Part shown: piece by piece, positions 1 through 36,862 of the stretch
How positions within the stretch are numbered: the first letter of the stretch is position 1
Layout of the letters: each line of letters starts with the position of its first letter
Virus record (IMG/VR): IMGVR_UViG_3300034418_002960
Location: 1 to 36,862 of that record
From: a virus
Length of the DNA stretch: 36,862 nt
Strand: one strand, 5' to 3'
The notes under the pieces: model-generated
What the model saw: the letters and a program-made list of their open reading frames with translations, nothing else
Told to the model about the DNA's origin: nothing
Databases searched by the model: none
Position numbers and translations under genes: made by a program

Positions 1-124
1 CATGCGATCCGCATGTTGAGACTGCGCCTGCTCCATCAGGTCGTTGTATTCCTGCTGCGTCAAAAGCCGCTGTTCAAGTGCCGCGTTCAGCGTTTCTTGT
101 TGACGCTCGAAAGATGCGATCTGC
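1..124. repeat. Terminal direct repeat, left copy
   Basis: Bases 1-124 are identical to 36739-36862. The reading frame of the tape-measure gene passes through both copies in phase (codon 3-1 corresponds to codon 36741-36739). This is the signature of a circular contig printed with an overlap. A true terminal repeat inside an essential tail gene would be unexpected. Confidence 0.97.
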
Positions 125-1398
125 ATTTCCTCCTGCGTCATGAGGGCATTCTGAACGTTCTCAAGTTGAGCGATCAGAGGATTAGTTTTGCGACCTTTAG
201 CACCAGAAGTTCTTGCAGCCCGATCTCTTTCGGCTCTGCGACCAGAGAAAACTTTTTCAAGGGCTTCTTGTCCCGGCGTCATCGGCAAATCAGCAAGGGC
301 TTCTGGTGGAATTGCCCCAGTCTCAACGCCTCTACGGGCTGCTGCTGCGGCAAATTCTCTAGATGCTGCTGCTGTTTTTGCCGCTGCATTTGCCGCTGCA
401 TCGCCCATGCTATTAAGAGCGGTGACACCCGCACTTGCGGCTCGCAAAACAGCTTCAAGCTGCGCAACGATTTTGGCAATTTCAGGAGGTATTTTTTCAG
501 TTGGAGGAAACATTGCCCGAAGCAATTCAAGAGCTTTAGCTGATTGCTCGGCAACTTCCTCCATGCCTTGTGCTTCGGCCAAACCTCTAAGAGCAGCATC
601 CAATTGAACGGCTTCATTGGCTGACATGCCCATAGCTTTTGCAGCCTCAACAGCCGCAGCACGAGCGGCTTCAACTTTGGCTTCAGCTTCATCAAAAGCT
701 GCGGCATTTGATATGGTGCGCTCACCGAGCGACTGCTGAACTGTATTTAACTCTTGAACAGCTTGGCTATAATCCCTCAATTTACTAGTCACATCATCAA
801 GTGGACCTTGAATTACAGAAACAGCACCGGCCAATCCTTCAAGACCCAATGAAAGAGATGCTTGTGCATTAAGAAGTGCAGCTTGCCGAACTTGTTCTGC
901 AAATTTGCCAAATTCTTCGCGCAAATCTGAAAGAGGCGTCTTGGCGACATTAAATGCTTCCGTGACACCATTTAGAGAACCAATGAAATTTTCAATAGCT
1001 TCATCTGCATCAATAACTTCATTACCAGCCGACTGAAAAGCAAACGCCAGCGCCGGAATACCCACGCCAGCCAGAACACCGGCAACAGCGCCAAGCGCGC
1101 CAAAACCACTCAAAAGCTGCGGAAGCTGCTGCGCGAAGACCGTGCTGGCCCGAGTGCCGCCCTGAAGCTGAACCGCAATATCCTGAAGCTGGAATGACGT
1201 GTTCTGGATTTTGGCTCGCGTTGATCCAGATACGTTCCCAAGACGGGAAAGCCCACCGCTAAAACGGGTCGTGCCAGCCTGCGCTTTGTTGACCTGCGTA
1301 TCAAAGGCCTGAAGCTGCGCCTTGGCCTTGGCAATGTCCGATTGCAGATCGGCGCTGTCGCCGTTGATCTTTACATTAAGGGCTGCGAGTTCCGTCAT
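1..1398 (-). CDS. Tail tape-measure protein, N-terminal 466 residues (continues at 36738)
   Basis: This is the N-terminal three quarters of the tape-measure protein. It sets tail length and passes through the tail tube at DNA ejection. The frame is open from ATG at 1398 to base 1 with no stop and continues in phase at 36738 down to 36286, giving about 616 residues on the circle. The N-terminus is Ala/Gln-rich and predicted helical. A Gly/Ala-rich hydrophobic stretch lies at residues 91-121, followed by long heptad-like helices, as in lambda-type tape measures. At about 0.15 nm per residue the tail would be roughly 90 nm, which is an inference. The start lies inside the frameshifted chaperone extension, and an AAGG about 10 nt upstream may serve as its RBS. 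Confidence 0.9.
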   Translation of the reverse strand, partial: MTELAALNVKINGDSADLQSDIAKAKAQLQAFDTQVNKAQAGTTRFSGGLSRLGNVSGSTRAKIQNTSFQLQDIAVQLQGGTRASTVFAQQLPQLLSGFGALGAVAGVLAGVGIPALAFAFQSAGNEVIDADEAIENFIGSLNGVTEAFNVAKTPLSDLREEFGKFAEQVRQAALLNAQASLSLGLEGLAGAVSVIQGPLDDVTSKLRDYSQAVQELNTVQQSLGERTISNAAAFDEAEAKVEAARAAAVEAAKAMGMSANEAVQLDAALRGLAEAQGMEEVAEQSAKALELLRAMFPPTEKIPPEIAKIVAQLEAVLRAASAGVTALNSMGDAAANAAAKTAAASREFAAAAARRGVETGAIPPEALADLPMTPGQEALEKVFSGRRAERDRAARTSGAKGRKTNPLIAQLENVQNALMTQEEMQIASFERQQETLNAALEQRLLTQQEYNDLMEQAQSQHADRM

Positions 1399-1627
1399 TC
1401 ATCTTCGCCTTATGTCTGGCCCTTGCATCGGCCCATTCAGCCTCTGAGAAACCGCCGCTCTTTGCCTTGCCCTTGGTTATCTCTTCAAGCCGCTTGCCTT
1501 CCTTGATCTTGGCATCTAGTTCCACCCACCAATCACAAACAGGCATATTCCAGAACTCGCTGGGCTGTATCCCCCATGACCGGGCCGCCTGATAAGCATT
1601 CCGCTCAAAGACGGCCCATGTTACTCC
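1376..1627 (-). CDS. Tail assembly chaperone, -1 frameshift extension (G/GT-type)
   Basis: This frame opens just after a TGA at 1642-1640 and has no ATG before position 1546, so it has no usable start of its own. It runs to TAA at 1378-1376. It encodes about 83 residues with the pattern WGIQPSEFW...W near the start, like the short alphaproteobacterial tail chaperones (Phage_TAC families), and ends in a basic helix. It is reached by a -1 shift from the upstream chaperone, giving a fusion of about 207 residues. It overlaps the tape-measure start by 23 nt. Gene order (major tail protein, G, GT, tape measure) matches the lambda arrangement. In lambda-type phages the longer form recruits tail tube subunits to the tape measure. 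Confidence 0.8.
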   Translation of the reverse strand, partial: GVTWAVFERNAYQAARSWGIQPSEFWNMPVCDWWVELDAKIKEGKRLEEITKGKAKSGGFSEAEWADARARHKAKMNDGTRSP

Positions 1628-1632
1628 CCCGA
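1621..1632 (-). promoter_or_regulatory. -1 ribosomal frameshift site (run of five G)
   Basis: On the minus strand the end of the chaperone gene reads TCG GGG GAG TAA. The two frames overlap only between 1639 and 1621. Within that stretch a glycyl-tRNA on GGG can slip back one base and still pair with GGG, and GAG can re-pair as GGA. No other slippery run is present, so this is the natural shift point, two codons before the zero-frame stop. Confidence 0.75.
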
Positions 1633-1998
1633 CGACTTGTCACCATCTGCGCTATCCAGTTCCTGCGACTTCGGCGTGACGATCATCGCAACATAGTCTA
1701 GCGCGATTGACTTGGCCTCAAGAAATCCATTCTCGACAACCATTTCCTGAACCTTGTCCAGAGACATATCGCTGCCAGCCGCCTTCATGCCGATATGCAA
1801 GATCGTCGGCACATTTTTGACGGTGAACTGCCACTTGGGATGATACACTTGACCAATGCCGGATAGCATGGCCTCAATCTGCGCCTCACGCGCAATGGCA
1901 AGTGGATCGCCGACCTTTTCGGAGAGATCGGCGGCGGCAGCGAATGTTGCAGCTAGTTCAAGTTCATGGCCCCCAAAGGAGGCTGTCATTTTACGCAT
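1621..1998 (-). CDS. Tail assembly chaperone (short form)
   Basis: A 125-residue protein between the major tail protein and the tape measure. The N-terminal part (MRKMTASFGGHELELAAT) and the overall size resemble the alphaproteobacterial and gene-transfer-agent tail chaperone family (Phage_TAC_11/GTA gp10-like). In that family the protein coats the tape measure during tail assembly and is absent from the finished virion. An AAGGTG lies 4-5 nt before the ATG. The C-terminus is acidic and serine-rich and ends at the GGGGG slip site, so a minor product continues in the -1 frame to 1376. Confidence 0.82.
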   Translation of the reverse strand: MRKMTASFGGHELELAATFAAAADLSEKVGDPLAIAREAQIEAMLSGIGQVYHPKWQFTVKNVPTILHIGMKAAGSDMSLDKVQEMVVENGFLEAKSIALDYVAMIVTPKSQELDSADGDKSSGE

Positions 1999-2006
1999 AT
2001 CTCACC

Positions 2007-2411
2007 TTATGCCGTCGATGCCGTATAGGTGACAGCGCCGCTCGATTGGAACGTGGCCGAGAACTCGACAGCGCCATCGTGTTCGCCGGTCACTTCGAAC
2101 GATGCAAGATGGAAGGTGCCGCTGACGTTGCCCGGACTGGCCAGCGAGGACGGCAGATCAATTTGCAGCGTCTCGCCCGTGGTCGAAGCGTTGTAGAACT
2201 CTGCCAGCAGAACCTCGTCCGAGGAAATGCCACCGACCGTTACCTCGACCGACTTGACGCCAGGCGTAGCCAGAAGCGTGCGCCAGCCACTGTCGTCGTC
2301 CGTGGTTACATCAACCATTTCGTTGTTATTGGTGACGCCGCGCGTGCGGACACCAACAAGCGTGGAGCTGTCCCAGTCGATGGTCAGCGAACGCCCATTA
2401 AATCCAGCCAT
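2007..2411 (-). CDS. Major tail tube protein, TP901-1 type
   Basis: A 134-residue protein rich in Thr, Ser and Val, with features of the phage major tail protein family (Phage_tail_2, TP901-1 type): start MAGFNGRSLTIDW, a VDVTTDDDSGW segment, and a closing beta-rich FSATFQSSGAVTYT segment. It would polymerise around the tape measure to form the tail tube. A strong AAGGAG lies upstream of the ATG. It sits directly before the chaperone genes and after the DUF3168 protein, the standard order for non-contractile long tails. Confidence 0.88.
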   Translation of the reverse strand: MAGFNGRSLTIDWDSSTLVGVRTRGVTNNNEMVDVTTDDDSGWRTLLATPGVKSVEVTVGGISSDEVLLAEFYNASTTGETLQIDLPSSLASPGNVSGTFHLASFEVTGEHDGAVEFSATFQSSGAVTYTASTA

Positions 2412-2415
2412 GTTT

Positions 2416-2817
2416 TTACTCCTTCTGGATCGTCAGTCTGAACCGCATGACCCCGTGACGTGTTTCGCCATCGGGATCGCGCAGCGTTTCGGAAAACTCG
2501 CACAAGCAGTCTACCACATTATAACCCGCCTTGGATAGACTGCCGCGATTGAGGATGTCATACACCTCGCCCATGATAGCCTTGGTTTCCTTGAAGCCTG
2601 CCGTGCGGCTCCAGATATGCAGGACAAGCGTTACCTCCTTGCCCAGCGTATCGTCCGTATCCCAAGGAGCCGTGCTGTCGTTCCCAATCACGACATACGG
2701 AAAGTTCTGGCGCGGCATTCCTTCCGGCAAATAAGGCACATCGTCATAGACGCCTGCGCTAATGTTGCCATTTAGGGCATCAAAGACGATCTCTTGAGCG
2801 ACGGTCTCGAAACTCAT
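2416..2817 (-). CDS. Tail terminator/completion protein, DUF3168 family
   Basis: 133 residues. The FPYVVIGNDS segment, a following TLVLHIWSR strand and a helix ending in VYDILN are characteristic of DUF3168. Members of that family sit at the head-proximal end of siphovirus tails and stop tube polymerisation. The start codon overlaps the stop of the HK97 gp10-like gene as ATGA, so the two are translationally coupled. Position between the gp10-like protein and the major tail protein supports the call. Confidence 0.85.
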   Translation of the reverse strand: MSFETVAQEIVFDALNGNISAGVYDDVPYLPEGMPRQNFPYVVIGNDSTAPWDTDDTLGKEVTLVLHIWSRTAGFKETKAIMGEVYDILNRGSLSKAGYNVVDCLCEFSETLRDPDGETRHGVMRFRLTIQKE

Positions 2818-3293
2818 ATCCGCGCCTCCAGCCTGGCCTTGAGTTCTCTAGCCACACCTTCTGCCGCCTTGCGGAAACTGCGCTCAAGCCAAGGCCTTGC
2901 TTCCATGCGGGATGTGCCGAACTCCAGATAAGCGCCATAGATGATATTCGTGCCAACCTTGGCCTGCATTTTGGCTGGGGTGGCGAGGATCATATCCACA
3001 TTGCTGGCAAGACGGCCTGTGTCGCTCATGGGATATTCATCAGGTGCAGAGGCTGTATGTGGCACACGAGGCTCACCTTTGCGCAAGCGCCCTTGGCTAT
3101 CGGTCCAAAAATATGTGTCGTAAGTCCGACCACTTGCCGGGCCGCGCTGAATGCCCCTCACGGCCTCCTGCTGTGTATCCATCGCCACGTCGTTGATCGT
3201 GTCCATGATTACATCATCGCCCAATTCGCCGAGCCGCTTGAAGTCAGCGAAAAGATCGTCCAGCCCTTCAAGTTTGATTTCCACACGGCTCAT
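2814..3293 (-). CDS. HK97 gp10-like head-tail connector protein
   Basis: 159 residues from ATG at 3293, chosen because it forms an ATGA overlap with the preceding gene; the in-frame 3329 start would add 12 poor residues. The N-terminal IKLEGLDDLFADFKRLGE helix and the C-terminal GAYLEFGTSRMEARPWLERSF stretch are the two hallmarks of the HK97-gp10/morphogenesis family. The middle contains TASAPDEYPMSDTGRLASNV, also typical (the PG..TG.L pattern). It acts at the head-tail joint or in tail completion. Confidence 0.9.
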   Translation of the reverse strand: MSRVEIKLEGLDDLFADFKRLGELGDDVIMDTINDVAMDTQQEAVRGIQRGPASGRTYDTYFWTDSQGRLRKGEPRVPHTASAPDEYPMSDTGRLASNVDMILATPAKMQAKVGTNIIYGAYLEFGTSRMEARPWLERSFRKAAEGVARELKARLEARI

Positions 3294-3652
3294 GACGGCG
3301 CGCCTTCTGACAGCATCAATTCCAGCCACTCGCCCGCATCATCCACGTCAATCACCGCCGTGATATTGTAAGTCCGTCCGCGATAGGTCACGCGATCCGC
3401 AGCGCTGTAATATGGTGCGCCGTTCACATCGCCCCGGAAACGGATCACAGCCCGCACTGACAGGCTCGGCGATACCCTCATGGCCTGCACCCGCTCAGAG
3501 CCGCTCATGGGCTTCCACAACGCCCATACAGCGTCTCCTGCACTCCACGTCTCTGTCCAGCCGCCCATGCCATCACCGGCCTGCGTCTTGCGCTGGATCG
3601 TAATGCGGCTTTTAAGCTGGCGAGCCGAGTATTTGGAGCAGCAGTTTACCAT
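3290..3652 (-). CDS. Head closure protein, SPP1 gp16/HK97 adaptor type
   Basis: 120 residues. After a basic N-terminus it has SRITIQRKTQAGDGMGGWTE, VWALWKPMSGSE and, near the end, DRVTYRGRTYNITAVID. This is the pattern of the small beta-barrel Phage_H_T_join family, which closes the portal channel after packaging. Its ATG overlaps the end of the upstream connector gene, and its TGA overlaps the next ATG. No clear Shine-Dalgarno is visible, consistent with coupled translation. Confidence 0.85.
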   Translation of the reverse strand: MVNCCSKYSARQLKSRITIQRKTQAGDGMGGWTETWSAGDAVWALWKPMSGSERVQAMRVSPSLSVRAVIRFRGDVNGAPYYSAADRVTYRGRTYNITAVIDVDDAGEWLELMLSEGAPS

Positions 3653-4284
3653 GCGAGTTCGTCGGCCCGACGATAAGGCGCGAGCAGACGCCTGATCTCA
3701 TCTGTCATGCCTTCGCAGCCATCATATAGCTGCTCAACATAACGCCGGATGGCCTCACGAATAGGAGCCGGGATCGTGGCATATGTGTAGCCCGCAACAT
3801 AAGTCACTTGCACCGCATCTTGCGCCCGAAGATCGGATGGCCATACCTCGCCTTCATTCAAATAGATGCGCCCGCTTTGCAGATCGACTTGATACTTGGA
3901 TGCGCTGAACGTGCTGGCATTGTTGCCTCGATCATAGGTCACAACGCTAGTCACGCTTTGCAGCACCGGAAACGGCAGATCAAGCGTCTCACCGCCGCCC
4001 AAAACATAGGGAACGCTTGCCGTATGAACGCCCGGACCAAGCGCCAGCAGCCGGTCATCAGCGCCAGCATAGGCAAATCCATCCGCCTTGAATACGAATG
4101 TCTCGGTCAGAATAGCGCGGCGAAGATATTGCTTTACCGCATCGGTCGCAGTTTGAATATATGAAACGATGACAGCATCATCTGCATCCGTATCAACGCG
4201 CAAAAATGCCTTCATATCAGAAAGCCCAATCGCCAATTCATTTGACGTTTGGGTGACAGATACGGATTTACGATTGAACCTCAT
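3646..4284 (-). CDS. Head-tail connector/adaptor protein (gp6-like)
   Basis: About 212 residues from ATG at 4284, which has a GAGG 9 nt upstream; an ATG at 4293 and a TTG at 4299 are less likely. The N-terminal LSDMKAFLRVDTDADDAVIV followed by an ATDAVKQYLRR helix is the Phage_connect_1 signature of HK97 gp6-type adaptors that ring the portal. The middle is beta-rich and variable, and the C-terminus returns to helix (IPAPIREAIRRYVEQLYDG). It overlaps the genes on both sides. Confidence 0.85.
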   Translation of the reverse strand: MRFNRKSVSVTQTSNELAIGLSDMKAFLRVDTDADDAVIVSYIQTATDAVKQYLRRAILTETFVFKADGFAYAGADDRLLALGPGVHTASVPYVLGGGETLDLPFPVLQSVTSVVTYDRGNNASTFSASKYQVDLQSGRIYLNEGEVWPSDLRAQDAVQVTYVAGYTYATIPAPIREAIRRYVEQLYDGCEGMTDEIRRLLAPYRRADELAW

Positions 4285-4435
4285 CAGCCTCATCCTCAAC
4301 GGTCGCTATTTTTATGGCTGCTTTAACTTCGCGCAAGAGATCGGATTTGTTGCTTTTAGCAATCTCGCGCCAACGCGGTTTGATAACATCAAGCGCGGCC
4401 TCGGCTGCCGTCAAAATCTGATTATCATCCATCAT
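4268..4435 (-). CDS. Small helical protein, unknown function
   Basis: 55 residues (MMDDNQILTAAEAALD...), largely helical and highly charged, ending EDEADEVQS. The ATG at 4435 overlaps the end of the preceding gene. Upstream in-frame codons extend to 4525 but would overlap that gene much further. It lies in the head-completion block. I do not recognise a family. The conserved position and tight coupling make it a real gene, perhaps a small structural or assembly factor. Confidence 0.6.
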   Translation of the reverse strand: MMDDNQILTAAEAALDVIKPRWREIAKSNKSDLLREVKAAIKIATVEDEADEVQS

Positions 4436-4643
4436 TCTGCACCTTTCTTGGACGGCCTCGTTTGGCCTTGTTTTCCGGCGCTGCCGAAATAGCTTTATTG
4501 ACGATTTCACATGCTCCGGCATCAATCAGAATACGCAGCAGATCATCATTGACGTGATGTGTTGAGCCTTCCGACCACATTTCGGCAAACATTCCAGTCG
4601 GCGCGACCGGATGCGTGCGAAGCATTTTGATTTCCGTCGTCAT
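4425..4643 (-). CDS. Small protein of the head operon, unknown function
   Basis: 72 residues. The central segment (MFAEMWSEGSTHHVNDDLLRILIDAGACEIV) looks like the short proteins often found next to head decoration genes in siphoviruses, which carry a 'V.D..A..LI..G.A' helix. The C-terminus is a basic tail (KAKRGRPRKVQ) with an AT-hook-like GRPRK. It starts by ATGA overlap with the 191-residue structural gene and overlaps the next small gene. Function unknown. Confidence 0.65.
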   Translation of the reverse strand: MTTEIKMLRTHPVAPTGMFAEMWSEGSTHHVNDDLLRILIDAGACEIVNKAISAAPENKAKRGRPRKVQNDG

Positions 4644-5215
4644 GGGCTGTGCGTCCTTTGCAGCATGATTGCCTTGTTCCAGACGCTAACATTTTCGGAA
4701 CAACTGATAAAGAACCTCGCGCCATACTGGGCGAATGGTCCCGTCACGAACAGGGTGCCGTTGAAAAACAGAAAGTCTTCCACACCGCTGCCCTTGGTCA
4801 GCGCGCGACGATCCCGCGCAATTATCGTGCTGTAATCCGAGCCAATCCCCACGTCGATCTCGGCGAATGTCGCCGTGCTGGTGGCCTTGCTGATCTGAAA
4901 CGTCAGGTTGATGTTGTAGGCTTCGCCAATGGCAAAAGGCTGGAGCGTGCTGCCGCCGAATATATCCAGAGGAATTCCGCGCTTGTAGTCAGTCGTTGTT
5001 CCCGAACCCTCGCCATCAATAGTAACATGCGTCAGGGTGTCGGCTGTGATGCTTTGCTTGTTATCGGATGTATGCGTGGCATCTTCAAAGTAGAGCCAGC
5101 CGCCATCGTATTTCGTGCGGCGCTCTTCGCCACTATCCAAGCGAATAAGCATATCCGCCGCGCGCTTGTTGTCTTCCGTGGCTTCAGGGATGCTATCCCA
5201 CTGGATATTCGTCAT
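4640..5215 (-). CDS. Putative virion surface protein, jelly-roll-like
   Basis: 191 residues from ATG at 5215; the 5218 codon is TTG and falls in the GGGGGTTTTG leader. The sequence is beta-rich with alternating hydrophobic strands (INLTFQISKATSTATFAEIDVGIG, then FFNGTLFVTGPFAQYGARFFISC). Placement next to the capsid and small decoration gene suggests a head fibre, decoration or other surface protein. The strand pattern resembles C1q-like or jelly-roll modules, but that is a visual impression, not a firm match. Confidence 0.6.
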   Translation of the reverse strand: MTNIQWDSIPEATEDNKRAADMLIRLDSGEERRTKYDGGWLYFEDATHTSDNKQSITADTLTHVTIDGEGSGTTTDYKRGIPLDIFGGSTLQPFAIGEAYNINLTFQISKATSTATFAEIDVGIGSDYSTIIARDRRALTKGSGVEDFLFFNGTLFVTGPFAQYGARFFISCSENVSVWNKAIMLQRTHSP

Positions 5216-5238
5216 CAAAACCCCCTGCGCTTATGAAA

Positions 5239-5260
5239 GGGACCGAGAGAACCCGGCCCC
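5239..5260 (-). terminator. Candidate terminator/attenuator after the capsid genes
   Basis: An inverted repeat (GGGACCG at 5239-5245, CGGCCCC at 5254-5260, one G-T pair, 8-nt loop) lies in the only sizeable gap between the decoration and downstream head genes. On the minus strand it is followed by TTTCAT, a weak U-run. It could lower expression of downstream connector genes relative to the abundant capsid genes. Confidence 0.45.
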
Positions 5261-5269
5261 TCGCTAAGA

Positions 5270-5719
5270 TCAGGTAGCAGCCGTGCCGCTGTCGATGGTG
5301 GCCGAGGCCATCACCGCGCCCTTGTCCTTGCGGGCGTGGACGGTCACAGCAGCATTAGTGCCGGTCGTGCCGGTGGCAACGATCCGCACATAACGCTTCT
5401 CGCCGCGATAGCCGATGGTGCCGACGAAGGTATCATCGTCGGTATCAGCCGTGACGGTCAGGTCACTTTCAGCGCCGATCAGGTCAGCATCGGCCACAGC
5501 GGTTGCGTCTGCCGCCGCCGTGGTGTCGCTTTCCTGAACTTCAAACGAGAAGCCCGAAGCCGTGCCTGCATCGGTGACAGTGCCGGTCGATACGCTGAAC
5601 GTCAGCGCCTCCCAGCCCTGCATGTCGATCCAGTCGCCAGCAGCAGGCGTTGCGCCGCTCAGTGTTGCCGAGAGGGCGAGGCCCATTTCGGCATTGTTGC
5701 GCATGTCAAACATAGCCAT
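5270..5719 (-). CDS. Putative head decoration/stabilisation protein
   Basis: 149 residues, very rich in Ala, Thr, Asp and Gly and predicted all-beta. It lies immediately downstream of the capsid gene with a good GGAGGG. The middle (FSFEVQESDTTAAADATAV, then GYRGEKRYVRIVATGTTG) has a two-sheet look common to small proteins encoded beside HK97-type capsids. No specific family was recognised. Position and composition favour a decoration protein made in stoichiometric amounts. Confidence 0.65.
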   Translation of the reverse strand: MAMFDMRNNAEMGLALSATLSGATPAAGDWIDMQGWEALTFSVSTGTVTDAGTASGFSFEVQESDTTAAADATAVADADLIGAESDLTVTADTDDDTFVGTIGYRGEKRYVRIVATGTTGTNAAVTVHARKDKGAVMASATIDSGTAAT

Positions 5720-5733
5720 AGTTCATGCCCTCC

Positions 5734-6957
5734 TTAGGTCGAGACTTTGCCGATGGCGATTGCATCGAAGCTGGTCACATCCCCGCCAACGCGCTGCGTC
5801 GTGTAGTAGGTCACGAAGCCTTTGTTGGAGTAGGGATCACGCAGCACCTGAAGACCAACACGATCAACGATGGTGTAGGCCTGGCTGAAGTCGGCATAGA
5901 CGATTGCCAGAGCCGATGAGGCAACAGCAGGCATGTCATCCATGAAGATGACCGGCTTGCCGAGAAGCTGCATGGACGCTTGACCATCGCGGAGCAGAAC
6001 CGGGCTGAAGAAGTAGTTGTCGCTACCCTTCAGTTGCAGTGCCGCGCCGAACGTGGTGCGCTTCATGCCCCAGACTGCGCCCGGCTGGTAAGCCTCTTTC
6101 AGCGCATTCTGAACGTCGATAAGACCATCCGCAGTCAGCGCCGAGGCATCGCCCATTGCGACCTGGTTGATCTTGCCACGCTCGTAAGTGCCCGAGACAG
6201 CCTGAGCCGGATAGGTCAGGAAGCCGCGCGGCTGGCCGACGCCGGTGCCGTTGACGAACGCGGTATTCTGCGTGCGTGCGAACTTGTCGGCGACTTTGCC
6301 CGAGAGCCATGCTTCAACGTCGAGATAGGCATCTTCGATCATCTCGGTCGTCATGCGCGGATCGGCTTCGATCTTGTGCGCGGCGATGACCTTCTGACCA
6401 AGCTGCGGCGTGTCGGTCTGACCGCCCGATGCACCTTCACCGACCCAACGTGCGCCAGCTTCATCGTCATCAATCAGGATGTCGATGGACTTGGAGCCAG
6501 TGCGCTCGATGTTTGCCACACCGCGCAGCGGCGAGGTTTCGAAGATGCGCGTCACGATGGTTTGCGACAGTTCCGGGCGCACCAGATAGCCGCCGTCAGG
6601 GTTCACGTCCGTAGACATGGCCTTGACTTCGACGCCTTCCGAACCGGCTTTGAAGCCAGCAGGCAGGGTGCCGTAAGCCATGTATTCGCGGAAAGCGTCA
6701 CGATGCTTGGCTTCCATTTCGGCGTCGGCTTCCTTGCCTTCACCGCCGGGGCGCTTCATCGCAGCTTCCAGCTTGGCTTGCTTCGACTGCATCTCTGCCA
6801 TCTTGGCAGTGATTTCGTCGGCCATCTTCTGGTGCTTTTCTTCAGTCACAACGTCTTTAGGCGCGTCAGCCTTGAGCGCGTCGATCTCCGAACGCAGCTC
6901 GGTCAGGGTCGGGTTGATCTTCTCAACAAGCCCTTTGATTTCTGCAAAGTCAGACAT
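5734..6957 (-). CDS. Major capsid protein, HK97 fold
   Basis: 407 residues. Residues 1 to about 112 form a charged coiled-coil scaffold (delta domain) rich in Glu/Lys. The mature part begins near KAMSTDVNPDGGYLVRPEL, the usual HK97-family junction. Further signatures are TSPLRGVANIERTGS, RWVGEGA and GVGQPRGFLTYPA, with a C-terminal DPYSNKGFVTYYTTQRVGGD. The gene starts with AGGAGG inside the end of the protease gene. The delta domain would be removed by the adjacent protease during prohead maturation. Confidence 0.97.
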   Translation of the reverse strand: MSDFAEIKGLVEKINPTLTELRSEIDALKADAPKDVVTEEKHQKMADEITAKMAEMQSKQAKLEAAMKRPGGEGKEADAEMEAKHRDAFREYMAYGTLPAGFKAGSEGVEVKAMSTDVNPDGGYLVRPELSQTIVTRIFETSPLRGVANIERTGSKSIDILIDDDEAGARWVGEGASGGQTDTPQLGQKVIAAHKIEADPRMTTEMIEDAYLDVEAWLSGKVADKFARTQNTAFVNGTGVGQPRGFLTYPAQAVSGTYERGKINQVAMGDASALTADGLIDVQNALKEAYQPGAVWGMKRTTFGAALQLKGSDNYFFSPVLLRDGQASMQLLGKPVIFMDDMPAVASSALAIVYADFSQAYTIVDRVGLQVLRDPYSNKGFVTYYTTQRVGGDVTSFDAIAIGKVST

Positions 6958-7771
6958 TCCGTCCTCCTATGTTATGCAGGGTTTCAGTGAGTAGCTTTTT
7001 GAGTTCGTCAACGTCCCGTTGATCCTGCTCAGGAAGACCGGTGTCTGCATCCCGCAGAACCTCCGACCGCCCTTTCCATGCGCCGCTCGCCATGGCCTTA
7101 GCCATGCGGTTCGAGTAGCCCATATTCTTGAACGTGCGCTCGATCTGGCGCTCCGTTATGTCTTCGGATTTCATGGCATAGATGTTGGCCAATTCGTTCA
7201 TGGGGAACGTGACAACAGACGTTTCCCAGAGGTCCAGCTTGGTCAGCTTGCGCGCGCCAGCATCCATGTCCATTTCGTATTCTTGGGTGCGATAGCCGAT
7301 AGACAGCCCTTCGATAGCGCCCATCTTGACCAGCGCGGCGACCTCGGCCCCTTTGGCCGCCTTCTTGCTGATCCGGCCCTTTTGAAAGAGGCCGTTTTCA
7401 TCCTCGCGCATTTCATCCCATGCCCCGATGGGCTGCGAAGGATCGTGCTGCCAGAGCATCTTGGGCTTGCGGCCTCGCGCAATGCACTCCTTGAACGCGC
7501 CAGGCATGATGATGTCGCCGCCGCTGTCCATGTTGCCGAAGACAGCGCCATAGCCAGAGACAATCAAATAATCGTCGTTCTCGTCCTCGGCCTTGACTTC
7601 CAGCGTTGCCAGCTTGGTTTCCAGAACCTCGCCTGCGTCCTTCTGCGTCCACTTGGATGCGCAGACGGCGAAGCGTTGATCCATTTCCGGGAAGTCACGG
7701 GCCTGTTCAGCATCGCCCATGCAACGCTTGATCCAGTCCGCACGGTTTTCACCTGCTCGCGGTGTCGGCAT
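6950..7771 (-). CDS. Prohead maturation protease, HK97 (U35/S78) family
   Basis: 273 residues from ATG at 7771 (GGAG 6 nt upstream). Residues 1-42 carry a small extra module (MPTPRAGENRADWIKRCMGD) seen ahead of many phage proteases. The protease core has SGYGAVFGNMDSGGDIIMPG, the catalytic His109 in LWQHDPSQPIG and the catalytic Ser157 in GAIEGLSIGYR. The C-terminus is helical and charged. It would cleave the capsid delta domain. It overlaps the capsid start. Confidence 0.95.
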   Translation of the reverse strand: MPTPRAGENRADWIKRCMGDAEQARDFPEMDQRFAVCASKWTQKDAGEVLETKLATLEVKAEDENDDYLIVSGYGAVFGNMDSGGDIIMPGAFKECIARGRKPKMLWQHDPSQPIGAWDEMREDENGLFQKGRISKKAAKGAEVAALVKMGAIEGLSIGYRTQEYEMDMDAGARKLTKLDLWETSVVTFPMNELANIYAMKSEDITERQIERTFKNMGYSNRMAKAMASGAWKGRSEVLRDADTGLPEQDQRDVDELKKLLTETLHNIGGRNV

Positions 7772-7861
7772 AGAAAACTCCATCTATGGGCCTCGGACGC
7801 TTCACAGCGGCCTTTGCAAAGAATATAGCAGCAAATTGCAAACTTGGAAAGTAGGGGCCTT

Positions 7862-8614
7862 TTAATCCCGCCCAGCCCGGCGGAACGTCACGGCGCACCG
7901 GCAATTAATGACATTCCCTGCCGTGCCATTCGGATCGCCAGGATACATCAGCGGCTCACGCGTGCCGAAGATCGTCGGCACCATGAATGGCTGTTCCATC
8001 GCTACCCGCTCGCCATCCATCACGGCATGGTCATAGGTATCATCGTCAAGGATTGTTCTGGTTCGCGTATCCTCGACGCTGTTCCACATCTTCACCAGTG
8101 GACGCGTTGATGTCATGGCGGTGCGCACCTGGGCATATTGGCTGGATGCGTGCGTCTCGGTGCGGGCGATGACGCGCGATCTATATCGGCTGAACTCAGG
8201 CACTGCCTCACGCAGAGCCTTGGCAATAGCTTCAATGCCCAATCCCTCGCGCTGTCCCTCGCGGATCACTTCCATGATCTGGCGTCGTGTCGTCTCAAGG
8301 ATTTGCTGAACCTTCTGCGCGCCGAATTGGTCGATGAACTCTTCGATGAATTGCTGGAAAAGGCTATCCTCTTCCTGCTTTGTTTGCAGGTGCGGAAAGC
8401 AGTCCTTCATGCCCTCAATCATCGGCTGGCCACCCATGCGCATGGCGGTGGCGTAGGTTTCGCGCAGCATATCCTCAATTTGTTCACGCCCATCTGGCGG
8501 CAGGGCTGCGATGTCTTCGGCCTCGTAGCGATCCACGATCTGACGCATGATGCGCGTCAGCGTCCGCTCGATCAGCGGGCGCGTGGCATCTTCCATTTCA
8601 TCGAGGTCAGCCAT
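7862..8614 (-). CDS. Phage head morphogenesis protein, SPP1 gp7/Mu F-like
   Basis: 250 residues. A long helical N-terminal half is followed by the conserved Phage_Mu_F core: RVIARTETHASSQYAQ, then KMWNSVEDTRTR, HAVMDGERV and the closing PGDPNGTAGNVINCRCAV. This minor head protein associates with the portal and is thought to be injected with or to bind the DNA. It starts within the last codons of the portal gene. The gap of about 90 bp to the protease holds nothing evident. Confidence 0.93.
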   Translation of the reverse strand: MADLDEMEDATRPLIERTLTRIMRQIVDRYEAEDIAALPPDGREQIEDMLRETYATAMRMGGQPMIEGMKDCFPHLQTKQEEDSLFQQFIEEFIDQFGAQKVQQILETTRRQIMEVIREGQREGLGIEAIAKALREAVPEFSRYRSRVIARTETHASSQYAQVRTAMTSTRPLVKMWNSVEDTRTRTILDDDTYDHAVMDGERVAMEQPFMVPTIFGTREPLMYPGDPNGTAGNVINCRCAVTFRRAGRD

Positions 8615-10166
8615 AGGCGATCTTATGCAGGAGTTCAGCGGCTGTCAGCTTGCCATTGCCTTCCATGCTGCGCACCTTGTCCCGCGCCCATGATTGGCCA
8701 GCATCACCGCCCCAGAGCGCCCATGCGATACGGCCTGCGCTGGGGTAGCCATCCTCGCCCGGTCGAAAGCCCTCGGCATCCTTGTCTACTTCATGGCGGC
8801 TGAAGAAGCTGTGCATCCGCTTGACCGTATCATCTGAAAGGTTTTTGCCGTTGATGATGTCACGCGCTCGGGCAACGCCGACCTCAGTGCCGCCGCGATT
8901 GAACTCCTTACGCCATTCAAGGCCCTTGCGGGCTTCGTCTTTCATGCCTGCGGTGGGTGAATGGCCTTCTGATTTCTGCTCGATTGGTGCCGCCGAAAGA
9001 AGAGGCGTGTATTCGCCCTCGCCTTGCTCCGGGAAGCCCATCATGACGCGGCTTTCCTCGCGCGTCAGAACGCCCTTTTCGAATGCCAGGATGGCCCTAT
9101 CAAACATGCGCTGGCGGTTGCCTTCCAGCGCCGAGATGCTGTCCAGATCAAGCCGCAACTCCAGCCCTTCGCCATAGCGGGGCAGAAGCCAAGCCGATAT
9201 GCCGCCGATGAATTCCTGCATAAGCGGGATCACGGTGTCCGTATAAAGCCGCTCCTTGGCCTGTTCCAGATTGTTGAAGGTGGATGCGTCATTGTCGATC
9301 AGCGGCAGCGGCACGCCGAATGCGCTGGCCACATACTTGGCTGTTTCCTTCATCGTGTTGAGGAAGTCCATGTCCATCGGCGACTTGGATAGTTCAACGA
9401 ACTCGGCATCGTCGGCCAGCATTGGGATTTCACCGGCATTGCGTTCGCCTGACAGCGCGGCCTTGAAATACTCACGCATCCGCTGGATAGCTTCGCCGCC
9501 GGGATAGCCGCCTTTGAACCGCACCAATCCGCTCGGGCGGGCGCTGTTCTTCAACAGGCTGTAGTTCCACGTCGATCCGGCGTTGTGCGTGTCAGCGGCC
9601 AATGCAGCGGCCATGAGGGGTGATTGACCGCGCCAGTAGTTATCGGGATTGTAGGTCTTGAGGTAGAACACCTGGCTTTCGCCGGTCAGCGGATCGACGT
9701 TGAAATACGTCTCCGACTTACCGCGCTTATGGCAGTAGGCCTTCGGCAGTCCATGCGGGCCGGGCTTCACTTCCATATCAATCGGATTGAGCGGCCACAT
9801 CTCGGCAAACTGGCCTTCTGGAGTGCCGACACAGAACGTCTCCCCGAATAGCAGGCGGTTGACCATCATCTCGGACAGCCAAGCGTCGTAGGCTTGCCAC
9901 GGATTGGGGCGGTTCAGCAGATCAAGCGCCGGGTGCTGCTCGATCAGATTATCGCCTTGATACAGTTCCAGCTTGATTGACTTGCAGGCTTCGACGATCT
10001 CGCGGATCGCCCGATAGACGATGACGTTGTGCTGATAGCCTTCTCGGATGTAGCTGCGGCGGTCGTTGGCTTTGGAGTAGTTGACCGTATCGCCGATCAG
10101 GAATGCCGCGCCTGCCGGATGCTCTTTGGCTTCGATCTTGTTACGTTTTGGGAAAGGCCATGCCAT
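8607..10166 (-). CDS. Portal protein, HK97 family, with extra C-terminal module
   Basis: 519 residues. The portal core shows YQHNVIVYRAIREIVEACKS, HPALDLLNRPNPWQ, PDNYWRGQSPLMAAA and, later, STFNNLEQAKERLYTDTVIP, all typical of HK97 portals. The core appears to end near residue 400. Residues 408-519 are a separate module with GLEWRKEFNRGGTEVGVARA, a TVKRM helix, SRHEVDKDAEGF and AGRIAWALWGGDAGQ. I know this module from other phage head proteins, both free and fused, but its function is unknown to me. The gene abuts the terminase without a gap. Confidence 0.95.
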   Translation of the reverse strand: MAWPFPKRNKIEAKEHPAGAAFLIGDTVNYSKANDRRSYIREGYQHNVIVYRAIREIVEACKSIKLELYQGDNLIEQHPALDLLNRPNPWQAYDAWLSEMMVNRLLFGETFCVGTPEGQFAEMWPLNPIDMEVKPGPHGLPKAYCHKRGKSETYFNVDPLTGESQVFYLKTYNPDNYWRGQSPLMAAALAADTHNAGSTWNYSLLKNSARPSGLVRFKGGYPGGEAIQRMREYFKAALSGERNAGEIPMLADDAEFVELSKSPMDMDFLNTMKETAKYVASAFGVPLPLIDNDASTFNNLEQAKERLYTDTVIPLMQEFIGGISAWLLPRYGEGLELRLDLDSISALEGNRQRMFDRAILAFEKGVLTREESRVMMGFPEQGEGEYTPLLSAAPIEQKSEGHSPTAGMKDEARKGLEWRKEFNRGGTEVGVARARDIINGKNLSDDTVKRMHSFFSRHEVDKDAEGFRPGEDGYPSAGRIAWALWGGDAGQSWARDKVRSMEGNGKLTAAELLHKIAYG

Positions 10167-11387
10167 TCAAAGCACTCCGAATATTTGTTCGCTTGTGCCG
10201 CCGACCATAGGCTGTAGGGCATAGCGCAGGGCGTCGATGTAGTGATTGTTTGCATCCACGATCTTCGGCATGATGTCCCCAGACAGTCGGTCCTGCTTAT
10301 ACGCATAAAGCCGGAACTCGCGGGCGGTTTCCGGGCAATCCGGGTGGATGATAACACGGTCAAGCGACTTAATAAAGGCTACGCCATCCTCGACACTGCC
10401 TGACCATTTTTTGACACCAGTGATAGATGGGATGCCGTGACGCTGTAGATACGATATGCTTTCCGGCCTCGCACTGTCTGCTCGGACGGTGTGAAGCGGC
10501 AGAAGCGGCATTCGGTCCTGTATGAATGCGGGCGTGTCATCAAGTTCCAGCCCGATCCTGCCTGCCTCTCTGCGGATGTAGAGCCGTTCGTTGTGGATGT
10601 AGCATTCGACGGCTGCGGTCGGGTCTTGGGCAAAGCCGAAATCCATGCCGAAGTAAGGCCCATCCCATAGCCGATCTGGCTCAAAGTCGGCGATCTGGAA
10701 CTTGCCGCTGAAGACTTGGGCATCGCTGTTTTCGAGATAGGCCCCTTCCCAGACATGGGAATAGGTCGCGGGATCAAGACGCTGCTGCTCGCGTTGGCGC
10801 AGCTTGTTGAGGCCAGCAGGAAAGAACGGGTTGTGCTTCCAATTGACCTCGGCAATCAGGGCATCGGCAGGCGGGTTTTTGCGGAAACGCTTATCGACGG
10901 GCGAGCCTTCGGAGCGCGGATTCCAGATTGCCCAGAGTTCCGATTTGTCCTGCCGGAAGACGGTCGCCTCCAAGGCAAGCCAGCTATCCTCGGGAACATC
11001 CTCGGCCTCTTCGACGATGGTCAGGTCAATTCCGGCCAGCGACTTGATGCTGGATGTGTTATGCCGCAGCCCCCGAAAGATGAACTCGGTGCCGTTCTTT
11101 CCGCGCAGATAATCCACACCCACGTCATAGTGAGCCGCCAGCCAGGGCGTGCGCTCAATGGCGTCCTTCAGTTCGCGGTGGAAGCTGTCCTTGATGCTGA
11201 CTTGCAGTTCGCGAGTGCAGAGGATGCGCAGAGGCTCACAGAAGCCCCAGTATGCGGCCATCATTGCGGCTGATTGGCTTTTGCCCGATCCGCGTCCGCC
11301 GTAGAGAGCGCGATATTGCGCTGTTCCTCGGGCTGGTTCGAATATATCCAGAACCTTGTCTGGCAGATCAATCACCGTTTGCGTCAT
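10167..11387 (-). CDS. Terminase large subunit
   Basis: 406 residues. ATPase motifs: Walker A GGRGSGKS at residues 30-37 and Walker B LTIVEE at 121-126. Nuclease motifs: Asp248 in GMDFGFAQDP, Asp303 in RADSARPE, and Asp377/Asp384 in DANNHYIDALRYA. This is the PBSX/SPP1-like (Terminase_3) pattern: the motor that pumps DNA through the portal and cuts concatemers. PBSX/SPP1 relatives often use headful packaging, which would fit a circularly permuted genome, but that is an inference. It overlaps the small subunit gene. Confidence 0.95.
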   Translation of the reverse strand: MTQTVIDLPDKVLDIFEPARGTAQYRALYGGRGSGKSQSAAMMAAYWGFCEPLRILCTRELQVSIKDSFHRELKDAIERTPWLAAHYDVGVDYLRGKNGTEFIFRGLRHNTSSIKSLAGIDLTIVEEAEDVPEDSWLALEATVFRQDKSELWAIWNPRSEGSPVDKRFRKNPPADALIAEVNWKHNPFFPAGLNKLRQREQQRLDPATYSHVWEGAYLENSDAQVFSGKFQIADFEPDRLWDGPYFGMDFGFAQDPTAAVECYIHNERLYIRREAGRIGLELDDTPAFIQDRMPLLPLHTVRADSARPESISYLQRHGIPSITGVKKWSGSVEDGVAFIKSLDRVIIHPDCPETAREFRLYAYKQDRLSGDIMPKIVDANNHYIDALRYALQPMVGGTSEQIFGVL

Positions 11388-11766
11388 CGGGCTTTACGCC
11401 GCGCAACACAACGGTTTTGGGCGGTGACATGCTGCCATCGCTGGATGTGTGATCGTTCTCCACCCTGTCGGAGTATCCATGCTTGGATAACATCATCTTT
11501 GTGATTGGCGGATTGAACGTGCCATCTAGGCCATTATTGACCAATTCTCGCTCTTGTTTTTTGGCAATTGCATTAAGGATGTCGGAAAATTCTTTCTCTT
11601 CGTCCCTTGCCCAATCGTAGCATGTCTCTCGATGTATGCCGATTTCACATGCCAATCCGGCCACAGAAGGCACTTTGTCGCCTGCTTCAATCCATCCGCC
11701 GTTGACGTATTTCCAAGCGGCTTTGACGATCTTTGGCGTGTAATCTGACGGCCTACCGGCAGGCAT
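11368..11766 (-). CDS. Terminase small subunit (P22 gp3-like)
   Basis: 132 residues. It starts MPAGRPSDYTPKIVKAA, followed by an HTH-like region (AGLACEIGIHRETCYDW) and the segment LVNNGLDGTFNPPITKMMLS with HGYSDRVE. This matches the GP3_package/P22-type small terminase family. It recognises the packaging start site and gates the large subunit. GAGGGA precedes the ATG, and the gene overlaps the large terminase by 20 nt. Confidence 0.85.
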   Translation of the reverse strand: MPAGRPSDYTPKIVKAAWKYVNGGWIEAGDKVPSVAGLACEIGIHRETCYDWARDEEKEFSDILNAIAKKQERELVNNGLDGTFNPPITKMMLSKHGYSDRVENDHTSSDGSMSPPKTVVLRGVKPDDANGD

Positions 11767-11769
11767 GGC

Positions 11770-11928
11770 TCACTGTCCCTCGTTGTGCTTTGCGATTATC
11801 ATAGCACATTTGGCCCAGCCGTCCCACATTCCGCGCCCACAATGCAAAAGGGGCCACGCGGTTGACGCTGTTGCGCATGTAGGCTCTGGTCGGCGGCTGG
11901 TGATACCGATGTAAGAACGGCCCCGCAT
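11770..11928 (-). CDS. Possible small protein, unknown
   Basis: 52 residues from an ATG five bases after the DUF1937 gene stop, ending five bases before the small terminase start, which fits the packed minus-strand operon. The C-terminal half (GMWDGWAKCAMIIAKHNEGQ) looks protein-like; the N-terminal half is less convincing. A second frame over the same stretch is also partly open, so the choice is not secure. No family recognised. Confidence 0.45.
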   Translation of the reverse strand: MRGRSYIGITSRRPEPTCATASTAWPLLHCGRGMWDGWAKCAMIIAKHNEGQ

Positions 11929-11932
11929 TATG

Positions 11933-12289
11933 TCATTTCTCCGACCATTTGAATGGATTTCCGGTTTCGATGTATTTGATGGGCAGGCCGAATTCCTTGG
12001 CCCATTTGATTTCATATGCGATGCCGATGCTATCTTTCCATCCGGGCATTTTCAAGACGATGAGGATTTCGGCTCTTTGGAGCCATGCGCGGTTGTAGGT
12101 TATCCAGTGGTTTGCGTTGGATGGTAGCTTGTTGCGTTTGGCTGGTCTGTGCCAATGGGCTATGGGGCTGAATGGGTGATAGCCTTGGTTGGATAGCCAA
12201 GCTGCGGCATCGCCTGCCACGAGGGCGCGCATGGCCTCTACGGCGGGTTCTGGGTGGCTGTATGGGCTGGCGAGGTAGGCGAGGGTCAT
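11933..12289 (-). CDS. DUF1937 protein, nucleoside 2-deoxyribosyltransferase-like fold
   Basis: 118 residues from ATG at 12289, which forms ATGA with the preceding gene. It begins MTLAYLASPYSHPEP, the hallmark of DUF1937, and keeps NQGYHPFSPIAHWH, NRAWLQRAEILIVLKMPGW and GIAYEIKWAKEFGLPI. The family is related to nucleoside deoxyribosyltransferases, with the SPYS loop and a Glu in the helix near the C-terminus as likely active-site elements. In a phage it may act in nucleotide metabolism or base modification. Substrate unknown. Confidence 0.8.
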   Translation of the reverse strand: MTLAYLASPYSHPEPAVEAMRALVAGDAAAWLSNQGYHPFSPIAHWHRPAKRNKLPSNANHWITYNRAWLQRAEILIVLKMPGWKDSIGIAYEIKWAKEFGLPIKYIETGNPFKWSEK

Positions 12290-12567
12290 GGTTTCATCTT
12301 CCAAACGACGATCCCGCCGACTTTGGTTTGGACTAGAAAGCCTGCGTTGACTAGTTGGTTGAGATTGTAGGTGGCGACACGTTCTAGCTGTTTGAGCCGC
12401 AGGGCTACATCGCTGACGGTGCGTTCTCGGCCATCTGCCATCAGGTCAAGATATGGTTGCAGATCGCCGATGCGCAGTTCTTCTTTTTTCGGCGGCTTTG
12501 GCATCTCTCGGATCATCTTGTCTTCGAGTGCCTTGGCTTGGGCTGGGGTGATGGATGTGGGTTTCAT
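12286..12567 (-). CDS. Small winged-helix DNA-binding protein
   Basis: 93 residues. After a Lys/Pro-rich N-terminus comes a winged-helix-like domain: YLDLMADGRERTVSDVALRL, QLERVATYNLNQLVNAGFLV, then a wing VGGIVVWKM. It is probably a small transcription regulator or DNA-binding accessory. It lies between the methyltransferase and the packaging genes, downstream of a 118-bp structured intergenic region, so it could control late gene expression. That last point is inference from position. Confidence 0.6.
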   Translation of the reverse strand: MKPTSITPAQAKALEDKMIREMPKPPKKEELRIGDLQPYLDLMADGRERTVSDVALRLKQLERVATYNLNQLVNAGFLVQTKVGGIVVWKMKP

Positions 12568-12588
12568 TTCATATTCACCACTTATTGG

Positions 12589-12628
12589 TTCCCGCCGCCT
12601 TATGTGTCTTGGTTTCTGGCGGCGGGAA
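12589..12628. other. Perfect 11-bp inverted repeat (hairpin)
   Basis: TTCCCGCCGCC at 12589-12599 pairs perfectly with GGCGGCGGGAA at 12618-12628 around an 18-nt loop. Neither strand has a U-run after the stem, so it is not a normal intrinsic terminator. It lies in the leader of the winged-helix gene on the minus strand. Confidence 0.7.
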
Positions 12629-12634
12629 ATTGAC

Positions 12635-12677
12635 GATGATAATTCGCATTCCCGGCGAAGATATTTGCGTTATCATC
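12635..12677. other. Nested inverted repeat next to the 11-bp hairpin
   Basis: An outer stem GATGATAA (12635-12642) / TTATCATC (12670-12677) encloses an inner stem TTCGC (12643-12647) / GCGAA (12655-12659). Together with the neighbouring hairpin this fills almost the whole gap between the methyltransferase and winged-helix genes. It could be a structured leader, a processing site or a protein-binding site. Confidence 0.55.
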
Positions 12678-12685
12678 ATTGACAA

Positions 12686-13669
12686 TCATGCTGCGAACAA
12701 GTCTCCGCAAATGCGTTCGGCCTCTTGAAGATTTGCATTGGCTTGTTCCGCGTATTCCGGCTTGAGTTCAAATCCAAGATAGCGACGGCTCATCTTGATC
12801 GCCTCATATCCCGTAGAGCCTATGCCGTTGAATGGGTCCATGACTACATCGCCAGGGCGTGTGTAGAGGCGCAGGCATCGGGCTATGACGTCAAGCTGTA
12901 GCGGGCATACATGCTTTTCGTCATTCACGGCTTTGACGCGGCGCAGGACGTTGCCTTGCTGAATATCCATCCAGACCGGGCTTGCCAGTTTCTGCCATTC
13001 ATAAACATCAAACTGCGCATCTTGCATCAAGACAGCTAGAGCCTTGTCGTCGGGCACTTCTGCGCACATGCCATGACGGCGCAAATCCTCCAGCCATTCG
13101 CGAGCGATCTTGAGTGCCATCTTTTCATCTTCTGGCGCGGCATGACTGATCGGCTTTTCGTTCGGCGCGTCTTTGCGAAAGAATAGCATGTAGTCTGGCA
13201 TTCCTACGCGGTTCATGGCGCTGTCTTTGCGGATTTGCTTATACAGCAGGCCAACGGCCTTGGTGCGCTGCATTTCTACTACTGGGTCTTTCCAGATCGT
13301 CGCGCGGCCATGATAGATCAGACCGGCATCTGTATGTGCTTTGACCAGATCGCCAGAGAAGTCTTGCAAGCCGATAGCGCCGTGCTTGCCTTTACGCATC
13401 GGAAGGTCTGTGCAATGAACGCAGGCAATGCGGCCTGGGCGAAGGACGCGGGTCAGGGCTTCGGCAAAGAACTTGTATTGGTCCATGAACGATTGACCTT
13501 CTCCAGCATTTCCGAGATCACGTTCGCTGTCCGAGTAAACGAACAGATCACCGAATGGCGGTGAAAAGATCGCGCAATCAATGCTGTTTTGAGGCATGGC
13601 ATACATGCCTTCGATGCAATCACTATTATGGATCGCCCATCCTGTTCCTGAGTATTCTGGCTGTTTCAT
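12686..13669 (-). CDS. DNA methyltransferase, N4-cytosine/N6-adenine type (beta class)
   Basis: 327 residues. The catalytic motif SPPF (residues 36-39, in AIFSPPFGDLF) comes first and the AdoMet-binding motif FNGIGSTG lies near residue 285, the beta-class order of the N6_N4_Mtase family. Ser in the first position of SPPF favours N4-cytosine, but N6-adenine is not excluded. GGAGAG lies inside the end of the helicase gene, so the two are coupled. No restriction endonuclease is adjacent. It probably protects phage DNA or serves regulation. Confidence 0.9.
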   Translation of the reverse strand: MKQPEYSGTGWAIHNSDCIEGMYAMPQNSIDCAIFSPPFGDLFVYSDSERDLGNAGEGQSFMDQYKFFAEALTRVLRPGRIACVHCTDLPMRKGKHGAIGLQDFSGDLVKAHTDAGLIYHGRATIWKDPVVEMQRTKAVGLLYKQIRKDSAMNRVGMPDYMLFFRKDAPNEKPISHAAPEDEKMALKIAREWLEDLRRHGMCAEVPDDKALAVLMQDAQFDVYEWQKLASPVWMDIQQGNVLRRVKAVNDEKHVCPLQLDVIARCLRLYTRPGDVVMDPFNGIGSTGYEAIKMSRRYLGFELKPEYAEQANANLQEAERICGDLFAA

Positions 13670-13670
13670 G

Positions 13671-15053
13671 TTATCTCTCCTCTTTTATCCATTCAGGGAA
13701 GGCCAGATCGAGTGGTCGATTGTATGCTGTTCTGACTTTGCCTGTGATTTGTGCTTTCTTCATGGCCTCGGCCATGCGTGTTTTCATTTCGTCGTGTTTC
13801 TTGCCCTTGATGTTGATGGTCTGCCAGATTGTGTCTTCAGTATCGGCCACAACGATATCGTTTTTGACGCGCTTTGTCTGCCCAAAACGATGCGATCTTC
13901 TCACGGCCTGATAATGTTGCTCATAGCTGAAGCTTATTGATGCGAAGACAGCGTGTGAGCAATGCTGCCAATTGACGCCGAAACCTGCCAGCTTTGGCTT
14001 GGTTACAATCGCGCGGAAGTCTCCATCTGCAAACCCAAGTAGGCGGCGCTCCTTTTCTTCTGGTGACTGATCTCCACGAACCTCAACAGCATCCTTGACG
14101 ATCTTTCCGAGCATTTCGCTTTCTTCGTTGGTTTCACACCAGATCGTCACTGGTTGATCATGATCCGCAAGTTCGGCGGCTTTCTCGCATCTCTCCTTGA
14201 GTGTCAGACGCTTTTCCTTGTGAAAGCTGGTTGCGGACATTTCCGGGATGCGGAACAACATGCCATCGTCAATATTCTGCTGACGATCCGCCTCCACAAT
14301 ATGGATACGCCGATCAATATCAGGCAAGATATATCCATCATCATTGCCACCAAGATCCGATGGCAGAGTTGCGCATCTTGACCATGATGATACCCATTGC
14401 CAGAAATCCTCGACAGCATGGCCTTTGAGCCGCCATTCTTGCGAGGCGGTGCTGGTATCATTGATGAACCACTGAGAAAGCATTTCCTGCTGGCGCATGA
14501 TACCTAGAAATTCTGCATGGTTGCCGAGTTCCATGTGATCGTTTGGCGATGGTGTCGCGGTTGCGGCCAGTTTGAAACGATGGTTGCCGAAAGCATCCAT
14601 TAGACGATTGCGTGTCTGGCCTGCAAATGATTTCAGAATGCTGCTTTCATCAAGGACGATGCCACCGAAGGCATCTGGATCAAGTTTAGGCAATCGCTCA
14701 TAATTCGCCACCATAATACCGGCACCGACATCAGCCTGTTCTTTAATCTGCCTCGCATCAATGCCAAACTTCTGTCCTTCGCGGATCATCTGACCAGCCA
14801 CTGCCAGAGGCGTCAGGATCAGTGACGGCTTTCCGGTTTCGTCGGACACTTGCCGCGCCCATTCCAATTCTGAAAGAGACTTGCCAAGGCCGGTATCAAG
14901 AAACAACGCGGCACTACCTCTCTCAAGTGCGAAGTCAACAGCCACTCTCTGGTGGTGCTTCATGTGATCGTTGAGGCTCTGAGGCTGAAAACCATTCATA
15001 ATTGCCGCTTGTTGTTTGCTGGCAATATGCTGTCTGTATTCTGCGAGGCCCAT
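13671..15053 (-). CDS. SNF2-type superfamily 2 helicase
   Basis: 460 residues from ATG at 15053, in TGATG overlap with a 36-residue gene. Motifs: Walker A DTGLGKS (residues 53-59), a DEAH-like LDES (near 135), AATATPSPND (motif III region, about 165), LAGFGVNWQHC, and motif VI QAVRRSHRFGQT. The last is characteristic of SNF2/Rad54-like enzymes. It would translocate on duplex DNA in phage replication or recombination. Helicase-methyltransferase pairs like this are frequent in phages of alphaproteobacteria, so a joint role is possible. Confidence 0.9.
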   Translation of the reverse strand: MGLAEYRQHIASKQQAAIMNGFQPQSLNDHMKHHQRVAVDFALERGSAALFLDTGLGKSLSELEWARQVSDETGKPSLILTPLAVAGQMIREGQKFGIDARQIKEQADVGAGIMVANYERLPKLDPDAFGGIVLDESSILKSFAGQTRNRLMDAFGNHRFKLAATATPSPNDHMELGNHAEFLGIMRQQEMLSQWFINDTSTASQEWRLKGHAVEDFWQWVSSWSRCATLPSDLGGNDDGYILPDIDRRIHIVEADRQQNIDDGMLFRIPEMSATSFHKEKRLTLKERCEKAAELADHDQPVTIWCETNEESEMLGKIVKDAVEVRGDQSPEEKERRLLGFADGDFRAIVTKPKLAGFGVNWQHCSHAVFASISFSYEQHYQAVRRSHRFGQTKRVKNDIVVADTEDTIWQTINIKGKKHDEMKTRMAEAMKKAQITGKVRTAYNRPLDLAFPEWIKEER

Positions 15054-15163
15054 CAGAACGGCACCTCCTTGGCCAGATCGGAGGGCTTCCATGCCGTCTG
15101 AAATACCGGGTGCATACCCAGCGTCTTGATGAAGAGATCGATGTGCGGTAGGGATTTGGTCAT
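15053..15163 (-). CDS. 36-residue protein coupled to the helicase
   Basis: A very short gene with a clear Shine-Dalgarno (AAAGGA about 9 nt before ATG at 15163) and a stop overlapping the helicase start as TGATG. Sequence: MTKSLPHIDLFIKTLGMHPV then FQTAWKPSDLAKEVPF. No family recognised. It may be a small functional protein or mainly a translational-coupling leader for the helicase. Confidence 0.65.
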   Translation of the reverse strand: MTKSLPHIDLFIKTLGMHPVFQTAWKPSDLAKEVPF

Positions 15164-15230
15164 CGGGCTGTTCCTTTCAGATTTTGAGCCTGGTCGTGGG
15201 GCGGGATGTTGCAAGCATCGCCGCCTCTTT

Positions 15231-15260
15231 TTGTTACGCCGCCGTTATGTAATGTGTCAA
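15231..15260 (-). promoter_or_regulatory. Candidate sigma70-type promoter for the helicase-methyltransferase genes
   Basis: On the minus strand a perfect TTGACA (15260-15255) is followed after 18 nt by TAACAA (15236-15231). It lies in the 97-bp gap upstream of the 36-residue gene. The -10 is a weak match, so activity would have to be shown. Confidence 0.45.
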
Positions 15261-15548
15261 TCAAATTCGCTCTCGGGCGTGAATTGATAGTCGGCACTGT
15301 CTTGCCAATACGTTCTTGTCAAATTTGCCTGCCTTGATTGCGTTGACAGCCGATCCTGCATCTATGCCAGCCAGATCGCAAACCATATGGAAGTCTTGAG
15401 TTCCAAGCCAAGAAGTGGCGCGGCCCACATCCAAGTGCGGGTTTCTACCACCATTAAGTGCGCTCACATTGCCAGCAGCGCATCGCAGGTTTTCATACAA
15501 GACCGCAGCCCAGAGGCGACGGTGACCGGTTGTGTCGTTATAGGCCAT
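15261..15548 (-). CDS. Conserved small phage protein, unknown
   Basis: 95 residues from ATG at 15548 (in-frame codons continue to 15599 but overlap the HTH gene more). It has HRRLWAAVLYENLRCAAG near the start and TSWLGTQDFHMVCDLAGIDA in the middle. The WL...DF..VCDLAGID segment is familiar from small proteins in alphaproteobacterial phages with no known role. It lies after the HTH gene, with which it overlaps by 11 nt. Confidence 0.7.
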   Translation of the reverse strand: MAYNDTTGHRRLWAAVLYENLRCAAGNVSALNGGRNPHLDVGRATSWLGTQDFHMVCDLAGIDAGSAVNAIKAGKFDKNVLARQCRLSIHARERI

Positions 15549-15798
15549 TTTCTCTCCATTTGTTGATTGCAGCTTCCGCGATCTGACGAACCTCATCATG
15601 CTGTCGTGACTTCATGCCTTGCTTTGAGTAGGGCCAATTCATTCCCGACCGGCTGATCACGTTATTTAAGGCTGTGCGTTTCATATCAAGGATTGTGGCG
15701 GCTTCTGATTGGGTCAGGCCAGCAGAGGCCAGCACGTCTAGTATGGCCAGCCGCTCTGCCTCCTGACGGCGCTTGATCTGCGCCCATGTTTCAATCAT
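15538..15798 (-). CDS. Small HTH protein
   Basis: 86 residues from ATG at 15798, in ATGA overlap with the preceding gene. A clear helix-turn-helix is visible in LASAGLTQSEAATILDMKRT followed by ALNNVISRSG. The flanks are basic. Probably a DNA-binding regulator or replication accessory encoded within the leftward replication block. Confidence 0.7.
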   Translation of the reverse strand: MIETWAQIKRRQEAERLAILDVLASAGLTQSEAATILDMKRTALNNVISRSGMNWPYSKQGMKSRQHDEVRQIAEAAINKWRENGL

Positions 15799-16229
15799 TC
15801 GCCCACCCCTCCGAATTTGTTTACCTTGAACCCAACCGACTTGAGAATGTCTTGAGCAGCTTCTGCGGTCACGCGGGGTTCTGTCCATTCCTGCTCTTGC
15901 TGAGAAACGACGCGCGGCTTGGGTCGCGCTGCATGAATGATCCGGTAGAGCGCGCCAGCGTCGGGCTTATACAATTTCCCGCTCTGCGTTCTCGGCCCTG
16001 TCCGCTGGTAGGTTGCCCAAGCCTTGCGAATTTCGCTGTGAGAGCAATTCTCCAGCACGTCCATCCAGCCCTCCAATTCAAGAGCCTGGACCGCATCCGG
16101 CGTTGCGTCATCGCGCCAGAACTGGCCAAGAATGGCTTGCGCCCTAACCCCAATCTTTTCCCGATGTGCCTCCTGCTGCTGCGGAGATAATGCGTTGAAG
16201 CCGGTCATTACTGCGAGTTGCTTGGTCAT
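15795..16229 (-). CDS. Putative replication accessory protein
   Basis: 144 residues from ATG at 16229, preceded by a consensus AAAGGAGGT; longer in-frame starts lack an RBS. It is helical, with TGFNALSPQQQEAHREKIGV, ALELEGWMDVLENCSHSEIR and SGKLYKPDAGALYRII segments. Overlaps the end of the initiator-like gene by 86 nt in another frame. Position directly after the initiator suggests a helicase-loader or similar role, but I do not recognise the family. Confidence 0.65.
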   Translation of the reverse strand: MTKQLAVMTGFNALSPQQQEAHREKIGVRAQAILGQFWRDDATPDAVQALELEGWMDVLENCSHSEIRKAWATYQRTGPRTQSGKLYKPDAGALYRIIHAARPKPRVVSQQEQEWTEPRVTAEAAQDILKSVGFKVNKFGGVGE

Positions 16230-16866
16230 CTTGACCTCCTTTAAAAACTTTCGGAGATTTGCTGTTGCGCATCCAGTTGCGCCAAGTGGCAGACCAATCT
16301 CGTTTTGTTGCCGTTTGGCCTGTCTTAGAAATCCAGTAGTCCCTGAACCTATCTGCCTGATCACGGATCACCTGTTCTGGCCATCCTTCGGCCAGCGCCC
16401 ACTCGCCCCATTCCCTTGGCAAAACCCAATCATCCGACAGCCGAGAGCCGCGTGTTTTTTGGGAAGATACTTTAGTATCTTCTTTTATATCTGGTTCTGG
16501 TTCTGTATGGTCGGACCGTGGTGATTGTAAGTCTTTGTTTTTATTAGGTCTCGACCTGTTTTCACGCTGTTTTTCTTGAAGTTTCGCGAGAGTTTCAAGC
16601 TCTTTATCTGCCCGTTTATTCGTCAGAAACTCGCCTAAAACCACTATTTTGCCACTTTCAATCAGGTCTGATCTTATGCTTTTCCACTTGCGAATACTGC
16701 ATCCAAGATGGCCAGATATATATCTATCATCGTCTGGAAGATGACCGCCCTGCATGTAGATCAAGTCTATCACTACGCGATAGGCGCACTTGACTTCAAA
16801 AGGCATTCCGATGGTGCCTTCTACGAAGTCGCGCGGATAAGCTTTGTAATACGGAAGCCCGTTCAT
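16144..16866 (-). CDS. Replication initiator-like protein (DUF1376/DnaT-like)
   Basis: 240 residues. The N-terminal domain (YYKAYPRDFVEGTIGMPFEV, then YRVVIDLIYMQGGHLPDD) matches DUF1376, found in phage replisome organisers such as YdaU. A charged linker follows (residues about 95-140). The C-terminal part (ADRFRDYWISKTGQTATKRD, then WSATWRNWMRN) is the pattern shared by DnaT-like helicase loaders. It probably opens the phage origin and brings in the host helicase. GAAGGGC precedes the ATG. Confidence 0.82.
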   Translation of the reverse strand: MNGLPYYKAYPRDFVEGTIGMPFEVKCAYRVVIDLIYMQGGHLPDDDRYISGHLGCSIRKWKSIRSDLIESGKIVVLGEFLTNKRADKELETLAKLQEKQRENRSRPNKNKDLQSPRSDHTEPEPDIKEDTKVSSQKTRGSRLSDDWVLPREWGEWALAEGWPEQVIRDQADRFRDYWISKTGQTATKRDWSATWRNWMRNSKSPKVFKGGQDDQATRSNDRLQRIISAAAGGTSGKDWG

Positions 16867-16973
16867 ATTTGCCCTTCATTGTCAGGGCCAAGGCTTGCCA
16901 CAGGGAACCACCCGTGCTAGACAATCCTTAGCATTTGTCGTGCTACGTTCTTACCGCCTAACCTGCGGAAAAT

Positions 16974-17000
16974 CAAGCCCCGGCCTCGCGCTGGGGCTTG
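16974..17000 (-). terminator. Hairpin terminator candidate after the ParB-like gene
   Basis: CAAGCCCC (16974-16981) and GGGGCTTG (16993-17000) form a perfect 8-bp stem with an 11-nt loop. On the minus strand it is followed by ATTTTCC. It lies just downstream of the ParB-like gene and before the replication initiator gene, so it may separate or attenuate two transcription units. Confidence 0.6.
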
Positions 17001-17023
17001 TTGCTTTGGGCAAAGAGAACCTG

Positions 17024-17824
17024 TCAATCGTCAAAAATACCAGTTTTAAATGTGTTTTGGGTTGCTTTGACGATGCGCGATATATTCAGACCCTTGTCAT
17101 AAGCATCAATGATTTTCATCACAGTCTGATACCGCTCGATCCTCACATTCCCGCCGCCAGAACCAGATGAAACCAGCAACCAATTGCGAAGACGAATGAG
17201 CATTTCATCTTCTTTGACTTCTGGCATCCCAGAACACAAAACACGGCAAAACCGTTCTAGCTTGTCAGTGTCTACATGATAGAACGCAACCGCAATGGCC
17301 GCGAAAACGGGGGCAGTTCTTAAGCCAGGTCCCTTCATCGCAGCCGTCTTGTGGCAGGCAAAGTCAATTCCCTCTCGCATCGCGTGAATGGCATCTGCTG
17401 CCTGAGACACGCTCATTGACGACACCTTATGCTCTGCCCACAAAACCATTTTCACAATGGCAACGGCTTGTGTGTGATATTTGTCCATAGAAACAAGGCC
17501 GCCAATTTTCAGGGCATCGGCTGCGCTGCGCGGGCGTCCTTGGTCAATAACACTGCCATCCTTGCGAGACAGGCCATAAGCAACAAACATTTCAATCGGA
17601 ACGCCAGATTGAACAATTGCCGCGAGACGGTGCTGACCATCTGCAAGCGTCCCGTCATCGTAAAATGCAATTGCGTTTTGGTGTGTATTTCGCCAGTCGC
17701 CACGACGCATGTCTGCCGCGAACTTTGCGACGTTTGAGTGCGACTGGGTTCTGTTCCCAATATTCGCGGTATCAAGCCACTGTTGCGCCTGAACCGGCGT
17801 CACCTTCATTTTTTTCATTTCCAT
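17024..17824 (-). CDS. ParB-like nuclease-domain protein
   Basis: 266 residues. The ParB/Srx-type fold is indicated by LADGQHRLAAI at residues 60-70, in NAIAFYDDGT-LADGQHRL, followed by GLSRKDGSVIDQGRPRSAAD. Unlike partition ParB it lacks an obvious HTH domain. The rest is helical and unrecognised. Phage proteins of this type are thought to act in DNA processing or regulation. GGAGAG precedes the ATG. It has its own promoter and operator-like repeat, and is followed by a hairpin terminator, so it may be regulated apart from its neighbours. Confidence 0.75.
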   Translation of the reverse strand: MEMKKMKVTPVQAQQWLDTANIGNRTQSHSNVAKFAADMRRGDWRNTHQNAIAFYDDGTLADGQHRLAAIVQSGVPIEMFVAYGLSRKDGSVIDQGRPRSAADALKIGGLVSMDKYHTQAVAIVKMVLWAEHKVSSMSVSQAADAIHAMREGIDFACHKTAAMKGPGLRTAPVFAAIAVAFYHVDTDKLERFCRVLCSGMPEVKEDEMLIRLRNWLLVSSGSGGGNVRIERYQTVMKIIDAYDKGLNISRIVKATQNTFKTGIFDD

Positions 17825-17856
17825 GGTTCTCTCCTCTATGGATTTGTTGCAGGCTC

Positions 17857-17907
17857 ATAAAACAGAAACACCGCGCAAATGTCAACTTGCGCGATGCGTT
17901 TTGTCAA
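17857..17907 (-). promoter_or_regulatory. Promoter with overlapping palindromic operator
   Basis: On the minus strand TTGACA (17885-17880) is followed after 17 nt by TTTTAT (17862-17857). The -35 sits in the spacer of a perfect inverted repeat, CGCGCAA (17872-17878) / TTGCGCG (17887-17893). A second TTGACA lies 22 nt upstream (17907-17902). A repressor bound to the palindrome would block the main promoter. It drives the ParB-like gene. Confidence 0.65.
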
Positions 17908-17962
17908 TTTTTTTTATAACGTATGTCCGGCCACGTCCTTAGCTGTCCGTTCTTGTCTGTCG

Positions 17963-18340
17963 TCACGGCCCCGTGTCGCGGCTCTCAACACCCCATTCCC
18001 CCAACCATTCCCGCACATCATCAACTGACCGGACCACGGCCACACGATAGCCCATAGCCCTCATGCGCTCGTGCATGTCCTTCTGGGCCGGTGAGGCGTA
18101 ATTCCCTTCGGCCTTGACCTCAAAGAACATCGGCCCGTCTGGGGCTAGAACGACTAGATCAGGAAACCCGGCCATCGCTCCTTTACGCTTGGCCTTGGCC
18201 AGTTCAATCATCACCGATCTGCCCCGCTTGTTAATCTCGCCTCTGGCATGATGGACGATGCTTTCCAGCGGTAGAACGGCGCGAAGATATTGCACGATTG
18301 CGATCTGAATGGGGCTTTCGCGGTCGTGCCGTTTAGGCAT
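17963..18340 (-). CDS. VRR-NUC domain nuclease
   Basis: 125 residues from ATG at 18340; the upstream in-frame TTG is less likely. The VRR-NUC signature is complete: Glu8 in the N-terminal ESPIQ helix, GFPDLVVLAP with Asp61, and FFEVKAE with Glu74 and Lys76, then SPAQKDMHERMRAMGYRVAV. It is a stand-alone PD-(D/E)XK nuclease, probably resolving branched DNA in replication or recombination. It overlaps the preceding zinc-ribbon gene. Confidence 0.9.
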   Translation of the reverse strand: MPKRHDRESPIQIAIVQYLRAVLPLESIVHHARGEINKRGRSVMIELAKAKRKGAMAGFPDLVVLAPDGPMFFEVKAEGNYASPAQKDMHERMRAMGYRVAVVRSVDDVREWLGEWGVESRDTGP

Positions 18341-18588
18341 CAAAACAGTTCCCCTTGGCCAGTATCTCGTGTGTCTTGAGATACCGCCTCGCTGCTTCGG
18401 CCTTCCTGTTGTGCAGGCGATGGGCGCGCGCGGTCAGGTCTGGTGTGAGCGAGCCATTGAGCCTCAACTTCGGCTCGATGCTCGGCGCAGGCCCAAGCGA
18501 TCCATCTTTCTTTGCGCTGCGATCTGGTTCCGGGCGGCTGGAACCCGAAGGAACCAGGCGCGCCGCATATCTTACAAGGCCCTGCCAT
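18340..18588 (-). CDS. Small zinc-ribbon-like protein
   Basis: 82 residues. CKIC at residues 5-8 plus WACAEH (Cys34, His37) make a likely C2-CH zinc site with the intervening GSFGFQPPG. Small proteins of this kind are common in phage replication blocks. An alternative 95-residue frame covers the same bases but has no comparable motif. Start lies two bases after the upstream stop, and the stop overlaps the VRR-NUC start, supporting this frame. Confidence 0.7.
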   Translation of the reverse strand: MAGPCKICGAPGSFGFQPPGTRSQRKERWIAWACAEHRAEVEAQWLAHTRPDRARPSPAQQEGRSSEAVSQDTRDTGQGELF

Positions 18589-18589
18589 G

Positions 18590-18856
18590 TCATAGCTTTT
18601 CCCCGTAGCTTTCTGCCCACGCGGTCAAAACTGAGCCAACGGCGGCGGCATCTTGTGGCGATAGATAAAGCCAGAAGTTTTCATCGTGAATTTCATCGTT
18701 TATCCGAAGGCTTCTATTGTAAACGATTTGCAATGAGGGATTGACCAAGCCTTCATCGTCAAATGTCCAAGATGCCTCAACATCAGCCGAATAATAGCGC
18801 AGCGTGAAGGTTCTCATCCAGCCTTTTGCGAATAGCTTTGTTAGGCTTTCAATCAT
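18590..18856 (-). CDS. Small acidic protein, unknown
   Basis: 88 residues with an AGGAGG RBS that overlaps the end of the ssb gene region. It is mixed alpha/beta with aromatic-rich strands (MRTFTLRYYSADVEASWTFD) and a helix at the end. No family was recognised. Coupled position between SSB and the zinc-ribbon protein suggests a role in early DNA metabolism. Confidence 0.65.
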   Translation of the reverse strand: MIESLTKLFAKGWMRTFTLRYYSADVEASWTFDDEGLVNPSLQIVYNRSLRINDEIHDENFWLYLSPQDAAAVGSVLTAWAESYGEKL

Positions 18857-18867
18857 GCTCTTCCCTC

Positions 18868-19299
18868 CTAAAATGGAATCTCATCATCTACCGGATAGCC
18901 TTCTGGCGTCCGTTGGTCTTGTCCAAGATCAGGCTCACGCGCCATGCCATCATCGCGGCGGCTGTCGAGCATCTGCAACACGGCCTGCGGACCCTGTAGC
19001 ACTATCTCGGTGCTGTATCGGTCCTGGCCCGACTTATCTTGCCATTTGCGGGTCGTGAACTTGCCGCTGACGTAAACCTTGGAACCCTTGCGGAGATAGT
19101 TCTCGGCAATATCCGCAAGCGGGCCGAATACGGCTACGGAAACCCATTCCGTCTTTTCCTTGCGCTCACCGCTGTCGCGATCCTTCCACTTCTCGGAAAC
19201 AGCCAGCCGAAGGTTCGTGACCTTGTTCCCATTTTGGAAACTCCGAGTTTCAGGATCGGCCCCGAGGTTGCCGATAAAATTGCACTGGTTCAGGCTCAT
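18868..19299 (-). CDS. ssb: Single-stranded DNA-binding protein
   Basis: 143 residues. The OB fold is clear from NQCNFIGNLGADPETRSF, NLRLAVSEKW, TEWVSVAVFGPLAD and LRKGSKVYVSGKFTTRKWQD. A short flexible linker leads to the acidic tip DDEIPF, the docking peptide for SSB partners. It covers ssDNA in replication. GGAGAG precedes the ATG, which overlaps the HTH gene stop as ATGA. The same hexapeptide ends the divergently encoded ERF protein (see findings). Confidence 0.97.
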   Translation of the reverse strand: MSLNQCNFIGNLGADPETRSFQNGNKVTNLRLAVSEKWKDRDSGERKEKTEWVSVAVFGPLADIAENYLRKGSKVYVSGKFTTRKWQDKSGQDRYSTEIVLQGPQAVLQMLDSRRDDGMAREPDLGQDQRTPEGYPVDDEIPF

Positions 19300-19466
19300 T
19301 TCGTCTCTCCTTTGATGTATTGACGCAGCTTGTCGAGCGTATGCGCCCGAGGTGTTCGCTCACCATTGGCGAAGCGAAGCAGGGTCCAGTAGTTGATGTC
19401 GCAGGCCTTGGCGACGCGCCGAATGACGCGATCTTGAAGCGCCTCCCGCAGCTCTTCGGTATCCAT
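19296..19466 (-). CDS. 56-residue HTH protein (Cro-like candidate)
   Basis: A short gene ahead of ssb. Sequence: MDTEELREALQDRVIRRVAK, then ACDINYWTLLRFANGERTP and RAHTLDKLRQYIKGETK. The middle has the spacing of an HTH_3/Cro recognition helix (A...DI....LLRFANGERTP). AAGGTG lies about 10 nt upstream. It is the first gene on the left side of the divergent switch region, so it is the best candidate for an early regulator. Too small to assign a precise family. Confidence 0.75.
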   Translation of the reverse strand: MDTEELREALQDRVIRRVAKACDINYWTLLRFANGERTPRAHTLDKLRQYIKGETK

Positions 19467-19559
19467 TGTTATTGCACCTTCTGATTATTTGCGTTGACAC
19501 TATTGCAGAAATCCGCAAGATTGCAAGCACACAATAACTGGCCAATCTTGGAGAGAAGA
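19467..19559. promoter_or_regulatory. Divergent switch region with repeated ATTGCA sites
   Basis: This gap separates the two transcription directions of the whole genome. On the + strand TTGACA (19494-19499) is a perfect -35, with a poor -10 (AAGATT) 17 nt on. ATTGCA occurs three times (19471, 19502, 19520), and TTTGCG precedes the -35 at 19488. These are candidate operators for the 56-residue HTH protein. The minus-strand promoter is not clear. Confidence 0.55.
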
Positions 19560-20180
19560 ATGACAGAACATAAGAATATATACGCCGCTCTTATGGCAGC
19601 ACAACAAGAGTTCGGGCAAGTGACCAAGGGCAGCACAAATCCAGCGTTTAGGAGCAAATACGCGGATCTAGCAGATGTCGCTAATGTGGTAATCCCAACC
19701 CTGTCCCGTCAGGGCGTTGCGGTTCTGCATTATATGACAGGCGAGAATCTCTCAGTCATGCGGACGGAGTTCGTTCATGCTTCATCCGAAACTAAAGTAA
19801 ACTGCGACATTCCGCTAATCGTGGATAAGCAAAACATGCAGGGCATGAAAAGCGCCACGACATATGCCAAACGCATTGGCCTCGAAAGCCTGTCTGGCAT
19901 TGCCCCAGAAGATGATGACGGCAATCAAGCTGCCAAAAGCCCGCCCAAGCCTGAGCCGAAGAAACCAGCAGGCCCACCCCGTGAGGCCGTAGATGCGGCT
20001 AAGGCCAGCCTGTTCAACGCCGACAGCCTCGACGCCCTCAAGGCAATCTGGATGGACCTCCCTGCGCCTGTCCGCGCCATGCAGGACGTAGAGCGGGCCA
20101 AGGATGCGCGCAAAGCTGAACTGGAAACTGCGCCGCCATCCGCGAAAACAGAAATCGATGATGAAATCCCGTTTGGATAA
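19560..20180 (+). CDS. erf: ERF-family single-strand annealing protein
   Basis: 206 residues from ATG at 19560 (GGAGAG 5 nt upstream); in-frame codons back to 19494 would run into the promoter. The ERF core shows NIYAALMAAQQEFGQVTKG, FRSKYADLADVANVVIPTL, GVAVLHYM and the final MKSATTYAKRIGLESLSGI. A Pro/Lys linker and a helical segment follow. It promotes annealing of homologous ssDNA, for circularisation or recombination. The C-terminus ends DDEIPFG, an SSB-tip-like peptide. Confidence 0.93.
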   Translation: MTEHKNIYAALMAAQQEFGQVTKGSTNPAFRSKYADLADVANVVIPTLSRQGVAVLHYMTGENLSVMRTEFVHASSETKVNCDIPLIVDKQNMQGMKSATTYAKRIGLESLSGIAPEDDDGNQAAKSPPKPEPKKPAGPPREAVDAAKASLFNADSLDALKAIWMDLPAPVRAMQDVERAKDARKAELETAPPSAKTEIDDEIPFG

Positions 20181-20190
20181 GGAGAGAACC

Positions 20191-20859
20191 ATGACCAACG
20201 ACACCAGCTACACCTACCTTGATATAGAAACCATTCCATCGCAATCGCCGGAACTGCTGGAGCGGTTCAAGGCCGAGGTGACGCCACCGGGCAATATCAA
20301 GAAACAGGAGAGCATTGACGCTTGGATGGTCGAAAATGCCGAAACAAAAGCGCGCGAAATGATGGCAAAGACCAGCTTTGATCCCGCGCATGGCCATATC
20401 TGCACAATAGCATGGGCCAAGGACAATGGCCGAGTGGAACTGTCACATGCGGCGAGCATTGAGGACGAAGCCGATCTTTTGCGCGACTTCTTCGATGACA
20501 TTGATCAGTATCACAGCACGACATTTGTTGGCCACTACGTCGGCGGCTTTGACTTGCGGTTCATTCTTTGCCGAGCCGTTGTTCTTGGCATTCCAATTCC
20601 CCGCTCTATCCCGCGTGACCCGAAACCTTGGTCCGACCGCATCTTTGATACGATGACTGCATGGGCTGGCCAGAAAAGCACGATTAGCATGGATAACCTA
20701 TGCGATGCGCTTGGCCTTGAGGGCAAAGGCGACTTTGATGGCTCAATGGTGGCCGAGGCTTGGGCCAATGGCGAACATCAAAAGATTGCGGATTACTGCG
20801 TCCAAGATGTTGAGCGGACGCGGGCAATTCATCGCCGCTTTATGGCAGTAGGATGGTGA
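20191..20859 (+). CDS. 3'-5' exonuclease, DnaQ/PolB-exo-like (DEDDy)
   Basis: 222 residues from ATG at 20191 with AAGGAGAG upstream. Catalytic acids are visible: Asp11 and Glu13 in TYLDIETIP, Asp121 in VGHYVGGFDLRF, and Tyr202-x3-Asp206 in DYCVQDVERT, i.e. the DEDDy subclass (predicted PolB-like 3'-5' exonuclease family, DNA_pol_B_exo2). It may generate single strands for the ERF protein encoded just upstream or proofread. No polymerase gene is present, so it acts alone. Confidence 0.9.
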   Translation: MTNDTSYTYLDIETIPSQSPELLERFKAEVTPPGNIKKQESIDAWMVENAETKAREMMAKTSFDPAHGHICTIAWAKDNGRVELSHAASIEDEADLLRDFFDDIDQYHSTTFVGHYVGGFDLRFILCRAVVLGIPIPRSIPRDPKPWSDRIFDTMTAWAGQKSTISMDNLCDALGLEGKGDFDGSMVAEAWANGEHQKIADYCVQDVERTRAIHRRFMAVGW

Positions 20860-20861
20860 CC

Positions 20862-21035
20862 ATGACAGACGAACAGATCATCGCTGAGTTTGAACGCATC
20901 GAGGCCGCCGCAAACAAAACGCCGCAAGGGGCTGACCATGAGCATATCCTGCATGTGGTCACGGCTAAGAGCGGGCGCGACTTGTCTTATGTTCGCCGCC
21001 TCATCATCGACAACACATTCACGACACCCAACTGA
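20862..21035 (+). CDS. Small protein, unknown
   Basis: 57 residues from ATG at 20862, two bases after the exonuclease stop. Mostly helical (MTDEQIIAEFERIEAAANKT), with a possible HTH in VVTAKSGRDLSYVRRLIID. The same arrangement, a short HTH-like protein between exonuclease and GapR-like genes, suggests a regulatory or DNA-binding accessory. No family recognised. Confidence 0.65.
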   Translation: MTDEQIIAEFERIEAAANKTPQGADHEHILHVVTAKSGRDLSYVRRLIIDNTFTTPN

Positions 21036-21047
21036 AAGGCACCAACC

Positions 21048-21296
21048 ATGACCGAAGAAAGCTACCGCGTGACCGCCGAAGAACTGCGTCAAATCGTTGA
21101 ACGCTTCGAGCGGCTAGAAGCCGAGAAACAGGACATAGCAGATCAGCAGAAGGAGGTAATGGCCGAAGCCAGGGCGCGCGGATACTGCACCAAAACCCTG
21201 CGCCGCATCATTGCTGACCGCAAAAAGTCGCCAGATGATCTGGCCGAGGAAGAGGCGGTTCTGGAAATGTATCGCCAGGCTTTGGGGCTTGCGTGA
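21048..21296 (+). CDS. GapR-like protein (DUF2312)
   Basis: 82 residues that fit the family along their whole length: AEELRQIVERFERLEAEKQD, MAEARARGYCTKTLRRIIAD and EEEAVLEMYRQALGLA. GapR of Caulobacter is a nucleoid protein that clamps overtwisted AT-rich DNA and helps topoisomerases ahead of forks. The phage copy may support its own replication or interfere with the host's. The family is almost restricted to alphaproteobacteria and their phages, which is the best host clue in the window. Confidence 0.92.
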   Translation: MTEESYRVTAEELRQIVERFERLEAEKQDIADQQKEVMAEARARGYCTKTLRRIIADRKKSPDDLAEEEAVLEMYRQALGLA

Positions 21297-21688
21297 TGCC
21301 CCACACCGTCATTCTGCGCAGTCAGGCCCAGCGCCAGCTTGCGCACGAATATATCGACAAGGCCCCGGCAAACGCCGTTGTGACCATTAAGGAGGAGGCG
21401 CGTAATCTTGACCAGAACGCGCGCCTCTGGGCCAGCTTGTCAGATATAAGCCGAGCCAAGCCAGAAGGTCGATGCCATACACCCGAGGTCTGGAAGTGCC
21501 TATTCATGCAAGCCTTAGGCTATCAGTCGCGCTTCGAAATGGGCTTAGACGGCCAGCCGTTTCCTGTCGGCTTTTCATCATCGCGGCTATCAAAGCGTGA
21601 GTTTGCCGACCTGATAACCATCGTCCAGGAATATGGAGATCGGCATGGCGTGGCGTGGTCTGAGCCAAACCCATATGAAACCGCATGA
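21296..21688 (+). CDS. ninB: NinB-like recombination protein
   Basis: 130 residues from ATG at 21296 (TGATG overlap with the GapR-like stop). NinB signatures: ARNLDQNARLWASLSDISR, a CHTPEVWKCLFMQALG segment, SSSRLSKREFADLITIVQEY and a C-terminal GVAWSEP. In lambda NinB (Orf) is a recombination mediator that loads recombinase on SSB-coated DNA. It fits the neighbouring ERF, exonuclease and HNH genes as a recombination module. Confidence 0.93.
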   Translation: MPHTVILRSQAQRQLAHEYIDKAPANAVVTIKEEARNLDQNARLWASLSDISRAKPEGRCHTPEVWKCLFMQALGYQSRFEMGLDGQPFPVGFSSSRLSKREFADLITIVQEYGDRHGVAWSEPNPYETA

Positions 21689-22056
21689 AACGATCACCTT
21701 TAAAACGCAAAACCCGCCTCAAGCCTGTGTCTGACAAGAAACGCGCATACAGGGCCAGTGAGGCCGGTCAAGCTGCTCTGGGCTATATGCGGGCGGTGAA
21801 GCAGCTTCCTTGCGTTATATGCGCCGCTCCGCCGCCATCAGATGCGCATCATTGCATCCATGACCGGCACAGCAGCGCCAAACGAAGCGACTACGACACG
21901 ATACCTCTTTGCAAGGCGCATCATCAAAACGGTCCTGATGCCATCCACAATGGCCCGAGAACATGGCGCGAGAAATACGGACCAGATCACGGATATATTG
22001 ATCGCGTAGCCGAGGCGGTGAAGTGTCTGTTTGGAATTGACCGGCCCTTGTCGTGA
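21685..22056 (+). CDS. HNH nuclease-like protein (DUF968/Ref-like)
   Basis: 123 residues. A basic N-terminus (MKRSPLKRKTRLKP) precedes LPCVICAAPPPSDAHHC with Cys43, Cys46 and His55-His56, then TIPLCKAHH with Cys76 and His79-His80, and NGPDAIHNG. The Cys pattern and HH...H order are those of small beta-beta-alpha-metal nucleases in lambdoid recombination regions (DUF968, P1 Ref). It starts in ATGA overlap with ninB and ends the first + unit. Confidence 0.85.
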   Translation: MKRSPLKRKTRLKPVSDKKRAYRASEAGQAALGYMRAVKQLPCVICAAPPPSDAHHCIHDRHSSAKRSDYDTIPLCKAHHQNGPDAIHNGPRTWREKYGPDHGYIDRVAEAVKCLFGIDRPLS

Positions 22057-22128
22057 TGGGCTGCCGATGATAGGCTTGGCCCCAGCATTTCATGCTACTG
22101 TTCTCTCCCTGTCGCTTGACAGCACCTA

Positions 22129-22157
22129 GACCTGGTTTCGTGCCGGGTCTTTTTTTT
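22129..22157 (+). terminator. Strong intrinsic terminator
   Basis: GACCTGG (22129-22135) pairs with CCGGGTC (22143-22149) around a 7-nt loop, with one G-T pair, followed directly by eight T (22150-22157). It lies after the HNH gene and ends the recombination transcript. Confidence 0.93.
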
Positions 22158-22168
22158 GTCGAATTGTG

Positions 22169-22197
22169 TTGACACTTGTGTGGGCTTTTCGTAATGT
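22169..22197 (+). promoter_or_regulatory. Sigma70-type promoter of the second + unit
   Basis: A perfect -35 TTGACA (22169-22174), 17-nt spacer and TAATGT (22192-22197) as -10, placed between the terminator and the first gene at 22240. The flank GTTGACACT is identical to the one in the switch region at 19493, suggesting common recognition. Confidence 0.65.
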
Positions 22198-22239
22198 CAT
22201 CTCAAGGGCAGGGAAGCCCGAGACAAAGGAGAGAGACAG

Positions 22240-22443
22240 ATGACATACGAACAAGCCGAAGACTTTTACATCTCACAGATTGACCTTCAGCATGGCAAAG
22301 AATTTGCTGCTGCGGTTGGTCGATTTCAGGAAGGTTTTCTTGCCGACCGTGTGACCGACGACATTGACGAAGCATTTCGCCGCGCTGTTGATTGCGCCAA
22401 ACGAAGCCTGATGATCATCAAGATCAAGGCAGGTGTAGCATGA
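22240..22443 (+). CDS. Small protein, unknown
   Basis: 67 residues with AGGAGAG upstream, the first gene after the promoter at 22169. Helical, with MTYEQAEDFYISQIDLQHG at the N-terminus and a C-terminal helix RRAVDCAKRSLMIIKIK. No family was recognised. Being first in an early unit it could be a host-interaction protein, but that is only a guess from position. Confidence 0.65.
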   Translation: MTYEQAEDFYISQIDLQHGKEFAAAVGRFQEGFLADRVTDDIDEAFRRAVDCAKRSLMIIKIKAGVA

Positions 22444-22637
22444 ACAAAGGACACGGCAGCCCGTATGATCGAGGCACCGCTGACAGCTACTATTCCCGAC
22501 CGCCGCAGCCGCACAAGTGGCTGGATGACATTGGCCGGAACAGGGAAGAAAACCTGACCGAAGCCGAGAAGGTGGAATACTGGATTGGCTATTCAGACAG
22601 CGAAGAAAACGGCGCAAAGAAGGACTGGGGCGAATGA
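22440..22637 (+). CDS. Conserved small phage protein, GSPYDRG motif
   Basis: 65 residues from ATG at 22440, in ATGA overlap with the gene before. The segment GSPYDRGTADSYYSRPPQPH followed by LTEAEKVEYWIGY and KKDWG near the end recurs in small proteins of many phages. I know the pattern from other phages but not its function. Gly/Tyr-rich N-terminus, acidic C-terminus. Confidence 0.75.
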   Translation: MNKGHGSPYDRGTADSYYSRPPQPHKWLDDIGRNREENLTEAEKVEYWIGYSDSEENGAKKDWGE

Positions 22638-22729
22638 GGATCAAGGATATAATCATCGACACGCTGACGCTGGTGGCACTCGTCGGCACCATCTACGGGC
22701 TGGGGCTGATAGCGTGGGCGGTGCAGTGA
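22634..22729 (+). CDS. 31-residue membrane peptide
   Basis: A very short gene in ATGA overlap upstream and GTGA overlap downstream with the methyltransferase. After MRIKDIIIDTL it is a single hydrophobic segment (VALVGTIYGLGLIAWAV), so one membrane-spanning helix. AAGGA lies 9 nt before the ATG. It may be a functional small membrane protein or serve coupling to dcm. Confidence 0.6.
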   Translation: MRIKDIIIDTLTLVALVGTIYGLGLIAWAVQ

Positions 22730-23691
22730 AACTGCGGGTTCTTGACCTATTCAGCGGCATTGGCGGCTTTAGCCTTGGCCTTGAGCGGACAGGCGGGTTT
22801 GAGACCGTTGCTTTCTGCGAATACGAACCATTTCCACGCGCGGTTCTGGCGAAGCACTGGCCTAACGTGCCATGCTTTCCTGACGTGCGAGAACTGAAAG
22901 GATCAGACATTGACGGATCAGTTGACGTTATTTGCGGCGGATATCCATGCCAGCCTTTCTCCACAGCCGGGCAGCGACGAGGCAAGGAAGATGACCGCCA
23001 CCTCTGGCCAGAATTTAATCGGCTCGTGGCTGAACTCAGGCCCACTTGGGTCATTGGAGAGAATGTTGCTGGGCACATCAGCATGGGCCTCGATGACGTG
23101 CTTTCTGACTTGGAGGGACAAGGTTACGCCTGCCGAGCGTTTGTTATTCCAGCTTGCGCCGTTGACGCCCCGCACAGACGAGACAGAGTTTGGGTTGTGG
23201 CCCACTGCAAGGGCTGCGGACGGGAAGGGGGCAGTAAATCCATCCGCAGCGCAAAAATCTGTAGAGAGGGGTTTCAGCCCGAATTTACCAGAAGTGGTAA
23301 CTGCGCAGAATGCGGGGCTGTGGCCGACGCCTCGCAGTTGCAGTGCAATGACAGCAAACATAACGAGAAAAACAGCGCAAAGGACAATGGGCAACCTAGA
23401 GGAGCGAGTTGCGAAGACTTTATGGCCGACGCCGACCACCAGGGACTACAAGGGCGGGCGGAAACCAGAAGCCTTAGAGGCCAGCGGACGGGGGGCAACG
23501 AACAGCCTGAACGATGCGTTGACTTGCCAAGGGCAGCATGGCTCCCTGAACCCAACGTGGGTCGAGTGGCTCATGGGGTTCCCCGAAGGGTGGACAGACT
23601 TAAAGCCCTCGGAAATGCCGTTGTCCCGCAAATCCCCGAAATGATCGGATACGCAATATTGGAGAGTTACAATGACCGCCGCCCAACTTGA
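22726..23691 (+). CDS. dcm: C5 cytosine DNA methyltransferase
   Basis: 321 residues from GTG at 22726. Motif I LDLFSGIGGFSLGLE, motif IV CGGYPCQPFSTAG with catalytic Cys75, motif VI GENVAG (Glu112), motif VIII APHRRDRVWVVA (near 150) and the C-terminal motif X LGNAVVPQIP are all intact, so the enzyme should be active. The region between VIII and IX is short and low-complexity and reads like a decayed or unusual target-recognition segment. Most of the gene (residues about 62-306) is overlapped by a second gene in the +1 frame. Confidence 0.93.
   Translation: MKLRVLDLFSGIGGFSLGLERTGGFETVAFCEYEPFPRAVLAKHWPNVPCFPDVRELKGSDIDGSVDVICGGYPCQPFSTAGQRRGKEDDRHLWPEFNRLVAELRPTWVIGENVAGHISMGLDDVLSDLEGQGYACRAFVIPACAVDAPHRRDRVWVVAHCKGCGREGGSKSIRSAKICREGFQPEFTRSGNCAECGAVADASQLQCNDSKHNEKNSAKDNGQPRGASCEDFMADADHQGLQGRAETRSLRGQRTGGNEQPERCVDLPRAAWLPEPNVGRVAHGVPRRVDRLKALGNAVVPQIPEMIGYAILESYNDRRPT
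22910..23644 (+). CDS. Overlapping gene inside dcm, +1 frame
   Basis: 244 residues from TTG at 22910, with AAAGGA seven bases upstream, fully inside dcm. Start MTDQLTLFAADIHASLSPQP, then GPLGSLERMLLGTSAWASMT, CFLTWRDKVTPAERLLFQLA, two LWPTP repeats (GLWPTPRS, LWPTPTTRDYKGG) and a closing LNPTWVEWLMGFPEGWTDL. I know the same pattern from hypothetical proteins next to or over phage methyltransferase genes. Function unknown. It has two Trp-Pro-Thr-Pro turns and no nuclease or AdoMet motif. The long open frame, own RBS and recurring signature argue for translation; dcm conservation could partly explain it. Confidence 0.65.
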   Translation: MTDQLTLFAADIHASLSPQPGSDEARKMTATSGQNLIGSWLNSGPLGSLERMLLGTSAWASMTCFLTWRDKVTPAERLLFQLAPLTPRTDETEFGLWPTARAADGKGAVNPSAAQKSVERGFSPNLPEVVTAQNAGLWPTPRSCSAMTANITRKTAQRTMGNLEERVAKTLWPTPTTRDYKGGRKPEALEASGRGATNSLNDALTCQGQHGSLNPTWVEWLMGFPEGWTDLKPSEMPLSRKSPK

Positions 23692-23773
23692 AGACATCAT
23701 CGACGCAGCATTCGTCAAGGTTCTGGGCGTGCTGCCGAATGTTCCACGCTGGCACAAGGACGAAGACAAATGA
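23672..23773 (+). CDS. 33-residue protein
   Basis: Short gene overlapping the dcm end by 20 nt. GGAGAG lies 6 nt before the ATG. Sequence MTAAQLEDIIDAAFVKVLGV then LPNVPRWHKDEDK. Helical. Unknown function; accepted because of the RBS and the ATGA overlap with the next gene. Confidence 0.6.
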   Translation: MTAAQLEDIIDAAFVKVLGVLPNVPRWHKDEDK

Positions 23774-23922
23774 ACCAGCCGCATTTTGTGAACCGCAGCC
23801 GCACGAATGAAATGACATTCTCGGAGAAGATAATCGCGGGCCAGGCCAGATCGCTTGCCAATCGCGAAGATGTAAAGATAACGCTGCCAAAGGCACCTTG
23901 GGAAGAGGAGAAAACCCAATGA
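23770..23922 (+). CDS. 50-residue basic/acidic protein
   Basis: A short gene in ATGA overlap with both neighbours. Sequence begins MNQPHFVNRSRTNEMTFSEK and ends KAPWEEEKTQ. No family recognised; tight coupling on both sides makes it likely to be translated. Confidence 0.6.
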   Translation: MNQPHFVNRSRTNEMTFSEKIIAGQARSLANREDVKITLPKAPWEEEKTQ

Positions 23923-24131
23923 CCGAATATCACGAAGCACTGCACGAACTGAACGACGCCATCTACCGCGTCATTCGTCTCGCCAGCAACGAGGATGGTG
24001 CGCCTGTGGCGGCTCTGAAAGAGATTGCAGCCGACATCGACTGCATCATTGACCACGGCTGCACCCGCCGGGCGTTTGAAGATGCCAAGACGCTCTATGA
24101 GGGCGCGAAGCTGGCGGGGTTGGTGGGATGA
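23919..24131 (+). CDS. Small helical protein, unknown
   Basis: 70 residues from ATG at 23919, in ATGA overlap. Almost entirely helical (MTEYHEALHELNDAIYRVIR, then LKEIAADIDCIIDHGC). An RBS GAAGAGGAG lies within the preceding gene. No family recognised. Confidence 0.65.
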   Translation: MTEYHEALHELNDAIYRVIRLASNEDGAPVAALKEIAADIDCIIDHGCTRRAFEDAKTLYEGAKLAGLVG

Positions 24132-24140
24132 TCCGCTGCG

Positions 24141-24377
24141 ATGAGTGACTGGCAAGAGATCGTGGATGCGGCCCTCGAACGCCATAAGGATGGCGGATCA
24201 CGGTTGGCGTCCCTCGTGCTGTCGGCAGATGACCACGTAGGGGAACTGGAGGCCAAGCTGGCGAAGGCGGTGGAGGCGCTTGAGGATATCAGAGACATTG
24301 CCGTCTTTTCTGAAGACGTAGCGTTTTACGAGATGCTTGCATCGAAATGTTTAAACGAACTGAAAGGAGAGAAGTGA
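24141..24377 (+). CDS. Small helical protein, coiled-coil
   Basis: 78 residues. The middle (ADDHVGELEAKLAKAVEALE) has heptad spacing of a short coiled coil, and acidic residues dominate. No clear RBS, so it may depend on reinitiation from the preceding gene. Function unknown. Confidence 0.6.
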   Translation: MSDWQEIVDAALERHKDGGSRLASLVLSADDHVGELEAKLAKAVEALEDIRDIAVFSEDVAFYEMLASKCLNELKGEK

Positions 24378-24589
24378 TGAGTAAGTTCTGGACCTTCCTT
24401 ATCCTGACCTACCCCGTGCTGGGCGAGGACGTTGAAAGCGTCATTATGTTCCCCAGCATGAAAGAGTGCGGCGATGCCATGCCGGCGATCTACGAGCCGA
24501 TACACAAGGTGTATCCTGACAGCATGGCCCAGTGCCACGAAACGAGAGTGTTGTCATCGTCGTTAAGGCCCAAAAGTCGCGACGATTGA
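24377..24589 (+). CDS. Small protein with hydrophobic N-terminus, possibly exported
   Basis: 70 residues from ATG at 24377, in TGATG overlap, AAAGGAGAG five bases upstream. The N-terminus MSKFWTFLILTYPVLG is short but hydrophobic. The middle has FPSMKECGDAMPAIYEPI and a second Cys (AQCHETR), a spacing that would allow one disulfide outside the cytoplasm. It is the last + strand gene. No family recognised. Confidence 0.6.
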   Translation: MSKFWTFLILTYPVLGEDVESVIMFPSMKECGDAMPAIYEPIHKVYPDSMAQCHETRVLSSSLRPKSRDD

Positions 24590-24600
24590 CCAACTAAATT

Positions 24601-24697
24601 CGCCGCATTAATGTGGCGATGCGCACGGGCCACAGCTTTCATCTTGCGAGGGACAGGCCGACAGCGGAGATGGACGCGCTACCGAATGCGCCACATT
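24601..24697. other. Inverted-repeat cluster at the convergent boundary
   Basis: A near-perfect 18-bp palindrome (24601-24618, one mismatched pair) contains AATGTGGCG (24610-24618), whose reverse complement recurs at 24689-24697. This region separates the + and - units and has no clear gene. It may bind a protein or take part in termination. No strong U-run was seen on either strand. Confidence 0.45.
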
Positions 24698-24843
24698 CAC
24701 CGGCTCGTGCGCTTCAATTCAGTCGCCAAATCAAGGATGATTTGCGGGAAGACGCGCGGTTCAAATTCCGCCACCCGCTGGCCGTCACGATAAATGACCA
24801 GCTTGCCATCCTGGATGACGGCAAGATCAATATGCTCAATCAC
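24697..24843 (-). CDS. 48-residue protein after the phosphoesterase
   Basis: GTG at 24843 overlaps the stop of the phosphoesterase gene as GTGA. The sequence (MIEHIDLAVIQDGKLVIYRD, then FEPRVFPQIILDLATELK) is a tidy small alpha/beta domain, more protein-like than the longer + strand frame over the same bases. It is the last gene of the minus-strand unit. No family recognised. Confidence 0.6.
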   Translation of the reverse strand: MIEHIDLAVIQDGKLVIYRDGQRVAEFEPRVFPQIILDLATELKRTSR

Positions 24844-25943
24844 AATGCCACTCGAACCCGACTAATTTCACCGCGCTCTTTGTCATAAGTAATGGCTTGC
24901 ATTTCAGCCTTACCAGAATAGGCATGTGATGCAGCATAAGCATCAGGCGCGGTAATAGCGCGAAGCTGCTCCCAATGCACTCCACCTATATCTTGGCTTT
25001 TATGATGATGCAGATGCCCGCTGAATAAATATCTGTATTTTGTGCGACCCCACATTTCTGGCCACTTGTCAGCCAAATACATGACCAGCCTCTCGGCCTT
25101 CGCTTTGTCACCGTGACATGATGCAAGTAGAACCTTGCCCCACTCCATGACAAAAAATTCACCCGGTTTACGTTGCACTGTAATGCGCGGCTCGTTGCGA
25201 TAGCGTTCCGCTAAAGCAAACAAGACCGCCAGATAGGCCGTCTCATCATGGTTGCCGCGCTGCACAACAAGCGTGACTGTTTTATGCTTTGCCAATAATG
25301 CTTCGGCTGTGGCGGCCAATAGACCAATTCCAACGTCTAGAATTTTGTGGAACCGTCCATCTGCATCCAATTGATGGCGACTATGATAGGTCTGATTTGT
25401 CTGATCGTTTACATGCAGCCAGTCGCCCATAGCGACAGCCACGGCTTGCTCCGATGCCGGAGTTGATGACATTGCCTTAGAAATTCCTGACCGTATTCTT
25501 TCTGAGGAAATTTTCAGGTCATAACTTTCTCCGGTTTCTTGTCCCCAAGATAACTGCCCAATATGGGCATCTGGCATTGGATATAGCGTCAACAGATCGG
25601 CTATTGTGTCTTCTGGCATCTGCACCGCCAGAATAGGGTCGATGTCTATAAGAGCCTCTCTTATACGCTCTGCAACATCTTCCGGCTGTGCTTGTTGCTT
25701 TGGCTGCTGAAAATATAAACTAGCACCTTCAGTCTTAACCCAGCCGGAATGCAAAATGCCAATATCCTGCATTCCAGCTTCAATCATTGCCTCTTTTACC
25801 GCTGGATCGGTTTGTTCATATAATTTCGCACGTTCTAGCCTGCTGCGTAGAGAGCTACGCGAAATACCAAGTGCATCGGCAGCCAGTCTTTGGCTACCAT
25901 GCTTTTTCATGGCCTCAAGAGCTTCCCGCTGCTCTGGGGTCAT
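24840..25943 (-). CDS. HTH-calcineurin-like metallophosphoesterase
   Basis: 367 residues. Residues 1-40 form a Fis-like HTH (AMKKHGSQRLAADALGISRS). The phosphoesterase core has the full metal-binding set: Asp125/His127 in YPMPDAHIG, MGDWLH, QRGNHDET, SCHGD and SGHLHHHK. Such proteins occur in many phages as predicted nucleases or phosphodiesterases. Here it sits downstream of the lysis genes and exported protease. Its substrate is unknown; DNA is suggested by the HTH domain but not shown. Confidence 0.88.
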   Translation of the reverse strand: MTPEQREALEAMKKHGSQRLAADALGISRSSLRSRLERAKLYEQTDPAVKEAMIEAGMQDIGILHSGWVKTEGASLYFQQPKQQAQPEDVAERIREALIDIDPILAVQMPEDTIADLLTLYPMPDAHIGQLSWGQETGESYDLKISSERIRSGISKAMSSTPASEQAVAVAMGDWLHVNDQTNQTYHSRHQLDADGRFHKILDVGIGLLAATAEALLAKHKTVTLVVQRGNHDETAYLAVLFALAERYRNEPRITVQRKPGEFFVMEWGKVLLASCHGDKAKAERLVMYLADKWPEMWGRTKYRYLFSGHLHHHKSQDIGGVHWEQLRAITAPDAYAASHAYSGKAEMQAITYDKERGEISRVRVAL

Positions 25944-25948
25944 TGATC

Positions 25949-26731
25949 TTACTCGTCTTCGTCTTTTGAAGCCATGCAGACCTCATGGCTTTCAGCATGT
26001 TCGTCCCAGACTTCGGACCAGCAGTTGTCGTCCAGAAACTGCCTGACCTGAAAGAACGGAATGGCCAAGCCGAGATGCCCGTTGCCCGGAACGCCCGCCG
26101 CCGGAACGCCAATCAGTTCGCCGCTTGCGTTGAACAACGATCCGCCGCTGTTGCCGCCTGTTATGCCTGCGTCGATCTGGATGAATGGCACCTCGGCCTC
26201 GGCCCAGCTAACACGAAACATGCGATTGGTTGACGAGATCACACCGCGCGTGACCGTGGCATCGAGGCCCAAAGGATTGCCAACAACGGTCACCTCCTCG
26301 CCGCGCTGCACCACATCCCCGGCAAATACCGTGGCGGCGATGCTATTGAGCAGATCGGCTCGCACTTGCAGCAGGGCCAGATCGCTTTCCTGCCACCGCG
26401 CAACAAGCTGGGCCTTGTATCTGGCCTCACCGACAAGGCGGTAGTCCTCATACATCCGCTGCGACACATCCATGTCGCGCAGTTCCTCAACCTGCTTCTG
26501 GACTACCGTGCCGTCATCCTCGACCACTTCTTTGCGCCGCTTGATGACCGCATCACCGATGCAGTGATGATTGGTCAGGATAAGCCGATGCTCCAGCGAG
26601 ATCAGAGTGCCGCTGCATCCGCGCCCGACGATAAAGTTGGCGCTGTTTATGGTCTTGTTCATGTCTTCGACGGTCCAAGCCCAGGCTGGAGCGGCGAGAC
26701 ATGCGGCTAAGGCCGCTATGCGCATGATCAT
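25949..26731 (-). CDS. Secreted trypsin-like serine protease (HtrA-type fold, no PDZ)
   Basis: 260 residues with a signal peptide (MIMRIAALAACLAAPAWA, cut after Ala18). Catalytic His56 in LILTNHHC, Asp117 in QESDLALLQV and Ser195 in DAGITGGNSGGSLF are all present, in the chymotrypsin/HtrA arrangement. GVISSTNRMF and VVGNPLGL are also HtrA-like, but no PDZ domain follows. Cys39/Cys57 could form a disulfide. It would act in the periplasm or outside. It lies between spanin and phosphoesterase genes. RBS AAGGGGGT. Confidence 0.9.
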   Translation of the reverse strand: MIMRIAALAACLAAPAWAWTVEDMNKTINSANFIVGRGCSGTLISLEHRLILTNHHCIGDAVIKRRKEVVEDDGTVVQKQVEELRDMDVSQRMYEDYRLVGEARYKAQLVARWQESDLALLQVRADLLNSIAATVFAGDVVQRGEEVTVVGNPLGLDATVTRGVISSTNRMFRVSWAEAEVPFIQIDAGITGGNSGGSLFNASGELIGVPAAGVPGNGHLGLAIPFFQVRQFLDDNCWSEVWDEHAESHEVCMASKDEDE

Positions 26732-26747
26732 GTTTTACCCCCTTCGG

Positions 26748-26954
26748 TTAGTTTCGATCAGTCTTGCAAAGCGAAGCCCATGTTTCGTTGGCGATGATGA
26801 TTTCCGCCAGAAGGTTATTGTCGTTTTCGGAAAGCCAGATGACAGTGCGGCTGTCATCAAAATATAGCGGCGAGGCTATATCGCAGTAGCTATTTGTCGT
26901 TGTCACGCACCCAGCGTTGAGCGCGAGTGGCAAGATCATCATCGCCTTCCACAT
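26748..26954 (-). CDS. Outer-membrane spanin (Rz1-like lipoprotein)
   Basis: 68 residues. The N-terminus (MMILPLALNAGC) is a lipoprotein signal with Cys16 as the likely lipidated residue; the -3 position is Asn rather than Leu, so the lipobox is imperfect. The rest, SYCDIASPLYFDDSRTVIWL, is a pattern common in small proteins at the ends of phage lysis cassettes. It overlaps the inner spanin by 65 bp in another frame, the classical Rz/Rz1 arrangement. The two would bridge both membranes for the last step of lysis. Confidence 0.8.
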   Translation of the reverse strand: MWKAMMILPLALNAGCVTTTNSYCDIASPLYFDDSRTVIWLSENDNNLLAEIIIANETWASLCKTDRN

Positions 26955-27117
26955 CGTCCCTCACATCCTTTGCTGTCTGCATCGCTTCGATCCGGCGACG
27001 AACCTGCCGATCACGCTCGGCTTCTGCCCCGGCGGACCTTCCGCGCCAGTAGATGCCAAGCAGGCCCAGAATAAATGCGCCAGCGGCTGCGGCGTAGAGT
27101 TGAATGCGACCCAGCAT
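26890..27117 (-). CDS. Inner-membrane spanin (Rz-like)
   Basis: 75 residues. One N-terminal membrane helix (residues about 8-24: YAAAAGAFILGLLGIYW) is followed by a charged periplasmic helical region (AEAERDRQVRRRIEAMQTAK). Starts one base after the endolysin stop. Short for an Rz protein but right in topology. The Rz1-like lipoprotein starts inside it. Confidence 0.8.
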   Translation of the reverse strand: MLGRIQLYAAAAGAFILGLLGIYWRGRSAGAEAERDRQVRRRIEAMQTAKDVRDDVEGDDDLATRAQRWVRDNDK

Positions 27118-27741
27118 TTACCGCCACCCGTCAGCCCATGCCTTGAGCCGCTCCCGCATAATCCAGACAGCAAGCGCCACGATCAGCAGACACCCGGCAA
27201 TCGCCACAAGCTGCGCTGTCCCATCAAGCGCCCCAACGGCAGCTACAGCCCCGCCAGCACCAGAGGCTATCTGCATGGCAGACGCCTGCACAGTGCGGCT
27301 CTGCGTGGCGCTCTGGCGCTCCTGAGCGGGTTGCTGAGAGGAAGTCCAGTCATCCTCGTTATATACGCGGCGATCCAGCTCGAAATGCGGACCATCCTTG
27401 AAGCTCGTCCAATCACCACCCCAGATAATTGGAACGCCCTCCTTACGGGCTGCTTCCTTCACTGCAGGGCCAAGCTGATCATAGAGAGGCCAAGCAAACT
27501 CACCCTTTCCAGTTTTGGGATTGAGCGGCAACAAATCGACAGCGTGACCAGTCAGATGGCGACTGTTCATCGTCTTCGACGCACCGTTTGCCACCAACTG
27601 AGCCTGCCTTTCCTTAGTCCGCAGCCCCTCAATCACAGCGAAGTCAAGCGGGCTATCCTGAAGTGCGCGGTCAATTACCCGGCGCAGGTCAGGATGAATG
27701 CCATGAAGATTAGCAAGGCTGCGCTTGGAATAGTGTCTCAT
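27118..27741 (-). CDS. Endolysin, M15 peptidase with C-terminal membrane segment
   Basis: 207 residues. The peptidase domain (1-125) has the L-alanyl-D-glutamate/VanY family zinc motifs SRHLTGHAVD (His62, Asp69) and KDGPHFEL (His119), with GGDW at 108-111. After a Ser/Gln linker (130-155) comes a hydrophobic stretch, with a membrane helix at about 173-194 (AQLVAIAGCLLIVALAVW) and a basic tail. T5-type M15 endolysins are usually soluble, so the membrane tail is unusual. It may hold the enzyme at the inner membrane until the holin acts. Confidence 0.9.
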   Translation of the reverse strand: MRHYSKRSLANLHGIHPDLRRVIDRALQDSPLDFAVIEGLRTKERQAQLVANGASKTMNSRHLTGHAVDLLPLNPKTGKGEFAWPLYDQLGPAVKEAARKEGVPIIWGGDWTSFKDGPHFELDRRVYNEDDWTSSQQPAQERQSATQSRTVQASAMQIASGAGGAVAAVGALDGTAQLVAIAGCLLIVALAVWIMRERLKAWADGWR

Positions 27742-27962
27742 TTTCTCAACGCCGCTTCGATGGTGTCCAGCTTCTCAAATACGCGCTTGAAGTTCTCGCG
27801 CATCTCCTTGAACTCCCGATCATAGGCTTCCTTGTTCGCCGCATTGGTTGCCTTGATGACTTCAATGTCGGTGCTGTTTCGGTTGACCCGGTTGTGGAGA
27901 ACCCAGACAAACGCAGCCACCGGAGCGATGATCCACTTCATGATCAGGTCAAGGACTTCCAT
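27738..27962 (-). CDS. Holin-like membrane protein (XhlA-type)
   Basis: 74 residues: a single N-terminal membrane helix (LIMKWIIAPVAAFVWVLH), then a charged coiled-coil region (residues 35-74) ending KRVFEKLDTIEAALRK. This is the architecture of XhlA-type haemolysin/holin accessories, and similar proteins sit before the endolysin in many alphaproteobacterial phages. It overlaps the endolysin as ATGA. If the real holin is elsewhere, this could be its partner. Confidence 0.75.
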   Translation of the reverse strand: MEVLDLIMKWIIAPVAAFVWVLHNRVNRNSTDIEVIKATNAANKEAYDREFKEMRENFKRVFEKLDTIEAALRK

Positions 27963-27973
27963 TCTCTCAAGCC

Positions 27974-28297
27974 TTATGCAATCTGTCTGACGATCTCAAT
28001 GATGCGATAATTCGCATTTGGAAAAGTCTCAACTGCACCACCATCATAAGTCACCTCAAATTCTGCCTCATAAACGCCAGGCGTATCTGTATCGCCCTCT
28101 GACCACTGATAACGAACCAATCCGCTGGCTGGTGTGACAATCGTGGCTGCAACATCAAGATATGTTTGAGCAGACCCATAAGAACGCAAGTGCAGGCGAA
28201 CACTTGCGCCAGTTATATCAACCGCATTGCCATCTGCATCCTCAAGCGTGGCCAAGATGGCTGGTGATGTATCGCCTTGCTTAATCGTAAATGCCAT
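27974..28297 (-). CDS. BppU-like baseplate/fibre domain protein
   Basis: 107 residues from ATG at 28297 (TGATG overlap). A small beta-domain with TIKQGDTSPAILATLEDADG, then VRLHLRSYG and GVYEAEFEVTYDGG, ending in FPNANYRIIEIV. This matches the BppU N-terminal-like fold that links receptor-binding parts to the baseplate. It lies between the repeat protein and the holin gene. Confidence 0.75.
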   Translation of the reverse strand: MAFTIKQGDTSPAILATLEDADGNAVDITGASVRLHLRSYGSAQTYLDVAATIVTPASGLVRYQWSEGDTDTPGVYEAEFEVTYDGGAVETFPNANYRIIEIVRQIA

Positions 28298-29220
28298 CAA
28301 GCCGCCTCATTCTTCAGTTGCGCAAATGTCGCGTTGTTTTGTGACGCAATTATTGCAGCATCATTTTTTGACGCCGCAGTTTCCGCAACATTAGCAGAAT
28401 TTGCGCTGATATGCACGCTTCGACCTTTAAAAACTAGAATCTTTGGCGCGCTTGCGCCAATAGCAATAATCGCTGCCGGTGCAATAGCGCGATAACCCGT
28501 TGATATTTTCGGCTCAATGGGTGCAGTGATAATGGATGCGGTTGGAACAGCAACAGATGCGCCAGTCCTGATGTCCGGCGTTTGTAAGGACAGCGTTATG
28601 TCTGAGGCGGGAACAGAAACGGAAACGCTAGTATTGATCTGCGGCGCAAGAGGTGCGGCATTGATATTTGCTGCCGGAACCGAAACAGATGCGGCAGTGT
28701 TGATAACTGGAGCGAGCGGTGCAGCATTGATATTCGCTGCGGGCGACTGGATGGAAACGCCTGTGTTTACGTCGGGTGCCAGTGCGCTGATGTTAAAGTC
28801 AATTGCAGGAACAACGCGGCTGACACCTGTTTGCGTTTGCGGTGCGAGTGCGACGAGTGCGGTGTTGGCCGCCGGAATCTCCAGCGTCACACCGGTAAGG
28901 ATTTCCGGTGATAGCCCCGCTAGGTTTACGTCTGCGGCAGGAACGAAAACCTGCGTTGTGATACTGACGAATGGGATTAACCCTGCAATCGCAATATCGG
29001 CTGTAGGAATTGCAAGGCTGACGCCCGTGTTGATAACAGGCGTATTGGCCGCAATGCTCGTATCAGCAGCAGGGACGCTGACCGATGCGCCAGCAGAGAC
29101 AGCGGGAGCCAATGCGGCCAGCGCTATATCCGCAGCTGGGACATCTAGCGTTACCGGCGTTGCGGCCACACCCCCATCATCCGCGAGGGGCGCAGAAGCT
29201 AGAGGGTTGAAGCCAAGCAT
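28297..29220 (-). CDS. 22-residue tandem-repeat protein
   Basis: 307 residues. Residues about 25-265 are about eleven imperfect copies of a 22-residue unit with consensus VPAADIxxAxLAPxIxTGxS, e.g. VPAANINAAPLAPVINTAAS. The unit repeats as 66 bp in DNA. The regular hydrophobic pattern suggests a beta-solenoid or extended fibre. The C-terminal segment (VHISANSANVAETAASKNDA) is different and could be a tip or trimerisation part. Among the adhesion genes, so probably a fibre, but function is not shown. Confidence 0.75.
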   Translation of the reverse strand: MLGFNPLASAPLADDGGVAATPVTLDVPAADIALAALAPAVSAGASVSVPAADTSIAANTPVINTGVSLAIPTADIAIAGLIPFVSITTQVFVPAADVNLAGLSPEILTGVTLEIPAANTALVALAPQTQTGVSRVVPAIDFNISALAPDVNTGVSIQSPAANINAAPLAPVINTAASVSVPAANINAAPLAPQINTSVSVSVPASDITLSLQTPDIRTGASVAVPTASIITAPIEPKISTGYRAIAPAAIIAIGASAPKILVFKGRSVHISANSANVAETAASKNDAAIIASQNNATFAQLKNEAA

Positions 29221-29223
29221 TGG

Positions 29224-29700
29224 TTACTCCGGTTTAGTGGGCCAGTTCACCGAATACGGGAAACCTGTTTGTCCAGTTATATCACGAAGTGCCTGTCTGT
29301 AGGTAGCCCACTCAGGCGTCATGGTGTTGTCGCTCAGGGCCATCCAGTCGGTCTCTGACAGCAGGCGGTTGCGTTGGTTTCTGACAGCCTCTTCAGCCTC
29401 GTCCTGCGGCTTGTTGGCGACAGTAAAGCCAATCACCCAGCGGCCTGTTTCGTAGGTTTCACCAGTCTCATCGTCAACCGCTGTCTCGTTGTTGTGCGGC
29501 ATAGGATCACGCACGACAGTCTGCACCAGAGGGTCATGCTCAGGCTGCGGGTCAGGCATCACATGGAAGATGCCGTAGCTGGCGAGGATTGCATCACCGA
29601 TCTTCTTGGGGAAGCTGGTCTGCGGGTTATCACGGCGAAGGTCTCCGAGCGTGTAAGGGAATTGCTCTACCTGTCCGTTTGCGGTTTTGACTAGCAGCAT
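29224..29700 (-). CDS. Tail fibre assembly-type protein (Phage_tail_APC)
   Basis: 158 residues. The C-terminal domain (RNRLLSETDWMALSDN, then WATYRQALRDITGQTGFPYS) is the Phage_tail_APC/XkdW-like motif of fibre assembly chaperones. The N-terminal part is a small domain with LGDLRRDNPQTSFPKK. It is one of two such proteins here (see 32844), each next to putative adhesin genes. Confidence 0.85.
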   Translation of the reverse strand: MLLVKTANGQVEQFPYTLGDLRRDNPQTSFPKKIGDAILASYGIFHVMPDPQPEHDPLVQTVVRDPMPHNNETAVDDETGETYETGRWVIGFTVANKPQDEAEEAVRNQRNRLLSETDWMALSDNTMTPEWATYRQALRDITGQTGFPYSVNWPTKPE

Positions 29701-29708
29701 GGTCGCTC

Positions 29709-30545
29709 CTATGCGGTTGAGTATTGGTAGATGGTGTCTGAGCCAGAGCCAACTACATACATCTTTGAGCCGTCTGACTTAAAGAATACTGCTTGAGGAA
29801 AGTTTTCCTGAGCGGAAACACTAAAGTTTTGGACATAAGAAGCAGATGAAATATCCCAAGCTGTGCTAAGGGTATATTCGTTTATGTCGTCTCCGCTAGA
29901 GCCAGTAACATAAACTTTTGTGCCTTCAGGGCTTAAAAAAATACCCTGTGGGTCTAGTTCTTGAGAAGCAACGCTAAAATTTTGGAGGTAGGATGCTGTC
30001 GAAATATCCCAAGATGTGCTAAGGTCATATTCGTTTACATCATCTCCAGAATTTCCGAGAACATACACCTTAGTGCCGTCAGGCTTAAAAGATAAACCGG
30101 TAGGTCCGGTTTCTTCTGTAGCAACGCTAAAGAGTTGAAGAAAGGATGCTGTGGAAACATCCCACGCAGTGCTTAAATCGTATTCATTTATATCCTGCCC
30201 AAGGAACCCAAGAACATACATTTTAGTGCCATCTGGTTTAAAGAACAGACCCCTTGGAAGGGTGTCCTGAGCAGCAACACTAAAATTTTGAACATAAGAG
30301 GCAGTGCTGACATCCCAAGCAGTGCTTAGGCTGTATTCATTTACATCATCGCCAGAGGCACCAAGGAGATACACCTTGGTTCCATCAGGTTTAAAGAACA
30401 AGTCTGAGGGATTAGTCTCCTGCCCAGCCACGCTAAAGCTAACACTATCATACGAAGCATTAGCTAAGTCAGGGTCGGTCCAGACAACCCCACCGCCAGT
30501 TGGCACACCAGCCGCCGCTTGCTGCATGAGCCGCGCAATCGTCAT
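29709..30545 (-). CDS. Five-bladed beta-propeller protein (putative receptor binding)
   Basis: 278 residues. From residue 37 there are four complete 51-residue repeats and a final partial one of 38, each with FSVA..E..P.GLFFKPDGT, KVYVLG..GDDVNEY and STAWDVSTASY. The extra N-terminal strand ANASYDSVS matches the repeat end and could close the ring, giving five blades. Such proteins occur in marine phages near tail fibre genes. The DNA repeats (153 bp) are clear. It starts in ATGA overlap. Confidence 0.85.
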   Translation of the reverse strand: MTIARLMQQAAAGVPTGGGVVWTDPDLANASYDSVSFSVAGQETNPSDLFFKPDGTKVYLLGASGDDVNEYSLSTAWDVSTASYVQNFSVAAQDTLPRGLFFKPDGTKMYVLGFLGQDINEYDLSTAWDVSTASFLQLFSVATEETGPTGLSFKPDGTKVYVLGNSGDDVNEYDLSTSWDISTASYLQNFSVASQELDPQGIFLSPEGTKVYVTGSSGDDINEYTLSTAWDISSASYVQNFSVSAQENFPQAVFFKSDGSKMYVVGSGSDTIYQYSTA

Positions 30546-30901
30546 GCCATCGCATCCCCGGCTTGGAAGCCGTAGTAGGTGGTGCCGCCATCCTGCGTGT
30601 AGAACGCATACACATCCGTCTCGCCGCTGGCAGGGGCGTCAGGGGCCGTGCCGCCAGCCCAGTCAACCGAAGCAGGCCAAGTCACAGTCACAGTCGCAGA
30701 GGGCGTCACCTTGAGCGTGAAGCCATAGGCTGTGCCGGTGGCAGGTGGGTTGTTGAACACATAGGTCACGTTGGCAGAGGGTGCGTCCGAGAACACGTTG
30801 CCAGAAGACAGATCAAGCGTGCTGGATGCAATGTCACCGACTGTCTCACCAGCAGGTGACGGTTCAAAGAAACCCTTGGTGTAGTCGATGACAATGCTCA
30901 T
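30542..30901 (-). CDS. Beta-rich structural protein, unknown
   Basis: 119 residues from ATG at 30901 (TAATG overlap). All-beta, with TVTVTWPASVDWAGGTAPDA near the C-terminus, a sequence familiar from small phage structural proteins beside tail fibres. Probably part of the adsorption apparatus. A longer in-frame start at 30955 would reach back into the neighbouring gene. Confidence 0.65.
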   Translation of the reverse strand: MSIVIDYTKGFFEPSPAGETVGDIASSTLDLSSGNVFSDAPSANVTYVFNNPPATGTAYGFTLKVTPSATVTVTWPASVDWAGGTAPDAPASGETDVYAFYTQDGGTTYYGFQAGDAMA

Positions 30902-31200
30902 TAGACCGCAATGCTCCCGTTCATATCTTCCTGCGCCATGACCCAAGCATAGCACTTGTCGAGGAACTCAGCGCCAGCCGCAGCCTCAACCTCGGTCAAG
31001 TCAGCATGGTAGCGGCGGAAGTCCACCTCGCGGGTGTCGTCACCGGGCGTGGCCGTGGCATAGCCAGCAACGTCAATCATCACCGTGAACTTGAGGCCAC
31101 CCTCGCGCATCCGAGAGACAGCCGCAGTGACGATGCGGAAGTAAGCGCCAGCGAAGGGAGTGCCATACTGGCTGGTTTCAAGGTTTAGTTCGATAGCCAT
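30901..31200 (-). CDS. Small protein of the fibre block, unknown
   Basis: 99 residues with an AAGGAGG RBS. N-terminal MAIELNLETSQYGTPFAGAY is followed by FTVMIDVAGYATATPGDD and a C-terminal helix DKCYAWVMAQEDM. Small beta-plus-alpha protein. A similar protein precedes fibre genes in several siphoviruses, but I cannot name a family. Confidence 0.65.
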   Translation of the reverse strand: MAIELNLETSQYGTPFAGAYFRIVTAAVSRMREGGLKFTVMIDVAGYATATPGDDTREVDFRRYHADLTEVEAAAGAEFLDKCYAWVMAQEDMNGSIAV

Positions 31201-31210
31201 TTTGGCCTCC

Positions 31211-32374
31211 TTAGTAGGTTACTTCGCTGGTGTTTACTGTAGCCACCCAGCGAATGTTGGTTGCAGCAGCGCCAGTGACCTCGATCTTCAGGCCACCGTT
31301 GGTCGTGTCGGCAGAGAGCGCCAAGCCCCAAGACGGTGTGTTGTCGATAACAGTCAGAGCGCTGTTCACCAGCACTGTCGTGCCTGCGCTGCCCTCACGC
31401 CGGATCAAGCCCTCGATCTTCCAAGCCGCACATGCAGTGCCTTGAGAGGCTTGCTGGCGGGCTACGATGGTGCCGTGGAAGGCAAAGGCAGAGTTGTTGG
31501 GGAGGATTACTTGGTTGCCCGTGTCAGGCAAATTAGTGTCGGAATACAAAGCTATCGGCGTGGCATTAGTAGTTTGCGCTCGTAAAGTCGTAATGCCTGT
31601 CTGTGCATCGCCTTGAGCGGCAAATGATCTGGTAGATATAGCTACCTTGTAAGAAACTTCCGATTTTGCCCCGTCGCCTATGGCCGTCGAGCCTTCCTTA
31701 GAAGCTAACGTCCCCGTGCCACTGCCAAAGCCACCAAAGGCTTTAGCGCCATTGCCAGAGGCAATAGAGGCGTAACCCGTAGCAAAGGCTCTGGACCCTG
31801 TAGCCTTAGCCCTATCCCCAATCGCCACCGAGTTAGCCCCAGTAGCGCCATAGCTTGAGGAACCCGTTGAAATTGCGGCTGCAAAAGCATCACCACCACT
31901 TGCGTATGAGTTTGTCAAAGCTGTTGAAAACAAACCAGTGGCAGTAGCACCACCACCTACAGCTATTGACCTATTACCACTTGCAACCGCAAGTCTGCCT
32001 AAAGCTATACCATTAGAACCTGTGGCAGAAGGTTTTGTAGATGTCCCGTCATAGTTCTCAGCGAATAATTCGCCTTGGAAAATATCCTCAGCCGTAGCCG
32101 AGACATACACCACCGCAGAGCCGCTCAGGTTCAGCGCAGCGTCAGCGTTGGAACTCTCGTCAACCGTGCGGGACAGCGTAGTGCCAGACGCCGTGTAGGT
32201 GCCTGTGCCAATCTCCCAGTCCGTGCCGTCCTCGATGACATAACGCACCACCTGACCATCAGTGACACCTGCATCGGCAAACGTCTGATAGCCGCTTTCC
32301 GCAGAACCGAGGGTGATCGTCCCGGTGCCGGTTGTGGCCGTCGCTACCTTAGCGCGGTTGACGAGCGTAACCAT
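31211..32374 (-). CDS. Tail fibre with YadA-like head repeats
   Basis: 387 residues. Residues 1-95 form a domain common in phage fibres (SGTTLSRTVDESSNADAALN). Residues about 120-245 are YadA-head-type repeats (SNGIALGRLAVASGNRSIAV, ANSVAIGDRAKATGSRAFAT, GSTAIGDGA), the left-handed beta-roll of trimeric autotransporter adhesins. A beta-rich C-terminal domain closes the protein. It is the clearest host-binding candidate. Starts in TAATG overlap. Confidence 0.85.
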   Translation of the reverse strand: MVTLVNRAKVATATTGTGTITLGSAESGYQTFADAGVTDGQVVRYVIEDGTDWEIGTGTYTASGTTLSRTVDESSNADAALNLSGSAVVYVSATAEDIFQGELFAENYDGTSTKPSATGSNGIALGRLAVASGNRSIAVGGGATATGLFSTALTNSYASGGDAFAAAISTGSSSYGATGANSVAIGDRAKATGSRAFATGYASIASGNGAKAFGGFGSGTGTLASKEGSTAIGDGAKSEVSYKVAISTRSFAAQGDAQTGITTLRAQTTNATPIALYSDTNLPDTGNQVILPNNSAFAFHGTIVARQQASQGTACAAWKIEGLIRREGSAGTTVLVNSALTVIDNTPSWGLALSADTTNGGLKIEVTGAAATNIRWVATVNTSEVTY

Positions 32375-32805
32375 TAGGCCACCGTGAAGGTGAAGATACC
32401 GTTCGCGTTCCAGACAACTTTGAAGTCGGTGCCGTCACCAGCAGACTGCGTTCCATCAAAGTCAATAAAGGCAATCGGCGGATCGTTGGTATCCGTGTCG
32501 TTGTAGATGATGCCATAGGCCGCATCAATCGAACCGCCCGAAGCCGTCCATGTCACATCGTCAGCATCAAACTTGGCATCGTTCGTCGTGACGGTAGTGA
32601 CAGCCACATTCGCCAGAGCCTGACCGCCAGCGGTGTAGCCCGTGCCCGTCGTCGCCTCGGTGCCCGTCACGCCTGCCAGCGTCGTGTCAGCCGCAGTGAA
32701 CGTCGCCGTTGCATACAGCTTGAGTTTATAGGTGTCGCCAGCGGCGTTCGAGCCGTCCGCGAACAGTTTGGCCGTATGGTCATACAGCGAGATTGTTACA
32801 GCCAT
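32374..32805 (-). CDS. Beta-rich structural protein, unknown
   Basis: 143 residues with a GGAGG RBS. Thr/Ala/Asp-rich, all-beta, with DTYKLKLYATATFTAADTTL near the N-terminus and PPIAFIDFDGTQSAGDGTDF near the end. This looks like a common small virion protein of siphoviruses found just ahead of fibre genes. Function unknown. Confidence 0.65.
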   Translation of the reverse strand: MAVTISLYDHTAKLFADGSNAAGDTYKLKLYATATFTAADTTLAGVTGTEATTGTGYTAGGQALANVAVTTVTTNDAKFDADDVTWTASGGSIDAAYGIIYNDTDTNDPPIAFIDFDGTQSAGDGTDFKVVWNANGIFTFTVA

Positions 32806-32843
32806 TCCGGCCTCCTGTGCTTTGCATATGCATCGTCAATGTA

Positions 32844-33098
32844 TCACGGTTTATCGGGCCACGCTACATCGTCTGGAAAGCCCGCCTGTTGCGGCACATC
32901 TCTCAGGGCTTGGCGGTAGGTTGCCCATGCAGCCTGATCTACAGGGGCGTCGTCTATCTGCGTCCAATCCGAAGCGGCAAGCAGTTGGTTGCGCCGCAAG
33001 CGTATTTGGTCCACAGTTAAGCCTTCGGTTGTGAGTTCAGCTTCCGCAGCTTCTCTCACGACTTTCTTCCCATCCTCCCAAGTGACAATTTTATTCAC
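32844..33098 (-). CDS. Second tail fibre assembly-type protein (Phage_tail_APC)
   Basis: 84 residues from GTG at 33098, with GGAGG seven bases upstream, overlapping the end of the preceding gene. Its C-terminal RRNQLLAASDWTQID and WATYRQALRDVPQQAGFPDD match the same Phage_tail_APC motif as 29224-29700. It probably assists folding of the fibre encoded nearby. A longer frame to 33209 lacks an RBS. Confidence 0.8.
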   Translation of the reverse strand: MNKIVTWEDGKKVVREAAEAELTTEGLTVDQIRLRRNQLLAASDWTQIDDAPVDQAAWATYRQALRDVPQQAGFPDDVAWPDKP

Positions 33099-33729
33099 CG
33101 TAGTGCCTCCGCTTTTCCAGATAAACTTTTCCCGTTGTTGAAGTTGACGACAGGAGCAGCCTAACTTTGCTAATAAAGTAAGATGATCCTGATCCAATGT
33201 AATACGCAAGCCCAGACCCTACTTGCGCATTAACCGTAATAGTGACATTGTCATACCTCCAAGCGAACGCTCCGAAAGGAAAATATATACTGTTTAAGCG
33301 ACTTGCTCTCAGGGGAAGTGGCCGAACCTCAAACATCCCCCAATGCCTTACTTCGGTGCCATTAAGGGGAAAAGCGCCAAAACTTTGCCAGCTTGTTCCG
33401 TCTCGTAGGAATTGAAAAGTCAGTTGTAAATTGCCCCCGACAGTTCTTCCTAAATCCTCAAACGTAACTCTATAATCGTAACCGTCCTCGAACGCCGGAG
33501 TCTCAATTATAGTGACGCCACCATCAACCGCGTAATCATAAATCAGCCCATCGTTCCCGTCACCGACGGAAATCATGTCATACGGATGCCAGCCTGCCGC
33601 GACAACAGGCGCGTCGCTTGCGCCCTCGGCAATCGCAATGGGATTATCCCGAAGCGCCGTCATAAGCGGCTGCGTTACTGGGCTGTCCTGATCTATGTCC
33701 GTGTCAGGTATCGTTGTGTAAGTCGTCAT
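33091..33729 (-). CDS. Tail tip/fibre protein, unknown
   Basis: 212 residues. The N-terminus (MTTYTTIPDTDIDQDSPVTQ then LMTALRDNPIAIAEG) is the linker found at the start of many siphovirus tip fibres. The rest is all-beta with no repeat. Its start overlaps the hub gene as ATGA. Function inferred only from position and the N-terminal pattern. Confidence 0.7.
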   Translation of the reverse strand: MTTYTTIPDTDIDQDSPVTQPLMTALRDNPIAIAEGASDAPVVAAGWHPYDMISVGDGNDGLIYDYAVDGGVTIIETPAFEDGYDYRVTFEDLGRTVGGNLQLTFQFLRDGTSWQSFGAFPLNGTEVRHWGMFEVRPLPLRASRLNSIYFPFGAFAWRYDNVTITVNAQVGSGLAYYIGSGSSYFISKVRLLLSSTSTTGKVYLEKRRHYGE

Positions 33730-35480
33730 GAGATTTTCCCGGCCTCCTGTCCGTCGCTAAGCAATCCCGAAGAATTGCCAATGTAGCAGTTCTTGAATGG
33801 CGCGCTATCATATCCAGGATAGTCAGCCGCGCCACTTGCCATGATGTAATACACGCGGCCATAGAGCGTTGTGTCTTCGCAGATATATTCCACCACCTCG
33901 CCCGGCACGACCTCTTCGGCGGAAACAATCGTCCATTGCCGCAGCCGTCTCGCGCCATACTGATCCACATCAAGATAATGGCTTAGGTAGAATGTGTCGC
34001 CGATCCAGTAAGTCCGATCCTTAGCGTCCATGCGGAATTTAACTTCACTCGGCACATCCACATAGCGCGTGATGATTTTAGATGCGGTATTCGCCGCAAG
34101 CTGACTGCTTGTCAGGAAATAGGCAAATATCTTGCGGATAGACGGCTCGCCATATAGCTCGTCTGTTTCACTTTCCAAATTTGCAATAATGTAAGCATTG
34201 GAAAATGCCTCGGCGTCATCCGGCTTGGTAGTAAAATCATTCTGTCCAAAATAAACCCAAACTTGGCTGGCGCGTTCGCGGGGCTTTTCGGTAAAGGCTA
34301 TAGAACCGGAGATAATATTGGTTGCGTCCGTAATCGTATCAGGCTCAATATCAATGCCCCTGATCGCCTTTAATTTAACCAATCTCGTCCGCTCATCCCA
34401 CCAGACAAAAAACAGCATCTGTTCTTGTAGGTCCGAAACCAACTTAAAAACGGAGGTCGGCGAAGTTATTAGTGCATTGACGCGATACAATGACAGGTAA
34501 GTATCCACCTCAGTTGCCCAGCCGGACGTGTCGAGATAGCTGCTGTCAATTCCACCATAAACGGAAAGCAGATCATTCAATACATCATCTGGCGTTTCAT
34601 TGGAATATCGCAGACATTGCTGCACCGCATCTTCCGCCGAATGGCTGTCGGCCACCGTGTTGTCCGTGCCGCGAGTGACGCCGGTAAATTCAATGCCATT
34701 CGCGCTAGTAGCCCGAGCGGTATAGGTCATGATCTCGTCGCCGATGATCAACGTGCCGCTTGCATCATAATCAGCCTCAACCGCGCCAGCCACTTCAAAG
34801 CTGGTCACGCTCGCATCAATGTCGGCATAGACTTCGCCCGGAGAGGCCACAGGCGCTTGTGCCTTGCGTTCTTCAATGCGCGCCAGAATATCCTTGCCCC
34901 GGATCGTCACGCGCCCGCTACTGTCAGGCCCAACGACTTCGCTCAAGAAGTATTGCCGTGAAGTCATCGCCGCAAGCGTCTGCCCGACATAGCCCTCATA
35001 GACAACGATGATGATATTCTGCCGATACTTGTTGCGCACCAGCCAGCGCGTCCAGAAGCTGCCGCGATCCGCATCAAGTGGGTTCCAGCTTCTGCCGCTT
35101 AGGTAAGGATCAACAAGCCGATCTGTATGCGCATGGTCCTGAAACGTGATCGTGCAGAGCGCCCGATTTCCAAGACCTTGCGCATCCGGGTTGGCGCTGG
35201 CAAGGTTGATCCGCGTGGGGCTTGTGCTGACGCTGACAAGGCTGGGAATGATGTAACTGGCCAATCCCTGCTCACCGGGCCTACCCTTGCCGAAATAGAG
35301 GCTCAGAGGCGTTCCCAGTGCATAGTTGGCCGTGTCTTGGCAGGTTGCCCGCGTATTGTAGCACTTGGTGTCGCCCGTGCCTGTGGCCGTGCAAGGGCTG
35401 ACGCCGAATACGTTTGCGCACAGCGGCTGCTTGATTTCGACGATCTGGATCGGCTCTCGGCCAGGATCAGTCGCGGCCAT
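33726..35480 (-). CDS. Tail hub/tip protein (siphovirus baseplate)
   Basis: 584 residues, the largest distal tail protein. It begins with a Cys-rich module (PLCANVFGVSPC, then KCYNTRATCQDTANYALG), which may bind metal or form disulfides. Residues about 55-210 look like a hub domain with ARIEERKAQAP. The C-terminal half (ERASQVWVYFGQNDFTTKPD, then VDVPSEVKFRMDAKDRTYWI) recurs in hub proteins of marine and alphaproteobacterial siphophages. It would cap the tail tube and hold the fibres. Confidence 0.75.
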   Translation of the reverse strand: MAATDPGREPIQIVEIKQPLCANVFGVSPCTATGTGDTKCYNTRATCQDTANYALGTPLSLYFGKGRPGEQGLASYIIPSLVSVSTSPTRINLASANPDAQGLGNRALCTITFQDHAHTDRLVDPYLSGRSWNPLDADRGSFWTRWLVRNKYRQNIIIVVYEGYVGQTLAAMTSRQYFLSEVVGPDSSGRVTIRGKDILARIEERKAQAPVASPGEVYADIDASVTSFEVAGAVEADYDASGTLIIGDEIMTYTARATSANGIEFTGVTRGTDNTVADSHSAEDAVQQCLRYSNETPDDVLNDLLSVYGGIDSSYLDTSGWATEVDTYLSLYRVNALITSPTSVFKLVSDLQEQMLFFVWWDERTRLVKLKAIRGIDIEPDTITDATNIISGSIAFTEKPRERASQVWVYFGQNDFTTKPDDAEAFSNAYIIANLESETDELYGEPSIRKIFAYFLTSSQLAANTASKIITRYVDVPSEVKFRMDAKDRTYWIGDTFYLSHYLDVDQYGARRLRQWTIVSAEEVVPGEVVEYICEDTTLYGRVYYIMASGAADYPGYDSAPFKNCYIGNSSGLLSDGQEAGKIS

Positions 35481-36289
35481 CAGTCGTATCCCCGCGCCCT
35501 GACATTCATGCTGACGCTCATCAAGTCACGCACGCCGATGTTCTGCGGAATCGGCACTTCATCCACCTGACAAAAGCCCACGTCGCCGAAGGTTGTGGGA
35601 CGCCATGCAATCCAGAACGGCTCGGCTTCAATGCCCTTCTGCAAGTCCTCCCAATTAGACCTAATCCATGCAGCCGTGAGATTGTTCCATGCGAACGATG
35701 TGCTGAGATAGGTCCGCTGCTTTGTGCGGCCCAGATATTCGCCGGTCTCGCTGTAGTTGCTTCGCAGGATCGTCTGCCGCGCAAACTTGATCGGCGCATG
35801 GCCACCGTAGATCGGGCGCTCCATTTGTAAAGCCGCGCCAAACTTCACAACGCCAATTTCAGGTTCGTCAGTTCCGGCAGTTATATTGATCCGCCAATAG
35901 CGCGCCGTCACTGGTTCAAAGATTGCAAAGATCGGCTCATCGCTGGCAATGGCTGTAGCGGGCGTCAGATCATTCCATGATACATTGTCCGTTGAATACT
36001 GCACCTTGACCGTGCAGCCTTCTGTGGCCAGCGTATGGGCTGCGATACAAGCGTAATCGCACTCAACCGCGCTCCCGTGGTCATAAGCCCATGTAGCAGC
36101 CAAACTCGTCGGCTTCCATCGCTCATAGGTCAGCGTATTAAGCGGCGCGTCTGCGTCATATCCACTCGCCGTGCTAGATGCCGTAGCAGTGCCGCCAGAG
36201 AGCCAATTTAAGCTATGGGCAATGCGTGCATGTGTCAGAGGCTCATCGCCGCTGGGCAAGGTATAGCCGCTTTCAAGGATTACTGTCAT
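35480..36289 (-). CDS. Distal tail protein-like (Dit analogue) with discoidin-like domain
   Basis: 269 residues. The middle (residues about 75-145) has strands typical of F5/8 type C carbohydrate-binding domains (VKVQYSTDNVSWNDLTPA, then PVTARYWRINI). The C-terminal region (TKQRTYLSTSFAWNN, FWIAWRPTTFGDVGFCQVDE) looks like a distal tail domain. It lies right after the tape measure, the Dit position. Starts in TGATG-type coupling and ends overlapping the hub gene. Confidence 0.7.
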   Translation of the reverse strand: MTVILESGYTLPSGDEPLTHARIAHSLNWLSGGTATASSTASGYDADAPLNTLTYERWKPTSLAATWAYDHGSAVECDYACIAAHTLATEGCTVKVQYSTDNVSWNDLTPATAIASDEPIFAIFEPVTARYWRINITAGTDEPEIGVVKFGAALQMERPIYGGHAPIKFARQTILRSNYSETGEYLGRTKQRTYLSTSFAWNNLTAAWIRSNWEDLQKGIEAEPFWIAWRPTTFGDVGFCQVDEVPIPQNIGVRDLMSVSMNVRARGYD

Positions 36290-36862
36290 ACCAGCCTCAC
36301 TATGGCCCCGTCTTCAACGGCCTCATTTATGCTGTTGATTAGATTGATGACCTGATCCCGCGAGAACATATCGCCGCCCGTCAGGCTGATCGCTACGTTG
36401 CGGGATACGGCAGGGGCTGCGGGGGCCGCTGCTGCAACGCCCGCTGCAATGCCTGGCGGGGCAGATGTTGATCCACTTGCCGACACGCCTTTGATGGCAT
36501 TTACGAACTGCATACCAGCGGCAACGACCATTGCTGCGCGTGCAACGCCAGCTAGGCCACCTTTAGCGATCTCCTTAGATGCGCCTTCCATGACATTGAT
36601 TAATGCCTCTGCTGCGCTGAATACCTTGGCAATCTTCAGCATCTTTTCGTTGCCGTTTTGCAGGACATTGGCCATATCGCCCATGAACTTGCCTGTTCTT
36701 TGCAGCGTCGTTCCGTAGCGATAAACGTCAATCTGCGTCATGCGATCCGCATGTTGAGACTGCGCCTGCTCCATCAGGTCGTTGTATTCCTGCTGCGTCA
36801 AAAGCCGCTGTTCAAGTGCCGCGTTCAGCGTTTCTTGTTGACGCTCGAAAGATGCGATCTGC
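36286..36862 (-). CDS. Tail tape-measure protein, C-terminal 150 residues (start is at 1398)
   Basis: This is the C-terminal part of the tape measure encoded from 1398. It contains FMGDMANVLQNGNEKMLKIA, an Ala-rich helix region and a final GGDMFSRDQVINLINSINEA. The ATG at 36801 is an internal Met, not a start; translation enters in phase at 36738. The stop overlaps the next ATG as ATGA. Bases 36739-36862 repeat 1-124. Confidence 0.9.
   Translation of the reverse strand, partial: QIASFERQQETLNAALEQRLLTQQEYNDLMEQAQSQHADRMTQIDVYRYGTTLQRTGKFMGDMANVLQNGNEKMLKIAKVFSAAEALINVMEGASKEIAKGGLAGVARAAMVVAAGMQFVNAIKGVSASGSTSAPPGIAAGVAAAAPAAPAVSRNVAISLTGGDMFSRDQVINLINSINEAVEDGAIVRLV
36739..36862. repeat. 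Terminal direct repeat, right copy
   Basis: Exact copy of bases 1-124. It shows that the sequence closes to a circle of 36,738 bp and should be counted once. Confidence 0.97.

Follow-up and report, generated by a model that had tools for sequence, protein, structure and literature searches.

Does the cytosine methyltransferase gene (dcm) of this virus hold a second gene in its +1 frame and, if so, what does the second protein do? The locus lies in IMG/VR record IMGVR_UViG_3300034418_002960, of which positions 1 to 36,862 make up the window. We regard it as very probable that the two frames encode a split C5-cytosine methyltransferase (C5-MTase), in which Dcm is the catalytic alpha chain and the overprinted beta chain carries motif IX and probably target recognition.

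Organization of the overlapping genes

The features of the locus are as follows:

22726..23691, plus strand: alpha (dcm), 321 aa from a GTG start, a C5-cytosine methyltransferase that carries motifs I-VIII and X
22744..22770, plus strand: motif I, DLFSGIGGF, SAM binding, 5' of the overlap (translation, alignment A2)
22895..22897, plus strand: in-frame TGA closing the beta frame upstream; the frame opens at 22898 (sequence)
22897..22902, plus strand: AAAGGA, Shine-Dalgarno-like, 7 nt upstream of the beta TTG (sequence)
22910..23644, plus strand: beta, the +1 frame inside dcm, 244 aa, TTG start (phrog_1008, purifying selection, 112-row alignment A3); its layout is a conserved N-terminal part, LWPTP units, then motif IX
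22939..22962, plus strand: motif IV, GYPCQPFS, with the catalytic Cys, doubly coded (translation; near-invariant in A2)
23059..23067, plus strand: motif VI, ENV, doubly coded (translation; invariant in A2)
23102..23164, plus strand: beta residues 65-85, a predicted beta hairpin, CFLTW...LLFQL (AlphaFold block means 72-89 pLDDT)
23176..23199, plus strand: motif VIII, RRDRVWVV, in which the first LWPT of the +1 frame begins (translation, A2)
23195..23446, plus strand: three LWPTP-type units of beta, starting at 23195, 23318 and 23420 (translation)
23212..23541, plus strand: slack stretch of alpha from motif VIII to X, near-neutral and predicted to be disordered (dN/dS, pLDDT)
23546..23602, plus strand: LNPTWVEWLMGFPEGWTDL of beta, the counterpart of C5-MTase motif IX (motif IX profile; position before motif X)
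23608..23634, plus strand: motif X of alpha, LGNAVVPQI (alignment to motif X of M.HhaI)

Profile searches matched alpha to phrog_363 (E = 7e-84) and to PF00145 (E = 2.4e-39), the latter match being limited to residues 3-163. Its PDB matches by Foldseek and HMMER are M.HhaI-like up to motif VIII and, weakly, at motif X. Profile positions 288-311 of alpha align with M.HhaI 295-318 (motif X) with a score that is weak when taken alone, and the residues L295, G296 and P301 of this region are invariant in A2. In the AlphaFold model the catalytic domain (motifs I-VIII) and the motif X helix are confident, and residues 168-291 are mostly disordered (pLDDT <50 at 168-267 and 272-283). As judged from this disorder and a near-neutral dN/dS, alpha has no folded target-recognition domain between motifs VIII and IX, and neither the motif IX profile nor the M.HhaI alignment found motif IX in the alpha frame of the window. 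An earlier note on this DNA had described Dcm as a protein of 321 residues with all catalytic motifs intact; its length and motifs I, IV, VI, VIII and X are as described, but motif IX is missing.

The 244-residue +1 frame of that note, and the AAAGGA that it placed seven bases before TTG, were both located (22910-23644 and 22897-22902). Beta matched phrog_1008 over residues 2-234 (E = 4.7e-38), and all 112 members of the beta family match the same profile. PHROG_1008 is labelled DNA methyltransferase, yet beta has no catalytic motif, and the overlapping gene is the probable source of the label. Searches of Pfam, NCBIfam and PADLOC with beta gave no match, nor did hmmsearch against the PDB or a Foldseek fold comparison of its AlphaFold model. 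Modelled alone, beta gave a poor AlphaFold model (pTM 0.25), of which the hairpin at residues 65-85 is the best-predicted section, with W68 invariant in A3; beta may fold only together with alpha. The number of LWPTP units differs among beta homologues.

Of the neighbours of dcm at 20104-26731, those upstream include an exonuclease (phrog_403), a NinB/Orf recombination mediator and an HNH-like protein. Downstream, on the minus strand, are a DNA repair exonuclease (phrog_704) and a gene with a protease match (phrog_9683).

A counterpart of motif IX in the beta frame

The motif IX pattern of C5-MTases, R.LTPRECARLQGFPD.F, is missing from dcm, and the C-terminal end of beta reads LNPTWVEWLMGFPEGW. 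The DNA at 23546..23602 is read as LNPTWVEWLMGFPEGWTDL in the beta frame and as EPNVGRVAHGVPRRVDRL in the alpha frame. Since a short motif IX HMM was too weak, it was replaced by a position-specific profile with shuffled controls. This monomer-derived profile picks the LNPxWVEWLMGFPxGW site in at least 94 of the 112 beta proteins (shuffling its columns gives 4%), and its mean score on LNPxWVEWLMGFP of beta is 8.2 versus 3.5 ± 0.9 for the shuffled controls (0/200). With ~8 bits in beta versus 27-43 bits in monomers, the site is recognized by position and pattern, the single-sequence score not being significant. In loci where both motifs occupy one frame, the motif-IX-like site directly precedes motif X. 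Beta carries a motif-IX-like element.

The same division holds beyond the window. None of the 202 regular overlap-type loci tested has motif IX in alpha, where the best score is at most 11.5 bits, against the 27-43 bits of monomeric C5-MTases. All of 40 monomeric enzymes have motif IX in frame, and none of them has the beta frame.

Rearranged relatives and the catalytic-domain tree

Natural rearrangements give the strongest hint of function. In one set of relatives (L125, L174, L176, L198, L242, L245, L263 and L270) alpha stops soon after motif VIII, and motifs IX and then X follow in the +1 frame; in L270 the two are read as LNPDWVEQLMGLPVGWTQLKGAKQGDNRIDRLRLLGNGVVPQ. In another (L225, L239, L258 and L290) both motifs belong to the alpha frame, and the +1 frame retains its N-terminal part and LPTP units. 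Motifs IX and X thus move between frames among relatives. Because these few relatives with motif IX in alpha keep the N-terminal part of beta, the role of beta may differ from, or exceed, the supply of motif IX.

In a tree of the catalytic domain every overlap-type alpha falls in a single clade (SH-aLRT 95), next to the monomeric enzymes, and the layout in which motif X is in beta was reached at least five separate times; the tree columns include doubly coded sites, and some attraction inside the overlap-type clade is possible.

An alternative to a split enzyme, which we think improbable, is that beta is a separate accessory protein, such as a regulator, a nuclease or an anti-restriction factor, which merely overlaps dcm, with Dcm working alone. 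The want of any Pfam, NCBIfam, PADLOC, PDB or fold match for beta would suit such a protein. Against it stand a Dcm that has neither motif IX nor a constrained recognition region, the motif IX counterpart in beta, the several shifts of motif X into the beta frame, and the finding that no beta occurs without alpha among the loci examined. The earlier note suggested that the second protein could be a specificity or regulatory partner of Dcm, and as regards a specificity partner it points the right way: beta carries the motif IX that Dcm lacks and the sole constrained sequence of the VIII-IX stretch, and the second subunit of a split enzyme fits better than a regulator.

Some further loci depart from the common arrangement. 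Midway through L126 and L136 alpha and beta exchange frames, so that the C-terminal parts lie in each other's frame, through either rearrangement or sequence error. Alpha of Mycobacterium phage Llama (L405; gp74, gp75) is annotated as two genes, with a break after motif VI and resumption in another frame, which may reflect either a genuine split or a frameshift. The coliphages ev129 and phiEc4 (L407, L408) form a distinct subgroup, with a YYNE.D..A...LR stretch before alpha motif I and beta in another frame.

Selection and start signals of the +1 frame

Selection was measured on 36 disjoint pairs, with changes sorted by their effect in both frames. The dN/dS of the +1 frame was 0.39 (CI 0.28-0.6) in the catalytic part of the overlap, 0.07-0.09 between motifs VIII and IX, and 0.08-0.10 at motifs IX-X; the corresponding values for dcm were 0.12, 0.64-0.86 and 0.12-0.15. 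Change at third positions of dcm was 0.26-0.32 beyond the overlap; within it, the value was 0.145 in the catalytic part and 0.06 in the VIII-IX stretch, where the first position of dcm, which is the third of the +1 frame, is the most changed (0.26). Changes silent in both frames showed no reduction (0.39-0.70). This pattern across the parts indicates that both proteins are selected and that in the VIII-IX stretch only the +1 protein is constrained. Purifying selection is thus seen in both frames and not in that of dcm only. The contrast in the VIII-IX stretch (0.07-0.09 versus 0.64-0.86), together with the disorder predicted by AlphaFold, bears out the earlier idea that the low-complexity segment of Dcm is constrained by the other frame.

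Shine-Dalgarno matches of at least 5 nt precede 65% of homologous beta starts, compared to 7% of control +1-frame starts; some of these bases double as dcm K-E-L codons, so that the start evidence is supportive rather than independent. Both results bear on a different way of making the product, by programmed frameshifting from alpha into a fused chain (motifs I-VIII, then the C-terminal part of beta with motif IX) with no internal initiation. The AquI-like relatives, in which alpha ends just past motif VIII and the +1 frame continues with motifs IX and X, lend this some plausibility. However, the N-terminal part of beta, which lies 5' of any such shift, is under purifying selection (the 0.39 above), the Shine-Dalgarno sequence and start codon are conserved, and a stop lies just upstream in the window and in many homologues, which makes frameshifting very unlikely.

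Distribution and reality of the overlap

With beta as query, tblastn at E 1e-5 found matches in at least 131 phage records, among them Paenibacillus, Mycobacterium, Salmonella, Klebsiella and Escherichia phages. Pattern scans yielded over 561 candidates in viruses and 348 on genome contigs of Proteobacteria, Firmicutes, Bacteroidetes, Acidobacteria and other groups. In each of the best 80 viral loci the beta frame overlaps dcm in the same phase, and 205 of 216 loci have the regular overlap in constant phase, the other 11 being split or rearranged. An assembled chromosome of a Roseovarius MAG (OX638333.1) contains five copies of the pair (L082-L086), each with 54% identity to the query and the same layout; they may be repeated prophages, or else an artefact of the assembly.

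A scan by the dcm motif G[YF]PCQPF..AG, which is blind to the +1 frame, found the beta frame in 75 of the 80 viral loci listed, a proportion that is not the fraction among all viral C5-MTases, since the motif favours overlap-type dcm. Those of the other five listed loci that were read are monomers or contig-end fragments. Of the loci that a script had flagged as 'no beta' or 'beta no IX', ten were read by eye and all ten have the +1 frame; the flags are artefacts of the script, and its counts were left out. Among the motif-scan loci and the loci read by eye, no overlap-type locus was found in which the +1 frame is broken and dcm is kept.

Whether the +1 frame might be a mere shadow, open and similar only through dcm conservation and codon bias, was examined by recoding. 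When the window dcm's own codons are permuted, 2.4% of the permutations keep the +1 frame open, and the overlap partly covers conserved catalytic sequence, both of which would allow for a shadow frame. On the other hand, synonymous recoding of dcm with window or uniform codon usage left the frame open in 0 of 20,000 trials, and codon recoding across 200 homologous loci gave a mean open fraction of 0.003. The longest +1 run has a median of 63.5 codons in monomeric dcm versus 248 in overlap-type dcm, the +2 frame being alike in the two. Beta is, moreover, most conserved where dcm is not, and the dN/dS of the VIII-IX stretch refutes a shadow frame, to which we give practically no credence. With selection in both frames, conserved start signals and a constant phase (80/80; 205/216), the reading of the locus as two genes in one stands, and beta is a real, selected and conserved protein.

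Comparison with known systems

The closest precedent is M.EcoHK31I (YGGCCR). Lee, Kam and Shaw reportedly found in 1995 that its small gene lies inside the large one in a different frame. Motifs I-VIII and X are on one chain of this enzyme and motif IX is on the other (PMC3404938). Compared by motif layout, the window pair is alike, with motifs I-VIII and X on the large chain and motif IX on a separate small one, and it most likely falls in this known class of two-chain C5-MTase. The target-recognition domain of M.EcoHK31I has been predicted, but not demonstrated as a defining feature, in the larger subunit (PMC3404938). In contrast, the VIII-IX stretch of the window alpha is near-neutral and predicted to be disordered, and recognition should therefore be in beta. 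No restriction endonuclease partner was recognized among the window neighbours scanned, a difference from M.EcoHK31I. No recognizable relative of EcoHK31I was found in plasmids with alpha as the query, or in E. coli genomes with the ev129 pair.

M.AquI (CYCGRG) is also a two-chain C5-MTase; it is broken after motif VIII, in the variable region, and its small chain holds both motif IX and motif X (PMC3404938), whereas motif X of the window is in alpha. AquI-like layouts, but overlapping ones, are found in L174, L242 and other relatives. Monomeric C5-MTases such as M.HhaI resemble alpha in their catalytic domain and motif X, and differ in having motif IX and the target-recognition domain in the same chain and frame.

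A hidden frame in a phage methylase also has a precedent in ShiLan, where an HNH endonuclease is inserted out of frame (PMC11855218), but a mobile insertion of that type is hardly credible here, as none of the 112 beta proteins has an HNH match, the overlap spans the catalytic core common to all C5-MTases rather than an insert, and the distribution tracks the dcm clade.

Existing annotations have touched on the pair. Gene SHELLY_56 of Paenibacillus phage Shelly, the 'g55 internal gene', corresponds to this beta gene and lies within a gene for a DNA-cytosine methyltransferase; it was annotated without a function. The annotation of phiEc4 draws the inner gene alone, and in both phages the pair went unrecognized. 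In the literature searched, which covered few subscription papers, no account was found of this phage family as an overlapping heterodimer.

A proposed split methyltransferase and its possible function

In the split C5-MTase that we propose, the Dcm frame would provide alpha, a catalytic domain that binds SAM and contains the catalytic Cys and motif X, but neither a folded target-recognition region nor motif IX. Beta would be initiated inside alpha, in the +1 frame, from its own ribosome-binding site, and would provide motif IX and, through its conserved N-terminal part and LWPTP units, presumably target recognition; we infer from this arrangement that beta sets the specificity. Both chains would come from one mRNA and, being made at one place, may assemble into the active enzyme as a heterodimer. 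The assembled enzyme would then methylate phage DNA at a specific site, for which the likeliest purpose may be escape from host restriction.

At the level of the family, we consider it likely that overprinted two-subunit C5-MTases of phages and prokaryotes form a large clade of single origin, in which the VIII-IX stretch of the annotated Dcm is coding slack, specificity resides in the other frame, and motifs IX and X have been exchanged between frames. Hundreds of phages and bacteria share the overprinted arrangement, and gene lists usually give one half or mislabel the other. Its breadth, the mislabelling in databases (PHROG_1008), the single origin and the motif exchange between frames appear under-appreciated, and this case of overprinting is much larger and better defined than the reachable literature describes.

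If this reading is true, hundreds of phage and prophage Dcm annotations represent half an enzyme, and cloning the annotated frame alone would yield an inactive or unspecific protein, since target specificity would reside in the frame that is lost or mislabelled by annotation pipelines. The family would also offer overlapping genes, long, deep and of single origin, whose two products are parts of one machine, and its visible changes of motif frame would make it possible to test how overprinting and split enzymes evolve.
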